Source of the DNA: Streptomyces sp. NBC_00539
GTDB lineage: Bacteria > Actinomycetota > Actinomycetes > Streptomycetales > Streptomycetaceae
DNA length: 64,000 nucleotides
Direction of reading: 5' to 3'
NCBI RefSeq assembly: GCF_036346105.1
Contig: NZ_CP107811.1
Location: forward strand, 5,103,501 to 5,167,500
Positions 1 through 64,000 of the stretch are shown here, piece after piece. Position 1 is the first letter of the stretch; each line of letters starts with the position of its first letter. The position numbers and the translations under genes are program-made. Under the pieces are notes generated by a model. It was not told the DNA's origin. It ran no database searches and worked only from the letters and a program-made list of their open reading frames with translations.

Positions 1-1028
1 AAGCGGTGAAGGAGGCCGCCGGGAAAAGGGCGGCGGAGAAGACGACGGCGTCCGCCGCGAAGGACACGAGAAAGGCACCGGCGACAAAGGCACCCGCGAA
101 GAAGGCGCCCGGGAAGAAGTCAGCCGCCGACGAGGCACCCGCCGAAAAGGCCCCGGCCGAGAAGGCATCCGCGACCAAGGCACCCGTGAAGAAGGCAGTT
201 GTGGAAAGAACAGCTGTACAGAAGGCGCCCGCTCCCCAGACATCCGCCACCAAGACGTCCGCCACCAAGAGAGCAGCGACCAAGACGCCGGCTACCAAGC
301 CGGCAGCGGGCAAGCCGGCTGCGACCAAGGCACCCGCGACCAAGGCGCCGGCGGCCAAGGCGCCCGCGAAGAAGGCGCCCGCCAAGAAGGCGCCCGCCAA
401 GCGGTCGGCGACGGCGTCCGCGACGGCGTCCACGGAGAAGGCGACGGCCGCCGCGAAGACGACGGCGAGCAGGGCCACGGCCAAAACGGCCGGGGCCGAG
501 GGGGCGGCGCAGGCCGCGACAGAGACTGGAGCCCGCAAAGTGGTTGCCAAGAAGAGCACCGGCGCGACGCGCAAGACGGCCGAGGCCGCCACCAGTGGCC
601 TGCCCAAGGCGGCCTCCGCCCCCGTGGCCCCCGGTGAGCTGCCCGTACGCCCCGGCGAGGACCCCTGGACGCCCGAGGAGGTCGCCGGGGCCAAGTCGGA
701 GCTGTCGAGCGAGGTGCTGCGGCTGCGCGCCGAGCTGGAGGCGTCCGAGCAGGCCATCTCGGGTCTCATGCGGGACTCCGGCGACGGCGCTGGCGACGAC
801 CAGGCCGACACGGGAACCAAGAACATCACCCGGGAATCCGAGCTGGCCCTCGCGGCGAACGCCACCCTGATGCTGGAGCAGACCGAGAGGGCCCTGGAAC
901 GGCTGGAGGCGGGCACGTACGGCTTCTGCGAGAACTGCGGGAAGCCCATCGGCAAGGCCAGGATGCAGGCCTTCCCGCGGGCCACGCTGTGCGTGGACTG
1001 CAAGCAGAAGCAGGAGCGCAGGCACTGA
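1..1028 (+). CDS. TraR/DksA-type zinc-finger protein with histone H1-like Lys/Ala-rich tail (5' partial)
   Basis: The reading frame is open at the left edge, so the true start probably lies outside the window. Roughly the first 200 visible residues are a low-complexity Lys-Ala-Pro-Thr tract full of AKKAPAKK-like units, resembling the C-terminal tail of histone H1. The last ~120 residues form a DksA/TraR domain: a helical acidic stretch, then a C4 zinc finger (CENC ... CVDC) just before the C-terminus. DksA-family proteins bind RNA polymerase through the secondary channel. The basic tail suggests additional nucleic-acid binding, which is inference. It sits directly upstream of lspA, as in other streptomycetes, and a strong hairpin follows the stop. 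Confidence 0.88.
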
Positions 1029-1057
1029 ACCGGCCCGGGGAGGCGGCGCGGCCCACC

Positions 1058-1092
1058 GGACCCTGACGTACCCTCGTGTCTCGTCAGGGTCC
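1058..1092 (+). terminator. Hairpin terminator after the DksA-like gene
   Basis: GGACCCTGACG (1058-1068) and CGTCAGGGTCC (1082-1092) form a perfect 11-bp stem with a 13-nt loop. There is no U-tract, which is usual in Streptomyces. It separates the DksA-like gene from lspA. Confidence 0.75.
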
Positions 1093-1137
1093 AGGAACCT
1101 GCCGGGAACCTGGTTCGTGCTAGTTCGAGGGACTCAC

Positions 1138-1698
1138 GTGGCAGAGGCGGAGCGCATCATCGGTACGCCCGACGTCGGAGACGGCGTGGAGCCGGAGCCG
1201 ACCGAGCCCAAGGGGCGCCGGCGGATCGCGGCGCTGCTCGTGGTGGCGGTACTCGCGTACCTGATCGACCTCGGCAGCAAGATGGTCGTCGTCGCCAAGC
1301 TGGAGCACCAGCGGCCGATCGAGGTCGTCGGCGACCTCCTCAAGTTCGAGGCCATCCGCAACCCCGGGGCCGCGTTCGGCTTCGGCGAGGCCTTCACGAT
1401 CATCTTCACCTGCATCGCGGCCACCGTGATCGTGGTGATCGTCCGGCTGGCGCGCAAGCTCTACAGCCTGCCGTGGGCGATCGCGCTGGGCCTGCTGCTG
1501 GGCGGCGCCCTGGGCAACCTGACCGACCGGATCTTCCGTTCGCCGGGCGTCTTCCGCGGGGCGGTCGTCGACTTCATCGCGCCCACCCACTTCGCCGTGT
1601 TCAACCTCGCGGACTCGGCGATCGTGTGCGGCGGCGTCCTGATCGTCCTGCTCTCCTTCAAGGGTCTGGACCCGGACGGCACCGTCCACAAGGACTGA
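1138..1698 (+). CDS. lspA: Lipoprotein signal peptidase (signal peptidase II)
   Basis: A 186-aa inner-membrane aspartyl protease that cleaves the signal peptide of diacylglyceryl-modified prolipoproteins, acting after Lgt (also in this window at 38441-39502). Hydrophobic segments lie near residues 25-45, 80-105, 115-135 and 155-180. Family motifs are present: [10 protein letters not shown], then GNLTDR and FNLADS, which carry the two catalytic aspartates. The GTG at 1138 is preferred over the in-frame GTG at 1117 because GAGGGA lies 5-6 nt upstream of it. A ~30-residue hydrophilic N-terminal extension before the first membrane segment is common in actinobacteria. RluD follows 41 bp downstream. 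Confidence 0.95.
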
Positions 1699-1739
1699 TC
1701 GCGGGACTGCCCGTCTGCCGAGTCCTGCATACTCGACAG

Positions 1740-2681
1740 GTGAGTACGATTCCCGAGATCCGCACCCTGCCCGTTCCCGATGGCCTCGAGGGCGAGCGCG
1801 TCGACGCCGCCATCGCCCGTATGTTCGGATTTTCCCGGACGAAGGCGGCCGAGCTCGCGGCCGCAGGGAAGGTGGCGGTCGACGGCAGCGTCGTCGGGAA
1901 GTCCGAACGCGTGCACGGTGGCGCCTGGCTCGAAGTCGAGATGCCCGCGCCGCCGCGGCCGGTCGAGCTCGTCGCCGAGCCGGTCCCCGGCATGGAGATC
2001 GTGCACGACGACGACGACATCGTCGTCATCATGAAGCCGGTGGGCGTCGCCGCCCACCCGAGCCCCGGCTGGACCGGCACCACCGTCATCGGTGGCCTCG
2101 CCGCCGCCGGTTACCGGATCTCCACCTCCGGCGCGTCCGAACGCCAGGGCATCGTGCACCGCCTCGACGTCGGCACGTCCGGCCTGATGGCGGTCGCGAA
2201 GTCCGAGCGTGCGTACACCTCGCTCAAGAACCAGTTCCGCGAGCGCGTCGTGGACAAGCGCTACCACGCGCTGGTGCAGGGGCACCCGGACCCGATGAGC
2301 GGCACCATCGACGCGCCGATCGGCCGTCACCCGAGCGCGGACTACAAGTGGGCGGTGACCCAGGAGGGCAAGCCCTCCGTCACCCACTACGACCTGATCG
2401 AGGCCTTCCGCGCGGCCTCGCTGCTCGACATCAAGCTGGAAACGGGCCGCACGCACCAGATCCGCGTGCACATGTCCGCCCACCGCCACCCCTGCGTCGG
2501 CGACCTGACCTACGGCGCCGACCCGACCGTCGCCAAGCGGCTCGGACTGACCCGGCAGTGGCTGCACGCCGTGCGCCTCGGCTTCGAGCACCCCGCGGAC
2601 GGCCAGTGGGTGGAGTTCGAGAGCCACTACCCGGCGGACCTCCAGCACGCGCTGGACGTGATCCGGGCCGAGAGCGAGTGA
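1740..2681 (+). CDS. RluA/RluD-family 23S rRNA pseudouridine synthase
   Basis: A 313-aa protein with an N-terminal S4-like RNA-binding domain (about residues 18-75, [15 protein letters not shown]) and a C-terminal pseudouridine synthase domain. The catalytic motif HRLDVGTSG places the nucleophilic aspartate at D143, and GRTHQIRVH is the second family signature. It most resembles RluD, which isomerises uridines in helix 69 of 23S rRNA, but the exact target cannot be read from sequence. The GTG at 1740 gives the usual family length. Longer in-frame starts run into lspA. Its stop overlaps the GTG of the acetyltransferase gene by 4 nt. Confidence 0.92.
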
Positions 2682-3160
2682 CGTCCTTCACGTCCTTCAC
2701 GTCCTACACCGTCCGCGTCGCGGAGTCCGAGGCGGACCTCGCGGCGTGCTTCGCGGTGCGCACCGAGGTGTTCGTGGTCGAGCAGTCCGTGCCGGAGTCG
2801 GTCGAGTACGACGCCTACGACGCGGGCGCCGTGCACGTACTGGCCGAGGGGCCGGACGGGAAGCCGCTGGGCACCGGCCGGCTGCTGTACGGGCCGGGGG
2901 CCCTCGGCAAGACGGGTTCCCCCGAGGTCGGCTCCCTCGGGCGGCTCGCCGTGAGCGCCGCCGCGCGTGGGACGGGCGTGGGCGCGGCGCTGGTACGGGC
3001 CATCGAGGCGGAGGCCGTCCGGCTGGGGCTGACCGCGGTGGACCTGGGCGCGCAGACGCATGCGCTCGGCTTCTACGAGCGCCTCGGTTACGTGGCCTAC
3101 GGCCCGGAGTTCCACGAAGCGGGCATCCCGCACCGCTCCATGCGGCGCCCCTTGCCGTAA
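2678..3160 (+). CDS. GNAT-family N-acetyltransferase
   Basis: A 160-aa GNAT fold. The acetyl-CoA-binding motif A is [20 protein letters not shown] (about residues 87-106), followed by the typical GFYERLGY motif B near residue 135. The N-terminal part ([18 protein letters not shown]) is like ElaA/YjcF-type acetyltransferases, whose substrates are generally unknown. The GTG overlaps the RluD-like stop (GTGA), so the two are translationally coupled. Substrate not assignable. Confidence 0.9.
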
Positions 3161-3173
3161 CGCGCCGCCGGCC

Positions 3174-3365
3174 CATCTTCCGGCCCCACCGGCGTTCGGG
3201 CGCGAACCCCGCCCCGCTGGCCCCACCAGCCCCGCCGGCGTCTCGGCATCTTCCAGCCCCGCCGGCGGGGCTGAGTTGTCCCGAACCCGCGCCTCGAACG
3301 CCGGCCCGGCTGACAGTTGCCCCCGGCGCCAGCCGCAACGCCGGCGGGGCCGGGTTGGTCCGACA
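3174..3365. repeat. Degenerate clustered GCCGGCG-type intergenic repeats
   Basis: The gap 3161-3426 between the acetyltransferase and antiporter genes has no convincing gene. It holds five or so degenerate copies of a CCCCGCCGGCG-plus-variable-tail unit (near 3185, 3231, 3254, 3298 and 3341) in both orientations. They resemble the short palindromic intergenic repeats common in Streptomyces genomes. Copy boundaries are approximate. Confidence 0.5.
3254..3273 (+). terminator. Palindromic hairpin downstream of the acetyltransferase gene
   Basis: CAGCCCCGCC followed immediately by GGCGGGGCTG is a perfect 20-nt palindrome, 93 nt after the acetyltransferase stop. It may terminate the lspA-rluD-GNAT unit, although it also belongs to the local repeat family. 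Confidence 0.45.
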
Positions 3366-3426
3366 CGGGCGTGGCGGGAGGGCCCTACCCCGAGGGCGAG
3401 CGGCAGCGTAATGGCAGGGTGGGGGA

Positions 3427-5019
3427 GTGGATCAGCTCGCTCTGCTTTTCGTACTGCTGCTCGGCGCCGTGGTCACCGTGCCGCTCGGGGACCGCCTGGG
3501 GCTGCCCGCGCCCGTGCTGATGACCATCGGCGGGGTGGTGATGGCGCTGCTGCCGGTCGTACCGAACGTCGACATCCCGCCCGAGTACATCCTGCCGCTG
3601 GTGTTGCCGCCGCTGCTGTACGCCTCCGCGCAACGCACCTCCTGGCGCCAGTTCGCCGCCAACGTCCGTCCGATCCTGCTGCTCGCGGTGGCCCTGGTCT
3701 TCGTGACCACGGCGGCCGTCGCCGCCGTGGCGAACGCCGTGGTGCCCGGGCTGCCGCTGGCCGCGGCCGTCGCGCTCGGCGCGCTCGTGGCCCCGCCCGA
3801 CCCGGTGGCGGCCACCGCCGTCGCCGGGCAGTTGGGACTGCCGCGCCGACTGGTGTCGATCCTGGAGGGCGAGGGCCTGTTCAACGACGTCACCGCGATC
3901 GTGCTCTACCACGTGGCCGTCGGCGCCGCCGTCAGCGGCACCTTCTCCTGGCCGGACGCCCTCGGCGAGTTCGTGCTGTCCGCCGTGGTGGCCCTGGCGG
4001 TGGGTCTGGCCCTCGGGTGGGTCACCAACCGGCTCATGGGCCGGCTCGGGGACGCCACGCTGCAGATCGGGCTGACGCTGCTGGTTCCGTTCGTCGCGTA
4101 CACCGTGGCGGAGGAGCTCCGGGGCTCGGGCGTGCTCGCCGTGCTGGTGACCGCCCTGTTCCTCGCCGAATACGCGACCGACGCCGACGACGTGCTGGGG
4201 CGGCTGGCCGGGCACACCTTCTGGGAGATCGTCGACACGCTGGTCACCGGGGTCGCGTTCGGGCTGATCGGGCTGGAGCTCCACCACGTCTTCGGAACCG
4301 CACGCGGCCGCGAGCTGGAGATGGCGGGCTGGGCCGCGGCCGTCGTGGCGGTGGTCGTCGGCGTACGGCTGCTCTGGCTGCTCCCGGCGGGCTGGCTGGC
4401 GAAGCGGCTGCACAAGCGGCGCGACTACGCCGAGGAGATCCCGGTGAGCTGGCGGGAGAGCACGGTCATGTGGTGGGCCGGGATGCGGGGCGTGGCCTCG
4501 GTGGCGCTGGCGCTGGCGATCCCGCTGAGAACCGACGCCGGTGAGCCCTTCCCGGGGCGGGACCAGATCGTCTTCATCGCCTTCGCCGTGATCATGGTGA
4601 CGCTGCTCTGCCAGGGACTGACCCTGCCCTGGCTCGTGCGGCGCCTCGGTGTCGAGGCCGATGAGGACGCCGAACGCGAGACGGAGCGGCGGCTCGCCAT
4701 CCGCGCCGCGAAGGCCGCCAAGCGGCGGCTGCAGGAGATCGAGGGGAACGAGGACCTCCCCGACGACCTGCTGGAGGTCCTGTACCGCAGGGCCTACGAC
4801 GTGGGCGCCAGGATCAGCCCCGACATGGTCGACGAGGAACGGCGCGAGGCGTACGCGAAACGGGTGGAGCGGATCCGCGACGTCCAGCGGATCCAGCGGG
4901 AGATGATGTCGGCGGCCCGGCACGAGGTGCTGGCCGCGCGCAGCGAACCCGGCGCCGATCCGGAGATCGTCGACCGGGTCCTGCGCCACTTGGACGTGCG
5001 CAGCCTGCGCAACCCTTGA
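3427..5019 (+). CDS. CPA1-family Na+/H+ antiporter
   Basis: A 530-aa integral membrane protein with about 12 hydrophobic segments in the first ~400 residues and a charged cytoplasmic tail (about 410-530) rich in Arg/Glu that may form helices. Family landmarks are PPLLYASA in the early membrane region, ALVAPPDPVAATAV with the ion-binding aspartates, LEGEGLFNDVTAIVLY, and WAGMRGVASVALALA near residue 360. These match bacterial NhaP/CPA1 exchangers that swap cytosolic Na+ for H+. The GTG at 3427 begins directly before the first membrane helix. It converges on the MscS-type gene with only 4 bp between the stops. Confidence 0.92.
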   Translation: MDQLALLFVLLLGAVVTVPLGDRLGLPAPVLMTIGGVVMALLPVVPNVDIPPEYILPLVLPPLLYASAQRTSWRQFAANVRPILLLAVALVFVTTAAVAAVANAVVPGLPLAAAVALGALVAPPDPVAATAVAGQLGLPRRLVSILEGEGLFNDVTAIVLYHVAVGAAVSGTFSWPDALGEFVLSAVVALAVGLALGWVTNRLMGRLGDATLQIGLTLLVPFVAYTVAEELRGSGVLAVLVTALFLAEYATDADDVLGRLAGHTFWEIVDTLVTGVAFGLIGLELHHVFGTARGRELEMAGWAAAVVAVVVGVRLLWLLPAGWLAKRLHKRRDYAEEIPVSWRESTVMWWAGMRGVASVALALAIPLRTDAGEPFPGRDQIVFIAFAVIMVTLLCQGLTLPWLVRRLGVEADEDAERETERRLAIRAAKAAKRRLQEIEGNEDLPDDLLEVLYRRAYDVGARISPDMVDEERREAYAKRVERIRDVQRIQREMMSAARHEVLAARSEPGADPEIVDRVLRHLDVRSLRNP

Positions 5020-5023
5020 GGGG

Positions 5024-6082
5024 CTAACCCCGCCGGGGAACCGGGGGGCGGAGCGCGTCGGCCGTCGTCAGGCGGGGGAGGGCGTACGGGTGGTGGGCCA
5101 CCAGCCAGGCGATGAGGCGTTCGCGGACCGCGCACCGTACGGTCCACAGGTCGTCGGCGTCCTTCGCCGTGACCATGGCCCGGACCTCGATGGTGTTGGG
5201 TGTGGTGTCGGTCACCACCAGGCCGCTCGCGCGCCCGTCCCACTCCGGGGTCTCCTTGAGGATCACCGCGAGCTCCTCGCGCATCTGCTCGACCGGCGCG
5301 GAGTGGTCCAGGTGCAGGAAGACCGTGCCCGTCATCTGCGCGCCGCCGCGGGACCAGTTCTCGTACGGCTTGCTGGTGAAGTACGAGACCGGCATCGTGA
5401 TGCGGCGTTCGTCCCAGGTGCGGACCATCAGGAACGTGAGGGTGATCTCCTCGACGGTGCCCCATTCCTTGTCCACCACCACGGTGTCCCCGATGCGGAC
5501 GGTGTCGCCGAAGGCGATCTGCAGGCCGGCGAAGAGGTTGCCCAGCGAGGACTGCGCGGCGACACCGGCCACGATGCCCAGCACACCGGCCGAGGCCAGC
5601 ATCGAGGTCCCGACCGTACGCATCGCCGGGAACGTCAGCAGCATGGCCGCGATGGCGACGACGGAGACGACGGCCGTCACCACCCGCTGGATGAGCGTGA
5701 CCTGGGTGCGGACCCGGCGGACCCGCGCCGCGTCGCGGGAGCCGGAGGCGTAGCGGGCGTAGCCGGAGTCGACTATCGCGGTCGCGATCCGGACGAGGAG
5801 CCAGGCGGTGGAGGCGATGAGGATGAGGGTCAGGGTCCGGCCGACGCCGTCCGCGTGCTGCGGCAGGATGCGCGCGGAGCGGTAGGAGCCTCTGAGCAGC
5901 GCCGTGCACAGCACGATCTGGAACGGCACCCGGCAGCGGCGCAGCTGGTCCCACAGGGGAGTCTCGTGGTGTCGGGCATCGGCACGGCGCAGCAGCAGGT
6001 CGAGCACCCACCCGGCGAGCAGGGTGATGACCAGCGAGCCGCCGATGACCGCGACGGGGCGAAGGACGTTCTCCATCTCCAT
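5024..6082 (-). CDS. MscS-family mechanosensitive ion channel protein
   Basis: A 352-aa protein with several N-terminal membrane helices (residues ~8-28, 60-80, 90-110, 135-155) and the MscS pore and beta domain: GVLGIVAGVAAQSSLGNLFAGLQIAF, followed by IGDTVVVDKEWGTVEEI. The alanine/glycine-packed pore helix and the beta domain are diagnostic of small-conductance mechanosensitive channels that release solutes during hypo-osmotic shock. Two candidate ATGs (6082 and 6076) lie close together and the longer is used. It converges with the antiporter gene, and its start is 49 bp from the divergent hydrolase gene. Confidence 0.92.
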   Translation of the reverse strand: MEMENVLRPVAVIGGSLVITLLAGWVLDLLLRRADARHHETPLWDQLRRCRVPFQIVLCTALLRGSYRSARILPQHADGVGRTLTLILIASTAWLLVRIATAIVDSGYARYASGSRDAARVRRVRTQVTLIQRVVTAVVSVVAIAAMLLTFPAMRTVGTSMLASAGVLGIVAGVAAQSSLGNLFAGLQIAFGDTVRIGDTVVVDKEWGTVEEITLTFLMVRTWDERRITMPVSYFTSKPYENWSRGGAQMTGTVFLHLDHSAPVEQMREELAVILKETPEWDGRASGLVVTDTTPNTIEVRAMVTAKDADDLWTVRCAVRERLIAWLVAHHPYALPRLTTADALRPPVPRRG

Positions 6083-6131
6083 GCGGGCAACCTAACCGGA
6101 TCGCGCTTTCGGAAACTGGCACGATGGGGGA

Positions 6132-6701
6132 ATGAACATCCTGCTCTTCCATTCGACGTACGGGCTGCGGCCCGCGGTGCACGCGGCGGCCGACCGGCTG
6201 CGCGCGGCGGGACACACGGTCCAGGTGCCCGACCTCTTCGAGGGGCGTACGTTCGGCACCGTCGAGGAGGGCATGGCCCACCAGGACGAGATCGGCCGTG
6301 ACGAGCTGCTCAAGCGGGCCGTGCTGGCCGCCGCGCCCTACTCCGACCAGGGCCTGGTCTACGCGGGCTTCTCCTTCGGCGCCTCCGTGGCGCAGCACCT
6401 GGCGCTGCATGACGAGAAGGCGCGCGGCCTGCTGCTCCTGCACGGCACCTCGGACCTGGAGGACGGCGCCTCGGCCGACGGGCTGCCCGTGCAGCTGCAC
6501 GTGGCCGACCCGGACCCGTTCGAACCGCACGACTGGCTGACGGCCTGGTACCTGCGCATGCAGCGGGCCGGGGCGGACGTGGAGGTGCACAGCTACCAGG
6601 GCGCCGGGCACCTGTTCACCGATCCGGAACTCGACGACTACGACGCGCAGGCCGCCGAGCAGACGTGGAAGGTCGCGCTGGCCTTCCTCGACAGCCTGTA
6701 G
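6132..6701 (+). CDS. Dienelactone hydrolase-family alpha/beta hydrolase
   Basis: A 189-aa alpha/beta hydrolase. The opening MNILLFHSTYGLRP matches the small DLH-like hydrolases. The nucleophile elbow is degenerate: YAGFSFGAS has Ser where dienelactone hydrolase has Cys. VADPDPFEP and GAGHLFTDPELDDYD supply the expected Asp and His. The natural substrate is unknown. The gene reads away from the MscS-type gene and converges on the metalloprotease gene across a strong terminator. Confidence 0.88.
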   Translation: MNILLFHSTYGLRPAVHAAADRLRAAGHTVQVPDLFEGRTFGTVEEGMAHQDEIGRDELLKRAVLAAAPYSDQGLVYAGFSFGASVAQHLALHDEKARGLLLLHGTSDLEDGASADGLPVQLHVADPDPFEPHDWLTAWYLRMQRAGADVEVHSYQGAGHLFTDPELDDYDAQAAEQTWKVALAFLDSL

Positions 6702-6703
6702 GC

Positions 6704-6748
6704 GGCCCCGTCGGCCCCGTCGGCCCCGTCGGCCCCGTCGGCCCCGCC
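6704..6748. repeat. Five tandem 9-bp repeats (GGCCCCGTC)
   Basis: Four exact copies of GGCCCCGTC and a fifth ending GCC begin 3 nt after the hydrolase stop (6704, 6713, 6722, 6731, 6740). They are non-coding in this annotation. The period is a multiple of three, so a read-through product would carry an Ala/Pro/Val/Gly-type repeat. Confidence 0.8.
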
Positions 6749-6767
6749 AACGCGTGCGGCGCACGGG

Positions 6768-6805
6768 CAGGGGCCCGGTCCGGCTTCCGCCGGGCCGGGC
6801 CCCTG
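6768..6805. terminator. Bidirectional hairpin terminator
   Basis: CAGGGGCCCGGTCCGG (6768-6783) pairs with 6790-6805 through 16 bp, including one G-U pair, around a 6-nt loop. It lies between the converging hydrolase and metalloprotease genes, so it probably ends both transcripts. Confidence 0.8.
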
Positions 6806-6866
6806 TTCACGTGGCCGCCGTCCGCCGCCGCCGCGACGGGCGCCGATCAGGCGGGGTAGCCGCTGA

Positions 6867-7856
6867 TCAGGCGCGGTAGGCGGTCCACATGCTCTTCATG
6901 CGGGCCACCTGGCCGGCCGTGAACTGGTACATGCAGGAGTCGTACGTGTAGTCCATGAAGTTGTGGATCGGGTCGACGCCCGTCTTGGTGGTGCAGCTGT
7001 CGCGGCCGGTCGGGCACTCGAACGCGGCGCTCTTCTCGGCCGGGGTGTCGGAGACGGAGTCACCGCTGCCCGAGCAGCCGCCCTGGAAGGTGTGGTACAG
7101 GCCCATCCAGTGGCCGACCTCGTGGGTCGCGGTGTCGCCCTCGTTGTAGTTGGTGGCGGAGCCGCCGGGCAGCGAGGTGTTGAGGATGACCACGCCGTCC
7201 ATCGTCGGCTGCGAGGCGTAGGAGCTGGGGAAGGTGGCCCAGCCGAGCAGCCCGCCGCCGAGGTTGGCGGTGTACAGGTTCAGCGCGTTCTTGCCGCCCT
7301 TGCGCAGGGCGGTCTTCATGTCCTTCTCGGCCTGGGTGCCGTCGGAGACGTTGTACCAGGCGGCGTTGTCCGTGTAGTCCGTGCCGGCGAGGCTGAACTG
7401 GTAACCGGTGTCCGCGTTGTTGGTGCCCTGGCCGCTGTAGGCGGCGTTCAGCACCGAGATCTGGTTGCTGATGTCGGTCGCCGTCAGCTTGCCGGCGGTG
7501 CCGGAGGTGATGACGTGCACGTACACCGGGATGGTGGTCGCGGTGACGGCGCCGGCGCGCATGCCGTCCAGCTGCTGGGGGGTGGCCTGGGACAGCTTCT
7601 TCTTCAGGTCCGCGTCCATGGCCTTGACCTGGGCGTCCGAGATCTCGTTCGGGTCGGCCGCGTGGTGGTCCTTGGGGCGGGCGACACGGGCGTTGGCCGA
7701 GGCGTCGGCGGACTGGCCGGTACACGCCTCCGGGGACTTGGCAGCGGCGACGGTCGTGGGAGCCGTCAGCGGGGCGAAGGCCAGGGTGCCGGCCAGGACG
7801 GCCGTACCCATGAGACGGCGGCGGAGCAGGGGGGATATGCGGGCGTTGGCGCGCAC
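6867..7856 (-). CDS. Secreted zinc metalloprotease, M43 (cytophagalysin/pappalysin) family
   Basis: A 329-aa exported protease. Residues ~1-40 are a signal peptide (basic [12 protein letters not shown], then a hydrophobic [15 protein letters not shown] core). A Lys/Ala-rich propeptide-like stretch follows, then the catalytic domain with [11 protein letters not shown] (zinc ligands from H245 and H249, catalytic E246) and a downstream Met-turn-like [11 protein letters not shown]. Cysteine pairs in the C-terminal half fit a secreted fold. The GTG at 7856 is chosen because GAGGAG lies 5 nt upstream. A longer start at 7901 lacks such a site. Family members degrade extracellular proteins or peptides. 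Confidence 0.92.
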
Positions 7857-7982
7857 GTTGACTCCTCGCGAAGCGTGGTGGGGGGTGAGGGACGTCCTCA
7901 CGCTGACGCGCAGCTTACGTGTGCATGTCAGCAGAATGGCAAGATCTCGTAGGTTAAAGATTTGTTGCCGAGGGAGCGGAAA

Positions 7983-8008
7983 GGGCGCCTGGTATGAACC
8001 AGACGCCC
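7983..8008 (-). terminator. Terminator of phoD
   Basis: GGGCGCCTGGT (7983-7993) and ACCAGACGCCC (7998-8008) form an 11-bp stem with one mismatch and a 4-nt loop. On the minus strand the stem is followed by a short T run. It lies 26 nt past the phoD stop. Confidence 0.7.
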
Positions 8009-8034
8009 CTCCTCACCGCAAATTTGACGCTCCG

Positions 8035-9693
8035 TCAGCGAACCGGACGGTCGGCCCGTTCCACCCTCTGCGTGCCGCTGAGGGTGCGGTACGACCTGGA
8101 CCACGTCGACGTGGCGTCCTGGCGCCGCTTGTCGGAAACGATGTAGTAGTCCATCTGCGAGCGCTCGGCCGTCACGTCCAGGACGCCGTACCCGTGTGAG
8201 TCCATGTCCAGCCACTTGACGTGCCAGTTCGCGGCCTTGATGGCCGATTCGGCGACCAGCGAGGCGGTGTCGGCCGGCACGTGCAGCAGGTCGTCGATGT
8301 TGTCGGAAGTCACCGACGTCACCACGAACTCGGTCGCCGCCGAGCCCGAGGCCGGGTACGTCGCCTTGTTCACCGGGACGTCGTTCGCCCACGCCATGTG
8401 GATGTCGCCGGTCAGGAACACCGTGTTCTTGATGCCCTGGTCCTTCAAGTGGCCCAGGAGTTCCCTGCGATCGTCGGTGTAGCCGTCCCACTGGTCCACA
8501 TTGATCGCTATGCCCCCTTCGGGCAGCCCGAGCAGCTTGGTGAGCGGCTGCAGCAGGTGCGCGGGCAGTGAGCCGAAGGCCACCGGCGAGATCATCACCG
8601 AGGTGCCGACCAGCTGCCAGGTCGCGTGCGAGGCCGACAGGCCCGACTTGAGCCAGTCCAGCTGGGCGCGCCCGGTGATGGTGCGCTCCGGGTCGTCCAC
8701 CGCGCCGTCGCCGATCTTGGTCTGCTGCGAGCGGAAGGTGCGCAGGTCCAGCAGGTGCAGGTCGGCGAGGGTGCCGAAGCGCAGCCGTCGGTAGACGGTA
8801 CCGGCGATGGAGGGGCGTACGGGCATCCACTCGAAGTAGGCCTGCTTGGCGGCGGCCGCGCGGGCCGCCCAGTCCCCCTCGGTGCCCGGGGTGTGGTTCT
8901 CCGCCCCGCCGGACCAGGAGTCGTTGGCGAACTCGTGGTCGTCCCAGATCGCGACGATCGCGTGCGCGGCGTGCAGTGCCTGGAGGTCCGCGTCCGTCTT
9001 GTACTTGCCGTGCCGGACGCGGTAGTCGGCGAGGTCCACGATCTCGTGCTGCGGCTCGTGCTGACGTACGACGTACTTGGCCTCCGGGTAACCCCCGGTC
9101 TGGTACTCGTAGATGTAGTCGCCGAGGTGCAGGACCGCGTCCAGGTCGGTCCTGGCGGCCAGGTGGCGGTACGCGGAGAAGTAGCCGGCCTCCCAGTTGG
9201 CGCAGGAGACCACGCCGAAGCGCACGCCGGCCGTGCCGGAGTCGGCGGCCGGGGCGGTCAGGGTGCGGCCGACGGGGGAGACGGTGGCGCCGGCGGTGAA
9301 CCGGTACCAGTAGACGGTCTTGGGCCGCAGGCCGCGGACGTCCGCCTTGACGGTGTGGTCGGCGGCGGCGGTCGCGGTGACGGACCCGCTCGCGACGACG
9401 CGGGAGAAGGACTTGTCCTCCGCGACCTCCCAGCCGACCCGGGTGTCCGGGCCGAGGCCGGAGCCGGGCACGGCGGCGCCGGTCGGGGTGACGCGGGTCC
9501 ACAGCAGGATCCCGTCGGGCAGCGGGTCGCCGGAGGCGACGCCGTGCAGGAACGCGGGGGCGGAGCCCGCCGCGTGGGCTGCGCCGGCGCCCAGGGCCGC
9601 GATCGGCGCGAGCGCGGCCGTGGCGGCGGCGGCCTTGACGACCGTGCGGCGGCGGGGGTTCGCCGAGGCGGAAGAAGAGAGATGACTGGTCAC
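8035..9693 (-). CDS. phoD: PhoD-family alkaline phosphatase/phosphodiesterase, Tat-exported
   Basis: A 552-aa secreted phosphatase. The N-terminus carries a twin-arginine signal (NPRRRTVVK followed by an Ala-rich hydrophobic stretch, cleavage probably near residue 42). [20 protein letters not shown] is the hallmark start of the PhoD fold. Metal and active-site motifs follow: [33 protein letters not shown] and [12 protein letters not shown]. PhoD enzymes release phosphate from mono- and diesters using Ca2+/Fe3+. The start is a GTG at 9693 with no Shine-Dalgarno and a TAATAT box 9 nt upstream, so the mRNA may be leaderless. No clear GTTCACC-type PHO box was found. Confidence 0.95.
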
Positions 9694-9695
9694 GG

Positions 9696-9715
9696 CCGAT
9701 CATATTACTGATCGG
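9696..9715 (-). promoter_or_regulatory. Perfect inverted repeat overlapping the putative phoD -10 region
   Basis: CCGATCA (9696-9702) and TGATCGG (9709-9715) flank 6 nt, ending 3 nt before the phoD GTG. On the minus strand TAATAT (9708-9703) lies inside the palindrome at -10 distance from the start codon. This suggests an operator that would block a promoter giving a leaderless transcript. Confidence 0.55.
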
Positions 9716-9743
9716 TATGACTTCCGGAATACCCTCGGTAAGG

Positions 9744-9782
9744 CAACGGGCGAGCGAACTCTGGGAGTTCGCCCGCCCGTTG
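9744..9782 (-). terminator. Terminator between the DsbA-like gene and phoD
   Basis: An 18-bp stem with one mismatch joins 9744-9761 to 9765-9782 around a 3-nt loop. It lies 50 nt past the DsbA-like stop, so that unit is probably separated from phoD. Confidence 0.75.
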
Positions 9783-9832
9783 CCCGCCCGTTCGCCCGCC
9801 GGTTTCCCCGCAGGTCGTCCCGGCAGGGGGAA

Positions 9833-10627
9833 TCAGCCCGCCAGGGCCTTGTCGATCGCCGCCGTGTACGCCTCGGGCGTGGACGGGGTGTCGATCTTCT
9901 TGCCGTCCATCTTGAGCGTCGGGGTGCCCGTCACCCCGGACTTGTTGAAGGCCTTCGCCATGTCCATCGCCCACCGGTCGTACGTGCCGTCCTCGACGGC
10001 CTTCTTGAACTCGGCGTTGCCCTTGAGCGCCGGAACCGTGTCAGCCACCTTGATCAGGTAGTCGTCCTTGGCGAAGCTGTCGACGGTCTCGTCCGGGTGC
10101 AGCTCCTTGGAGTACAGCGCCGCCTTGTAGTCGAGGAAGGCCTCCGGGCTGACGTTCAGCGCCGCGCCCAGCGCGCTCAGCGCGTTCTTCGATCCCTCGC
10201 CCTTGGCGCCGTTGTCGATGAAGGTGGCGCCGAAGTAGTGGAGCTTGTACTTGCCCGCGTCGACGTCCTTGCGCACCTGCGAGCCGACCGCCTGCTCGAA
10301 GGCCGCGCACGCCGGGCAGCGCGAGTCCTCGTAGAGCTCCAGGGTCTTCTTCGCGTCCGCCTTGCCGATGACGACCGTCAGGCCGTCGTCACCCGTGGTG
10401 TTCTTCGGCTTCACCAGCTCCGCCTTGGCGGCCTTCTCCCAGTGGGTGGGCTGGGTGTTCTGCACGACCAGGTAGCCGACGCCGCCCGCGACCGCGAGGG
10501 CGGCGACGACCGCGCCGGCCACGAACAGCTGGCGGCGCGCCCTGGCCCTCTTGGCCTGCTTCTCGCGCTCGATGCGCAGCCGCTCGCGGGCCGCCGCCTT
10601 GTTCGCCTGGCTGTTGCGTGCACTCAT
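9833..10627 (-). CDS. Membrane-anchored DsbA-like thiol-disulfide protein
   Basis: A 264-aa protein. A very basic N-terminus (about residues 10-33, RERLRIEREKQAKRARARR) precedes one membrane helix (~34-56), giving an N-in anchor with an extracytoplasmic thioredoxin-fold domain. The active-site motif CPAC is at C104-C107, and the cis-proline region GVTGTPTLKMDGK is near residue 236. Such DsbA_2/thioredoxin_4 proteins oxidise or isomerise cysteines of exported proteins. The ATG at 10627 follows the membrane-protein gene by 53 bp. A second protein of the same architecture is encoded at 37364-38362. Confidence 0.9.
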   Translation of the reverse strand: MSARNSQANKAAARERLRIEREKQAKRARARRQLFVAGAVVAALAVAGGVGYLVVQNTQPTHWEKAAKAELVKPKNTTGDDGLTVVIGKADAKKTLELYEDSRCPACAAFEQAVGSQVRKDVDAGKYKLHYFGATFIDNGAKGEGSKNALSALGAALNVSPEAFLDYKAALYSKELHPDETVDSFAKDDYLIKVADTVPALKGNAEFKKAVEDGTYDRWAMDMAKAFNKSGVTGTPTLKMDGKKIDTPSTPEAYTAAIDKALAG

Positions 10628-10680
10628 GTCGATCTCCGTGGAATTTCCGTGTGCAAGGGATGGGGGTCTGCCGTACCGGG

Positions 10681-11373
10681 TCAGGCGCTCGCGAGCGCCC
10701 CACGCCGTACGGGAGGTCCCCGCCGTCCCACGGAATGCGCCGGGAACCGGGTACGGGCCCCCGCACCCCGGGGCGCCGGCCGCACTGCCCGGCGCGCCGG
10801 CCCGCCCGCCGCCACCACCGCGGACACCGCCCACAGCAGCGGCCGGAACGCCAGGGCGCCGACGGCCCGCAGCAGCCGGCCCAGTGCCCGCTCCCCGTAC
10901 CGCAGCCATACGGCGGCCAGCAGCCCCGCCGACACGTGGGCGCCCAGCAGCAGCCAGGGCGTCCACGGCCCGGCCGCCGCGAGCAGCGCCGCCGGATCGG
11001 AGGCGGGACCCCCCACCCCGGCCAGCGGTCCCCCGACCGGGGCGCCGCCACAGAGTTCGTCCAGGCCCAGCGCGTGCAGCGGTCCGGCGACCGGGCCGCC
11101 CGCAGGGCCGTAGCAGAAGTGCTGTCCGGCGGTGAAGACGGTGTCGGCCGCCAGCTCCAGCGGCACCAGCAGCCCCGCGATGGCGCCGAGGCCCCGCTCC
11201 CGGCCGGCCAGCGCGAAGGCGAGCGCGAACACGGCGGCGAAGGCCCCGCCCACCAGCGCGGGGGGCAGTGGCACCCGGGACAGCACGACGTGCGAGCCGG
11301 TCGAGAGCAGCACGACGAGCGCGCTGAACAGCGCGGCCCGCAGCCCTCGGATCCCTGCCCCGGATATGTCCAT
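10681..11373 (-). CDS. Hypothetical multi-pass membrane protein
   Basis: A 230-aa protein with about five hydrophobic segments (near residues 10-30, 36-56, 62-82, 140-160 and 165-190) and a C-terminal Arg/Pro-rich tail. No family motif is recognised. GQHFCYGP in the central loop and the Cys/His content are the only notable features. It lies between the DUF2252 gene (60 bp upstream) and the DsbA-like gene (53 bp downstream) on the same strand, so the three may be cotranscribed. Its 3' end contains the perfect palindrome GGCGCTCGCGAGCGCC (10684-10699), which could attenuate transcription into the DsbA-like gene. Confidence 0.75.
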   Translation of the reverse strand: MDISGAGIRGLRAALFSALVVLLSTGSHVVLSRVPLPPALVGGAFAAVFALAFALAGRERGLGAIAGLLVPLELAADTVFTAGQHFCYGPAGGPVAGPLHALGLDELCGGAPVGGPLAGVGGPASDPAALLAAAGPWTPWLLLGAHVSAGLLAAVWLRYGERALGRLLRAVGALAFRPLLWAVSAVVAAGGPARRAVRPAPRGAGARTRFPAHSVGRRGPPVRRGALASA

Positions 11374-11433
11374 CCCGGCGAGTCTGCCACGACAGCCTGT
11401 GAATCCGGGGCCGGGGGGCGGGGCGGGCCCCGA

Positions 11434-12759
11434 CTACGGCGTGAGACGACCGTTGCGGAACAGGTCCACGAAGATCTGGTGGTCGGCGCGCGCCCGGGCC
11501 CCGTAGGCGTGGGCGAAGTCGACCAGCAGCTCCCCGAAGCCCTCCTCGTCGGCGGCGATCGCCGCGTCGATGGCCCGCTCGGTGGAGAAGGGGACCAGGG
11601 AGTGGCCGCTCTCCGCCTCGTCCGCCGACGCGTGCATGGTCGCCGTCGCCCGGCCCAGGTCCGCGACGACGGCCGCGATCTCCTCCGGGTCGTCCAGGTC
11701 GGACCAGTCCAGGTCCACGGCGTACGGGGAGACCTCCGCCACCAGCTGGCCCGCGCCGTCCAGCTCCGTCCAGCCCAGCCACGGGTCGGCGTGCGCCTGC
11801 AGGGCCCGCTGGGAGATCACCGTGCGGTGCCCCTCGTGCAGGAAGTACTCCCGCACGGCCCGCTCGGTGATGTGCCGGGACACCGCAGGGGTCTGCGCCT
11901 GCTTGAGGTAGATCACGACGTCGTTCTCCAGGGCGTCGCTGTGCCCCTCCAGCAGGATGTTGTACGAGGGCAGCCCGGCCGAGCCGATGCCCACGCCCCG
12001 CCGCCCCACCACGTCCTTGACCCGGTAGGAATCCGGCCGCACCAGGGACTCCTCCGGCAGGGTCTCCAGGTACCCGTCGAAGGCGGCCAGCACCTTGTAG
12101 CGGGTGGCCGCGTCCAGCTCCAGCGTGCCGGGACCGGAGGTGAAGCGGCGCTCGTAGTCCCTGATCTCGGTCATCGACGCCAGCAGCTCGAACCGGGTCC
12201 GGGACCGGGCCGCGCGCAGGGCCTCCAGCAGCGGGCCCTCGGAGGTGTCCAGCGTGAAGGACGGGACCTCCTCGTGCTTGGCGCCGGCCGCCAGGCGGTG
12301 GATCCGCTCCCGGTAGGCGGCCGCGTAGATCCGCACCAGCTCGCTGATCTGGCCGTCGCTGAGCGCCTTGGTGTAGCCGAGCAGGGCGACGGAGGCCGCG
12401 AAGCGCTTGAGGTCCCAGGTGAAGGGGCCGACGTACGCCTCGTCGAAGTCGTTGATGTTGAAGATCAGCCGGCCGTTGGCATCCATGTACGTGCCGAAGT
12501 TCTCGGCGTGCAGGTCGCCGTGGATCCACACCCGGCCCGTCCGCTCGTCCAGGTACGGGCCGCCGTGCCGGTCCCGCTCCAGATCGGCGTAGAACAGGCA
12601 GGCCGTGCCGCGGTAGAAGGCGAAGGCGGAGGCCGCCATCTTCCGGAATTTCACCTGGAAGGCAGCGGGGTCGGCGGCGAGCAGCTCACCGAAAGCGGTG
12701 TCGAACACGTCGAGTATCTGCTCGGCGCGCTGCTCGTTCGTCGTCTCGGGGACCGCCAT
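11434..12759 (-). CDS. DUF2252 domain protein
   Basis: A 441-aa cytosolic protein matching DUF2252, a family with a kinase-like appearance. FYRGTACLFYADL and GRVWIHGDLHAENFGTYMD resemble the catalytic loop (HGDLHxxN) of aminoglycoside phosphotransferase-type kinases, and INDFDEAYVGPFTWDLKR resembles the metal-binding DFD motif. Substrate is unknown, and a small-molecule kinase role is inference. The ATG at 12759 is preceded by AGGAGG. It is divergent from dnaE, sharing a 159-bp promoter region. Confidence 0.88.
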   Translation of the reverse strand: MAVPETTNEQRAEQILDVFDTAFGELLAADPAAFQVKFRKMAASAFAFYRGTACLFYADLERDRHGGPYLDERTGRVWIHGDLHAENFGTYMDANGRLIFNINDFDEAYVGPFTWDLKRFAASVALLGYTKALSDGQISELVRIYAAAYRERIHRLAAGAKHEEVPSFTLDTSEGPLLEALRAARSRTRFELLASMTEIRDYERRFTSGPGTLELDAATRYKVLAAFDGYLETLPEESLVRPDSYRVKDVVGRRGVGIGSAGLPSYNILLEGHSDALENDVVIYLKQAQTPAVSRHITERAVREYFLHEGHRTVISQRALQAHADPWLGWTELDGAGQLVAEVSPYAVDLDWSDLDDPEEIAAVVADLGRATATMHASADEAESGHSLVPFSTERAIDAAIAADEEGFGELLVDFAHAYGARARADHQIFVDLFRNGRLTP

Positions 12760-12918
12760 GGCGGGTTCCTCCTGGTGGCGCGTGTGCCAATCGGTTTTCG
12801 GACAGGTGTTCCTGGCCGGTGCAACGCCTGACCGTACCGGTCAGTGCCCCGGATGTGTCACCGGCCCGACGTAGGATTCGAAGTCGCCCCCCACTCCCGT
12901 CGCCGGAGGACCCCCACC

Positions 12919-15900
12919 GTGACCAAGCCGCCGTTCACGCACCTGCACGTCCACACCCAGTACTCGCTGCTGGACGGTGCCGCGCGGCTCAAGGACATGT
13001 TCAACGCGTGCAACGAGATGGGCATGACGCACATCGCGATGTCCGACCACGGCAACCTGCACGGCGCCTACGACTTCTTCCACTCCGCGCAGAAGGCCGG
13101 GGTCACGCCGATCATCGGCATCGAGGCGTACGTGGCGCCCGAGTCCCGGCGCAACAAGCGCCGCATCCAGTGGGGCCAGCCGCACCAGAAGCGCGACGAC
13201 GTCTCCGGCTCCGGTGGTTACACCCACAAGACGATCTGGGCGGCGAACGCCACCGGCCTGCACAACCTCTTCCGGCTGTCCTCCGACGCGTACGCCGAGG
13301 GCTGGCTCACCAAGTGGCCCCGCATGGACAAGGAGACCATCGCCAAGTGGTCCGAGGGGCTGATCGCCTCCACCGGCTGCCCCTCCGGCGAACTCCAGAC
13401 CCGCCTTCGCCTCGGCCAGTTCGACGAGGCCCTCAAGGCCGCCTCCGAATACCAGGACATCTTCGGCAAGGAGCGGTACTTCCTGGAGCTGATGGACCAC
13501 GGCATCGAGATCGAGCGCCGGGTCCGCGACGGGCTGCTGGAGATCGGCAAGAAGCTCGGCATCCCGCCGCTGGTCACGAACGACTCGCACTACACGTACG
13601 CGCACGAGGCCACCGCGCACGACGCCCTGCTGTGCATCCAGACCGGCAAGAACCTCTCCGACCCGGACCGCTTCCGTTTCGACGGCACCGGCTACTACCT
13701 CAAGTCCACGGACGAGATGTACGCCATCGACTCCTCGGACGCCTGGCAGGAGGGCTGCGCCAACACCCGGCTGGTCGCCGAGCAGGTCGACACCGAAGGC
13801 ATGTTCCAGTTCCGGAACCTGATGCCGAAGTTCGACATCCCCGAGGGCTACACCGAGGTCACCTGGTTCCGCGAGGAGACCATGCGCGGCATGCACCGCC
13901 GCTACCCGGGAGGCATCCCGGAGGACCGGATGAAGCAGGCCGAGTACGAGATGGACACGATCATCTCGATGGGCTTCCCCGGCTACTTCCTCGTCGTCGC
14001 CGACTTCATCATGTGGGCCAAGAACCAGGGCATCGCGGTCGGCCCCGGCCGCGGCTCCGCGGCCGGTTCGATCGTCGCGTACGCCATGGGCATCACCGAC
14101 CTCGACCCCCTGACCCACGGCCTGATCTTCGAGCGCTTCCTCAACCCCGAGCGCGTCTCCATGCCCGACGTCGACATCGACTTCGACGAGCGCAGGCGCG
14201 TCGAGGTGATCCGGTACGTGACCGAGAAGTACGGCGCCGACAAGGTCGCCATGATCGGCACCTACGGCACCATCAAGGCCAAGAACGCGATCAAGGACTC
14301 GGCGCGCGTCCTCGGCTACCCCTACGCGATGGGCGACCGCCTCACCAAGGCCATGCCCGCCGACGTCCTCGGCAAGGGCATCCCGCTCTCCGGCATCCTC
14401 GACCCCAAGCACCCGCGCTACGGCGAGGCCGGCGAGATCCGCGGGATGTACGAGAACGAACCGGACGTCAAGAAGGTCATCGACACCGCCATGGGCGTCG
14501 AGGGCCTGGTGCGCCAGATGGGCGTCCACGCAGCCGGCGTGATCATGTCCAGCGAGACGATCACCGACCACGTACCCGTCTGGGTGAGGCACACCGACGG
14601 CGTCACCATCACCCAGTGGGACTACCCGAGCTGCGAGTCGCTCGGCCTGCTCAAGATGGACTTCCTGGGCCTGCGCAACCTCACGATCATGGACGACGCC
14701 GTCAAGATGGTGAAGGCCAACAAGGGGATCGACATCGATCTCCTGGCCCTCCCGCTCGACGACCCGAAGACCTTCGAGCTCCTCGGCCGCGGTGACACCC
14801 TCGGCGTCTTCCAGTTCGACGGCGGCCCCATGCGCTCGCTGCTGCGCCTGATGAAGCCCGACAACTTCGAGGACATCTCCGCCGTCTCGGCCCTGTACCG
14901 GCCGGGCCCGATGGGCATGAACTCGCACACCAACTACGCCCTGCGCAAGAACAAGCAGCAGGAGATCACCCCGATCCACCCCGAGCTGGAAGAGCCGCTC
15001 GAAGAGGTGCTCGCGGTCACCTACGGCCTGATCGTCTACCAGGAGCAGGTCCAGAAGGCCGCCCAGATCATCGCCGGGTACTCGCTCGGCGAGGCCGACA
15101 TCCTGCGCCGCGTGATGGGCAAGAAGAAGCCCGAGGAGCTGGCGAAGAACTTCACCATCTTCCAGGCCGGTGCCCGCAAGAACGGCTACAGCGACCAGGC
15201 GATCCAGGCGCTGTGGGACGTGCTGGTCCCCTTCGCCGGCTACGCCTTCAACAAGGCGCACTCCGCCGCCTACGGCCTGGTCTCCTACTGGACCGCCTAC
15301 CTCAAGGCGAACTTCCCGGCCGAGTACATGGCCGGCCTGCTCACCTCGGTCAAGGACGACAAGGACAAGTCCGCGATCTACCTGAACGAGTGCCGCCGCA
15401 TGGGCATCAAGGTGCTCCCGCCGAACGTCAACGAGTCCGAGCCGAACTTCGCCGCCCAGGGCGACGACGTGATCCTCTTCGGCCTCACCGCGGTGCGCAA
15501 CGTCGGCCAGAACGTCGTGGACTCGATCATCAAGACCAGGAAGGCCAAGGGGAAGTTCTCCTCCTTCCCCGACTTCCTGGACAAGGTCGAGGCCGTCGTC
15601 TGCAACAAGCGGACCGTCGAGTCGCTGATCAAGGCCGGCGCCTTCGACGAGATGGGCCACACCCGCAAGGGCCTGGTCGCCCACCACGAATCGATGATCG
15701 ACAACGTGGTCGCGGTCAAGCGCAAGGAGGCCGAGGGCCAGTTCGACCTGTTCGGCGCAATGGGTGACGAGGGCGCCGCCGACGAACCCGGCTTCGGGCT
15801 CGACGTGGAGTTCTCCGACGTCGAGTGGGAGAAGTCGTACCTGCTCGCCCAGGAGCGCGAGATGCTCGGCCTCTACGTCTCCGACCACCCCCTCTTCGGC

Positions 15901-16461
15901 CTGGAACACGTCCTGTCGGACAAGACGGACGCCGGCATCTCCCAGCTCACGGGCGGCGAGCACTCCGACGGCGCCCTCGTCACCATCGGCGGCATCATCT
16001 CCGGCCTCCAGCGCAAGATGACCAAGCAGGGCAACGCCTGGGCGATCGCCACCGTCGAGGACCTCGCCGGTTCCATCGAATGCATGTTCTTCCCGGCGAC
16101 CTACCAGCTCGTCTCCACCCAGCTGGTCGAGGACACCGTCGTCTTCGTCAAGGGCCGCCTCGACAAGCGCGAGGACGTGCCCCGCCTGGTCGCGATGGAG
16201 ATGATGGTCCCCGACCTGTCCTCCGCCGGGACCAACGCCCCCGTGGTCCTGACCATCCCCACCGTCAAGGTCACCCCGCCGATGGTGACCCGTCTGGGGG
16301 AGATCCTGCGCCACCACCGGGGCAACACCGAGGTACGGATCAAGCTCCAGGGGCCGCGCACGACCACCGTCCTGCGCCTCGACAAGCACCGCGTCCAGCC
16401 CGACCCCGCGCTCTTCGGCGACCTCAAGGTGCTCCTCGGCCCGTCCTGCCTGGCCGGCTAG
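12919..16461 (+). CDS. dnaE: DNA polymerase III alpha subunit DnaE1
   Basis: The replicative polymerase, 1180 aa. The N-terminal PHP domain (THLHVHTQYS at residues 7-16, later TNDSHY) has intact metal-site histidines. In mycobacterial DnaE1 this domain is the proofreading exonuclease. The palm carries PDVDIDFDE (about 415-423) and MDFLGLR with the third catalytic aspartate at D581. An internal clamp-binding motif QFDLFG lies at 941-946. An OB domain follows (GALVTIGGIISGLQRK, near 1025). The GTG at 12919 has CGGAGGA 8 nt upstream. An upstream in-frame ATG at 12853 is less likely. Confidence 0.97.
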   Translation: MTKPPFTHLHVHTQYSLLDGAARLKDMFNACNEMGMTHIAMSDHGNLHGAYDFFHSAQKAGVTPIIGIEAYVAPESRRNKRRIQWGQPHQKRDDVSGSGGYTHKTIWAANATGLHNLFRLSSDAYAEGWLTKWPRMDKETIAKWSEGLIASTGCPSGELQTRLRLGQFDEALKAASEYQDIFGKERYFLELMDHGIEIERRVRDGLLEIGKKLGIPPLVTNDSHYTYAHEATAHDALLCIQTGKNLSDPDRFRFDGTGYYLKSTDEMYAIDSSDAWQEGCANTRLVAEQVDTEGMFQFRNLMPKFDIPEGYTEVTWFREETMRGMHRRYPGGIPEDRMKQAEYEMDTIISMGFPGYFLVVADFIMWAKNQGIAVGPGRGSAAGSIVAYAMGITDLDPLTHGLIFERFLNPERVSMPDVDIDFDERRRVEVIRYVTEKYGADKVAMIGTYGTIKAKNAIKDSARVLGYPYAMGDRLTKAMPADVLGKGIPLSGILDPKHPRYGEAGEIRGMYENEPDVKKVIDTAMGVEGLVRQMGVHAAGVIMSSETITDHVPVWVRHTDGVTITQWDYPSCESLGLLKMDFLGLRNLTIMDDAVKMVKANKGIDIDLLALPLDDPKTFELLGRGDTLGVFQFDGGPMRSLLRLMKPDNFEDISAVSALYRPGPMGMNSHTNYALRKNKQQEITPIHPELEEPLEEVLAVTYGLIVYQEQVQKAAQIIAGYSLGEADILRRVMGKKKPEELAKNFTIFQAGARKNGYSDQAIQALWDVLVPFAGYAFNKAHSAAYGLVSYWTAYLKANFPAEYMAGLLTSVKDDKDKSAIYLNECRRMGIKVLPPNVNESEPNFAAQGDDVILFGLTAVRNVGQNVVDSIIKTRKAKGKFSSFPDFLDKVEAVVCNKRTVESLIKAGAFDEMGHTRKGLVAHHESMIDNVVAVKRKEAEGQFDLFGAMGDEGAADEPGFGLDVEFSDVEWEKSYLLAQEREMLGLYVSDHPLFGLEHVLSDKTDAGISQLTGGEHSDGALVTIGGIISGLQRKMTKQGNAWAIATVEDLAGSIECMFFPATYQLVSTQLVEDTVVFVKGRLDKREDVPRLVAMEMMVPDLSSAGTNAPVVLTIPTVKVTPPMVTRLGEILRHHRGNTEVRIKLQGPRTTTVLRLDKHRVQPDPALFGDLKVLLGPSCLAG

Positions 16462-16482
16462 GGCACGCCGCTCCCACGCGCG

Positions 16483-16512
16483 AGGGCGCGCCCGGAACTC
16501 CGGGCGCGCCCT
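16483..16512. terminator. Terminator of dnaE
   Basis: AGGGCGCGCCCGG (16483-16495) and CCGGGCGCGCCCT (16500-16512) form a perfect 13-bp stem with a 4-nt loop, 21 nt after the dnaE stop. The small minus-strand gene ends at 16550, so the hairpin can serve both directions. Confidence 0.85.
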
Positions 16513-16549
16513 CCCCGCAGGTGCGGGGAACCGTCGGTCGTGGGGACCG

Positions 16550-16714
16550 TCAGTTGTGGCCGAACTTCTTCTCCTTGCGCTTGCCCGCCATGTGCATCGG
16601 GCTCGGCGCCGACGACGGCTCGGGAGAGGTCTGCACCGAGCTCTTCGACTGATCCTGGGCCTGAGCGCGGTCCGAGGTCTTGGCGGGCTGCCGGGTGTTC
16701 TTGTTCTTGGCCAT
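16550..16714 (-). CDS. Small basic hydrophilic protein (54 aa)
   Basis: A 54-aa ORF, MAKNKNTRQPAKTS... ending GKRKEKKFGHN. It has no membrane segment, Lys/Arg-rich ends and a Ser/Gln/Pro-rich centre. GGAGG lies 7 nt upstream of the ATG, which strongly supports translation. It converges on dnaE. Similar short basic proteins occur next to dnaE in streptomycetes as far as I recall. Function unknown; an unstructured nucleic-acid-binding or ribosome-associated peptide would fit. Confidence 0.72.
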   Translation of the reverse strand: MAKNKNTRQPAKTSDRAQAQDQSKSSVQTSPEPSSAPSPMHMAGKRKEKKFGHN

Positions 16715-16927
16715 GGGAAGCCTCCGTGAGGGGTGTAGGGGCCAGGGCCGCCTTCACACTCACACAGCACCGGAAACCGCGCATTTTGGATCATTGCTCC
16801 GCGCAGTCGCGGGCCCGTCGCGGGTGATACGTGAGATACGCCACGCCGATGATCGAGTTCCGGCCGTCAACACCCTTGCGGTCGGGCAGACTCGGGGAAA
16901 ACCTATCGAGGACCCCCAGGGAAGAGG

Positions 16928-18247
16928 GTGGAACGCGTGGACCGCTGCGTCGTCCTGGTGGACGCCGGCTACCTGCTGGGCGCCGCCGCCAGCCTTCTCG
17001 CTGGGGAGCCCTCCCGCTCCCGCATCACCGTCGACCACACCGCCCTCATCCAGGGCCTGCGCGAACGCGCGGAAGCCGACACCCAGCAGCCGCTGCTGCG
17101 CATCTACTGGTTCGACGGCGCCCCCGACCGGGTGCCCCAGCCCGAGCACCGGCGGCTGCGCGTGATGCCCCGGGTCACCGTCCGCCTCGGCGCCCTGACG
17201 CGCAGCGACGGACGCTGGGCGCAAAAGGGCGTGGACGCCGCCATGCACGCCGAACTCACCGAACTGGCCCGCAACCGGGCCTGCTCGGACGTCGTCCTCG
17301 TCACCGGCGACGGAGACCTGCTGCCCGGGCTGATGTCCGCCAAGGAACACGGGGTCGCCGTCCACCTGTGGGCCGTCCAGGCCGCCGACGGCGACTACAA
17401 CCAGTCCGAGGACCTCGTCGCCGAAGCCGACGAACGCCGTGTCCTGGACCGGGTCTGGATCACCCGGGCCGTCCGCGCCAAGGACCTCTCCGGACTGTGC
17501 TCCCCGGCGCCCGCCCCGCGCCCCGAGATCGCCGCCATCCTCTCCGCCCCGCTGCCCGAGGCGGCGCTCGCCGAAGCCGCCCGCAACGGCACCCCCGCGG
17601 GCGCCCCCACCACCGCCGAGCGCGCAGCGCCCGTACCGGCCCCCGCCGCCGAAGGCGCCGCCGAGGGGACCGGCGAGGGCGCCAGACCCGTACCCACCCC
17701 GAAGGACCTCGCCGCCCTGCGCGCGCCCGGCGTCACCGCGGCCCCGCAGAACGCGGCCGGAGCGCCGGCCAGCCCGGCCGGCAGCGCCCTGCGCTGGTCC
17801 TCCGACAAGGGCTGGATCGACCGGGCCGGACCGCTCGGCGAACCCGCCGAGACCGCCTCCCTGCCCACCCTCGCCCAGCTCACCAGCGCCGAGCAGCGCT
17901 GGGCGGACCGGGAGGAGGACATCACCACCGTCGGGGGTGACCCGTTCGAGGTCGGCCAGGTGTTCGCCCGGCGCTGGATGGAACGGCTCCCCGAAGTCGG
18001 CCACCTGCAGAAACTCGCCACCATGTACCCGCGGATCCCGCACCGCATCGACGGGGAGCTGCTGCGCTACGCCGCCCGGTTCGGCCTGCTCGCCCACAAG
18101 GACGACCAGATCGACGAGCACGACCGGTACGCCATCCGGGCCGGCTTCTGGCGCGAGATCGACGTCCGCGCCGCCGCCGAGCACGTGACGGGCCCGGGCG
18201 CCGCCGTGCCCGGGCCGGCGGCGACCCCGGCGGCCGACCAGGGATGA
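16928..18247 (+). CDS. NYN/PIN-like domain protein (putative RNase)
   Basis: A 439-aa protein. Residues ~5-190 form a NYN (LabA/DUF88) PIN-like nuclease domain: VVLVDAGYLLG, DGAPDR, QKGVDAAMHAELTELA and DVVLVTGDGDLLPGL supply the conserved acidic residues. A Pro/Ala-rich linker (~195-290) leads to a conserved C-terminal region (DPFEVGQVFARRWMERLP ... GFWREIDV), perhaps an RNA-binding or dimerisation module. NYN proteins usually cleave RNA with a Mg2+ site. A GTG at 16937 is an alternative start, and the longer one keeps MERVD-type N-termini seen in relatives. Confidence 0.88.
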   Translation: MERVDRCVVLVDAGYLLGAAASLLAGEPSRSRITVDHTALIQGLRERAEADTQQPLLRIYWFDGAPDRVPQPEHRRLRVMPRVTVRLGALTRSDGRWAQKGVDAAMHAELTELARNRACSDVVLVTGDGDLLPGLMSAKEHGVAVHLWAVQAADGDYNQSEDLVAEADERRVLDRVWITRAVRAKDLSGLCSPAPAPRPEIAAILSAPLPEAALAEAARNGTPAGAPTTAERAAPVPAPAAEGAAEGTGEGARPVPTPKDLAALRAPGVTAAPQNAAGAPASPAGSALRWSSDKGWIDRAGPLGEPAETASLPTLAQLTSAEQRWADREEDITTVGGDPFEVGQVFARRWMERLPEVGHLQKLATMYPRIPHRIDGELLRYAARFGLLAHKDDQIDEHDRYAIRAGFWREIDVRAAAEHVTGPGAAVPGPAATPAADQG

Positions 18248-18269
18248 AAGCCGCGTAGGCTGCTCCCTC

Positions 18270-19325
18270 GTGAGCACGGGCACAGCAAGCGCGAAACAGG
18301 ACACGGCACCGGCCGCGGCTGTGACCTCCGAGGCGGGTGCCCGCGACGTCGTCTGCGCGGTACGCGGCCTCGTCAAGACCTACCCGGCGGTGCGCGGCCG
18401 GCGCGGGGCCCCCGCCCTGCCCGAGACCCGCGCCAACGACGAGATCAGCCTGGACGTCCGGCGCGGCGAGGTGTTCGGCCTGCTCGGCCCCAACGGCGCC
18501 GGCAAGTCCACTCTCGTCCGCCAGCTCACCGGCCTGATGCGGCCCGACGCCGGAACCGTGACGCTGCTCGGCCACGACCTCGTACGCCACCCCGAGCGGG
18601 CCTCCCGCCTCCTGGCCTACCTCGGCCAGGAATCCACCGCCCTGGACGAGCTCACCGTCGCCCTGGCCGCCGAGACCACCGGCCGGCTGCGCGGACTCGG
18701 CGCGCGGGCGGCGCGCACCGCGCGGGACGCCGTACTGGAGGAACTCGGGCTGACCGCGCTCGCCGGACGGCCCCTCAAGAAGCTCTCCGGCGGCCAGCGG
18801 CGGCTGGCCTGCTTCGCCGCCGCGCTGATCGGCGAGCGGCCCGTCCTGGTCCTCGACGAGCCCACCACCGGCATGGACCCGGTGGCCCGGCGCGCCGTGT
18901 GGAGCGCCGTCGACCGGCGCCGCGCGAGCCACGGGGCCACCGTCCTGCTCGTCACCCACAACGTCATCGAGGCCGAGACCGTACTGGACCGGGTCGCCGT
19001 CATCGACCACGGCCGGGTCATCGCCTGCGACACCCCGGCCGGACTCAAGGCGACGGTGTCCGGCGAGGTACGGCTGGAGCTGGTGTGGCGCACCGCCGCG
19101 CCGCTGGAGGTGCCGGAGGTCGCGGAACTGGCCCCCGCGGCCGTGGTCTCCGGGCGGCGCTGGGTGCTGCGGCTGACGCCCGACCGGGCGCGCGCCGCCG
19201 TCGCCGCGGTGACCGGCGGGCCGGCCTTCGCCGCGCTCGACGACTTCACCCTGGCCACGCCGAGCCTGGAGGACGTCTACCTGGCCCTGGGGGGCCGCGC
19301 CTCGAAGGGGCTGGTGAAGTCGTGA
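18270..19325 (+). CDS. ABC transporter ATP-binding protein
   Basis: A 351-aa ATPase of the ABC-2 exporter type. Walker A GPNGAGKST begins at about residue 73, the signature LSGGQRR is at about 173, Walker B VLVLDEPTTGMDP is near 192, and the switch histidine lies in VTHN near 230. A ~80-residue C-terminal domain follows, as in drug/antibiotic exporters. Partner permease: the next gene, overlapped by 4 nt. Cargo cannot be inferred. The GTG at 18270 is used, and the N-terminal ~25 residues are poorly conserved-looking. Confidence 0.93.
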   Translation: MSTGTASAKQDTAPAAAVTSEAGARDVVCAVRGLVKTYPAVRGRRGAPALPETRANDEISLDVRRGEVFGLLGPNGAGKSTLVRQLTGLMRPDAGTVTLLGHDLVRHPERASRLLAYLGQESTALDELTVALAAETTGRLRGLGARAARTARDAVLEELGLTALAGRPLKKLSGGQRRLACFAAALIGERPVLVLDEPTTGMDPVARRAVWSAVDRRRASHGATVLLVTHNVIEAETVLDRVAVIDHGRVIACDTPAGLKATVSGEVRLELVWRTAAPLEVPEVAELAPAAVVSGRRWVLRLTPDRARAAVAAVTGGPAFAALDDFTLATPSLEDVYLALGGRASKGLVKS

Positions 19326-20098
19326 CCGCCGCCGTCACTTGCGCGGGCGCGCTGGCGCCCCGGGCCCGGTTCTTCCCCGCGCTCGCCGCGGTGTACCGGG
19401 CGCAGCTGTCCCGGGCGCGGGTGGCGCGGATCCCGCTGCTGTTCGTGGCCACCTTCCAGTCCGTCGGGATCATGATCCTGATGCGGGGCGTGGTGGACGG
19501 CGGCTCCGAGGCGCGGGCGGTGGTCGCCGGATCGTCCGTACTGGTCGTCGCCTTCGTCGCGCTGAACCTGCTCGCGCAGTACTTCGGCCAGCTGCGGGCC
19601 GGCGGGGGGCTCGACCACTACGCCACCCTGCCGGTGCCGCCCGCCTCCGTGGTGCTGGGCGCGGCCGCCGCCTACGCCTCCTTCACGGTGCCGGGAACGC
19701 TGGTGACCGCGGGGTTCGGGTGCGTGCTGTTCGGGCTGCCGATGGGCGGGCTGTGGATCCTGGGCGCGGTGGTGCCGCTGGCCGGGGCCGCGCTCGCGGG
19801 CCTGGGCGCGGCGCTCGGACTGCTGGCGCCCCGGCAGGAGCTGGCGACGCTGGCCGGGCAGCTCGGCATGTCGGCGGCGCTGCTGCTGGGGGTGCTGCCG
19901 CCGGAGCGGATGCCGGACGTGATCGTGTGGACGCGGGACCTGCTGCCCTCGACGTACGGGGTGGAGGCCTTCGCGCGGACCTTCGCTCCCGACCCCGACT
20001 GGGCGGCGGTCCTCTTCGACCTGGGCGTGTGCGGTGCGGTGGGCGTGCTGTCCCTGGCCGTCGCCACCTGGGCCTACCGGCGGGCAGCGGTCCGCTGA
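19322..20098 (+). CDS. ABC-2 type transporter permease
   Basis: A 258-aa membrane protein with about six hydrophobic segments (e.g. around residues 38-58, 65-85, 110-130, 135-165, 175-190 and 230-250). It starts at a GTG overlapping the ATPase stop (GTGA), so the subunits are made together. The DLLPSTYGVEAFA stretch before the last helix is typical of ABC-2 permeases. Together the pair would form a homodimeric-permease exporter. Confidence 0.92.
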   Translation: MTAAVTCAGALAPRARFFPALAAVYRAQLSRARVARIPLLFVATFQSVGIMILMRGVVDGGSEARAVVAGSSVLVVAFVALNLLAQYFGQLRAGGGLDHYATLPVPPASVVLGAAAAYASFTVPGTLVTAGFGCVLFGLPMGGLWILGAVVPLAGAALAGLGAALGLLAPRQELATLAGQLGMSAALLLGVLPPERMPDVIVWTRDLLPSTYGVEAFARTFAPDPDWAAVLFDLGVCGAVGVLSLAVATWAYRRAAVR

Positions 20099-20132
20099 CA
20101 CCGCCGGCCCGGGGACCTGGCACGATGTGCGG

Positions 20133-20756
20133 GTGACCGAAGCCGTGACCCCGCAGCCGTCCCCGCCCCCGTCCCCCTTCGAAGAGGGCGCGCCGCCGCC
20201 CCGGAAGACCACGCCGGGCGATGTCCGGGACGGCGCCGCCGTCACCCTGGTGGTGGGGGTGGCCGGAGTGCTGCTCGGGGTGCTGTGGGCGTGGCTCGCG
20301 CCGAAGGTCCAGTACGTCTCCAACGGGCAGGCCGTGTTCCTGCGGAACTCCGAGGGCGAGGCGCGGATCGGCGCCGACGGGACGTTTCTGCTGCTCGCGG
20401 TCGGCTTCGGGCTGCTGAGCGCGGTCGCGGTCTTCCTGTGGCGGCGCCGGGGCGGGGTGCCGCTGGTGATCGGCCTGGGGGTGGGCTCCCTGTTCGCGGC
20501 GCTGGTGGGCTGGCGGCTGGGCCTGCGGCTGGGCCCGTCCGCGAACCTCCCGGCGGCGGCCGCGAAGGCGGGCCAGGGCGTCGCGTTCGACGCCCCGCTG
20601 CAACTGCTGGCGCACGGCGCGCTGCTGGCGTGGCCGTTGGCGGCCCTGGCCGCCCACCTCGTCCTGACGGCCGTCTTCACCCGGCCGGACCCCGCCTGGC
20701 CCCCGTACCCGGTCCCTTCGCCCCACACCCACGCCCCGGACCCGTCGCGGCCCTGA
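20133..20756 (+). CDS. DUF2567 membrane protein
   Basis: A 207-aa protein with a Pro-rich cytosolic N-terminus (~30 aa) and four hydrophobic segments (~37-57, 88-107, 113-132 and 160-183). The first extracytoplasmic loop is WAWLAPKVQYVSNGQAVFLRN, recognisable as the DUF2567 family found in streptomycetes beside this ABC pair. The GTG at 20133 is 34 bp after the permease stop, so it may be part of the same unit. Function unknown. Confidence 0.85.
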   Translation: MTEAVTPQPSPPPSPFEEGAPPPRKTTPGDVRDGAAVTLVVGVAGVLLGVLWAWLAPKVQYVSNGQAVFLRNSEGEARIGADGTFLLLAVGFGLLSAVAVFLWRRRGGVPLVIGLGVGSLFAALVGWRLGLRLGPSANLPAAAAKAGQGVAFDAPLQLLAHGALLAWPLAALAAHLVLTAVFTRPDPAWPPYPVPSPHTHAPDPSRP

Positions 20757-20803
20757 CCGGCGGTGCCGCCGGCCCCGCCGGCGTGTGGGGCGCCCGGCGC
20801 GGG

Positions 20804-21301
20804 CTACCGGGCGATCGGCGCGACCACGGCCGACGTCAGCGACGTCAAGGTGGCCGGCGCCAGTTCGACCTCCAGGCCCCGGCGTCCCGCCGACACGCAG
20901 ATCGTGCGGTGCCCGGACGCCGACGCGTCCACGACCGTCCGCAGCGCCCGCCGCTGCCCCAGCGGCGAGATGCCCCCCAGCACGTACCCCGTCGTCCGCT
21001 CCGCCAGCGCCGGGTCGGCCATCGCCGCCCGCTTCGCGCCCACTGCCCCGGCCAGCGCCTTGAGGTCGAGCGAGCCCGACACCGGGACCACCGCCACCGT
21101 CAGCACGCCGTCCACGTCCGCGACCAGCGTCTTGAACACCTGCGCCGGGGAGACGCCCATCTTCTGCGCCGCCTCCTGCCCGTACGAGGGGTGCGCGGGG
21201 TCGTGCTCGTAGGCGTGCGTGGTGAATTCGGCGCCGGCCGCCGTCAGGGCCGCGATCGCCGGGGTCGCCGCCCCGGTCGCCCCCGCCTTCTTCTTCCCCA
21301 T
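20804..21301 (-). CDS. ybaK: YbaK/EbsC-family Cys-tRNA(Pro) deacylase
   Basis: A 165-aa YbaK-type editing protein that hydrolyses mischarged Cys-tRNA(Pro). Family motifs include VFKTLVADVDG with the catalytic lysine, LDLKALAGAVGAKRAAMADP, and TGYVLGGISPLGQRRALRTVVD. The ATG overlaps the stop of the LON-domain gene by one base (TGATG), so translation is coupled to the upstream gene on the minus strand. Length matches the family (~160). Confidence 0.93.
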   Translation of the reverse strand: MGKKKAGATGAATPAIAALTAAGAEFTTHAYEHDPAHPSYGQEAAQKMGVSPAQVFKTLVADVDGVLTVAVVPVSGSLDLKALAGAVGAKRAAMADPALAERTTGYVLGGISPLGQRRALRTVVDASASGHRTICVSAGRRGLEVELAPATLTSLTSAVVAPIAR

Positions 21302-22041
21302 CAGTTCAGGCTCGTCGGCGCGCGCGTCAGGTCGACCGCCGGCAGCGACGGCAGGTGCCGGATCACGGCCGTCTCCGTACGCAGCAGTTTCAGCTCCTCC
21401 GCCAGGCGCGTCGCCGTGTCGGGGGCCTGGAGCAGCCGCTGCCGCGCCGGGATGTCCAGTACGACCGCCGCCGCGACCAGGTACGAGACCACCGACGGCT
21501 CGTCGGGCAGTTCGGGCGCCGTGGACAGGGACCGCTCCCGCGCTCCCGCCAGCCGCTTCTGGTAGTTCCGGAACGCCCGCAGCACGCCCTCGGCCAGCGC
21601 TCCCGCGCCGTCGCCCGCGTCCTCCGTCAGCTCCTCCAGCTCGGCGACCAGGTACGGCCCCGAGGCGTCGACCGACAGCAGCCGCACCCGGGAGGTGCCG
21701 GTGGCCAGCACTTCGAAGCTGCCGTCCTCCCGCTCCCGGATCGTCGCGGCGTCCGCGATGCAGCCCACCCGGTGGAAGGCCTGGATCGGGTCCGCGCCGA
21801 AGCCCGCCGCCGGGCCGCGCTCCGGCAGCGTCGTCTGGTCGGGCAGACCCGGCGCGGTCGGTGCGACCTCCCAGCCGTCCCGGATCGCGACGACCGCGAA
21901 ACGCCGCGGCTCGTCCTCGCCCGTCTTCTGCAACTCGCGCATCATGGCGCGATAACGCTCCTCGAAGACGTTCAGCGGCAGCACGAGGCCGGGGAACAGC
22001 ACCGAGTTCAGCGGGAAGAGGGGCAGGCGAACGGAGGTCAC
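21301..22041 (-). CDS. LON-substrate-binding-domain protein (stand-alone)
   Basis: A 246-aa protein consisting of a Lon N-terminal (LAN/PUA-like) domain without ATPase or protease parts. The opening LPLFPLNSVLFPGLVLPLNVFEERY is diagnostic, and the C-terminal half is helical (YQKRLAG ... RLAEELKLLRTE). Free-standing LON domains bind unfolded or specific client proteins, but the client here is unknown. The start GTG/ATG at 22041 is 35 bp from the downstream end of the 22076-23674 gene. Coupled to ybaK by TGATG. Confidence 0.9.
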   Translation of the reverse strand: MTSVRLPLFPLNSVLFPGLVLPLNVFEERYRAMMRELQKTGEDEPRRFAVVAIRDGWEVAPTAPGLPDQTTLPERGPAAGFGADPIQAFHRVGCIADAATIREREDGSFEVLATGTSRVRLLSVDASGPYLVAELEELTEDAGDGAGALAEGVLRAFRNYQKRLAGARERSLSTAPELPDEPSVVSYLVAAAVVLDIPARQRLLQAPDTATRLAEELKLLRTETAVIRHLPSLPAVDLTRAPTSLN

Positions 22042-22075
22042 GAGGCACAGGGTAGTGGCCCCGGGCCCGCAGCCG

Positions 22076-23674
22076 TCACCCCCGCCTCAGCAGCCGGGAG
22101 GCTCCCGCCGCCACCGTGGTGGCCAGGATCCACCCCAGCACCACGAGCGCCGAGGCGCACCACTGCCAGGCCCCGCCCGGCTTCCACTGGCCCTCGTGCC
22201 CCAGATCGATCACCGGCAGCAGCAGATCCAGGGCGTACAGGGCGGCACTCCACTGCGGATGCTCGTCCTCCTTGATCGGCGGCGGCGGGTGCCGGTGGAA
22301 CAGCAGCGTGCCCGCCGCCCACAGCACCGCCATCCACAGCGCCGCCCGCCCCGGCCGGTACCCGTAGACCACCGTCCAGTCCTGGAGGTAGCCCCAGGCC
22401 TTGGCCGCGGGCGGCAGGGTCGCGCGCCGCCGCCGCTGCTTGGCCAGCAGCACCTCCCGGGCGTCGGCGTCCTCCCCGCTGGCCCGCAGCACCGCCGCCA
22501 GCCGCTCGTACGGCTCCGGCGAGTACTCCACGGTGGCCGCCTCCACCCAGGCCAGCCGGCGCGGCAGCGGGAAGTGCCCGCGGGGCGCGAGGATCTCGTA
22601 CGAGAACCCCTCCATCACCAGCCGGCCCGGCCCCGGCCAGCTGGTGGACAGGTCGACCAGCTTGACCACCTTCGCCCCCGACAGCACGACCCGGCCCTGC
22701 TCGGGCTGCGCGCCGACGAAGCGCAGCTCCGGCGTGCTGATCCGCCGCAGCGACACCTCCTGCTCGGGCGACAGCAGGAACCGCGCCCCGTAGAAGTCGA
22801 TCGCGTCACCGAAGCGGCCGTCGTCCAGGCGCATCCCGCCCTCGCACTCGAACGCCTGCGAGGCCTGGCCGGGCGCGGGCGTCTGTCCGACCCCGTACGG
22901 CGGCGTCTGCGTCCCCGAATCGCCCGGGGAGGAGTACAGGGCGATCGACGTCAGGTACAGGGTCCGCTCGACGGTCAGCTGCGGCGCGTTCAACGCGCGC
23001 CGCCCGACCGGGTTGCGCAGCCGGGCGCCGCGCAGGTTCATCGACACGCCGACCTTCGCGCCGCGCAGGCTGATCTCCCCGTAGGTCTCCAGCATGTCGC
23101 CCTGGAAGTCCTGGGCGACCGACATCCCGTCGGCGGTGATCGCCCGGCCCTTGTTGTCGGGCCGCACCACCGCGCGGCTGATCAGCAGGTCGGTGCCGAT
23201 CTGCGCGTCCGTCAGCCGGATCCCGCGGGCCACCCGGGACGCGAGCAGGTGCAGGTCCCCCTCGGTGTGCAGCCGGGCCGCCTCCAGCCGGGGGATCGCG
23301 CAGTTCACCAGGCGCAGGGTGCAGGCCCGCGTCTCGGCCAGCTGGAGCTCGCTGTCGAAGCGGCACGACTGGAACTCGACGTACGGCTCGACCCTGCCCC
23401 CGGACAGCTCCAGCCGCCCCAGGATCCGGACGCCGCGCAGTTTCAGCGCCACCACCCGGCCCGGCACCGGAGGCGGCCCGTGGAGCAGCAGCAGCGCCAC
23501 CACCTCGGCGCGGACGCTGCGCTCCGGTCCCCAGGGCCGGTCCGAATGCGGGTCGTCCTGGGCCGCGACACGCGCACTGAGATCACAAGTGCGACCCGTG
23601 CGGTACGCCTCCCACATGCGGTGCTCGGCGTCGGTGAGATCCACCGGCTCCGTCTCCGCGCGTACCTCCGCCAT
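22076..23674 (-). CDS. Membrane-associated protein with pentapeptide-like repeats
   Basis: A 532-aa protein. Residues ~1-60 are helical and hydrophilic. The centre (~70-320) is a run of short beta-strand-like repeats (VVALKLRGVRILGRLELSG, LRLVNCAIPRLEAARLH, SLRGAKVGVSMNLRGARLRN) suggesting a right-handed beta-helix. Three hydrophobic segments lie at the C-terminus (~425-445, 465-485 and 502-525). Such proteins are often labelled oxidoreductase in streptomycetes, but I see no cofactor motif supporting that. Divergent from hisD. Function unknown; a membrane-tethered scaffold is plausible. Confidence 0.82.
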   Translation of the reverse strand: MAEVRAETEPVDLTDAEHRMWEAYRTGRTCDLSARVAAQDDPHSDRPWGPERSVRAEVVALLLLHGPPPVPGRVVALKLRGVRILGRLELSGGRVEPYVEFQSCRFDSELQLAETRACTLRLVNCAIPRLEAARLHTEGDLHLLASRVARGIRLTDAQIGTDLLISRAVVRPDNKGRAITADGMSVAQDFQGDMLETYGEISLRGAKVGVSMNLRGARLRNPVGRRALNAPQLTVERTLYLTSIALYSSPGDSGTQTPPYGVGQTPAPGQASQAFECEGGMRLDDGRFGDAIDFYGARFLLSPEQEVSLRRISTPELRFVGAQPEQGRVVLSGAKVVKLVDLSTSWPGPGRLVMEGFSYEILAPRGHFPLPRRLAWVEAATVEYSPEPYERLAAVLRASGEDADAREVLLAKQRRRRATLPPAAKAWGYLQDWTVVYGYRPGRAALWMAVLWAAGTLLFHRHPPPPIKEDEHPQWSAALYALDLLLPVIDLGHEGQWKPGGAWQWCASALVVLGWILATTVAAGASRLLRRG

Positions 23675-23752
23675 GGCGGCCCCCCTCCGCAGTCACATAC
23701 GTGTAGGGGAACGCTAAGCGGCCGCTGTGACATCCGGGGACGCCCGGGGCGT

Positions 23753-23769
23753 GTATCAGCCAGTGATAC
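23753..23769. promoter_or_regulatory. Perfect 6-5-6 palindrome upstream of hisD
   Basis: GTATCA-GCCAG-TGATAC is a perfect inverted repeat centred 49 nt upstream of the hisD GTG, in the 135-bp region shared with the divergent membrane-protein gene. It looks like a dimeric repressor operator for the his operon. The cognate regulator is not in the window. Confidence 0.55.
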
Positions 23770-23809
23770 GGGCGAACGGTGGCGGGAGCCGGTCTGAGAG
23801 AATTGGCAC

Positions 23810-25132
23810 GTGATCTCTCGTATCGACCTGCGCGGTGACACCCTCCCCGAGGGTGGCGCCCTGCGCGATCTGCTGCCCCGTGCCGAGTTCGACGTGGAAG
23901 CCGCCCTGGAGAAGGTGCGGCCCATCTGCGAGGACGTGCACCATCGTGGCACGGCGGCGCTGATCGAGTACGCGCGCAAGTTCGACGGGGTCGAGCTCAC
24001 CCGGGTCCGGGTCCCTGCGCAGGCCGTCGCGGCCGCCCTGGAACAGCTGGATCCGGCCGTCCGCGCCGCCCTGGAGGAGTCCATCCGGCGCGCCCGGATC
24101 GTGCACCGGGGCCAGCGCCGCAGCGAGCACACCACCCAGGTGGTCCCCGGCGGCACCGTGACCGAGAAGTGGGTTCCCGTCGAGCGCGTCGGCCTGTACG
24201 CGCCGGGCGGCCGCTCGGTGTACCCGTCCTCCGTGGTGATGAACGTCGTCCCCGCCCAGGAGGCCGGGGTCGGGTCCATCGCGCTCGCCTCCCCGCCGCA
24301 GGCCGAGTTCGGCGGCCTGCCGCACCCGACGATCCTCGCCGCCTGCGCCCTGCTCGGCGTCGACGAGGTGTACGCGGCCGGCGGAGCCCAGGCCGTCGCG
24401 ATGTTCGCGTACGGCACCGAGGAGTGCGCGCCCGCCAACATGGTGACCGGCCCCGGCAACATCTGGGTCGCGGCCGCCAAGCGCTACTTCACCGGGAAGA
24501 TCGGCATCGACACCGAGGCCGGCCCGACCGAGATCGCCGTCCTCGCGGACTCCACGGCCGACCCCGTGCACGTCGCCGCCGACCTGATCAGCCAGGCCGA
24601 GCACGACCCACTGGCCGCGGCCGTCCTGGTCACCGACTCCGAGGAGCTCGCGGCGGCCGTCGAGAAGGAGCTGGAACCGCAGGTCGCGGCCACCAAGCAC
24701 GTCGAGGACCGGATCAAGCCGGCCCTCGCGGGCAAGCAGTCCGCGATCGTGCTGGTCGACAGCCTGGAGGACGGCCTCAGGGTCGTCGACGCGTACGGCG
24801 CCGAACACCTGGAGATCCAGACCGCCGACGCGGCCGCCTGGGCCGCCCGTGTGCGCAACGCCGGCGCGATCTTCGTCGGCCCCTGGGCGCCGGTCTCGCT
24901 CGGCGACTACTGCGCCGGGTCCAACCACGTCCTGCCCACCGGCGGCTGCGCCTGCCACTCCTCCGGCCTGTCCGTGCAGTCCTTCCTGCGCGGCATCCAC
25001 ATCGTCGACTACACGCGCGACGCCCTCGCCGAGGTCGCCCACCACGTGGTGACCCTCGCCGAGGCCGAGGACCTGCCGGCGCACGGCGCGGCCTTGAAGG
25101 CGCGCTTCGGCTGGAAGGTGCCGAACCAGTGA
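23810..25132 (+). CDS. hisD: Histidinol dehydrogenase
   Basis: A 440-aa zinc enzyme for the last two steps of histidine synthesis (L-histidinol to L-histidine, two NAD+). Motifs: [79 protein letters not shown], and [20 protein letters not shown], which carry the active-site and zinc ligands. The start is a GTG at 23810. First gene of the his cluster; the stop overlaps the hisC GTG (GTGA). Confidence 0.97.
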
Positions 25133-26238
25133 CCTTCGGCATCGACGACCTCCCCATCCGCGACGAACTGCGCGGCAAGTCCCCCTACGGCGCCCCGCAG
25201 CTCGACGTGCCCGTCCAGCTGAACACCAACGAGAACCCGTACGAGCTGCCCGAACCGCTCGTGCGGCGCATCGCCGAACGCGTCGCCGACGCCGCCCGCA
25301 CCCTCAACCGCTACCCCGACCGGGACGCGGTCGAGCTGCGGACGGAGCTCGCCAAGTACCTCACCCGCACCGGCAAGCACCCGGTCTCCCGGGAGAACGT
25401 CTGGGCCGCCAACGGCTCCAACGAGGTCATCCAGCAGCTGCTGCAGACCTTCGGCGGGCCCGGGCGGACCGCGATCGGCTTCGAGCCCTCGTACTCCATG
25501 CACGCGCTCATCGCGCGCGGCACCGGCACCGGCTGGATCTCCGGCCCGCGCCGGGAGGACTTCCGCGTGGACGTGGAGGCCGCCGAGCAGGCGATCGCCG
25601 AGCACGCGCCCGACGTCGTCTTCATCACCTCGCCCAACAACCCCACGGGCACCGCGGTCGAGGCGGAGACGGTCCTGGCCCTCTACGAGGCCGCGCAGGC
25701 GGCCAAGCCGTCCCTGGTGATCGTGGACGAGGCGTACGTGGAGTTCAGCCACCGGGACTCGCTCCTGCCGCTGATCGAGGGCCGCCCGAACCTGGTGGTC
25801 TCCCGGACCATGTCCAAGGCCTTCGGCGCCGCCGGCCTGCGCCTGGGCTACCTCGCCGCGCACCCGGCCGTGGTCGACGCCGTCCAGCTCGTACGGCTGC
25901 CGTACCACCTCTCGGCCGTCACCCAGGCGACCGCGCTGGCCGCCCTGGAACACACCGACACGCTCCTCGGCTACGTCGAACAGCTCAAGGCCGAACGGGA
26001 CCGCCTGGTCGCCGAGCTGCGGGCCACCGGCTACGAGGTCACCGAGTCCGACGCGAACTTCATCCAGTTCGGCAGGTTCGAGGACTCCCACACCGCCTGG
26101 CAGAAGATCCTCGACCAGGGTGTCCTGGTCCGGGACAACGGCGTACCCGGATGGCTGCGGGTCACCGCGGGCACCCCGGCAGAGAACGACGCGTTCCTGG
26201 AAGCGGTTCGCGCACTGAAGAAGGAGCAGCACGCATGA
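25129..26238 (+). CDS. hisC: Histidinol-phosphate aminotransferase
   Basis: A 369-aa PLP enzyme of aminotransferase class I/II that converts imidazole acetol phosphate to histidinol phosphate. Visible motifs: [44 protein letters not shown], and [17 protein letters not shown] with the PLP lysine at K230. The GTG at 25129 overlaps the hisD stop. Its stop in turn overlaps the hisB ATG by 4 nt. Confidence 0.97.
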
Positions 26239-26828
26239 GCCGCATCGGACGGGTCGAACGGACCACCAAGGAGACCTCGGTCGTCGTCGAGATAAACCTC
26301 GACGGAACCGGCAAGGTCGACGTCTCGACGGGCGTGGGCTTCTACGACCACATGCTCGACCAGCTCGGCCGCCACGGCCTCTTCGACCTCACGGTCAAGA
26401 CCGACGGCGACCTGCACATCGACAGCCACCACACCATCGAGGACACCGCCCTCGCCCTCGGCGCCGCCTTCAAGCAGGCCCTCGGCGACAAGGTCGGCAT
26501 CTACCGCTTCGGCAACTGCACCGTCCCGCTGGACGAGTCCCTCGCCCAGGTGACCGTCGACCTGTCGGGCCGCCCCTACCTCGTGCACACCGAGCCCGAG
26601 AACATGGCGCCGATGATCGGCTCGTACGACACCACGATGACCCGGCACATCTTCGAGTCCTTCGTCGCGCAGGCCCAGATCGCCCTGCACATCCACGTCC
26701 CGTACGGCCGCAACGCCCACCACATCGTGGAGTGCCAGTTCAAGGCCCTCGCCCGGGCCCTGCGCTACGCCGCCGAGTTCGACCCCCGCGCGGCCGGCAT
26801 CCTGCCCTCCACGAAGGGCGCCCTCTAG
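26235..26828 (+). CDS. hisB: Imidazoleglycerol-phosphate dehydratase
   Basis: A 197-aa Mn-dependent dehydratase that converts IGP to imidazole acetol phosphate. The two signature metal motifs are [14 protein letters not shown] and [29 protein letters not shown] matches the family N-terminal third. It is a monofunctional actinobacterial type, with no phosphatase domain fused. ATGA overlap with hisC. Confidence 0.97.
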
Positions 26829-26830
26829 CC

Positions 26831-26998
26831 GTGAACGGCCTCAACACCATCCTGATCGTCTTCGGCCTGTTCCTGGCCGGGGGCGTGTACTCCTTCCAGA
26901 AGCAGAAGATGCCCCTGTCGGTCGTCATCCTGCTCGCCATCGGCTCCGCGATGTGCCTCGCCGCCGGAGTCCTGCGAATCCAAGGAATCTGGGCATGA
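26831..26998 (+). CDS. Small membrane protein embedded in the his operon (55 aa)
   Basis: A 55-aa protein with two hydrophobic helices (about residues 5-20 and 30-48) separated by a short basic loop, SFQKQKMP. The GTG at 26831 lies 2 nt after the hisB stop, and its stop overlaps the hisH ATG (ATGA), so it is translated with the pathway. I recall similar small genes at this position in Streptomyces. No function known; membrane association or regulation of the his enzymes is speculation. Confidence 0.82.
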
Positions 26999-27645
26999 GC
27001 GCAGTACGCCCCACCAAGACCGTCGTGGTCTTCGACTACGGCTTCGGCAACGTCCGGTCCGCCGAGCGGGCGCTCGCGCGGGTCGGTGCGGACGTCGAGA
27101 TCACCCGCGACTACGACAAGGCCATGGACGCGGACGGGCTGCTCGTCCCCGGCGTCGGGGCCTTCTCCGCCTGCATGCAGGGACTCAAGGACGTCCGCGG
27201 CGACTGGATCATCGGGCGCCGGCTGTCCGGCGGCAGGCCCGTCATGGGCATCTGCGTAGGCATGCAGATCCTCTTCGAACGCGGCATCGAGCACGGCGTG
27301 GAGACCGAGGGCCTGGACGAGTGGCCCGGCACGGTCGGCCCGCTCAAGGCCCCGATCGTGCCCCACATGGGCTGGAACACCGTCGACGCCCCCGAGGACA
27401 GCCAGGCCTTCGCCGGCCTCGACGCCGACGCCCGGTTCTACTTCGTGCACTCCTACGCGGCGCACGACTGGAGCCTGGAGGTCACCAACCCGCTGATCCG
27501 CGCCCCCAAGGTCACCTGGGCCACCCACGGCGAGCGTTTCGTCGCGGCGGTGGAGAACGGGGCCCTGTGGGCCACCCAGTTCCACCCCGAGAAGTCCGGC
27601 GACGCCGGCGCCCAGCTCCTCACCAACTGGATCGAGACCCTGTGA
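26995..27645 (+). CDS. hisH: Imidazole glycerol phosphate synthase subunit HisH
   Basis: A 216-aa class I glutamine amidotransferase that supplies ammonia to HisF. The nucleophile is C87 in [12 protein letters not shown]. The His-Glu pair is in [10 protein letters not shown] near the C-terminus, and [10 protein letters not shown] opens the domain. The stop and the priA ATG share one base (TGATG). Confidence 0.97.
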
Positions 27646-28376
27646 TGCCCGCACCCACGCTTGAGCTGCTCCCCGCGGTCGACGTCCGCGACGGCCAGGC
27701 CGTACGCCTCGTGCACGGCGTGTCCGGCAGCGAGACCTCGTACGGCTCCCCGCTGGAGGCGGCCCTCGCCTGGCAGCGCGCCGGCGCCGAATGGCTGCAC
27801 CTGGTGGACCTGGACGCCGCCTTCGGCACCGGCGACAACCGCGCCCTGGTCGCCGAGATCACCGGCGCCATGGACATCAAGGTCGAGCTGTCCGGCGGCA
27901 TCCGCGACGACGCCTCGCTCGCCGCCGCCCTCGCCACCGGCTGCACCCGCGTCAACCTCGGCACCGCCGCCCTGGAGACCCCCGAGTGGGCCGCCAAGGC
28001 GATCGCCGAGCACGGCGACAAGATCGCCGTCGGGCTCGACGTGCGCGGCACCACCCTCAAGGGCCGCGGCTGGACCAGCGAGGGCGGGGACCTGTACGAG
28101 ACCCTGGCCCGCCTGGACTCCGAGGGCTGCGCCCGGTACGTCGTCACCGACATCGGCAAGGACGGCACGCTGACCGGCCCCAACCTGGAGCTGCTGCGGG
28201 GCGTCTGCGCCGCCACGGACCGGCCCGTCGTCGCCTCCGGCGGCATCTCCTCGCTGGACGACCTGCGGGCGCTGTCCGAGCTGGTGCCGCTGGGCGTCGA
28301 GGGCGCCATCGTCGGCAAGGCCCTGTACGCGAAGGCCTTCACCCTGGAAGAGGCCCTTCGGGTGGTGTCCGCATGA
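27645..28376 (+). CDS. priA: Bifunctional phosphoribosyl isomerase PriA (HisA/TrpF)
   Basis: A 243-aa (beta-alpha)8 barrel. It isomerises ProFAR in histidine synthesis and, in actinobacteria, also phosphoribosylanthranilate in tryptophan synthesis. Catalytic aspartates are expected at D13 (PAVDVRDG) and D169 ([14 protein letters not shown]). No trpF is visible near the trp genes in this window, which fits a dual role. Dual activity is inferred from family and genome context. Confidence 0.93.
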
Positions 28377-28759
28377 GCGCCTCCGACGCCGTGCGCCGGA
28401 TCTCCTCCGGCGGCCCCTACGAGGACGTCATCGGCTACAGCCGGGCCGTCGCACTGCCCAACGGCCTGGTCCTGGTCTCCGGCTGCACCGCGGCCGACGG
28501 CGGCGGCCCCTACGAGCAGGCGATCACCGCCTTCGGCGTCGCGTTCAAGGCGTTGGAGCAGGCCGGTCTCGGCCCCGAGCACGTGGTGCGCACCCGGATG
28601 TACCTCACGCACGCCCGGGACGTGGACGACGTGGGCCGCGCCCACAAGGAGCTGTTCGACGCGGTGCGCCCCGCCGCGTCCATGATCATCGTTTCCGGCT
28701 TCGTCGACCCGTCCATGGTCGTCGAGGTCGAGGTCGAAGCGTACGGAGGTGCCGCATGA
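28373..28759 (+). CDS. RidA/YjgF-family protein in the his operon
   Basis: A 128-aa RidA-type trimeric enzyme family that hydrolyses reactive enamine/imine intermediates. Motifs: [39 protein letters not shown] and [28 protein letters not shown]. It overlaps priA at ATGA and hisF at ATGA. Being embedded between priA and hisF, it may protect PLP enzymes such as HisC or TrpB from 2-aminoacrylate, which is inference. It lacks the Arg of the canonical SRxIPxE-type end, so its exact activity is open. Confidence 0.88.
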
Positions 28760-29511
28760 CCCTGGCCGTACGGGTGATCCCCTGCCTGGACGTGGACAAC
28801 GGCCGGGTCGTGAAGGGCGTCAACTTCCAGAACCTGCGGGACGCCGGCGACCCGGTGGAGATGGCCAAGCTCTACGACGCCGAGGGCGCGGACGAGCTGA
28901 CCTTCCTCGACATCACCGCGTCCTCCGGCAACCGCGAGACGACCTATGACGTGGTGCGCAGGACGGCGGAACAGGTCTTCATCCCGCTGACCGTGGGCGG
29001 CGGCGTACGCACCGCCGACGACGTGGACAGGCTGCTGCGCGCGGGCGCAGACAAGGTGGGCGTGAACACGGCCGCCATCGAGCGGCCCGAGCTGATCCGG
29101 GAGATCGCGGAGCGGTTCGGCCGGCAGGTCCTGGTGCTCTCCGTGGACGCGCGGCGCACCGCGTCCGGTGCCTTCGAGGTCACCACGCACGGCGGCCGCA
29201 AGAGCGCCGGCATCGACGCCGTCGAGTGGGCGCACCGGGCCGCCGAGCTGGGCGCCGGGGAGATCCTGCTGAACTCGATGGACGCCGACGGCACGAAGGA
29301 CGGCTACGACACCGAGATGATCGCCGCGGTCCGCGAGCACGTCCGCGTCCCGGTGATCGCCTCGGGCGGCGCCGGCAAGCTGGAGCACTTCCCGCCGGCC
29401 ATCGAAGCGGGCGCCGACGCGGTCCTCGCCGCCTCGGTGTTCCACTTCGGCGACCTGCGCATCGGCGAGGTCAAGAACACCCTCCGCGAGGCCGGCCACC
29501 CGGTCCGCTGA
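28756..29511 (+). CDS. hisF: Imidazole glycerol phosphate synthase subunit HisF
   Basis: A 251-aa (beta-alpha)8 cyclase subunit that uses HisH-derived ammonia to make IGP and AICAR from PRFAR. The opening [14 protein letters not shown] supplies the first catalytic aspartate. LVLSVDARR and [16 protein letters not shown] supply the second and the phosphate-binding region. Length matches the family (~255). ATGA overlap with ridA. Confidence 0.97.
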
Positions 29512-29586
29512 CGCCCGGTCCGGGCGGGGAGGGCGCTCCGGCCCACCCCGCCCCGTCCCGGTTTCCCGCTCCGGACGCTCAGGACG

Positions 29587-30219
29587 TCAGATTCCGAGCT
29601 TGGCCGTCGTCAGACGGGCGATGGCCTCCTTCGGGCCGTCCAGTTCCACCGCGGCCGCGTCCTGGCGGCCGAAGCAGAACAGCGTCAGCTCGCCCGGCTC
29701 GCCGGTGACCGTTACCACCGGGGTCCCCTTGTGGGCGACGGCCGTGCGGCCGTCCGGGCGGCGCAGCACCAGGCCGACCGGCGAACGGCGGCCCGTCAGG
29801 CGGGCCAGCTTCTCCAGGCGGGACCAGAGCGCGTCCGAGAACACCGGGTCCAGCTGCCGCGGCGACCAGTCGGGCTGGGCGCGCCGGACGTCCTCGGCGT
29901 GGACGTAGAACTCCACCGCGTTCGCCGCCTCGTCGATCTGCTTGACCGAGTACAGGGACAGCTTCGGCGGCCCGGTACGGATCAGCCGGATCAGTTCCTC
30001 GTAGGGCTTGGCGGCGTACTCGGCCATCGCCTTGTCCAGGCGGGCCTTGAGCACGTTCAGCAGCAGGCCGCCGGCCGCGTCCGGGCGGCGCTCCCGCACG
30101 ACCACGTGCGCCGCCAGTTCCCGTGCGCTCCAGCCGTCGCACAGCGTCGGCGCCTCCGGTCCCGCCGCCTCCAACAGATCGGCCAGCAGCAGTCGTTCAC
30201 GCTTCGCATGGGTAGACAT
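29587..30219 (-). CDS. TIGR03085-type metal-binding (mycothiol/DinB-fold) protein
   Basis: A 210-aa protein of the maleylpyruvate isomerase/DinB-like superfamily. [36 protein letters not shown] has the typical helical N-terminus with a His ligand (AAHVVVRE). [13 protein letters not shown] carries the second metal-binding His in the middle (HAEDVRR). Such proteins often act on mycothiol adducts, but substrate is unknown. The ATG at 30219 is used. Between hisF and hisI, on the opposite strand to both. Confidence 0.85.
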
Positions 30220-30311
30220 GGTGGCCAGCCTACGGCCGGAACCCGCCCCGTGCCTGCTCATCAGGCGGACAGTCGTCGGTGATCGTGACCCGCGCCCGGC
30301 ACAATGGCCCC

Positions 30312-30668
30312 ATGAGTACGACCTCCCTCGATCCCGCCATCGCCGCCCGCCTGAGGCGCTCCGCGGACGGTCTGGTACCGGCCATCGCCCAGCAGTACGA
30401 CACCGGTGAGGTGCTCATGCTCGGCTGGATGGACGACGAGGCCCTGCACCGGACCCTGACCACCGGACGCTGTACCTACTGGTCGCGCAGCCGTCAGGAG
30501 TACTGGGTCAAGGGGGATACTTCCGGCCACTTCCAGCACGTGAAGTCCGTCGCCCTCGACTGCGACGCCGACACCGTGCTCGTGAAGGTCGACCAGGTCG
30601 GGGCCGCCTGTCACACGGGTGCCCGGACCTGTTTCGACGCCGATGTCCTCCCGCTGGCCGCCGAATAG
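30312..30668 (+). CDS. hisI: Phosphoribosyl-AMP cyclohydrolase
   Basis: A 118-aa monofunctional HisI that opens the adenine ring of PR-AMP (step 3). Motifs: [55 protein letters not shown], and CHTGARTCF, which carry the zinc cysteines. No HisE domain is fused. trpE follows after 19 bp, so hisI and trpE are likely cotranscribed, linking the two pathways. The ATG at 30312 is preferred over upstream in-frame codons. Confidence 0.96.
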
Positions 30669-30687
30669 CTAGGTAGGGTCCCACGCC

Positions 30688-32178
<1,491 letters not shown>

Positions 32179-32201
32179 GCCGGTAGGGGATAGTGGGGTA
32201 C

Positions 32202-32849
32202 GTGAGTGCCGTACCCCCGCCCCGATCCGATGCCGCGCCCGTGTCCGAGCCCGAGGCTCCCGACAGCCGCGGCGCCCGCCGCAGCGTGGCCGTCGCCCTG
32301 CTGCTCGGCGCGCTCGGCGCCACCGTCGTCCTGCTCGCCTCCGGCCGGGTCTGGGCCCGGGGCAGCGCCGTCGTCGCGGGGGGTTCCCTCCCGCTGAGCG
32401 CGGACGGGCAGGCCGTCACCGGGCTGCCGGCCGCGCTGGCCATCGTCGCGCTCGCCGCCCTGGTCGCGGTGTTCGCCGTACGCGGCAAGAGCCGGCTGCT
32501 GGTGTCCGCGCTGCTGGCGCTGAGCGGTCTGGGCGCGGCGCTGGCCGCGGTCACCGCCGCCGACGACCGCCGGGCGCTGGACGAGAAGGCCGCCACCACG
32601 ACCGCGGACACCGCCGCGCGGGTGGCGGAGCTCTCCCACACCCCCTGGCCCTACGTCACCGCCGGCGGAGCGGTCCTCATCCTGCTGGCCGGACTGCTGG
32701 CCCTGCGCTTCGGCAGGACCTGGCCCGCGATGGGCGGACGCTACGAACGCGACGGCAGCCCCCGGCCGCGCAAGGCCGCGGTGGTGGACCCGGAGCGGCC
32801 CGAGGATCTGTGGAAGGCTCTGGACCGGGGCGAGGACCCGACCCACTGA
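32202..32849 (+). CDS. TIGR02234-type membrane protein of the trp cluster
   Basis: A 215-aa protein matching the trp-locus membrane family found between trpE and trpC in actinobacteria. There are four hydrophobic segments (~25-43, 67-87, 92-112 and 150-170) and a hydrophilic tail ending DPERPEDLWKALDRGEDPT. GTG at 32202 is chosen because AGGGGA lies ~11 nt upstream. The GTG at 32193 is only 2 nt from the same SD. Function unknown; genomic association with tryptophan synthesis is consistent. Confidence 0.85.
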   Translation: MSAVPPPRSDAAPVSEPEAPDSRGARRSVAVALLLGALGATVVLLASGRVWARGSAVVAGGSLPLSADGQAVTGLPAALAIVALAALVAVFAVRGKSRLLVSALLALSGLGAALAAVTAADDRRALDEKAATTTADTAARVAELSHTPWPYVTAGGAVLILLAGLLALRFGRTWPAMGGRYERDGSPRPRKAAVVDPERPEDLWKALDRGEDPTH

Positions 32850-32946
32850 CAGCACGCGGCGCCCGGTGCGGGACAATGGTCATCGAGCGTTCGACACAGA
32901 CCGCGTTCGGTACAGCACTGCGCGACAGAGCAACGAGGAGCAACTC

Positions 32947-33198
32947 ATGGCGGGCACGCATCACGGACACACCCCGGCCGCCTGGACCGGTGTCATCATC
33001 GCCTTCATCGGTTTCTGCATCTCCGGCGCCTTCATGGTGCTGGCCAACCCGCTCGGCTTCTGGGCCGGCCTGGTCGTCGTCGCGCTCGGCGGTGTCGTCG
33101 GCATGGCGATGAAGGCCGCGGGCATGGGCGCCCCGAAGCCCGCGCACGAGGACCTCGCACAGGTCATCGCCGCCAACAAGCTGGCCGCGAAGGTCTGA
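32947..33198 (+). CDS. HGxxPAAW-family small membrane protein
   Basis: An 83-aa protein opening MAGTHHGHTPAAWTG, the motif that names the family, followed by two hydrophobic helices (~14-33 and 38-58) and a short hydrophilic tail. GAGGAG is 6 nt upstream of the ATG. It lies in the trp cluster, downstream of the TIGR02234 protein. Function unknown. Confidence 0.85.
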   Translation: MAGTHHGHTPAAWTGVIIAFIGFCISGAFMVLANPLGFWAGLVVVALGGVVGMAMKAAGMGAPKPAHEDLAQVIAANKLAAKV

Positions 33199-33250
33199 GC
33201 CGGCCGTCGCGCCATCGGTCCGTCCGGCACGGCCGAGCGGCGCGGCTCCG

Positions 33251-33281
33251 AAAGGCGCGGCCCCGTCGGGCTGCGCCTTTT
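33251..33281 (+). terminator. Terminator after the HGxxPAAW gene
   Basis: AAAGGCGCGGCCC (33251-33263) pairs with GGGCTGCGCCTTT (33268-33280) through 13 bp, one G-U, with loop CGTC, followed by TTTT. It is one of the few intrinsic-looking terminators with a U run here. Confidence 0.85.
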
Positions 33282-33306
33282 CGTCATGAGCGGAGACAAT
33301 CACCGC

Positions 33307-33765
33307 GTGGACGCCTTTCACACCCCCGGTCCCGCGCACGTACGGCCCAGCGCGCCGCCCCCGGTCTCCCGGGCCCGCAGGCTCGCCGCTCCCGTGCTCA
33401 CGCTGGCCGGGACGGTCGCCGCGTTCACGTACGTGGGCGCCGTCGACCCGAACCAGCCGGGCCACTACCCCGTCTGCCCGCTGCTGCGGCTGACCGGGAT
33501 CCTGTGCCCGGGCTGCGGCGGGCTGCGCAGCGCGCACGCCTTCGCCCACGGCGATCTGGTGACCGCGCTCGGCGACAACGCCGTCGCCGTCCTCGGCTAC
33601 TTCCTCTTCGCCGCGTTCCTGGGCCTGTGGCTCGTCCGGGCCGCGCGCGGCGGGCCGCCGCCGAGGATCGCCCTCAAGCCGGCGTACTGGTGGGGCGTGG
33701 GAGCGGTCGTGCTGGCCTTCGCCGTCGTCCGCAACCTGCCCTTCGGCTCGTCCCTGGCCCCCTGA
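33307..33765 (+). CDS. DUF2752 membrane protein
   Basis: A 152-aa protein (GTG at 33307; an ATG at 33286 would add 7 residues but lies only 5 nt after the terminator without an SD). DUF2752 signature: CPLLRLTGILCPGCGGLRSAHAFAHGD, with three hydrophobic segments (~25-45, 83-103 and 125-143). The CPGCG cluster could bind a metal or haem, but no function is established. GGAG lies ~11 nt upstream of the GTG. Confidence 0.82.
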   Translation: MDAFHTPGPAHVRPSAPPPVSRARRLAAPVLTLAGTVAAFTYVGAVDPNQPGHYPVCPLLRLTGILCPGCGGLRSAHAFAHGDLVTALGDNAVAVLGYFLFAAFLGLWLVRAARGGPPPRIALKPAYWWGVGAVVLAFAVVRNLPFGSSLAP

Positions 33766-33892
33766 GACGGGTGGGGCGCGGGGGGAAGCCGGTATTCCGC
33801 AGGAAGCGCATATTCCGACTGTCCAGTCCATGGGACACCCGTACGCTCCGTGCGGAGGCCGTGGCGACCTGCGGATACCATTTGAGTGCTGA

Positions 33893-33918
33893 CCTTGCAG
33901 GGGAACGTGTCTGCAAGG
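33893..33918 (+). promoter_or_regulatory. Hairpin in the trpC leader
   Basis: CCTTGCAG (33893-33900) and CTGCAAGG (33911-33918) form a perfect 8-bp stem with a 10-nt loop, ending 37 nt before the trpC GTG. It could be a transcriptional or translational control element. I see no Trp-rich leader peptide around it. Confidence 0.4.
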
Positions 33919-33955
33919 CGGCCGACCGTCATCGACCCGGAAGGGGGCCGCTCGC

Positions 33956-34765
33956 GTGAGTGTGCTCGACGAGATCATCGAAGGGGTCCGCGAAGACCTT
34001 GCCGAACGGCAGGCCCGCGTGAGCCTCGACGAGCTCAAGGAGCGTGCCGCCAAGGCGCCCCAGGCCAAGGACGGTGTCGCCGCCCTGCGTGGCGACAGCG
34101 TCAAGGTGATCTGCGAGGTGAAGCGCTCCAGCCCCTCCAAGGGCGCGCTCGCCGCGATCGCCGATCCGGCCGGGCTCGCCGCCGACTACGAGGCGGGCGG
34201 TGCGGCGGTCATCTCCGTCCTCACCGAGCAGCGTCGTTTCGGCGGCTCGCTGGCCGACCTGGAGGCCGTCCGCGCCCGCGTGGACATCCCGATCCTGCGC
34301 AAGGACTTCATCGTCACCGCGTACCAGCTGTGGGAGGCCCGCGCCTACGGCGCCGACCTGGCCCTGCTGATCGTCGCGGCCCTGGAGCAGGAAGCCCTCG
34401 TCTCCCTCATCGAGCGGGCCCAGTCCATCGGGCTGACCCCGCTGGTCGAGGTCCACGACGAGGACGAGGTCGAGCGCGCCGTCGCCGCCGGCGCCAAGAT
34501 CATCGGTGTCAACGCGCGCAACCTCAAGGACCTCAAGGTCGACCGCTCCACCTTCGAGCGCGTCGTCGAGGCCATCCCCGACCACATCGTCAAGGTCGCC
34601 GAGTCCGGCATCCGCGGACCGCACGACCTGATCGCGTACGCCAACGAGGGCGCCGACGCCGTCCTCGTCGGGGAGTCCCTGGTCACCGGACGCGACCCCA
34701 AGGCGGCCGTGGCCGACCTGGTGGCCGCCGGCGCCCACCCCGCCCTGCGGCACGGGCGGAGCTGA
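33956..34765 (+). CDS. trpC: Indole-3-glycerol phosphate synthase
   Basis: A 269-aa (beta-alpha)8 enzyme that closes the indole ring from CdRP. Motifs: [52 protein letters not shown], and [12 protein letters not shown], which carry the catalytic Lys/Glu residues. The GTG at 33956 has a purine-rich GGAAGGGGG ~10 nt upstream. A trpM-like gene follows after 7 bp. Confidence 0.96.
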
Positions 34766-34772
34766 CCCACCC

Positions 34773-34982
34773 GTGCCCGTCTCCCGCTCCTGCGTCCGCA
34801 CCCGCCCGGGCCACGGCCCGGCCGGTGTGCCGACGGCGCACGCGCCGCTGGCGCGCGGCTGCCGCCCCCGCGGCTGCCGCGCCCCCGCCCGGCGCGTGCA
34901 CGGCCGACGGGTGCGGTACGTGATCGGCTCCGAGCCCGGGCAGGTCAACGGCATGCGATGGCGCCCCTCGCCCGCGCCGTGA
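34773..34982 (+). CDS. trpM: TrpM-like small protein between trpC and trpB
   Basis: A 69-aa, very basic ORF (Arg-rich, few acids). Its C-terminal part ([19 protein letters not shown]) looks like the conserved end of the streptomycete TrpM/TrpX protein, which in S. coelicolor lies between trpC and trpB and modulates tryptophan synthesis. That identification is from memory. GGAG lies ~11 nt upstream of the GTG at 34773. Alternative in-frame starts exist, so the N-terminus is uncertain. Confidence 0.7.
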
Positions 34983-35178
34983 CGACGGCTGCCCCGCCCC
35001 GGTACCCCTGACGTACCGGCCGGGCACCCTCGTACGGCCCGCCGTCCCGAGCCGCCGGCTCCGGACGCGGGCCGCTCCGTCCGTTTGCCCACCACCCCTC
35101 CCAGCGGGGTGCGCGGGCCACGGACCGGCGGCGCAATACGGTGAAGCCATCCCGTCGCACCCCGTAGGAGTAGTGGAC
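34983..35178 (+). promoter_or_regulatory. trpM-trpB intergenic region with two hairpins
   Basis: This 196-bp gap holds CCGGTAC ... GTACCGG (34999-35019) and CACCCC ... GGGGTG (35094-35111). Either could separate trpM from trpB or regulate readthrough. trpB itself has a strong GTAGGAG site at 35164-35170. No coding signal seen. Confidence 0.4.
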
Positions 35179-36453
35179 ATGTCCACCCACTCGTTCTTCA
35201 TCCCGGACCCGCAGGGTCTGGTCCCCAACGCCGAGGGCTACTTCGGCGACTTCGGCGGCAAGTTCATCCCGGAGGCGCTCGTCGCCGCCGTGGACGAGGT
35301 CGCCGTCGAATACGACAAGGCCAAGAGCGACCCGTCCTTCGCCGCCGAGCTCAACGAGCTCATGGTCAACTACACGGGCCGCCCCAGCGCCCTCACCGAG
35401 GTGCCCCGCTTCGCCGAGCACGCGGGCGGCGCACGGATCTTCCTCAAGCGCGAGGACCTCAACCACACCGGCTCGCACAAGATCAACAACGTGCTGGGCC
35501 AGGCGCTGCTCACCAAGCGCATGGGCAAGACCCGCGTCATCGCCGAGACCGGCGCCGGACAGCACGGCGTGGCGACCGCCACCGCGTGCGCCCTCTTCGG
35601 CCTCGACTGCACCATCTACATGGGCGAGATCGACACGCAGCGCCAGGCCCTGAACGTGGCCCGCATGCGCATGCTGGGCGCCGAGGTCATCGCCGTGAAG
35701 TCCGGCTCCCGGACCCTCAAGGACGCCATCAACGAGGCGTTCCGCGACTGGGTCGCCAACGTGGACCAGACCCACTACCTCTTCGGCACCGTCGCCGGCC
35801 CCCACCCCTTCCCGGCCATGGTCCGCGACTTCCACCGCGTCATCGGCGTCGAAGCCCGCCGCCAGATCCTGGAGCGCGCCGGCCGCCTGCCCGACGCCGT
35901 CGCGGCCTGCGTCGGCGGCGGCTCCAACGCCATCGGCCTCTTCCACGCCTTCATCCCCGACGCGGACGTCCGACTCGTCGGCTTCGAGCCCGCCGGGCAC
36001 GGGGTGGAGAGCGGCGAGCACGCGGCGACCCTGACCGCCGGCGAGCCCGGCATCCTGCACGGCTCGCGCTCCTACGTCCTCCAGGACGAGGAGGGCCAGA
36101 TCACCGAGCCCTACTCCATCTCCGCCGGTCTGGACTACCCGGGCATCGGTCCCGAGCACTCCTACCTCAAGGACACCGGCCGCGGCGAGTACCGCGCGGT
36201 CACCGACGACGCCGCGATGCAGGCCCTGCGCCTGCTGTCCCGCACGGAGGGCATCATCCCGGCGATCGAGTCCGCGCACGCCCTCGCGGGCGCGCTGGAC
36301 CTCGGCCGGGAACTCGGCCCGGACGGGCTGATCGTGGTCAACCTGTCCGGTCGCGGCGACAAGGACATGGACACGGCCGCCCGCTACTTCGGGCTGTACG
36401 ACACCGACGGGGAAGTCGCCGAGAACGAGTTCGCCGAGGGGGACGACAAGTGA
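35179..36453 (+). CDS. trpB: Tryptophan synthase beta subunit
   Basis: A 424-aa PLP enzyme that makes tryptophan from indole and serine. The PLP lysine is K101 in [50 protein letters not shown] and [12 protein letters not shown] are family signatures. The ATG at 35179 has GTAGGAG 8 nt upstream. A GTG at 35173 is too close to that site. The stop overlaps the trpA GTG (GTGA). Confidence 0.97.
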
Positions 36454-37268
36454 GCGCCAACGGAAACATCGAGCTGCTGTCCGCGACCCTCGCCAAGGCG
36501 AAGTCGGAGGACCGGGCCGCCCTCGTCGCCTACCTCCCGGCCGGCTTCCCGACCGTCGACGGCGGCATCGAGGCGGTCAAGGCCGTCGTCGCCGGCGGCG
36601 CCGACGTGGTCGAGATCGGCCTGCCGCACAGCGACCCGGTCCTGGACGGCCCCGTCATCCAGACCGCCGACGACATCGCCCTGCGCGGCGGCGTGAAGAT
36701 CGCCGACGTCATGCGCACCGTGCGCGAGGCGTACGAGGCCACCGGGGTCCCGATCCTGGTGATGACCTACTGGAACCCCATCGACCGCTACGGCGTCGAG
36801 CGGTTCACGGCCGAACTCGCGGCGGCGGGCGGCGCGGGCTGCATCCTGCCCGACCTGCCGGTCCAGGAGTCGGCGCTGTGGCGCGAACACGCGGCGAAGC
36901 ACGGGCTCGCCACCGTCTTCGTCGTCGCGCCGAGCAGCCGGGACGCGCGCCTGGCCACGATCACCGCGGCCGGCTCGGGCTTCGTCTACGCCGCGTCCCT
37001 GATGGGCGTCACCGGCACCCGGGAGTCGGTCGGCGACCAGGCCCAGGACCTGGTGCGACGCACCCGCGCCACCACCGACCTGCCCGTCTGCGTGGGCCTC
37101 GGCGTCTCCAACGCCGCCCAGGCCGAGCAGGTGGCCGGCTTCGCGGACGGTGTGATCGTCGGCTCCGCCTTCGTGAAGCTGCTGCTGGACGCCCCGGACC
37201 TGGAAACCGGGCTCGAGGGCGTGCGGGCGCTGGCGGGCGAGCTTGCGGAAGGCGTACGCAGGTCCTGA
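36450..37268 (+). CDS. trpA: Tryptophan synthase alpha subunit
   Basis: A 272-aa (beta-alpha)8 subunit that cleaves indole-3-glycerol phosphate. [19 protein letters not shown] holds the catalytic Glu and Asp; [14 protein letters not shown] and [30 protein letters not shown] are later family motifs. GTGA overlap with trpB lets the two subunits be made at equal ratio. Followed by the operon terminator. Confidence 0.97.
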
Positions 37269-37319
37269 CGCCGGACGGGCCGGGACCGGGGTTCTGTAGC
37301 CCGATCGAGTGGAAGTGGG

Positions 37320-37349
37320 AGCGGGGAGGCACGCGAGTGCCTCCCCGCT
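37320..37349 (+). terminator. Terminator of the trp operon
   Basis: AGCGGGGAGGCAC (37320-37332) pairs perfectly with GTGCCTCCCCGCT (37337-37349) around a GCGA tetraloop. The start of the next gene lies only 14 nt downstream. Confidence 0.88.
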
Positions 37350-37363
37350 TCGTTTGGCCGCAC

Positions 37364-38362
37364 GTGAGCGAGAAGAACGACGGTGCGAACCGCGATGCGA
37401 CGAAACGATCTGCCCGAGAGCGACTCCTCGCGGAGCGCGAGCGGCAGAAGAAGAAGGACAAGCGCCGCCGGACCCTCATCGTGTCCGCGGCGGTGGTCGG
37501 CGTACTCGGCCTGGCCGCGGTCGTCGGCCTGATCGCGGCGAACACCGGCAAGGGCGACAAGTCCGCCAAGGCGGGCCCGGTGGCCGCCCCCTCCGGGGCC
37601 ACCGGCAAGGACGCGCTCGCCATCCAGACGGGCAAGCCCGAGGCCAAGTCGACCCTCACCGTGTGGGAGGACTTCCGCTGCCCGGCCTGCAAGGCGTTCG
37701 AGGACAACTACCGGACCACGGTCCACGACCTGGAGGCCAGGGGACTGCTCAAGGTCGACTACCACCTGGTCACCCTGATCGACGGCAACATGAGCGGCAC
37801 CGGCTCCCTCAAGGCGGCGAACGCCGCCGCCTGCGCGCAGGACGCCGGCAAGTTCCCCGCCTACCACGACGTGCTCTTCCAGAACCAGCCGCAGGAAGCC
37901 GACGACGCCTACGGCAAGAACCCCAGGCTGCTGGAGCTGGCGGGCAAGGTGCAGGGGCTGGACACCCCCGCGTTCCGCTCCTGCGTGGAGAGCGGTACGC
38001 ACAACAGCTGGGTCGCGAAGTCGCACGAGGCGTTCCGCGCCGGGAAGTTCCGCGGGACGCCGAGCGTGCTGCTGAACGGCAAGGACATCTTCGCCGACCA
38101 GGCCAACCCGCTGACCCCGCAGAAGCTCAAGGAGGCGGTGGAGACCGCCGCCAAGGGCAACGGGGGCGCCGCGGCGAACCCGAAGGGGTCGGGAGCACCG
38201 TCGGCCCCGCCGTCACCGTCGGCTTCACCCTCGGGGAAGTCCTCGTCCTCCTCGTCCTCCTCGTCGTCGTCCCTGTCGTCGTCGTCCTCGTCGTCGTCCT
38301 CGGTTTCCGGCGGCAGGGCCGGCGGCGGGAGCCCGGCCAAGGCGGGAGCCACGGCGGACTGA
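37364..38362 (+). CDS. Membrane-anchored DsbA-like protein with poly-Ser tail
   Basis: A 332-aa protein with the same plan as the one at 9833-10627: basic N-terminus (RERLLAERERQKKKDKRRR), one membrane helix (~39-62), then a thioredoxin-fold domain with CPAC at C106-C109 and cis-Pro region FRGTPSVLLNGKD. The C-terminal ~60 residues are Ser/Pro/Gly-rich, including a run of 7 and a run of 8 or more Ser (38236-38310). The GTG at 37364 is the likely start. It has weak SD and lies just beyond the trp terminator. Confidence 0.88.
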   Translation: MSEKNDGANRDATKRSARERLLAERERQKKKDKRRRTLIVSAAVVGVLGLAAVVGLIAANTGKGDKSAKAGPVAAPSGATGKDALAIQTGKPEAKSTLTVWEDFRCPACKAFEDNYRTTVHDLEARGLLKVDYHLVTLIDGNMSGTGSLKAANAAACAQDAGKFPAYHDVLFQNQPQEADDAYGKNPRLLELAGKVQGLDTPAFRSCVESGTHNSWVAKSHEAFRAGKFRGTPSVLLNGKDIFADQANPLTPQKLKEAVETAAKGNGGAAANPKGSGAPSAPPSPSASPSGKSSSSSSSSSSSLSSSSSSSSSVSGGRAGGGSPAKAGATAD

Positions 38363-38440
38363 GCGACCGTATCGATTTCACCGCAGGTTGCCGGGCGGGT
38401 TGCGGTGGGTACCGCCCGGCAGGGTAGCGTCGGTCCTGCC

Positions 38441-39502
38441 ATGACACTTGCCTATATCCCCAGCCCGTCGACCGGCGTGATCCATCTCGGACCGATCCCG
38501 CTTCGCGGCTACGCGTTCTGCATCATCATCGGCGTCTTCGTCGCCGTCTGGCTCGGCAACAAGCGCTGGATCGCACGCGGCGGTAAGCCGGGTACGGTCG
38601 CGGACATCGCCGTGTGGGCGGTGCCGTTCGGCCTGATCGGCGGCCGCCTCTACCACGTGATCACCGACTACCAGCTCTACTTCGGCGAGGGCCGCGACTG
38701 GGTCGACGCCTTCAAGATCTGGGAGGGCGGCCTCGGCATCTGGGGTGCGATCGCGGTGGGCGCGGTGGGCGCCTGGATCGGCTGCAGGCTGCGCGGGATC
38801 CCGCTGCCGGCCTGGGCCGACGCCCTGGCCCCCGGCATCGCGCTGGCGCAGGCGTGCGGCCGCTGGGGCAACTGGTTCAACCAGGAGCTGTACGGGCGCT
38901 CCACCGACCTGCCCTGGGCCCTCAAGATCAGCGAGGGCCCGAACCGGGTCGCGGGGACCTACCACCCCACGTTCCTCTACGAGTCCCTGTGGTGCATCGG
39001 CGTCGCCCTGCTGGTGATCTGGGCCGACCGCCGCTTCAAGCTCGGACACGGACGGGCGTTCGCGCTGTACGTGGCCGCGTACTGTCTCGGGCGCGGCTGG
39101 ATCGAGTACATGCGGGTCGACGAGGCGCACCACATCCTGGGCGTGCGGCTGAACGTCTGGACGGCCGTGATCGTCTTCGTGCTCGCGGTGGTCTACCTGG
39201 TCCTGTCGCAGAAGCTGCGGCCGGGTCGCGAAGAGGTCGTCGAGCCGGACCGCGGTCCGGCGGCGGGCGGGGACGCCGCGGCCGGTGCCGAGGACGTCGT
39301 GGCCGACGCCGGGGACGCCGGGCCCAAGGAGCCCGGCGCCGAGGCGACGGGGGACGAGGCCGGGGACGACGGCGCCGGGGCACCGGCCGCCTCCGCCGGG
39401 GAGAAGGCGCAGGCGCCGCAGGAGTCGCAGGACGCCGGGGCGACGGCGAAGAGCGCTCCCGATCCGGCCCCCGGGACCGCTCCCGGGGCCAAGAAGCTCT
39501 GA
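38441..39502 (+). CDS. lgt: Prolipoprotein diacylglyceryl transferase
   Basis: A 353-aa polytopic enzyme that transfers diacylglycerol from phosphatidylglycerol to the lipobox cysteine before LspA acts. Motifs: IPLRGYAFCIIIGV, FGLIGGRLYHVITDYQLYF, ACGRWGNWFNQELYGRSTDLPWAL (the Lgt signature) and HPTFLYESLWCIGVALLVI. About seven membrane segments. The last ~90 residues are an acidic Ala/Gly/Asp/Glu-rich extension, typical of streptomycete Lgt. ATG at 38441 is used. Confidence 0.96.
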   Translation: MTLAYIPSPSTGVIHLGPIPLRGYAFCIIIGVFVAVWLGNKRWIARGGKPGTVADIAVWAVPFGLIGGRLYHVITDYQLYFGEGRDWVDAFKIWEGGLGIWGAIAVGAVGAWIGCRLRGIPLPAWADALAPGIALAQACGRWGNWFNQELYGRSTDLPWALKISEGPNRVAGTYHPTFLYESLWCIGVALLVIWADRRFKLGHGRAFALYVAAYCLGRGWIEYMRVDEAHHILGVRLNVWTAVIVFVLAVVYLVLSQKLRPGREEVVEPDRGPAAGGDAAAGAEDVVADAGDAGPKEPGAEATGDEAGDDGAGAPAASAGEKAQAPQESQDAGATAKSAPDPAPGTAPGAKKL

Positions 39503-39521
39503 TCCGGGCCTGCCGGAAGGC

Positions 39522-39555
39522 AAGGGGGCGCCGCGCGATCGCGCGGCGCCCCCTT
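39522..39555. terminator. Perfect 34-nt palindrome between lgt and the lyase gene
   Basis: AAGGGGGCGCCGCGCGA (39522-39538) is followed directly by its exact reverse complement (39539-39555). Located between converging genes, it can terminate both. Confidence 0.88.
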
Positions 39556-39593
39556 CCGTTCCGGGTGTCGGGCGGGGGCCCGCGGAGGCGGGA

Positions 39594-40415
39594 TCAGGAG
39601 GGGACCGGGGAGTCGCGGCGGGCGAGGGCGACCACGCGTTCCGCGCCGGCCAGTACCGCCGGGTCGACGAAACGGCCGTCGGGGAGCGCCACCGCGCCGG
39701 GGGTGAGCCGGGCCGCGGCCATGACCTGCTCGGCGGCGGCGACCTCTTCCGGACCGGGGAGGTAGGCCCGCTCGATCACGGGGAGCTGGCGGGGGTGGAT
39801 CGCCGCCCTGCCCAGGAAACCCAGCGAACGGCCCCGTGCGCAGGAGACGGCCAGCGCCTCCAGGTCCCGGATGTCGGGGAACACCGACTGCGCGGGCGGG
39901 GCCAGTCCGGCGGCCCGGGCCGCGACCACCACCCGTGAGCGCGGCCAGTCCAGCCCCGCCTCGGAGCTGATCCCCAGGTCGGCCCGCAGGTCCGCCTCGC
40001 CCAGGGCCAGCCCGCGCAGGGCGGGGTGGGCGCGCGCGATCTCGTAGGCCCGCTCCACGCCCAGCGCGGACTCCAGCAGGGCGTAGAGGGCCACCCCGCC
40101 GGTGCGGGCGGCGACCCCCACGACCTGCTCGGGGGCGCAGACCTTGGGCAGGCGCAGGCCGGCCAGGCCGGGCAGCCCGGTCAGCGCGGTGAGGTCGGCG
40201 CCCGCCCAGGGGGAGTCCAGGGCGTTGACCCGGACGTGCACGGGTACCGGCGGCCGCTCGGTGAGCAGTTCGGCGGTCGCGGCGCGGGCGTACTCCTTGC
40301 GGGAGAGCGAAACCGCGTCCTCCAGGTCCACGATGACGGCGTCGGCCCCCGAGTGCAGGGCCTTCCAGACCACTTCGGGCCGGTCACCGGGTGCGTACAG
40401 CCAGCTAAGGATCAT
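39594..40415 (-). CDS. CitE/HpcH-type CoA ester lyase
   Basis: A 273-aa TIM-barrel lyase. The opening LSWLYAPGDRPEVVWKAL, ADAVIVDLEDAVSLSRK (metal/CoA site), VRVNALDSPWAG, LPKVCAPEQV and LESALGVERA are hallmarks of the citrate lyase beta-like (CitE/CLYBL) family, which cleaves citramalyl- or malyl-CoA. Last gene of a seven-gene minus-strand operon. Its ATG overlaps the CoA-transferase stop (ATGA). Substrate unproven. Confidence 0.9.
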   Translation of the reverse strand: MILSWLYAPGDRPEVVWKALHSGADAVIVDLEDAVSLSRKEYARAATAELLTERPPVPVHVRVNALDSPWAGADLTALTGLPGLAGLRLPKVCAPEQVVGVAARTGGVALYALLESALGVERAYEIARAHPALRGLALGEADLRADLGISSEAGLDWPRSRVVVAARAAGLAPPAQSVFPDIRDLEALAVSCARGRSLGFLGRAAIHPRQLPVIERAYLPGPEEVAAAEQVMAAARLTPGAVALPDGRFVDPAVLAGAERVVALARRDSPVPS

Positions 40416-41728
40416 AGGGCCCCTTCCTTGCGGAGAGCGGTGATCTCGGCCCCGGTCAGGCCGAGTTCGGTGAGGACGGCGTCGGTGTCGGCGCCGTGCG
40501 GACGGCCCGCCCAGCGGATCGCGCCGGGCGTGCGGGAAAGCCGGAAGAGGACGTTCTGCATACGCAGGGGTCCCAGCTCCGGGTCGTCGACCTCGGCGAT
40601 GGTGCCGAGCGCCGCGTACTGCGGGTCGGCCATCACGTCCCGTACGTCGTAGACCGGGGCGACCGCAGCCTCCGCCTCCTCGAAGGCGGCGACCACCTCG
40701 TCGGCCTTGCGCCGGGCGATCCAGCCGCCGACCGCCTCGTCGAGCAGCGGCGCGTGCGCGGCCCGGCCGGCGGCGGTCGAGAACCACGGCTCGGTGATCA
40801 GCTCGGGCCGGTCGACCAGGCGCAGGACGCGTTCCGCGACGGACTGCGCCGAGGTGGACACCGCCAGCCAGCGGCCGTCCGCGCTGCGGTAGGTGTTGCG
40901 GGGGGCGTTGTTGGCGGAGCGGTTGCCGGTGCGGGGCTGGACGTAGCCGAGCTGGTCGTACCAGAGCGGGTGCGGGCCGAGCACGGTGAGGATCGGCTCG
41001 ATGATGGCCAGGTCCACCACCTGCCCCTGCCCGGTCCGGTCGCGGTCCGCGAGAGCCGCCGTCACGGCGTACGCGGTGGTCAGCGCGGCGATCGAATCCG
41101 CGAGCCCGAACGGCGGCAGGGCCGGCGGCCCCTCCGGCTCACCGGTGATCGCGGCGAAGCCGCTCATGGCCTCCGCGAGGGTGCCGAAGCCGGGGCGGCG
41201 GGCGTACGGCCCGTGCTGGCCGAACGCCGTCACGCGGGCCAGGACCAGGCGCGGGTTGGCGGCGGACAGCTCCGGCCAGCCCAGGCCCCACCTCTCCAGG
41301 GTGCCCGGGCGGAAGTTCTCGATGACCACGTCGGCGGTGGCGGCCAGCCGCAGCAGGGTGTCCCGGCCGCCCGGGGTGGAAAGGTCGAGGGTCATCGTCC
41401 GCTTGTTCCGCCCCAGCAGCTTCCACCAGAGCCCGACGCCGTCCTTGGCGGGGCCGTGGCCGCGGGAGGGGTCGGGGCGCACCGGATGCTCGACCTTGAC
41501 GACCTCGGCGCCGAAGTCGCCGAGCAGGGTGGCGGCGAGGGGCCCGGCGAAGAGGGTGGCCAGGTCGAGGACGCGCAGGCCGGCGAGGGGGCCGGTGTGG
41601 GGACCGGCGGGGTCGGGGCCGGTTGCGGTGGGGCCCGGCAGGCCGGGGCCCGTCATATGGCGGCCCGCCGTCCCGGGGTCCGTCGTCTCGGGACCGGTTG
41701 CGTCGGGACCGGTTGCGTCGGGGTTCAC
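40412..41728 (-). CDS. CaiB/BaiF (family III) CoA-transferase
   Basis: A 438-aa CoA-transferase. Motifs: LAGLRVLDLATLFAGPLAATLLGDFGAEVVKVEHP (with the catalytic aspartate expected later in the N-half), GRNKRTMTLDLSTPGGRD, ADVVIENFRPGTLERWGLG, and GQGQVVDLAIIEP. GTG at 41728 is chosen for its GGAG 9 nt upstream and its GTGA overlap with the kinase stop. The N-terminal ~40 residues are TGP-rich, from a 15-bp DNA direct repeat (two copies, 41691-41720). An ATG at 41656 is an alternative start. Confidence 0.88.
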   Translation of the reverse strand: MNPDATGPDATGPETTDPGTAGRHMTGPGLPGPTATGPDPAGPHTGPLAGLRVLDLATLFAGPLAATLLGDFGAEVVKVEHPVRPDPSRGHGPAKDGVGLWWKLLGRNKRTMTLDLSTPGGRDTLLRLAATADVVIENFRPGTLERWGLGWPELSAANPRLVLARVTAFGQHGPYARRPGFGTLAEAMSGFAAITGEPEGPPALPPFGLADSIAALTTAYAVTAALADRDRTGQGQVVDLAIIEPILTVLGPHPLWYDQLGYVQPRTGNRSANNAPRNTYRSADGRWLAVSTSAQSVAERVLRLVDRPELITEPWFSTAAGRAAHAPLLDEAVGGWIARRKADEVVAAFEEAEAAVAPVYDVRDVMADPQYAALGTIAEVDDPELGPLRMQNVLFRLSRTPGAIRWAGRPHGADTDAVLTELGLTGAEITALRKEGAL

Positions 41729-42684
41729 GCCCGTGCTCCGGGGGTGGCCCCGGCCCCGGGCGCGGGGGTCTGCCCGGTCGCCGCACGCCGTTCCGCCAGG
41801 GCGAAGGCCTCCGTCTCGGCGCGGGTCGGCATCGAGTCCTGGGCGCCGGACCGTTGTACGGACAGCGCGGCGGCCGCGGACGCCCAGTGCAGGGCCTCGG
41901 GCACCGGACGGCCCTCGCCGAGGGCCACCGCGAGGGCGCCGACGAAGGTGTCCCCGGCGGCGGTGGTGTCCACCGCCCGGACGCGGGGCGCGGGCACCGT
42001 CAGCGGCTCGCGGTCGCGGGCCGCGTACAGGACTCCGGCCGCCCCGAGGGTGACCACCACCTCGGGTACGTCCTGGAGCAGGACCCGGACCGCCGCGTGC
42101 GGGTCGGTGAGCCCGGTGAGGGCGGCGGCCTCGTGCTCGTTCGGCACCAACAGGTCGATCAGGCCGAGCAGTTCCGACGGCAGCGGCTGGACCGGGGCCG
42201 GGGTGAGGACGGTCCGTACGCCGTGGGCCCGGGCGGCGCGGGCCCCCGCGAGCACGGCCTCCAGGGGCAGTTCGAGCTGGAGGAGCAGGCAGTCGGCGGC
42301 GCCGATCCGTGAGTCGTCGCCCGCCTCGAGGCCGGTGACCAGGCCGTTGGCCCCCGGGATGACGATGATGCTGTTCGCGCCCTCCCCGTCGACGGTGATG
42401 TGGGCGGTGCCGCTGGCGCCCTCGACGGTGCGCAGGGCGGCCGTCTCGACCCCGGCCTCCGCGAGCGCGGACCGCAGCCGTACGCCGAACCCGTCGGCCC
42501 CCACCGCCCCGATCATCACCACCTCGCCGCCGCAGCGGGCCGCTGCCACCGCCTGGTTGGCCCCCTTGCCGCCCGGAACCGTACGGAAGGCGGTGCCGGT
42601 GACGGTCTCGCCGAGCCGGGGAGCCTTGGGGACGTAGGCGACGAGGTCCATGTTCGTACTGCCGAGCACGGCGATGGCCGTCAT
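41725..42684 (-). CDS. PfkB-family carbohydrate kinase, ribokinase-like
   Basis: A 319-aa PfkB kinase. VLGSTNMDLVAYVPKAPRLGETVTG, PGGKGANQAVAAARCGG (first PfkB signature) and AVDTTAAGDTFVGAL (second signature with catalytic Asp) match ribokinases closely. It likely phosphorylates ribose or a similar sugar. ATGA overlap with the glycohydrolase gene upstream and GTGA overlap with the CoA-transferase. It could salvage ribose released by the glycohydrolases, which is inference. Confidence 0.9.
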   Translation of the reverse strand: MTAIAVLGSTNMDLVAYVPKAPRLGETVTGTAFRTVPGGKGANQAVAAARCGGEVVMIGAVGADGFGVRLRSALAEAGVETAALRTVEGASGTAHITVDGEGANSIIVIPGANGLVTGLEAGDDSRIGAADCLLLQLELPLEAVLAGARAARAHGVRTVLTPAPVQPLPSELLGLIDLLVPNEHEAAALTGLTDPHAAVRVLLQDVPEVVVTLGAAGVLYAARDREPLTVPAPRVRAVDTTAAGDTFVGALAVALGEGRPVPEALHWASAAAALSVQRSGAQDSMPTRAETEAFALAERRAATGQTPAPGAGATPGARA

Positions 42685-44414
42685 GAGCGGGCTGCCTCCT
42701 GTGCGGTGAGGTGGGCGAGGGTGTCGAAACCGATGCCGTCGAAACCGGCGACGGTGGTGGCGAGGCGGTTCTTGAGGGGCGCGGCCCAGCGGTGCGGGAC
42801 CTCGCCCGCGACGAGGGCGGCGAGGGAGCCGGCGGTGGCACCGTTGGAGTCGGTGTCCCAGCCGCCGGAGACGGCGCGGCAGACGGAGTGGGTGAAGTCG
42901 CCGTCGGCGTGGGTGAGGGCGGCGGCGATCAGAGCGGTGTTGGGGACGGCGTGGACCCAGTGGCAATGGCCGTGGCGGGCGTGCAGCACGTCCACGACGC
43001 GGTCGAAGTCGGTGTGCCCGGCCGCTGTGTCGATGGCGTGGCGGACGGCGCGGGCGAGCCGTGAGCGAGGGGGTACGACGGCCAGTCCGGCGCGGAGCGC
43101 GGTGTGGATGTCGGCCCGGCCGGTGGCGGCCTCGGCGAGGGCGGCGGCGACGAACAGGGCCGCGTAGACGCCGTTGGCGGTGTGGGTGAGGACGGCGTCA
43201 CGGTAGGCCTGGGCCGCCGCGGCGGCCGGGTCGCCCGGGTTGGTCCAGCCGTGGACGTCGGCACGGATGAGGGCGCCGATCCATTCGCGGAAGGGGTTGT
43301 GGTGGGTGGCGGTGGCGGGGGGTTCCAGACCCTGGAGGAGGTTGCGGTAGGCGATGCGCTCGGCGGTGAAGGTGCGGCCGGCCGGGAGTTCGTCGAGCCA
43401 GAGGCGGCCGACGTCGGCGGTGGTGAAGCCCTTGCCGTGGCGCTGGAGGAGGAGCAGGCCGAGGAGGGGGTAGTTCAGGTCGTCGTCCTCGGGGGCGCCG
43501 TCGATGTTCTCGGCGAGGGAGGTGGGGGCGGAGCGGCGGTTCCAGGGGTACGCGGCCAGCAGCGCGGCGGGGACGCCGCGGGCGGTGAACCAGTCGTCCA
43601 GGGGCCAGTTGCCCGCGGCGCGGGCGAGGCGGCGGATGCCGTCCAGCGGGAGCTTCTCGACGGGCTTGCCGAGCACGCATCCGACGGCCCGCCCCACCCA
43701 CGCGGCCTCCAGCCGCCGGACGAGGCCGGCCTCGGCGCGGCCGTCCCCCGGCCCTGCGGCCAGGCTGCCGCGCGGGGCGCCGGCGGCGGCGGGGCGGGGG
43801 CGCGGCTGCGGGCCGGGGTGGGGTTGCGGGACGGGGCGCGGCTCGGGCTCGCGCGCGGCGTGGGTCTGCGGGTCCGGGTGGGGGTGCGGGTCCGGGTGGG
43901 CCTGCGGGGCCGGGCGGGGTCCGGGATACGGCTCGGGACGTGCGGCCGGGGGGTTCCCGGGCAGCTGCGGTCCGGGGCGGGGCCCGGGTCGCCCCTGGGG
44001 CCGTTCCGGCTGGGGGCGCGGGGGCGGCGCCGACCGGGGAGCGGGGCCAGGGGCGGCGGCGCGGGGCCACGTGGCGGTGATGGCCTGCCAGGACTCGGGT
44101 TCGTCGGCGGCCGAGGGGCGGGGGAGCGCCGCGAGTTCGGTCAGGAGACGGGCCGCCAGGGCGCGCAGCCCGGGGCCGGCGGGGGCCGAGGAGGCGCCGG
44201 CCCGCTCCGGGGCCGGGTGCCCGCCCGCCGCGAGCCAGGCCCGCAGCAGCGGCTCCGCGTCCCGCCCGTCCTGCGCCGCCTGCCGCAGCTCGTGACCGAC
44301 CAGGTCCTCGGGCTGGACCCAGGTCAGCCGTACGGCCCCCGCCGCGGCGGGCCCCTGCCCGCCGTCTCGGGCAGGTGCCGCCGGGGCGGGGCCGCCGGGG
44401 GTGGGGGACGTCAT
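42681..44414 (-). CDS. ADP-ribosylglycohydrolase-family protein with Pro/His-rich N-terminal half
   Basis: A 577-aa protein. Residues 1-~120 are a globular-looking region (WVQPEDLVGHELRQA). Residues ~125-225 are a Pro/Gln/His/Arg low-complexity linker. The rest is ARH-like: RLEAAWVGRAVGCVLGKPVEKLP, then EDDDLNYPLLGLLLL, and SGGWDTDSNGATAGSLAALVAGE. The usual first motif GDALG is replaced by GKPVE, while the DDD and DTDS metal clusters remain. It is the crystallin J1-like branch. Function unproven. ATGA overlaps on both sides. Confidence 0.85.
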   Translation of the reverse strand: MTSPTPGGPAPAAPARDGGQGPAAAGAVRLTWVQPEDLVGHELRQAAQDGRDAEPLLRAWLAAGGHPAPERAGASSAPAGPGLRALAARLLTELAALPRPSAADEPESWQAITATWPRAAAPGPAPRSAPPPRPQPERPQGRPGPRPGPQLPGNPPAARPEPYPGPRPAPQAHPDPHPHPDPQTHAAREPEPRPVPQPHPGPQPRPRPAAAGAPRGSLAAGPGDGRAEAGLVRRLEAAWVGRAVGCVLGKPVEKLPLDGIRRLARAAGNWPLDDWFTARGVPAALLAAYPWNRRSAPTSLAENIDGAPEDDDLNYPLLGLLLLQRHGKGFTTADVGRLWLDELPAGRTFTAERIAYRNLLQGLEPPATATHHNPFREWIGALIRADVHGWTNPGDPAAAAAQAYRDAVLTHTANGVYAALFVAAALAEAATGRADIHTALRAGLAVVPPRSRLARAVRHAIDTAAGHTDFDRVVDVLHARHGHCHWVHAVPNTALIAAALTHADGDFTHSVCRAVSGGWDTDSNGATAGSLAALVAGEVPHRWAAPLKNRLATTVAGFDGIGFDTLAHLTAQEAARS

Positions 44415-45565
44415 TGGAGGGCCGCGATCGTGGTGAACGCCGATTCGTGGGCGCGGCGGCGGTCCCTGTCCCGGGTGAAGACCTCGCGGGCCACCGCCGT
44501 CAGCGCCGCCGCCGGGGCGTGCAGGTCGAGCCGGCTCGCCTCCGCGACCTGCTTCGCCCACGCCTCGGGTACGGCCGAGAGCCCGTTCAGGGCCCCCGAC
44601 AGCGCCCCCGCCATCGTGGCCGTCGAATCACAGTCCCGCCCGTAGTTCACCGCTCCGAGCACCGAGCCCTCGTACGCCCCGTCCGCGATCAGCAGCATGC
44701 CGAGGGCGATCGGCAGCTCCTCGATCGAGTGCAGCCGCGACGGACGCCGGGCCCCCAGCGACGGCTCGCGGTAATCCGGTCCGACCGAGTCGTACGGGGC
44801 GACCGCCTCCCGTAGCGGAACCAGCGCCGACTCGAAGTCCCGGCAGCCGCGCGCGACGTCCCGGACCGCTTCGATGGCCGCCCGGGTGCCGTCCTTCGCC
44901 AGGGACACGGCCGTCTCCACCACCGAGCCCGCCGTCGCCCCCGGCACGCACGCCGCGGCCACCGCCGCCGCGAACACGCCCGCCGCTTCCCGCCCGTACG
45001 AGGACTGGTGGGCCCCGGCCACGTCCAGCGCCTCCGCGTACGCGCCCGCCGGGTTGCCGGCGTTGACGAGCCCGACCGGCGCCATGTACATCGCCGCCCC
45101 GCAGTTGACGATGTTGCCGTTGCCCGCCTCGCGCGGATCGGCGTGCGCGTAGTGCAGCCGGGCCACGATCCACTTCTCCGCGAGGAAGATCCGCTGGAGG
45201 GGCAGGGCCTCGGCTTCGAGTTCCGGGATCCAGCGGGGGTTCGTCATCAGGTCGGGGACCAGGTGCTCGGCGATCGCGTAGGCGTCGAGGTGGTCGCGTA
45301 CGGCCTCGTAGACCCGTACCAGGGCGTGGGTCATCAGGGTGTCGTCGGTGACGTGGCCGTCGCCCTTGTGGTACGGCGCGAGCGGGCGGGCGGTGCGCCA
45401 GTCCTCGTACCAGGGGCCGACGATGCCGTGCACGCGGCCGCCGTGCCGCTCGACGATCCGGTCCGGGGACCAGCCCTCCACCGGGCCGCCGAGGGCGTCG
45501 CCGACGGCCGCGCCGACCAGACAGCCGGCCGCCCGGTCGTCGAGGGTGAGGGGGGTGAGGGTCAT
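44411..45565 (-). CDS. ADP-ribosylglycohydrolase-family protein
   Basis: A 384-aa ARH-family enzyme with all metal motifs intact: AAVGDALGGPVE (G22-E30), VTDDTLMT (T73-T76), and YGRDCDSTATMAGALSGALNG near residue 325. Members remove ADP-ribose from proteins or hydrolyse related glycosides using two Mg2+ ions. Coupled by ATGA to both neighbouring paralogues. No signal peptide, so cytosolic. Confidence 0.9.
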   Translation of the reverse strand: MTLTPLTLDDRAAGCLVGAAVGDALGGPVEGWSPDRIVERHGGRVHGIVGPWYEDWRTARPLAPYHKGDGHVTDDTLMTHALVRVYEAVRDHLDAYAIAEHLVPDLMTNPRWIPELEAEALPLQRIFLAEKWIVARLHYAHADPREAGNGNIVNCGAAMYMAPVGLVNAGNPAGAYAEALDVAGAHQSSYGREAAGVFAAAVAAACVPGATAGSVVETAVSLAKDGTRAAIEAVRDVARGCRDFESALVPLREAVAPYDSVGPDYREPSLGARRPSRLHSIEELPIALGMLLIADGAYEGSVLGAVNYGRDCDSTATMAGALSGALNGLSAVPEAWAKQVAEASRLDLHAPAAALTAVAREVFTRDRDRRRAHESAFTTIAALQ

Positions 45566-47352
45566 GTCCGAATCATCCCTTGGGGTGCGGGCGTTGCGCG
45601 GGCTTTGGGTGAGGTGAGTTCCGTACGGGCGAGCAGCGCGGCGAGTTCGACCAGGTCGGTGCCGGCGAGGCGGGGGAGGGCGCAGCCGGAGAGGGTGCGG
45701 CAGGCCTCGCGCCAGGCGGCGGGCAGGCAGTCGCCGCCGCCGAGCGCGCCGGTCAGGGCCCCGGCGAGGGCGGGGGCGGAGTCCGCGACGCGCGAGAGGC
45801 AGGCGGCGGCGGGGACGGCCCGGGCGACGTCCCCACGGGCGGCCGTGACCAGGGCGAGCGCGACGGGGACGGTTTCGGCGGCGGCGATCCCGTAGCTGTA
45901 GACGTGGTCGACGATCTGGTGCTCCAGGAGCGGGACGAGGGCGAAGGCGCCGCCGCCGTCGTCGGTGCGGGCGAGCTTGACGGCGTGGCGTGCGTTGCGG
46001 CCGATCTCGGTGGCTTCGGGGAGCTGCTCCAGGGCGGCGTCGACGGCGGCGTCGGTGTCCGCGCCGGCGAGGGCGGTGGCGATGGCGGCGGCCATGGCGC
46101 GGGCGCCGTGGACGCCGTCGCCGTCCTGGGTGTAGCGGGCGTCGAACTCGGCGAGGTCCGCCGCGGCGCGGGGGTCCCCGGGGTGGACGACGGCCAGGAC
46201 GCAGGCGCGGACGCAGGCGGCGTCGTCGAAGTAGTGGGGGTTGTCGTGGCCGGTGGCGGGCGGGCGCAGGCCGGCGGCGAGGTTGCCGAGGCCGGCGCGG
46301 ACGGAGATGCGGGCGCGCAGGGGCAAGACGGCCGACTCGACTTCCGGGGCCCGTTCGGCGGCGGCCGCCACCTCGCTGGCCAGGGCGTTCCAGGCCAGGT
46401 CGATGGCGGCACGCATCCTGCGGGAGCGGGAGAGGTCGCTGAGCAGGACCCCGGCGGCGGTGAGCACCGACTCGGCGGCGAAGGCGGCCCACTCGGCGTC
46501 GTCGGAAGGGCCCAGGCGCAGGGGCTCGGGGGGCTGGTTGAGGGCGATGGGGACGGGGAGGGTCGTGGTGGCGTTCTGCTCGGCGAAGGTGTCGAGCTCG
46601 CGGGTGAGGCGGCGGGTCCACTCGGGCATCCGGCTGGCCCGGTGTCGAGCGGCGGGCCAGCCGGCCGCATCGCCTGCCGCGAGCCCGAGCAACAGCCCCT
46701 CGATCCGCCGGAGCCCGCCGGTCGAGGCGTCACCCCCCTGCACGGCGCCGGTACGCGCCTGCGCGCGGCCGATGTGGGATACCGCGGCGGGGGCGGTCGG
46801 GGAGGCGGGCGGAGCGGTGGCGGTACCGGTCGCGGGACGGGGGGCCTCCGCGTGCGCGGGGTCGGCGGGGCCTTCCCCGCCCGCGCCCGCCCCTGCGGGC
46901 TGCGGGCCGGCCCCCCGCCCGAAAGCCGGCCCGCTCTGGCGCACCCACCCCCCGCCGGACAGCCCCTGCGCCGCCTCGTCGCGCCGCTCCTTCGCGTGCT
47001 CCGCGTCGCGGCCTCCCGGCCGGTCGCCGGTGGGGGCGTGGGCGGGGCCGGGCTGGTGCCCGGCTGCGGCCGGCGTGGTGTGGCGCGCGTCCGCCGGTTG
47101 CTGGGTCGGCGTCTTTGGCCGCTCGTCCGTCTGGGTGCGGGCGGAATCCGGCTGGCCTCCGGTCGGCCCCGGTGTGGTGTGCCGCTCGTCGGCCGGTGGC
47201 GGGTCGTTGCCGGGCGGCCGGTCGGCCGTCAGGGGCGGGGCGGCCGTCTCGCGTCGGTCGTCCGTCAGGGGTTCGGGGGAGTCCCGCTGGTCCGCGTGCG
47301 TCTCCGGTGTGGCGGCCGGGCCCGGGGCGGGGTCGTAAGGGGGCGGGGTCAT
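45562..47352 (-). CDS. Degenerate ADP-ribosylglycohydrolase-family protein with long disordered N-terminus
   Basis: A 596-aa protein. About 215 N-terminal residues are low-complexity (Pro/Thr/Asp/Gly-rich, with DERHTTPG and DARHTTP-type repeats). The ARH-like part begins near 215: GLLLGLAAGDAAGWPAARH keeps GD. The TDDT motif reads SDDAEW, and the C-terminal RDADT motif reads SRVADSAPALAGAL, so metal ligands look partly lost. It may be a non-catalytic partner of its neighbours, which is inference. ATGA overlaps on both sides. Confidence 0.82.
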   Translation of the reverse strand: MTPPPYDPAPGPAATPETHADQRDSPEPLTDDRRETAAPPLTADRPPGNDPPPADERHTTPGPTGGQPDSARTQTDERPKTPTQQPADARHTTPAAAGHQPGPAHAPTGDRPGGRDAEHAKERRDEAAQGLSGGGWVRQSGPAFGRGAGPQPAGAGAGGEGPADPAHAEAPRPATGTATAPPASPTAPAAVSHIGRAQARTGAVQGGDASTGGLRRIEGLLLGLAAGDAAGWPAARHRASRMPEWTRRLTRELDTFAEQNATTTLPVPIALNQPPEPLRLGPSDDAEWAAFAAESVLTAAGVLLSDLSRSRRMRAAIDLAWNALASEVAAAAERAPEVESAVLPLRARISVRAGLGNLAAGLRPPATGHDNPHYFDDAACVRACVLAVVHPGDPRAAADLAEFDARYTQDGDGVHGARAMAAAIATALAGADTDAAVDAALEQLPEATEIGRNARHAVKLARTDDGGGAFALVPLLEHQIVDHVYSYGIAAAETVPVALALVTAARGDVARAVPAAACLSRVADSAPALAGALTGALGGGDCLPAAWREACRTLSGCALPRLAGTDLVELAALLARTELTSPKARATPAPQGMIRT

Positions 47353-48335
47353 CGGGGCGGCTCGGATTCGGGGGTGAGGAGGTCCGCGATGTCCAGGACG
47401 TGGTAGCCGCGCATCGAGGGGAGGCAGCTGCCCCGGACCGGGCCGATCACCGAGGACCAGGCGGCCGGGATCGCCGCGGCCCCCGACAGCGCACCGGCCA
47501 GCGCCCCCGCCACCGCCGCGGTGGTGTCCGCGTCCCGCCCCATGTTCACCGCCGTGAGGACGGACCCGGCGAAGTCGCCCCGCGCCGCCGCGAACGCCCC
47601 GAAGGCCAGGCCCACCGCCTCCGGGGCCAGGTCCGTCCACGGGTAGCCGCCGATCACCACCGCCGAGCGCACCGCCCGCTCCCCGCGGGGCGCCGCCGTC
47701 ACCGCCCTGCGCAGCGAGCGCGCCGTCCAGGAGTCCGAGGGGATCACCGACAGCGCCGCCGAGATCACCGACGCCGGGGAGCCGCCCGCCATCGCCGCCG
47801 CGACGCCCGCCGCCACCGCCTGGCCGCCGTAGATGCCCTCCCCGTCGTGGCTGACCGAGCCGTCGATCGCCACCAGTCGGGCCGCCTCCGCCGGCCGCCC
47901 CGCCGCGAAGACCCCGAACGGCGCGGCCCGCATGGCCAGCCCGTCCGACCATGCGTGCCGGTGCTGCGCGGAGATGGGCGCCGCCAGGCCCCGGCGGAGG
48001 TTCTCCAGGGTGCCGCGTTCCGAGAAGCCCGCGCCGCGGAACGGCCCGACGTCCAGGTCGGCGATCCAGTGGTGCCAGGCCCGTTCCACGTGGGTGACCG
48101 CGAGCGCCGACCCGTGGCGGGCCAGCAGCAGCCCGGAGAAGATCGCGTACTCCGTGTCGTCGGTGCCCGCCGGATCGTCGGAGACGAAGCCTTCGATCCG
48201 GCCCCACTTCGCACGGATCTGCGACGGCTTCATGTTCTCCGCGGGGGCGCCCAGCGCGTCACCCACCGCCAGCCCCAGAAGCGCGCCCCTGGCCCGTTCG
48301 AGGAGGATCTGCGGATCGCATGCAATCAGCTCCAT
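47349..48335 (-). CDS. ADP-ribosylglycohydrolase-family protein (first gene of operon)
   Basis: A 328-aa ARH enzyme with intact motifs: GLAVGDALGAPAE (G25-D26), AGTDDTEYA (T58-T61), and NMGRDADTTAAVAGALAGAL near residue 275. GGAGAGG is 6-7 nt upstream of the ATG at 48335. It heads a seven-gene run in which each gene overlaps the next by 4 nt. Substrate unknown: ADP-ribosyl-Arg, ADP-ribosyl-Ser, DNA adducts or a small nucleoside are all possible. Confidence 0.92.
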   Translation of the reverse strand: MELIACDPQILLERARGALLGLAVGDALGAPAENMKPSQIRAKWGRIEGFVSDDPAGTDDTEYAIFSGLLLARHGSALAVTHVERAWHHWIADLDVGPFRGAGFSERGTLENLRRGLAAPISAQHRHAWSDGLAMRAAPFGVFAAGRPAEAARLVAIDGSVSHDGEGIYGGQAVAAGVAAAMAGGSPASVISAALSVIPSDSWTARSLRRAVTAAPRGERAVRSAVVIGGYPWTDLAPEAVGLAFGAFAAARGDFAGSVLTAVNMGRDADTTAAVAGALAGALSGAAAIPAAWSSVIGPVRGSCLPSMRGYHVLDIADLLTPESEPPR

Positions 48336-48351
48336 CGCGCGCCTCTCCACT

Positions 48352-48370
48352 TGATGGGACTCATCATGAG
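48352..48370 (-). promoter_or_regulatory. Two overlapping inverted repeats in the glycohydrolase operon leader
   Basis: TGATG-GGACT-CATCA (48352-48366) overlaps CTCAT-C-ATGAG (48360-48370), 17 nt upstream of the first ATG of the seven-gene operon. The nested dyads look like an operator or an mRNA switch near the ribosome-binding site. The regulator is unknown. Confidence 0.5.
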
Positions 48371-48589
48371 CCCTTGGGGGATTTGTGCCATGGGATGACG
48401 TTTGTCGCGAGCCGCGAAACACCCCCCGAAGGCCGCCGTCACCCGGTCGCCGACCCCCGAAACCCCAGGTAAGTACGGCCTTCCTTGCTGGCGGACGAAG
48501 GAAATCGTGCGTAGTTTCGAGGTGTTCAGGGGGAGTGGCGACCTGCGCGTCGCCTTCGCGTACCCGCTCCAGGGAAGAGGCCCGAAAGG

Positions 48590-48632
48590 GGCTCGGAAAA
48601 GGCTCGGAAAACAGCTCGGCAAGGCTCGAAAA
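48590..48632 (+). repeat. Four imperfect ~11-bp CTCGGAAAA repeats before the VIT gene
   Basis: Two exact GGCTCGGAAAA copies (48590-48600 and 48601-48611) are followed by degenerate copies at 48612-48622 and 48623-48632. The spacing is close to one helical turn, and the last copy runs into the RBS AAGGGGAG. The rest of the 312-bp gap 48336-48647 shows no gene. Confidence 0.65.
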
Positions 48633-48647
48633 GGGGAGATCCGGCGC

Positions 48648-49379
48648 ATGTCCATCATTGACACCGAAGCACCACTGCACACCGCCCACCGCGACAACCA
48701 CACCCACCGTGACGTCAACGGCGGATGGCTGCGACCGGCCGTTTTCGGTGCCATGGACGGGCTCGTCTCCAACCTCGCCCTCATGACCGGCGTCGCCGGC
48801 GGTGCGGTCGCCCCGCAGACCATCGTCATCACCGGCCTGGCCGGACTGGCCGCCGGCGCCTTCTCGATGGCCGCCGGCGAGTACACCTCGGTCGCCTCGC
48901 AGCGCGAGCTGGTCCTCGCCGAACTCGACGTCGAGCGCCAGCAGTTGCGCAAGCATCCGGTCGACGAGATGGAGGAGCTGGCCGAGCTGTACGTATCGCG
49001 TGGCGTCGAGCCCGCCCTCGCCCGCGAGGTCGCGATGCAGCTCTCCCGCGACCCGGAGCAGGCGCTGGAGATACACGCCCGCGAGGAATTGGGCATCGAC
49101 CCCGACGACCTGCCGTCGCCCCTGGTCGCCGCCGTCTCGTCCTTCGGCTCGTTCGCGCTGGGCGCGCTGCTGCCCGTACTGCCCTACCTGCTCGGCGCGA
49201 CCGCCCTGTGGCCGGCGGTGCTGCTCGCCCTGGTGGGTCTCTTCGCCTGCGGGGCGGTCGTCGCCCGGGTCACCGCGCGCTCCTGGTGGTACAGCGGTGC
49301 GCGCCAGCTGGTCCTGGGCGGTGCGGCCGCCGGTGTGACGTACGTCCTGGGCACCTGGATCGGCGGCGCCCTAGGCTGA
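48648..49379 (+). CDS. VIT/CCC1-family transporter
   Basis: A 243-aa membrane protein. RPAVFGAMDGLVSNLALMTGVAGG is the family's first membrane signature, and GAFSMAAGEYTSVASQRELVLAELDVERQQL leads into the cytosolic metal-binding region with acidic/His residues. There are five or so membrane helices, with the last pair at ~165-205 and ~215-240. VIT/CCC1 proteins move Fe2+ or Mn2+ out of the cytosol. AAGGGGAGAT lies ~8 nt upstream of the ATG. It lies between the glycohydrolase operon and gltB. Confidence 0.9.
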   Translation: MSIIDTEAPLHTAHRDNHTHRDVNGGWLRPAVFGAMDGLVSNLALMTGVAGGAVAPQTIVITGLAGLAAGAFSMAAGEYTSVASQRELVLAELDVERQQLRKHPVDEMEELAELYVSRGVEPALAREVAMQLSRDPEQALEIHAREELGIDPDDLPSPLVAAVSSFGSFALGALLPVLPYLLGATALWPAVLLALVGLFACGAVVARVTARSWWYSGARQLVLGGAAAGVTYVLGTWIGGALG

Positions 49380-49700
49380 CCGGCGCAGGAGTGAGACACT
49401 ATGCAGAGCGCCGCATAAATTAATGATTACCCGGCGGTTTCGAGCACCTCACCGCAGGGCATCACACCAGGGCTCCCCATGGCTGCGGCCGCGGGGAGCT
49501 TCAGGGCAATGAAGCCCCCGCACACCTCCCGGCTCCGGGACCCCTTACTGCCTGCGTCACGCCTCGCGCAGTGTCCGCATGCTGGAACGAGATATCCGCA
49601 ACGCGGGATCACGGTCATCATGTAACCTGCACGAAATTTCGCAGAGGGCCAACGTCGTCCCTCGGCACGCACCTTTGCCACGACGACGACGGGAGAGCCG
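49380..49700 (+). promoter_or_regulatory. gltB upstream region with a GlnR-like half-site pair
   Basis: A 321-bp gap without a convincing gene. GTAAC-N6-GAAAT (49622-49637) resembles the GTnAC-N6-GAAAC unit bound by the nitrogen regulator GlnR, 64 nt upstream of the gltB ATG. Only one such pair was found; the preceding 22 nt do not match a second one. Confidence 0.45.
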
Positions 49701-54315
<4,615 letters not shown>

Positions 54316-54323
<8 letters not shown>

Positions 54324-55776
54324 CCCGAAGGGCTTCCTCACCACCCCCCGCGAGACCGCCTGTACCCGTCCCGTCGCCGAACGCGTCAAGGACTGGAACG
54401 AGGTCTACGTCCCCGGCTCCCTGCTGCCGATCATCAGCAAGCAGGCCGGCCGCTGCATGGACTGCGGCATCCCGTTCTGCCACAACGGCTGCCCGCTCGG
54501 GAACCTGATCCCCGAGTGGAACGACTTCGCCTACCGCGAGGACTGGACGGCCGCCTCCGAGCGCCTGCACGCCACGAACAACTTCCCGGAGTTCACGGGC
54601 AGGCTGTGCCCGGCGCCCTGCGAGTCGGCGTGCGTGCTCGGCATCAACCAGCCGGCCGTCACCATCAAGAACGTCGAAGTCTCGATCATCGACCAGGCGT
54701 GGGACAACGGCGACGTCACCCCGCAGGCCCCCGAGCGCCTCTCCGGCAAGACCGTCGCCGTCATCGGCTCCGGGCCGGCCGGTCTGGCCGCCGCCCAGCA
54801 GCTGACGCGGGCCGGCCACACCGTGGCGGTGTACGAGCGCGCGGACCGCATCGGCGGCCTGCTGCGCTACGGCATCCCCGAGTTCAAGATGGAGAAGGTG
54901 CACATCAACCGCCGCATCGAGCAGATGCGCGCGGAGGGCACCAAGTTCCGCACGGGCGTGGAGGTCGGCCGGGACATCGACGCCGCGAAGCTGCGCAAGC
55001 GCTACGACGCGGTCGTCATCGCGGCGGGCGCCACGGTCTCCCGCGACCTGCCGGTGCCGGGGCGCGAGCTGGGGGGCATCCACTTCGCGATGGAGTACCT
55101 GCCGCTCGCCAACAAGGTGCAGGAGGGCGACTTCATGGCGCCCCCCATCACCGCCGAGGGCAAGCACGTCGTGGTCATCGGCGGCGGCGACACGGGCGCG
55201 GACTGCGTGGGCACCGCCCACCGCCAGGGTGCCCTGTCGGTCACCCAGCTGGAGATCATGCCGAAGCCGTCCGAGGACCGCTCCGCCGGGCAGCCCTGGC
55301 CGACGTTCCCGATGCTCTACAAGGTCACCTCTGCGCACGAGGAGGGCGGCGAGCGGATCTACTCCGTCTCCACCACCCACTTCGAGGGCGACGAGGAGGG
55401 CAACGTCCAGGCGCTGCACCTGATCGAGGTGGAGTTCGTGGACGGCAAGCTGGTCCAGAAGGAGGGCACCGAGCGCGTCCTCCCGGCGCAGCTGGTCACC
55501 CTCGCGATGGGCTTCACGGGCACCGACCAGGCCAACGGCCTGGTGGACCAGTTCGGCCTGGAGCTGGACGCGCGGGGCAACATCGTCCGGGACGCCTCGT
55601 ACGCGACCAACGTGGACGGCGTCTTCGTCGCGGGCGACGCGGGCCGCGGGCAGTCGCTGATCGTGTGGGCCATCGCGGAAGGCCGCTCGGCCGCCCGCGG
55701 CGTGGACCGCTTCCTGACCGGCGCCAGCACCCTCCCGTACCCGGTCAAGCCGACGGACCGCTCGCTGACGGTGTAA
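54316..55776 (+). CDS. gltD: Glutamate synthase small subunit
   Basis: A 486-aa FAD/NADPH subunit that feeds electrons to GltB. N-terminal 4Fe-4S cysteines occur in [19 protein letters not shown] and [13 protein letters not shown]. The FAD site is [15 protein letters not shown] (near residue 153). The NADPH site is [18 protein letters not shown] (~288). [18 protein letters not shown] near the end is also diagnostic. Its ATG lies inside the end of gltB (8-nt overlap), ensuring paired expression. Confidence 0.97.
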
Positions 55777-55802
55777 CCGGAGCCCAGCCGGGTCCCTGCG
55801 GA

Positions 55803-56196
55803 CGCCGGCCTCCGGCCGTCGGTGGCCGGGGCGCGGCCCCTCGTACGGTCCGTACAACGGTGTGCGGCACTCGACACAGCGCCTGCCATGGCTCCTTCCG
55901 GATGCCGTGCTCGCGCCGCTCGGCCGGGGACGGCCTTGCGGGCTTCGCCCGGCTGCGCCGGCCTCCGGCCGTCGGTGGCCGGGGCGCGGCCCCTCGTACG
56001 GTCCGTACAACGGTGTGCGGCACTCGACACAGCGCCTGCCATGGCTCCTTCCGGATGCCGTGCTCGCGCCGCTCGGCCGGGGACGGCCTTGCGGGCTTCG
56101 CCCGGCTGCGCCGGCCTCCGGCCGTCGGTGGCCGGGGCGCGGCCCCTCGTACGGTCCGTACAACGGTGTGCGGCACTCGACACAGCGCCCGCCATG
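55803..56196. repeat. 153-bp tandem repeat, about 2.6 copies
   Basis: Unit 1 is 55803-55955, unit 2 is 55956-56108, and a partial third is 56109-56196. The copies are identical by eye except one T/C near 56190. Each unit contains CGCCGGCCTCCGG at its start, the palindrome GTACGG-T-CCGTAC, and GC-rich hairpins. 153 is a multiple of 3, so several frames stay open, but none has a good RBS. The whole 55777-56241 gap holds no credible gene. Confidence 0.9.
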
Positions 56197-56223
56197 TCCC
56201 CGACCGGGATGGCGGGCGCTGTG
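56181..56223. terminator. Strong bidirectional terminator at the repeat edge
   Basis: CACAGCGCCCGCCAT (56181-56195) pairs perfectly with ATGGCGGGCGCTGTG (56209-56223) over 15 bp. The left arm lies in the last repeat copy; copies 1 and 2 keep a near-identical left arm but lack the right arm. Confidence 0.85.
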
Positions 56224-56241
56224 GCGTGCGCGGGCGGCGGG

Positions 56242-56754
56242 TCAGAGTTTGAGCAGGGCTCCGCGCCAGGTCCAGCCCGCGCCGAGGACCGCCTTCTGCA
56301 GGGGGGTCTTCATCTGCCGCGTGTCGAAGGAGAACTCCTCGACCATGCGGCGGCGGCCGTCGGGGCCCCGTTCGATCGTCCACCGCTTGGACACCGTGGT
56401 CACCTGCCCGCGGCTGTACTCGCCCGACTTGGCAAGCCTGGGGGTGTCCCCGATCCAGGTGATCTCCAGCTGTTCGTCCAGGGCCCGCACCTCGTGCCTG
56501 CCGGGGACCAGACGCATCCTGGTCTTGAGGGTCCGGTCCAGCCGGGACCGCAGGAAGAAGGAGTGCCAGGCCGGCTCCAGGACCCGCCACTCCGCCACCA
56601 GGTCCGCCTTCTCCGCGGGCCTCGCGTTCCGCACGACGTACGGCTTGTCCGGGCCGTTGACCGCGAGCAGCGCCTCCCGTACCTCCGGGGCGGACAGCGG
56701 CGTCGCACCACTGTCCGGGTGCAGGGTGCCGGTGAACCTGTCCATCAGCCCCAT
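56242..56754 (-). CDS. Hypothetical protein of the WXG-like module
   Basis: A 170-aa soluble protein with no membrane segment or signal. The N-terminal ~60 residues include a conserved-looking APEVREALLAVNGPDKPYVVRNA. The middle is rich in beta structure (RMRLVPGRHEVRALDEQLEITWIG). The tail ends KTPLQKAVLGAGWTWRGALLKL. No known domain recognised. It is 2 nt from the end of the DUF1795-like gene. Candidate immunity or adaptor protein for the neighbouring WXG-like protein, by position only. Confidence 0.78.
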   Translation of the reverse strand: MGLMDRFTGTLHPDSGATPLSAPEVREALLAVNGPDKPYVVRNARPAEKADLVAEWRVLEPAWHSFFLRSRLDRTLKTRMRLVPGRHEVRALDEQLEITWIGDTPRLAKSGEYSRGQVTTVSKRWTIERGPDGRRRMVEEFSFDTRQMKTPLQKAVLGAGWTWRGALLKL

Positions 56755-56756
56755 CG

Positions 56757-57266
56757 TCAGGCCCCCGTCCCGGCGTTCGGCCCGGGGTCCGGGCGCACCG
56801 TGCGCAGGAACTCCTGGAAGTCCGGGAGGACGTCGTCGTGCTGTGCGGCGGTGGCGGTCAGGATCGAGCGGACCAGCGCCCGCTTGTGCGGGTCCGTGGC
56901 GTCGGTGAGGGCCATGTAGACCTGGGACTGCACGAGCTCGCGGCGGACGCCGGCGACGACGACCGTCACGTCCAGCCGCTGCGTCAGGCCCGGCGCAGCC
57001 GCGGAGCCGACGTCGTGGCGGGTGGCCACCACCACGGACTCGGCGGCCCCGAGTACCTGCTGCACCGAGGCGTCGGCGAGCTCCTCCATGGTCGTCTCTT
57101 CCCGCAGGAAGCCACCGTCAAGGGTGATGTTGGCGGTGAACCCTTCGTCCGGCTGCGGATACAGCGCGATGAAGGCCACCTCCGACGCGCCGACCTCGTC
57201 CGGCGGTGCGGCCCGCCAGCCCTCCGGCAGGCTGAATTCGATCGGCACGGGCAGTGTCGTGGGCAT
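56757..57266 (-). CDS. Cytosolic DUF1795/LpqN-like protein
   Basis: A 169-aa protein with the Mog1/PsbP-like pattern: PVPIEFSLPEGWRAAPPDEVG ... FIALYPQPDEGFTANITLDGG ... ELADASVQQVLGAA ... QRLDVTVVVAGVRRELVQSQVYM, ending DVLPDFQEFLRTV. Related DUF1795 proteins (EagR) act as effector chaperones beside type VI effectors, while LpqN proteins are lipoproteins. No signal peptide is present here, so it is probably cytosolic. Family assignment is by pattern and needs a profile search. Confidence 0.75.
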   Translation of the reverse strand: MPTTLPVPIEFSLPEGWRAAPPDEVGASEVAFIALYPQPDEGFTANITLDGGFLREETTMEELADASVQQVLGAAESVVVATRHDVGSAAAPGLTQRLDVTVVVAGVRRELVQSQVYMALTDATDPHKRALVRSILTATAAQHDDVLPDFQEFLRTVRPDPGPNAGTGA

Positions 57267-57302
57267 CGGTGGCCTTCTTTCCGTCTGGACGGGAAACGTA
57301 CA

Positions 57303-58652
57303 TCAGTCGAACCAGCCGCCGACGGTGTGCTTGACCGACCCGGCGGTGTCACCGATCGCGTCGGCCGCGTCACCGAACGCGTCGCTGACCTTGCCGGGGT
57401 CGACCGTGAACTCGCCGCCGACGGCACCGCCGATGCCGAGTGCGCCACCGACCTTGCCGCCGAAGTGGTACTTGCCGTCGTCGCCCTTGCCGAAGTCCCA
57501 CTTCAGCTCGGCACCCGCCGCGCCGTACCAGCCCTCCGCCGTCGCGCCGGCGCCGATCCCGGCGACCTCGCCGCCCCCGGCCACGCTCGCCTTCGCCCCG
57601 GCGAACGCCTGGAACTTGCCGTTGAAGCCGTCCTTGCCGAGCGAGGCACCGGCCGAGCCCTCGGCGCCGGCGAAGACCTCGGTCCGCGCGTACCCTTTGA
57701 CGGGGCCGTACTCGGCGGTCCCGCCGACCAGTTCGCGGATGCCGGCGGACGCCTCGAGCTTGACGCTCGCACCCGAGTTGCTGAACCCGTAGTTCCCGGT
57801 GGCCCTTGCGCCCCCGTAGACGTCATAGACGTCGGTGAACTTGACCCCGCCCTTGGTGGCCTCTCCCGCCTGGCTCAGGTGGAACAGGTCGCCGTACAGC
57901 TTGAACGAGCCCTCCTTGCCGTTCTTGACGCCGGTGAGTTTGAAGCCCGCGTCCGGGCCGGTGATCTTGAGACCGTCGTCGTCCTTCTTGCCGTCGGGTG
58001 CGTCGGCCTCGGCCTTCTTCGCTTCCTGCGCGGCCTTCACGGCCTTCGTCAGATCACCCTCGGCGCCCGCGTTGAACCCGGTGAGCGACATGTCGGCGCC
58101 CTTGCCCAGGGCGTCCTTGTTGCTGTCGACGACGGAGGCCTCAAGGGCCAGCTTGACGTTCTGGTCGAGCTCGGAGACGGCTTTGACCCGGTCGTCGATG
58201 TGCTGCTGCCACTTGGTGACGGCCGTGCGGATGGAGGCCTCGCCGTCGGGGTCGTGGTGGTAGGCGCTGCGCTCGGAGGCAGTGAGCTTGTCCCAGTCGA
58301 AGGCGACGTGCCCCTGTTCGGAGACGGTCATGCCGGCGGCTATCGCATCGGCGCGGGCGCTTTCGACCTTGTGCTTGAGGTCGGTGAACTTCTCGTGCGC
58401 GTCCCGCAGCAGGCTTCCGATCGCCTTGGCCTGGATCTGCGCGGCCGAGTACTCGTAGCGGGTGCCCGCGAAACCCGACTGCGCGGTACCGGAGCTGACA
58501 CCGTTCCAGGTGTTGCCCATGGTGATCTTCTGTACGGAGTCGCCGTAGCGCGTCTCGACCTTGCCGAGCTCGCCCGCCATCGCCTCCCACTTGCCGGCGG
58601 CGGTCGTCAGCAGGTCCAGGTTCGTGGACATGACCTCGTGGTATTTGAGCAC
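57303..58652 (-). CDS. WXG-motif (ESX-like) protein with Gly-rich C-terminal domain
   Basis: A 449-aa protein. Residues 1-~110 form a WXG100-like helical hairpin with WNG at 49-51 (MGNTWNGVSS). A helical linker with LDQNVKLALEASVVDS follows to ~220. Residues ~225-430 are Gly/Ala-rich with alternating hydrophobic residues (AFAGAKASVAGGGEVAGIG, KYHFGGKVGGALGIGGAVGG), suggesting beta-rich or membrane-active structure. The C-terminus is DAFGDAADAIGDTAG. A GTG with AGGGGG 5 nt upstream. No classical signal peptide, consistent with type VII secretion. Function unknown. Confidence 0.82.
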   Translation of the reverse strand: MLKYHEVMSTNLDLLTTAAGKWEAMAGELGKVETRYGDSVQKITMGNTWNGVSSGTAQSGFAGTRYEYSAAQIQAKAIGSLLRDAHEKFTDLKHKVESARADAIAAGMTVSEQGHVAFDWDKLTASERSAYHHDPDGEASIRTAVTKWQQHIDDRVKAVSELDQNVKLALEASVVDSNKDALGKGADMSLTGFNAGAEGDLTKAVKAAQEAKKAEADAPDGKKDDDGLKITGPDAGFKLTGVKNGKEGSFKLYGDLFHLSQAGEATKGGVKFTDVYDVYGGARATGNYGFSNSGASVKLEASAGIRELVGGTAEYGPVKGYARTEVFAGAEGSAGASLGKDGFNGKFQAFAGAKASVAGGGEVAGIGAGATAEGWYGAAGAELKWDFGKGDDGKYHFGGKVGGALGIGGAVGGEFTVDPGKVSDAFGDAADAIGDTAGSVKHTVGGWFD

Positions 58653-58661
58653 GGCAGCCCC

Positions 58662-59129
58662 CTACAGACCGTTCAGCTTCGACTGCGTCGTGAACTGGTT
58701 GCGGATCCCGGTGTCGTTGCCCGTGAAGAGCCCCGACGCCCCGCGCAGTGCGCCCTTCTCGCCGTCCAGACGGGCCATCAGGTTCTTCACCTGCTGGTCC
58801 CACGTGTCCGCCACCTTTTTCAGGCCCGCGGCGGTCTCCCACCCGTCGAATCCCTTGTGCGCGGCGGTGGTGGCCTCGTCCGCGTGCTCCGCGGCCTTCT
58901 TCGTGTTCGGCTGCAACTCGTTCTCGATCGTGCCCGCCGCCGCCTTCTTGTCCGCCGGCGACGAGGCGAAGTCGGCGGGTCCCTTGCCCGGGGCGAACGG
59001 CCCGTACACGGGCGGGGACGACGGCCCCGGACCCGATGGTTCCGGTGGCACGTGATTCAGCCGCATGCCCACCTGCTGGTCCGCGCCACCCGTGGCCGAA
59101 CCCCACTCCTGATCGAAATCCCCTGCCAT
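58662..59129 (-). CDS. WXG/ESX-like partner protein
   Basis: A 155-aa protein. The N-terminal half is Pro/Gly-rich (PPEPSGPGPSSPPVYG). The C-terminal half is helical with a FDGWETAAGLKKVADTWDQQVKNL stretch reminiscent of WXG-family helix 2. GGGGAGG lies 8 nt upstream of the ATG. Its stop is 9 nt from the start of the larger WXG protein, so the two are probably coexpressed as a pair. It lacks a clear W-x-G turn, so family membership is tentative. Confidence 0.75.
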   Translation of the reverse strand: MAGDFDQEWGSATGGADQQVGMRLNHVPPEPSGPGPSSPPVYGPFAPGKGPADFASSPADKKAAAGTIENELQPNTKKAAEHADEATTAAHKGFDGWETAAGLKKVADTWDQQVKNLMARLDGEKGALRGASGLFTGNDTGIRNQFTTQSKLNGL

Positions 59130-59473
59130 TCTTTGGCCTCCCCGTCGGCAAGAACCCGATCATATGCACGGCTCCTGTGGGTGCGAACAAGCCACCCGCC
59201 CGTCCAACTCGCGCCGGTCCGGGCAAAAGTGGTGCGCCGCAGGCCGCGGGCTCGCCGACGCGGGTCGCTCGTGCGGGTGACCGCCGCCAGGGCCGCCGGA
59301 AAGGGGCCGCCGGGGCCGCGGCGCAGGCAGGCCGGGCCGTACCGGGGGAGTGGCGGGGGACGTGCGCCGGCCGGCCGGAGCGCTGCTCGCACCCGGCCGG
59401 GGTGTAGGCCGGACGGACCAACTGCACCGGACACCCCAGTTCAGCGCGGCTGCTTCTGGTAACTGTGGGCCCC
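59130..59473. other. Gene-free divergent intergenic region
   Basis: This 344-bp stretch between the WXG-like operon (minus) and the DUF1906 gene (plus) is expected to hold both promoters. I could not identify convincing -35/-10 boxes or repeats. A minus-strand open frame here (59057-59434) has an Arg/Pro-rich translation and looks like chance. Confidence 0.5.
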
Positions 59474-60769
59474 ATGCCGTCCCGAATGATGCTGGCCACT
59501 TTGCTGGGTGCCGCCCTGCTCGCGCCCGCCCCGCCCGCCACCGCCGACGGGCGGACCGTCGAGTACCACGGGATGCGCCTCACCGTCCCCGCGGACTGGC
59601 GCGTCGTCGACCTCGACCGGAATCCCGCAGCCTGCCTGCGCCTCGACCTCCCCACCCTCTACCTCGGGCACGCCGGCGGGCAGGGCGAGTGCACCGGCCG
59701 CGCCGTACGCAGCCGCGCCGACACCCTGCACCTGGAACCCCTCGACGGCGCCCCCGAGCGCGCCGACATCCCCACCCTGCGCACCGACGGGACCCGGCTG
59801 CCGTCGACCCCGCCCGGCGACAGCCGTGAGGTGCGCTACGCCCTGCGGTACCCCGGGGTGATGGCCACCCTGTCGTACGGGAACAGCCCCGACGCCGTAC
59901 GGGAACTCCTGGCCCGGGCCCGTACGGTCACCCCCGCCACCGCCGGCCCCCCGGCGGCCGACCCCGTGAGCCCCGCCGTGGCCACGCGCCCCCTCACCGG
60001 CCAGCCGGCCTTCACCGGCACCGGCTTCGACGCCTGCACCGCCCCCACCCAGAGCGACATGGACACCTGGCGGGCCGACTCCCCCTTCCGCGCGGTCGGC
60101 ATCTACATCGGCGGCCGCGCCCGGGCCTGCGCCCAGCCCCGGCTGACCTCCGGCTGGATCCGCCGTCAGGCCGATGCGGGCTGGCACCTGATGCCGATCT
60201 GGGTCGGCCCGCAGCCCTGGGACAGCTCCAGCACCGGCCTGTCCACCGACCCCTCCGAGGCCGGCGACGAGGGCGTCGAAGCCGCAGAGGGCGCGGTCGA
60301 GGCGGCCCGCTCGCTGGGCCTCGGGGCGAACACGGTGCTCTACAACGACCTGGAGCACTACACCGACCGCGACACCTGGGACGCCCCGGTCGTCGCCTAC
60401 CTCACCGCCTGGACGGCACGGCTGCACGCACTGGGTTACCGCGCGGCGGCCTACGTGCACGCCGCGTCCGGGGTCCCGGCGCTGAGCGCCCACTACCACC
60501 AGGCCCCGCAGGACATGCCGGACGTGCTGTGGGTGGCCCGCTGGAACCTCTCCGCCTCGGTCACGGACGCCGACATGGGCCTGCCCGCCGGAGGCGCCCA
60601 GTGGCCCGGCCGGCGCCGCGCCCACCAGTTCCGCGGAGGACACGACGCCACGTTCGGCGACGTCACGATCAACATCGACCGCAGCCGGCTCGACGTCGAC
60701 CCGGCCGCCTTCCCCCCGCTGCGGCGCGGCCGGGACCTGATCCCGTTCACCACGAAGGGCACCGCCTGA
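59474..60769 (+). CDS. Exported DUF1906 glycoside hydrolase-like protein
   Basis: A 431-aa protein. The N-terminal signal peptide is MLATLLGAALLAPAPPATA. Residues ~30-160 form a separate, small N-domain. The C-terminal DUF1906 TIM-barrel (rv2525c-like) spans ~185-425: GTGFDACTAPTQSDMDTW, AVGIYIGGRARACAQPRLTSGWI, WHLMPIWVGPQPW, VLYNDLEHYT, and WVARWNLSASV. The family resembles GH25 lysozymes and may act on cell wall, though catalysis is unproven. Start ATG at 59474, without a strong SD; nearby ATGs at 59486/59489 are possible. Confidence 0.87.
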   Translation: MPSRMMLATLLGAALLAPAPPATADGRTVEYHGMRLTVPADWRVVDLDRNPAACLRLDLPTLYLGHAGGQGECTGRAVRSRADTLHLEPLDGAPERADIPTLRTDGTRLPSTPPGDSREVRYALRYPGVMATLSYGNSPDAVRELLARARTVTPATAGPPAADPVSPAVATRPLTGQPAFTGTGFDACTAPTQSDMDTWRADSPFRAVGIYIGGRARACAQPRLTSGWIRRQADAGWHLMPIWVGPQPWDSSSTGLSTDPSEAGDEGVEAAEGAVEAARSLGLGANTVLYNDLEHYTDRDTWDAPVVAYLTAWTARLHALGYRAAAYVHAASGVPALSAHYHQAPQDMPDVLWVARWNLSASVTDADMGLPAGGAQWPGRRRAHQFRGGHDATFGDVTINIDRSRLDVDPAAFPPLRRGRDLIPFTTKGTA

Positions 60770-60796
60770 GCGGCGCAGGGCGCAGCCGCCACGCGC

Positions 60797-61297
60797 TCAC
60801 CCCTCGCGCGGCGGCTCGTCGTCGTTGCCGCGGCGCAGCGTGCGCACGGGGTGGCCCGGGGTCCAGGTGCGGATCACCAGGTCGTCGCCCTCGACCGTGA
60901 TGTGGACGACCTCCGTCAGGTCGGCGTGGAAGAGGTGGAAGGGGTGGGGGGTCTCCGTCTCCTCCGCGTACCGGTGCAGCTCCGGCGGGTCCAGCAGCTC
61001 CAGCGCACGCCCCGAGACCCGTACGTCCCCGCCGGGCATCGTCTCGTCCTCGCCCGGGTTGGAGTGCAGGGCGAAGCGCGGGTCGCGGCGCAGGTCCATG
61101 GCCTTCATCGAGCCGGGCATCATGCCGAGCCACAGCTCGCCGCCGCGGATGTCGACGTTGAGCCCGCTCAGGCGCGGGGAGCCGTCCCGGCGCAGGGTGG
61201 CCAGGACGTGGTGGGGCCGCTGAGCGAAGCGGGCCCGGACGGCCGCAGCGAAGTCCGGATCCGCCTTCTCGAACGCTGCCCAGTTGTTCGTCGTCAT
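60797..61297 (-). CDS. PPOX/F420-dependent oxidoreductase family protein
   Basis: A 166-aa split-barrel flavin/F420-binding protein: AQRPHHVLATLRRDGSPRLSGLNVDIRGGELWLGMMPGSMKAMDLRRDPRFALHSNPG is typical of the pyridoxamine 5'-phosphate oxidase-like clan. F420 use is likely in actinobacteria but not certain from sequence. The start ATG at 61297 faces the PadR gene 55 bp away on the same strand. Substrate unknown. Confidence 0.88.
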   Translation of the reverse strand: MTTNNWAAFEKADPDFAAAVRARFAQRPHHVLATLRRDGSPRLSGLNVDIRGGELWLGMMPGSMKAMDLRRDPRFALHSNPGEDETMPGGDVRVSGRALELLDPPELHRYAEETETPHPFHLFHADLTEVVHITVEGDDLVIRTWTPGHPVRTLRRGNDDEPPREG

Positions 61298-61352
61298 ACG
61301 TCCATCAAAGCGCGGCCCCCGGGCGGGCGTCGCTCAGGCGCACCGCCCCGTG

Positions 61353-61946
61353 TCACGCGCCCGCGGGGCCGCGCTCCGTGGTGAGCGCCTCGATGTCGTC
61401 CAGCATCGCGGCGGCCAGGTCGCGCTCACCGGCGTAGTACCGCTCGGCCCACTTGAGGGTGAGCGTCGGGTACGTCCAGGCCTCCTCGCCCCCGGCCGCC
61501 GCCGCGTCCGCTTCCGCGCGCCGGCGCATCTCCTCCGCGAACTCCCTGTGGCGCCCCAGCACTTCGCGCATCTGCGCCGGCTCCAGCAGGTGGCCCAGCC
61601 ACAGCCGCAGCATCGGCCCGTGCTTGAGCACCGGCGGGTCGACCGGCGCCTCGCGCGCCCATTCCCGTACGGCCGCCAGACCGGCTTCGGTGATCTCGTA
61701 CACGCGCTTGTCGCGGGCGCCGCCGTCCTCCTGGCCGATCCGGCGCGAGGAGGCGTAACCGGCCTCCTCCAGGCGCCTCAGCTCGCTGTAGACCTGGCTG
61801 AACGACGGGCTCCAGTAGAAGAAGCGCAACGAGCGGTCGGCCCACTTCTTCACGTCGTAACCGGAAAGCTCCTTGCCGAAGGAGAGCAGTCCGAGCACCG
61901 CCCAGCCGGTGGCGGGCAGTGCGCGCTTGTTCGTCTCGTCTGGCAC
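61353..61946 (-). CDS. PadR-family transcriptional regulator
   Basis: A 197-aa PadR protein with an N-terminal winged helix (ATGWAVLGLLSFGKELSGYDVKKWADRSLRFFYWSPSFSQVYSELRRLEEAGY) and a C-terminal helical dimerisation domain (~100-195). GTG at 61946 gives the usual length. The SDR-hydrolase pair is divergent, 95 bp away, and is the obvious target. PadR proteins usually repress neighbouring genes and respond to small phenolics or drugs. Confidence 0.9.
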   Translation of the reverse strand: MPDETNKRALPATGWAVLGLLSFGKELSGYDVKKWADRSLRFFYWSPSFSQVYSELRRLEEAGYASSRRIGQEDGGARDKRVYEITEAGLAAVREWAREAPVDPPVLKHGPMLRLWLGHLLEPAQMREVLGRHREFAEEMRRRAEADAAAAGGEEAWTYPTLTLKWAERYYAGERDLAAAMLDDIEALTTERGPAGA

Positions 61947-62041
61947 GCAGCGCAGTCTATGGCCGGTACGCGTCACGGCCCTTCCGCCCCCGGGGTATGA
62001 CTGCTAGAAGTATGCCTATTAGAAACCAACAGGGGGGTTCC
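61947..62041. promoter_or_regulatory. PadR-SDR divergent promoter region
   Basis: An AT-rich island (about 61996-62030) with near-repeats TGCTAGAAG (62001-62009) and TATTAGAAA (62016-62024), plus ATGACTG and AGTATGCC, stands out in ~72% GC sequence. It is a good place for the PadR operator and the SDR promoter. AGGGGGG is the SDR ribosome site. Confidence 0.45.
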
Positions 62042-62770
62042 GTGGTCACACTGGACGGGAAAGTCGTCGTCATCACCGGCGCCGCACGCGGCCAGGGCGC
62101 GGCCGAGGCCCGGATGTGCGCGGAAGCCGGGGCACGGGTCGTCGTCACCGACGTACGGGAGGACGAGGGCCGGGCGGTCGCGAAGGAGCTCGGCGAGCAG
62201 GGGCTCTACGTACGGCACGACGTCGCCGACCCGGCCGGCTGGGCGACGGTCGTACACGAGGCGGTCACGGCCTTCGGCACGGTCTCGGCGCTGGTCAACA
62301 ACGCGGCGCTGTGGCGCACCGCCCACGTCGAGCAACAGGACCCCGCCGGCTTCGAGGAGTTGCTGAGGGTCAATCTGCTGGGCCCGTTCCTCGGCATCCA
62401 GGCGGTGGCCCCACTGCTGCGCGCGGCGGGGGGCGGCTCGATCGTCAACGTCTCCTCCACCGCCGGCCTGGTCGGGATACCCGGCCACGCGGCGTACGGC
62501 TCCACCAAGTTCGCCCTGCGCGGCCTGACCCGTTCCGCGGCGCTGGACCTGGCCGGCGACGGGATCCGCGTCAACTCCGTGCACCCGGGGGCCGTCGACA
62601 CCCCGATGGTCGCCCGGGCCGTCGAGGGGCGCGACTGGTCGCACGTACCGCTCGGGCGGATGGGGCGGGCGCAGGAGGTCGGGGAACTCGTGCGCTTCCT
62701 CTGCTCGGACGCCTCGTCGTACGTGACCGGCGCCGAGTTCGCGGTGGACGGCGGGATGACGGCCGGATGA
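62042..62770 (+). CDS. Short-chain dehydrogenase/reductase (classical SDR)
   Basis: A 242-aa NAD(P)-dependent oxidoreductase. The TGAARGQG cofactor motif is near residues 12-19; NNAAL follows. Catalytic residues: S138/S139 (VNVSST), Y152 and K156. FAVDGGMTAG ends the protein as in 3-alpha(17-beta)-HSD-like SDRs. Its GTG has AGGGGG 6 nt upstream. ATGA overlap with the hydrolase suggests a joint pathway, perhaps steroid or other alicyclic alcohols, which is inference. Confidence 0.92.
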   Translation: MVTLDGKVVVITGAARGQGAAEARMCAEAGARVVVTDVREDEGRAVAKELGEQGLYVRHDVADPAGWATVVHEAVTAFGTVSALVNNAALWRTAHVEQQDPAGFEELLRVNLLGPFLGIQAVAPLLRAAGGGSIVNVSSTAGLVGIPGHAAYGSTKFALRGLTRSAALDLAGDGIRVNSVHPGAVDTPMVARAVEGRDWSHVPLGRMGRAQEVGELVRFLCSDASSYVTGAEFAVDGGMTAG

Positions 62771-63648
62771 CCGGCGACCCCCTCTCCCCGGACGCGCGGG
62801 CGCTGTGCGACACGCTGACGGCGGGCTTCCCCGGGCCGGGCGACGTCGCGGCCCTGCGGGCGGCGGCCACCGGAGGCCGTGCCCGTCCCGAGGGCCCGGT
62901 GGTGGCCCGCGTCCAGGACACGGACGCCGCGGGTGTTCCGGTACGGGTCTACGACCCCGCGCCGGGAACGGCCGGGCGCCCCCTGGTCGTCTACTTCCAC
63001 GGGGGCGGCTGGGTGATGTGCGGCCTCGACAGCCACGACCCCGTGTGCCGGGCGCTGGCGGCGGCCTCCGGCGCGGTGGTCGTCTCCGCCGACTACCGCC
63101 TGGCCCCCGAACACCCCTGGCCGGCAGCGGTGGACGACGCGCTGACGGTGCTGCGGTGGGCCCGCGCGCAGGCCGGGCCCCTGGGCTGCGACCCGGACCG
63201 GGTGACGGTGGCGGGCGACTCCAGCGGCGGCAACCTGGCGGCGGTGACCGCCCTGCGGGCACCGGGACTGCTCGCCGGGCAACTGCTCGTCTACCCGCCG
63301 CTGGACGCCTCGATGTGCTCCGCATCCGTCGACCGCTACGCGCAGGGCTACTTCCACACCGCCGCGCACATGGCCTGGTACTGGGAGCAGTACGGCGGCG
63401 ACCCGGAGCACCCGCACGTCTCCCCGCCGGCGGCCGCCGACGTCTCGCAGCTGCCGCGCACCCTGATGGTCCTCGCGGACTGCGACGTCCTGCGAGACGA
63501 GGGACTGTCCTACGCCCGACGCCTCGGGGCGGCCGGCGTCGACTGCGCCGTCCACCTCTACCCGGGTGTCTTCCACGGCTTCCTGGGCCTGCCCCTGCCC
63601 GCGGCCTCCTCGGCCCTCACGGCCGCCGCGGCCTGGCTCGCGCAATAG
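62767..63648 (+). CDS. Hormone-sensitive-lipase-type alpha/beta hydrolase
   Basis: A 293-aa HSL-family esterase. FHGGGWVMCGLD (oxyanion hole, HGGG at 78-81), GDSSGGN with nucleophile S152, D240 in LADCDVLRDEG, and H270 in GVFHGF form the catalytic set. Length and motifs match type IV bacterial lipases that act on short acyl esters. Translationally coupled to the SDR gene, under the probable control of the PadR protein. Confidence 0.92.
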   Translation: MTGDPLSPDARALCDTLTAGFPGPGDVAALRAAATGGRARPEGPVVARVQDTDAAGVPVRVYDPAPGTAGRPLVVYFHGGGWVMCGLDSHDPVCRALAAASGAVVVSADYRLAPEHPWPAAVDDALTVLRWARAQAGPLGCDPDRVTVAGDSSGGNLAAVTALRAPGLLAGQLLVYPPLDASMCSASVDRYAQGYFHTAAHMAWYWEQYGGDPEHPHVSPPAAADVSQLPRTLMVLADCDVLRDEGLSYARRLGAAGVDCAVHLYPGVFHGFLGLPLPAASSALTAAAAWLAQ

Positions 63649-63774
63649 GAGGGCGGGCACGGCAGCCGCTCCCGCACGGGCGGCCGATCTTCCCTCCGGT
63701 CCGGCACGAGGGCTGCGCCGACGGGCGCCCGACCCCGGAGGCGGGGCCCCGAACGGCGCCCGGACAATGGGGGG

Positions 63775-64000
63775 ATGACGACGAAACCCCGTACCAGGGC
63801 GCGGTCCTTCGACGCCGCCGCCCCGCTGTACGCCGCCCACCGGCCCGGGTACCCCGGCGAGCTTTTCGACTCCCTGGAGGAGCTGGGCGGGCGGCCGCTG
63901 GACGGGGCGCGGGTGGCCGACGTCGGGGCCGGGACCGGGATCGCCTCCGGGGCGCTGAGCGCGCGCGGGGCCGACGTCGTCGCCGTCGAGCCCGGCGACG
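63775..64000 (+). CDS. Class I SAM-dependent methyltransferase (3' truncated by window)
   Basis: The first 75 residues are visible, opening MTTKPRTRARSFDAAAPLYAAHRPGYP and reaching the SAM-binding motif VADVGAGTGIASGAL. The end lies outside the window. FDAAAPLYAAHRPGYP is typical of UbiE-like/DUF methyltransferases of unknown substrate. The ATG at 63775 is preceded by GGGGG. An upstream ATG at 63766 is possible. Confidence 0.85.
   Translation, partial: MTTKPRTRARSFDAAAPLYAAHRPGYPGELFDSLEELGGRPLDGARVADVGAGTGIASGALSARGADVVAVEPGD

What the first reader, a model, noticed from the sequence alone, without database searches (positions are those of the whole stretch)
56242..59129. Four-gene WXG-like module with a DUF1795/EagR-like chaperone candidate
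Seen: two small-gap-linked WXG-type proteins (one 449 aa with W49-N50-G51 and a Gly-rich C-terminal domain), followed by a cytosolic protein with a Mog1/PsbP pattern and an unknown protein, all on one strand. Known: WXG100 proteins are type VII substrates, and DUF1795 proteins are chaperones for type VI effectors. Inference: a type VII effector paired with a DUF1795-like chaperone/adaptor, an association I do not recall being described. No secretion machinery is encoded nearby, so it would use a locus elsewhere.
Basis: partly seen in the sequence, partly recalled or inferred. Interest (0 to 1): 0.72.

Follow-up and report, generated by a model that had tools for sequence, protein, structure and literature searches.

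The report
Streptomyces type VII cargo with chaperone
A four-gene Streptomyces cluster encodes a protein that is probably exported by the type VII secretion system, together with a small partner protein that accompanies its tail domain in nearly every genome where either was found and probably acts as its dedicated chaperone.

Summary
The four genes are real and conserved. The 449-aa protein is a probable type VII (ESX) substrate with a W49-x-G51 head and a ~195-aa Gly/Ala-rich C-terminal domain (CTD). In relatives the same CTD sits behind three head types: WXG-like, Pfam T7SS_signal (best 1e-38) and EspA/EspE (2e-24). The 169-aa protein (p169) is the CTD's partner. CTD and p169 occur in the same 32 of 150 Streptomyces genomes, always adjacent (33 of 33 pairs); in the same 3 of 396 phylum-wide genomes; and in 79 of 80 named loci. 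The window holds no machinery, but in 8 of 32 genomes the pair lies within 40 kb of eccC, and in six loci tested it sits among ESX genes.

p169 does not pass as DUF1795/DcrB. Its nearest family is LpqN (profile-profile P 5e-5, probability 67%), recalled as the same Mog1/PsbP fold. Best reading: p169 is a dedicated chaperone of the CTD (inferred, ~0.6). p170 and the 155-aa protein go with the WXG-like head; p170 is often orphan and could be immunity or an adaptor. What is new is a constant cargo-partner pair on swapped heads, the reverse of polymorphic toxins.

The parts
58662..59129 (-). p155, small Esx/EspC-like candidate partner upstream of the cargo; no W-x-G
   Evidence: ORF; no WXG or YxxxD/E; p155-like gene upstream on the same strand in 16 of 21 loci with the WXG-like head and 0 of 12 with the T7SS_signal head, and in 65 of 72 and 0 of 5 named loci. 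No family hit; the Esx-like role is inferred from position.
57303..58652 (-). wxg449, probable type VII substrate: WXG-like head plus Gly/Ala-rich C-terminal domain
   Evidence: W49-x-G51; PF06013 E 0.13, below cut-off; 22 of 26 homologues have W-x-G in the head; 8 of 26 have PF21725 T7SS_signal heads
57303..57899 (-). CTD, conserved C-terminal cargo domain (~195 aa, 24% Gly, 16% Ala)
   Evidence: Alignment A3; 32 of 150 genus genomes; composition
56757..57266 (-). p169, cytosolic obligate partner of the CTD, LpqN/PsbP-like; candidate chaperone
   Evidence: 33 of 33 full copies lie 33-137 bp from a CTD; hhalign with LpqN P 5.4e-5; no signal peptide or TM by hydropathy
56242..56754 (-). p170, accessory protein of the WXG-like-head version; candidate immunity protein or second adaptor
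   Evidence: Same strand downstream in 20 of 21 WXG-like-head loci and 0 of 12 T7SS_signal-head loci; 23 of 47 full-length copies have no CTD within 5 kb on their contig

Best explanation
The cluster encodes an ESX (T7SSa) substrate with its own escort. The helical head of wxg449, probably with p155, carries the export signal. The Gly/Ala-rich CTD is the cargo. p169 is a cytosolic LpqN/PsbP-like protein that binds the CTD before export, keeps it from aggregating or assembling too early, and stays behind when the substrate passes EccC. Shown: conservation, fusion of the CTD to recognised T7SS heads, placement inside ESX loci in relatives, and strict CTD-p169 pairing. Inferred: physical binding, chaperone action, secretion, and what the CTD does outside the cell. 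p170 is a satellite of the WXG-like-head version and may protect the producer or act as a second adaptor.
For: CTD and p169 occur in the same 32 of 150 genomes and as 33 of 33 adjacent pairs; in the same 3 of 396 genomes of the phylum; and in 79 of 80 named loci, which overlap the first set. p169 follows the CTD whichever of three heads precedes it: 21 of 21 WXG-like, 12 of 12 T7SS_signal, 1 of 1 EspA/EspE. Across 18 loci p169 distances track the CTD (r 0.75; partial given the head 0.68) and not the head (partial given the CTD 0.01). Heads: PF21725 5.1e-32 and 1e-38, PF18879 1.9e-24. EccC is over its cut-off in 32 of 32 module genomes; in 8 of 32 the pair lies within 40 kb of it, in 12 it lies farther away on the same contig, and in 12 the two are on different contigs. 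ESX neighbours by NCBIfam: EccB, mycosin, EccE, EccC or WXG100 proteins in L032, L056, L043/L106, L055, L057 and L059. A full-length p169 without a CTD was seen in 0 of 33 genus copies, whereas p170 is often orphan.
Against: No structure, binding or secretion evidence. A strict toxin-immunity pair would show the same linkage. The LpqN match is moderate (P 5e-5, one pairwise test). PDB searches with p169 profiles do not support it on their own: the top match is a peptidyl-prolyl isomerase (8zht, 0.086 and 0.0046, no single stretch passing), and 3lyd is second and not significant. No YxxxD/E motif at the usual place in the window's substrate. The Mantel result can be inflated by linkage (p169-p170 gives 0.71) and by saturation of the fast-evolving head. 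The co-occurrence probability ignores shared ancestry.
Confidence: 0.58

Rival explanations
1. p169 is the cytosolic immunity protein of a toxic CTD; p170 is something else.
For: Strict one-to-one pairing directly downstream of the CTD is also what toxin-immunity pairs show. T7SS_signal-head operons have no p170 (0 of 12), which leaves p169 as the only constant neighbour that could protect.
Against: Immunity genes often persist as orphans (recalled), but 0 of 33 full p169 copies do so in the genus set, and the one CTD-less p169 in 80 named loci has lost its usual start. The CTD is conserved rather than polymorphic (mean column identity 57%).
Confidence: 0.22
2. p170, with or without the DUF4333 lipoprotein, is the immunity protein and the CTD is a membrane-active toxin (compatible with p169 as chaperone).
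For: A p170 without stops stands beside decayed p169 at G000:C2:362588, G000:C1:6719951 and G020:C4:172065. 23 of 47 full p170 copies are orphans, and L033 has a tandem pair. p170-like proteins near the pair in L104 and L105 have a C-terminal hydrophobic segment, and DUF4333 lipoproteins lie beside them. p170 distances follow p169 (0.71) and the CTD (0.61) more than the head (0.29).
Against: 7 of the 32 CTD genomes have no p170 match at E 1e-5, all with the T7SS_signal head. By presence p170 goes with the head type. The CTD has no TM-grade hydropathy.
Confidence: 0.25
3. The cargo is not a toxin but a secreted structural or envelope protein; p169 is its chaperone (a version of the best explanation).
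For: The CTD is conserved with a Gly/Ala-rich alternating pattern, and it is kept while heads are swapped, unlike polymorphic toxins. The periodicity is weakly beta-like, 69% of windows against 54% in the first 120 residues.
Against: Patchy distribution, 32 of 150 Streptomyces genomes, fits a conflict function better than housekeeping.
Confidence: 0.3
4. The 449-aa protein is not secreted; the WXG head is a chance or relic feature.
For: Its WXG100 match is below cut-off (E 0.13) and W-x-G is missing in 4 of 26 heads.
Against: The same CTD carries T7SS_signal and EspA/EspE heads and sits in ESX loci in relatives.
Confidence: 0.07

Closest known systems
Mycobacterial EspE/EspF/EspH and EspA/EspC/EspD (ESX-1)
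   Same: A long Esp substrate, a small Esx-like partner and a small cytosolic escort. One relative (L105) has an EspA_EspE head on this very CTD (PF18879, 1.9e-24). EspH binds EspE and is needed for its secretion (PMC6107294, passages).
   Different: EspH/EspD are described there as YbaB-like. p169 members hit LpqN instead, and no EspD/EspH-type family name appears among their Pfam hits. No direct comparison was made.
Eag (DUF1795) chaperones of T6SS effectors
   Same: A small cytosolic protein encoded next to the effector; the Mog1p/PsbP-like fold is named in a reference title cited in an Eag paper (PMC12881460, passages).
   Different: p169 fails DUF1795 membership. Eags bind N-terminal TM helices (PMC7773334, passages); here the partner domain is C-terminal and has no TM-grade segment.
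EspG and EspK chaperones of T7SSa
   Same: Substrate-specific cytosolic chaperones (PMC11217815 and PMC9811218, passages).
   Different: Those bind the helical tip of the head. p169 follows the CTD across head types. No EspG family hit in 33 members.
LpqN family (PF10738) and its solved structures 6e5f, 6e5d, 4ol4, 3lyd
   Same: Best family hit for p169 members; colinear profile alignment over 129 columns. 3lyd is the second-ranked PDB match of the p169 profiles, not significant, and a significant LpqN-profile match (1.9e-6).
   Different: The family is named a probable lipoprotein; p169 has no signal peptide and is tied to a T7SS substrate.
LXG toxins with partner and immunity proteins (T7SSb), e.g. 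TelE/TipE
   Same: Helical head, C-terminal effector part and small partner genes; TelE has a C-terminal glycine zipper and is probably pore-forming (PMC10434224, passages).
   Different: [quoted passage not shown] here the CTD is constant and the head changes.

Membership tests
T7SSa (ESX) substrate | WXG-type helical head or a recognised T7SS signal domain | tested here: met
   W49-x-G51; 22 of 26 homologues have W-x-G; PF21725 in 8 of 26, best 5.1e-32; PF18879 1.9e-24 in L105. The window's own head is below the WXG100 cut-off.
T7SSa (ESX) substrate | YxxxD/E secretion motif on the substrate or its partner | tested here: not met
   None in the window's head or p155; present in one Esx protein each of L056, L032 and L043 (YMEGD, YRGGD, YRGGD) and between residues 32 and 140 of 10 of 26 homologues.
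T7SSa (ESX) substrate | Genome encodes, or the locus adjoins, the ESX machinery | tested here: met
   EccC over cut-off in 32 of 32; EccD match in all 32; within 40 kb in 8 of 32; ESX genes around the pair in six loci.
T7SSa (ESX) substrate | EccC-dependent secretion | not testable with these tools
   Needs a secretome.
DUF1795/DcrB (PF08786), Eag chaperones | Significant match to the family profile | tested here: not met
   p169: no hit at E up to 10; 1 of 33 members at 0.023; hhalign with E. coli DcrB, a single sequence, P 0.045, probability 1.2%.
DUF1795/DcrB (PF08786), Eag chaperones | Client with N-terminal TM helices and prePAAR/PAAR | tested here: not met
   No TM-grade segment in wxg449 (maximum 19-aa hydropathy 0.84). 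PAAR is not among the 22 Pfam families hit by the 26 members.
LpqN (PF10738) / Mog1-PsbP-like fold | Profile match over the whole domain | tested here: inconclusive
   7 of 33 members, best 0.0012; hhalign P 4.6e-4, P 5.4e-5 and probability 67% with two distant members added; control pairs P 0.42 and 0.15. That LpqN and DcrB share a fold is recalled.
LpqN (PF10738) / Mog1-PsbP-like fold | Three-dimensional fold | not testable with these tools
   Structure prediction switched off.
EspG chaperones | Family profile match | tested here: not met
   No EspG family among the 8 Pfam families hit by 33 members at E up to 1.
EspD/EspH chaperones | Sequence relation to EspD/EspH | not tested
   Sequences deliberately not fetched; no such family name among the Pfam hits of 33 members.
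Polymorphic toxin | Constant head with varying C-terminal toxin domain | tested here: not met
   Reverse pattern: constant CTD with three head types.
Polymorphic toxin | Dedicated immunity gene | tested here: inconclusive
   p170 is often orphan but absent from T7SS_signal-head operons.

The most novel reading that the evidence does not exclude
A new type of T7SS chaperone: a soluble Mog1/PsbP (LpqN)-like protein that recognises the exported C-terminal cargo rather than the helical head, forming a portable cargo-chaperone cassette that has been attached to at least three different T7SS head domains. The same fold would then serve as substrate chaperone in both type VI (Eag) and type VII secretion.
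Probability: 0.38. Interest if true: 0.8.

Novelty: new variant of a known kind. Interest (0 to 1): 0.6.

Why it matters
What Streptomyces type VII systems export is largely open (recalled). This gives a defined, conserved substrate family, its obligate partner and ESX-linked examples in soil species, so export and chaperone dependence can be tested directly. If p169 binds the cargo end, type VII chaperones are not limited to proteins that hold the helical head. No title or passage that I saw links DUF1795, LpqN or PsbP-like proteins to type VII export as chaperones; these were listings of open-licence PMC papers, and most were not opened (in one search, 4 papers hold both 'DUF1795' and 'type VII secretion', none opened).

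Tried and rejected
Rejected: DUF1795 as a family label. p155 as a WXG protein. 'Machinery always elsewhere'. Polymorphic toxin by variable C-terminus. p170 as a relative of p169 (hhalign P 0.15).

Led nowhere: single-sequence PDB searches with wxg449 and p169; PDB profiles of p170 and the CTD; PF08786 and PF10738 in 21 relatives, 0 of 21 each (for PF10738 no control genome rang either).

Results against the reading: one of 80 named loci has p169 without CTD (L205; its p169 lacks the usual start). p170 follows same-strand in only 51 of 72 named WXG-like-head loci against 20 of 21 unnamed ones; some named loci end close to the gene. The top PDB match of the p169 profiles is an isomerase (8zht), not an LpqN-like chain. 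In each Esx pair tested (L032, L043, L056) one of the two proteins is below the WXG100 cut-off. Rows left out: 7 of 33 CTD genes had no full-length call and are missing from A3 and A4 (26 rows) but are typed. L105 has no gene call there and was read from ORFs. The window is not among the 34 loci. 3 of 22 LpqN places were left out of A5. In one search the profile includes the two outside members, so those two match by construction; they were first found through p169 and by the A3 profile. Only the best 80 of 147 GTDB relatives were examined, and several are the same contigs as in the unnamed set.
Full report
Observation. Four ORFs follow one another on the minus strand at 56242-59129: 155, 449, 169 and 170 aa, with gaps of 9, 36 and 2 bp. 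A simple GC3-based gene caller, run over the whole window, returns the same genes, with a shorter start for the first. The 449-aa protein has W49-N50-G51. The 155-aa protein has no W-x-G. None of the four has a hydropathic segment that looks like a signal peptide or TM helix. Pfam at E up to 10 gives only WXG100 (0.13) for the 449-aa protein and nothing for the other three.

Conservation. p169 has relatives in 32 of 150 genomes of the genus: 33 full copies and 2 fragments. Neighbourhoods of about +-9 kb show the order p155, wxg449, p169, p170 again and again. Aligning 26 cargo proteins shows a surprise. The C-terminal ~195 aa are conserved in all 26, while the N-terminal part is of two unlike kinds: the window's WXG-like head, and a head that Pfam knows as T7SS_signal (PF21725; 8 of 26 members, best 5.1e-32). 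A third kind appears outside the genus. In L105 the CTD stands behind an EspA/EspE head (PF18879, 1.9e-24), and in L104 behind T7SS_signal (1e-38).

The pair. The CTD profile finds 32 of 150 genomes, and they are exactly the genomes with p169. All 33 full p169 copies lie 33-137 bp from a CTD. The naive probability of identical sets is about 10^-32.7, without correction for shared ancestry. In 396 genomes across the phylum, p169 and the CTD are again in the same 3 genomes. In 34 loci with a CTD (the window not counted) p169 lies downstream on the same strand in 34 of 34: 21 with the WXG-like head, 12 with T7SS_signal (11 of them Streptomyces) and 1 with EspA/EspE. A scan of 84,980 species genomes found 147 relatives of p169, of which the best 80 were kept. 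The CTD is upstream in 79 of 80: 72 with the WXG-like head, 5 with T7SS_signal and 2 unassigned, apparently because the frame is broken before the CTD. The exception, L205, has p169 without its usual start. These 80 overlap the unnamed set and are not an independent sample. Sequence distances of p169 follow the CTD (Mantel r 0.75; partial given the head 0.68) rather than the head (0.43; partial given the CTD 0.01) over 18 loci with the WXG-like head, the window among them. The same test gives p169-p170 0.71, CTD-p170 0.61 and head-p170 0.29, so linkage may inflate the first figure and saturation may lower those with the head.

Link to the machinery. EccD is found in 140 of 150 genus genomes, among them all 32 with the pair. 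EccC over its cut-off is in 32 of 32. In the window's genome the nearest EccC is 944 kb away, but in 8 of 32 genomes the pair is within 40 kb of one: 5.3, 9.2, 11.3, 11.6, 18.1, 18.8, 22.8 and 38.2 kb. In 12 it is 404 kb or more away on the same contig, and in 12 the two are on different contigs, so the distance is unknown. Four of the eight have the WXG-like head and four have T7SS_signal. NCBIfam names the neighbours over the curated cut-offs: EccB and mycosin in L032, L055, L056, L057 and L059; EccE in L055 and L056; EccC in L032 and in L106, which continues L043; and one WXG100 protein of each Esx pair tested in L032, L043 and L056, its neighbour being below cut-off (gene lists). In L032 the whole four-gene module lies between the Esx pair and EccC; in L043 the Esx pair lies upstream of the module. 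This is the strongest evidence that the cargo is an ESX substrate.

What p169 is. Single members hit LpqN (PF10738) in 7 of 33 cases, best 0.0012, and DcrB (PF08786, the DUF1795 family) in 1 of 33 at 0.023. An LpqN alignment was made from 19 of 22 listed places. Profile-profile comparison gives P 4.6e-4 and probability 33%, improving to P 5.4e-5 and 67% with an alignment that includes the two distant p169 members. Two control pairs give P 0.42 and 0.15. E. coli DcrB gives P 0.045. The LpqN profile finds LpqN structures and 3lyd (1.9e-6). 3lyd is also the second-ranked, not significant, PDB match of the p169 profiles (0.12 and 0.086); the first is a peptidyl-prolyl isomerase, 8zht (0.086 and 0.0046), with no single stretch passing. 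So p169 is probably LpqN-like. That LpqN, DcrB/Eag, Mog1 and PsbP share one fold is recalled, except that a reference title cited in PMC12881460 names the Mog1p/PsbP-like fold in the Eag context.

p155 and p170. By presence both go with the WXG-like head: p170 is downstream on the same strand in 20 of 21 WXG-like-head loci and 0 of 12 T7SS_signal-head loci (2 of these 12 have it upstream on the other strand); p155-like genes are upstream in 16 of 21 and 0 of 12. Named loci give 51 of 72 and 0 of 5 for p170, and 65 of 72 and 0 of 5 for p155. p170 occurs in 41 of 150 genomes with 47 full copies; 24 lie within 5 kb of a CTD and 23 do not. At three places a p170 without stops stands directly beside a decayed p169. 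Distant p170-like proteins near the pair in L104 and L105 carry a hydrophobic C-terminus (profile scores 13.6 and 22.5 bits). DUF4333 lipoproteins lie near them and near the module in L032, L055, L056, L057 and L059, and beside the orphan p170 of L165. In L176 an orphan p170 lies beside a second cargo-like pair: a 149-aa protein and a 619-aa protein with an alpha/beta-hydrolase domain (PF06259, 8.8e-34), relatives of a pair encoded beside eccC in L043/L106 (41% and 48% identity). Retention without the CTD suggests immunity; absence from T7SS_signal operons argues against it, and the L176 case hints at a role with other cargos. I leave p170 open.

Mechanism. Head and p155 take the protein to EccC; p169 binds the CTD and is not exported; the CTD acts outside. 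Shown: pairing, head swapping and ESX linkage. Inferred: binding, export and function. Chaperone is preferred over immunity for p169 because full p169 copies are not found without the CTD in the genus set (0 of 33), whereas p170 is, and because the CTD is not polymorphic. What the CTD does is unknown; its Gly/Ala-rich pattern (24% G, 16% A) is compatible with a membrane-active or self-assembling domain, but no TM helix is predicted.

Known systems. The nearest working analogue is EspE/EspF/EspH and EspA/EspC/EspD of ESX-1: EspH binds EspE and is required for its export, and is described as YbaB-like (PMC6107294, passages). EspG and EspK hold the helical tip of the substrate (PMC11217815 and PMC9811218, passages). 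Eag chaperones hold N-terminal TM helices of T6SS effectors (PMC7773334, passages), and a PsbP/MOG1-like T6SS adaptor was proposed in PMC3482391 (passages). A 2025 paper describes a T7SS-associated toxin of Amycolatopsis with a predicted targeting factor and a likely immunity gene; the word chaperone does not occur in its main text (PMC12691689, passages). No listing or passage seen joins DUF1795 or LpqN to a T7SS chaperone role; preprints and most subscription papers are not held.

Verdict. A real, conserved T7SSa cargo module with an obligate partner of a probably new chaperone type; the fold and the action of the partner remain to be shown.

Noticed in passing
window 55803-56196: A 153-bp tandem repeat (2.6 copies, 99% matches) lies between gltD and the end of the module. 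In the genome search it is found only here, apart from two ~45-bp partial matches.
   Followed up: partly
window 59465-60769: Divergent gene for an Rv2525c-like glycoside-hydrolase-like protein (PF08924, 1.2e-41), also next to the module in the closest relative L031. Its N-terminal part weakly matches TIGR03931, a type VII-associated family (0.03).
   Followed up: partly
G000:C2:362588-363297 (L063), G000:C1:6719951-6720639 (L107), G000:C1:363112-363564 (L179): The window's genome has three more p170 copies; two stand beside decayed p169 fragments and the third has no p169 match.
   Followed up: partly
L165:8646-9665: An orphan p170 next to a DUF4333 lipoprotein gene (PF14230, 4.9e-18) like those near the module in ESX loci, with no CTD gene called nearby.
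   Followed up: partly
L176:9103-12028 and L043:14108-16369: A second possible type VII cargo pair: a 148/149-aa protein and a 575/619-aa protein with an alpha/beta-hydrolase domain (PF06259), beside eccC in L043/L106 and beside an orphan p170 in L176. The 148-aa protein weakly matches p155 (4e-4).
   Followed up: partly
L033:9315-10288: Two p170 genes in tandem after p169, the second strongly diverged (46% identity to the window's copy).
   Followed up: no
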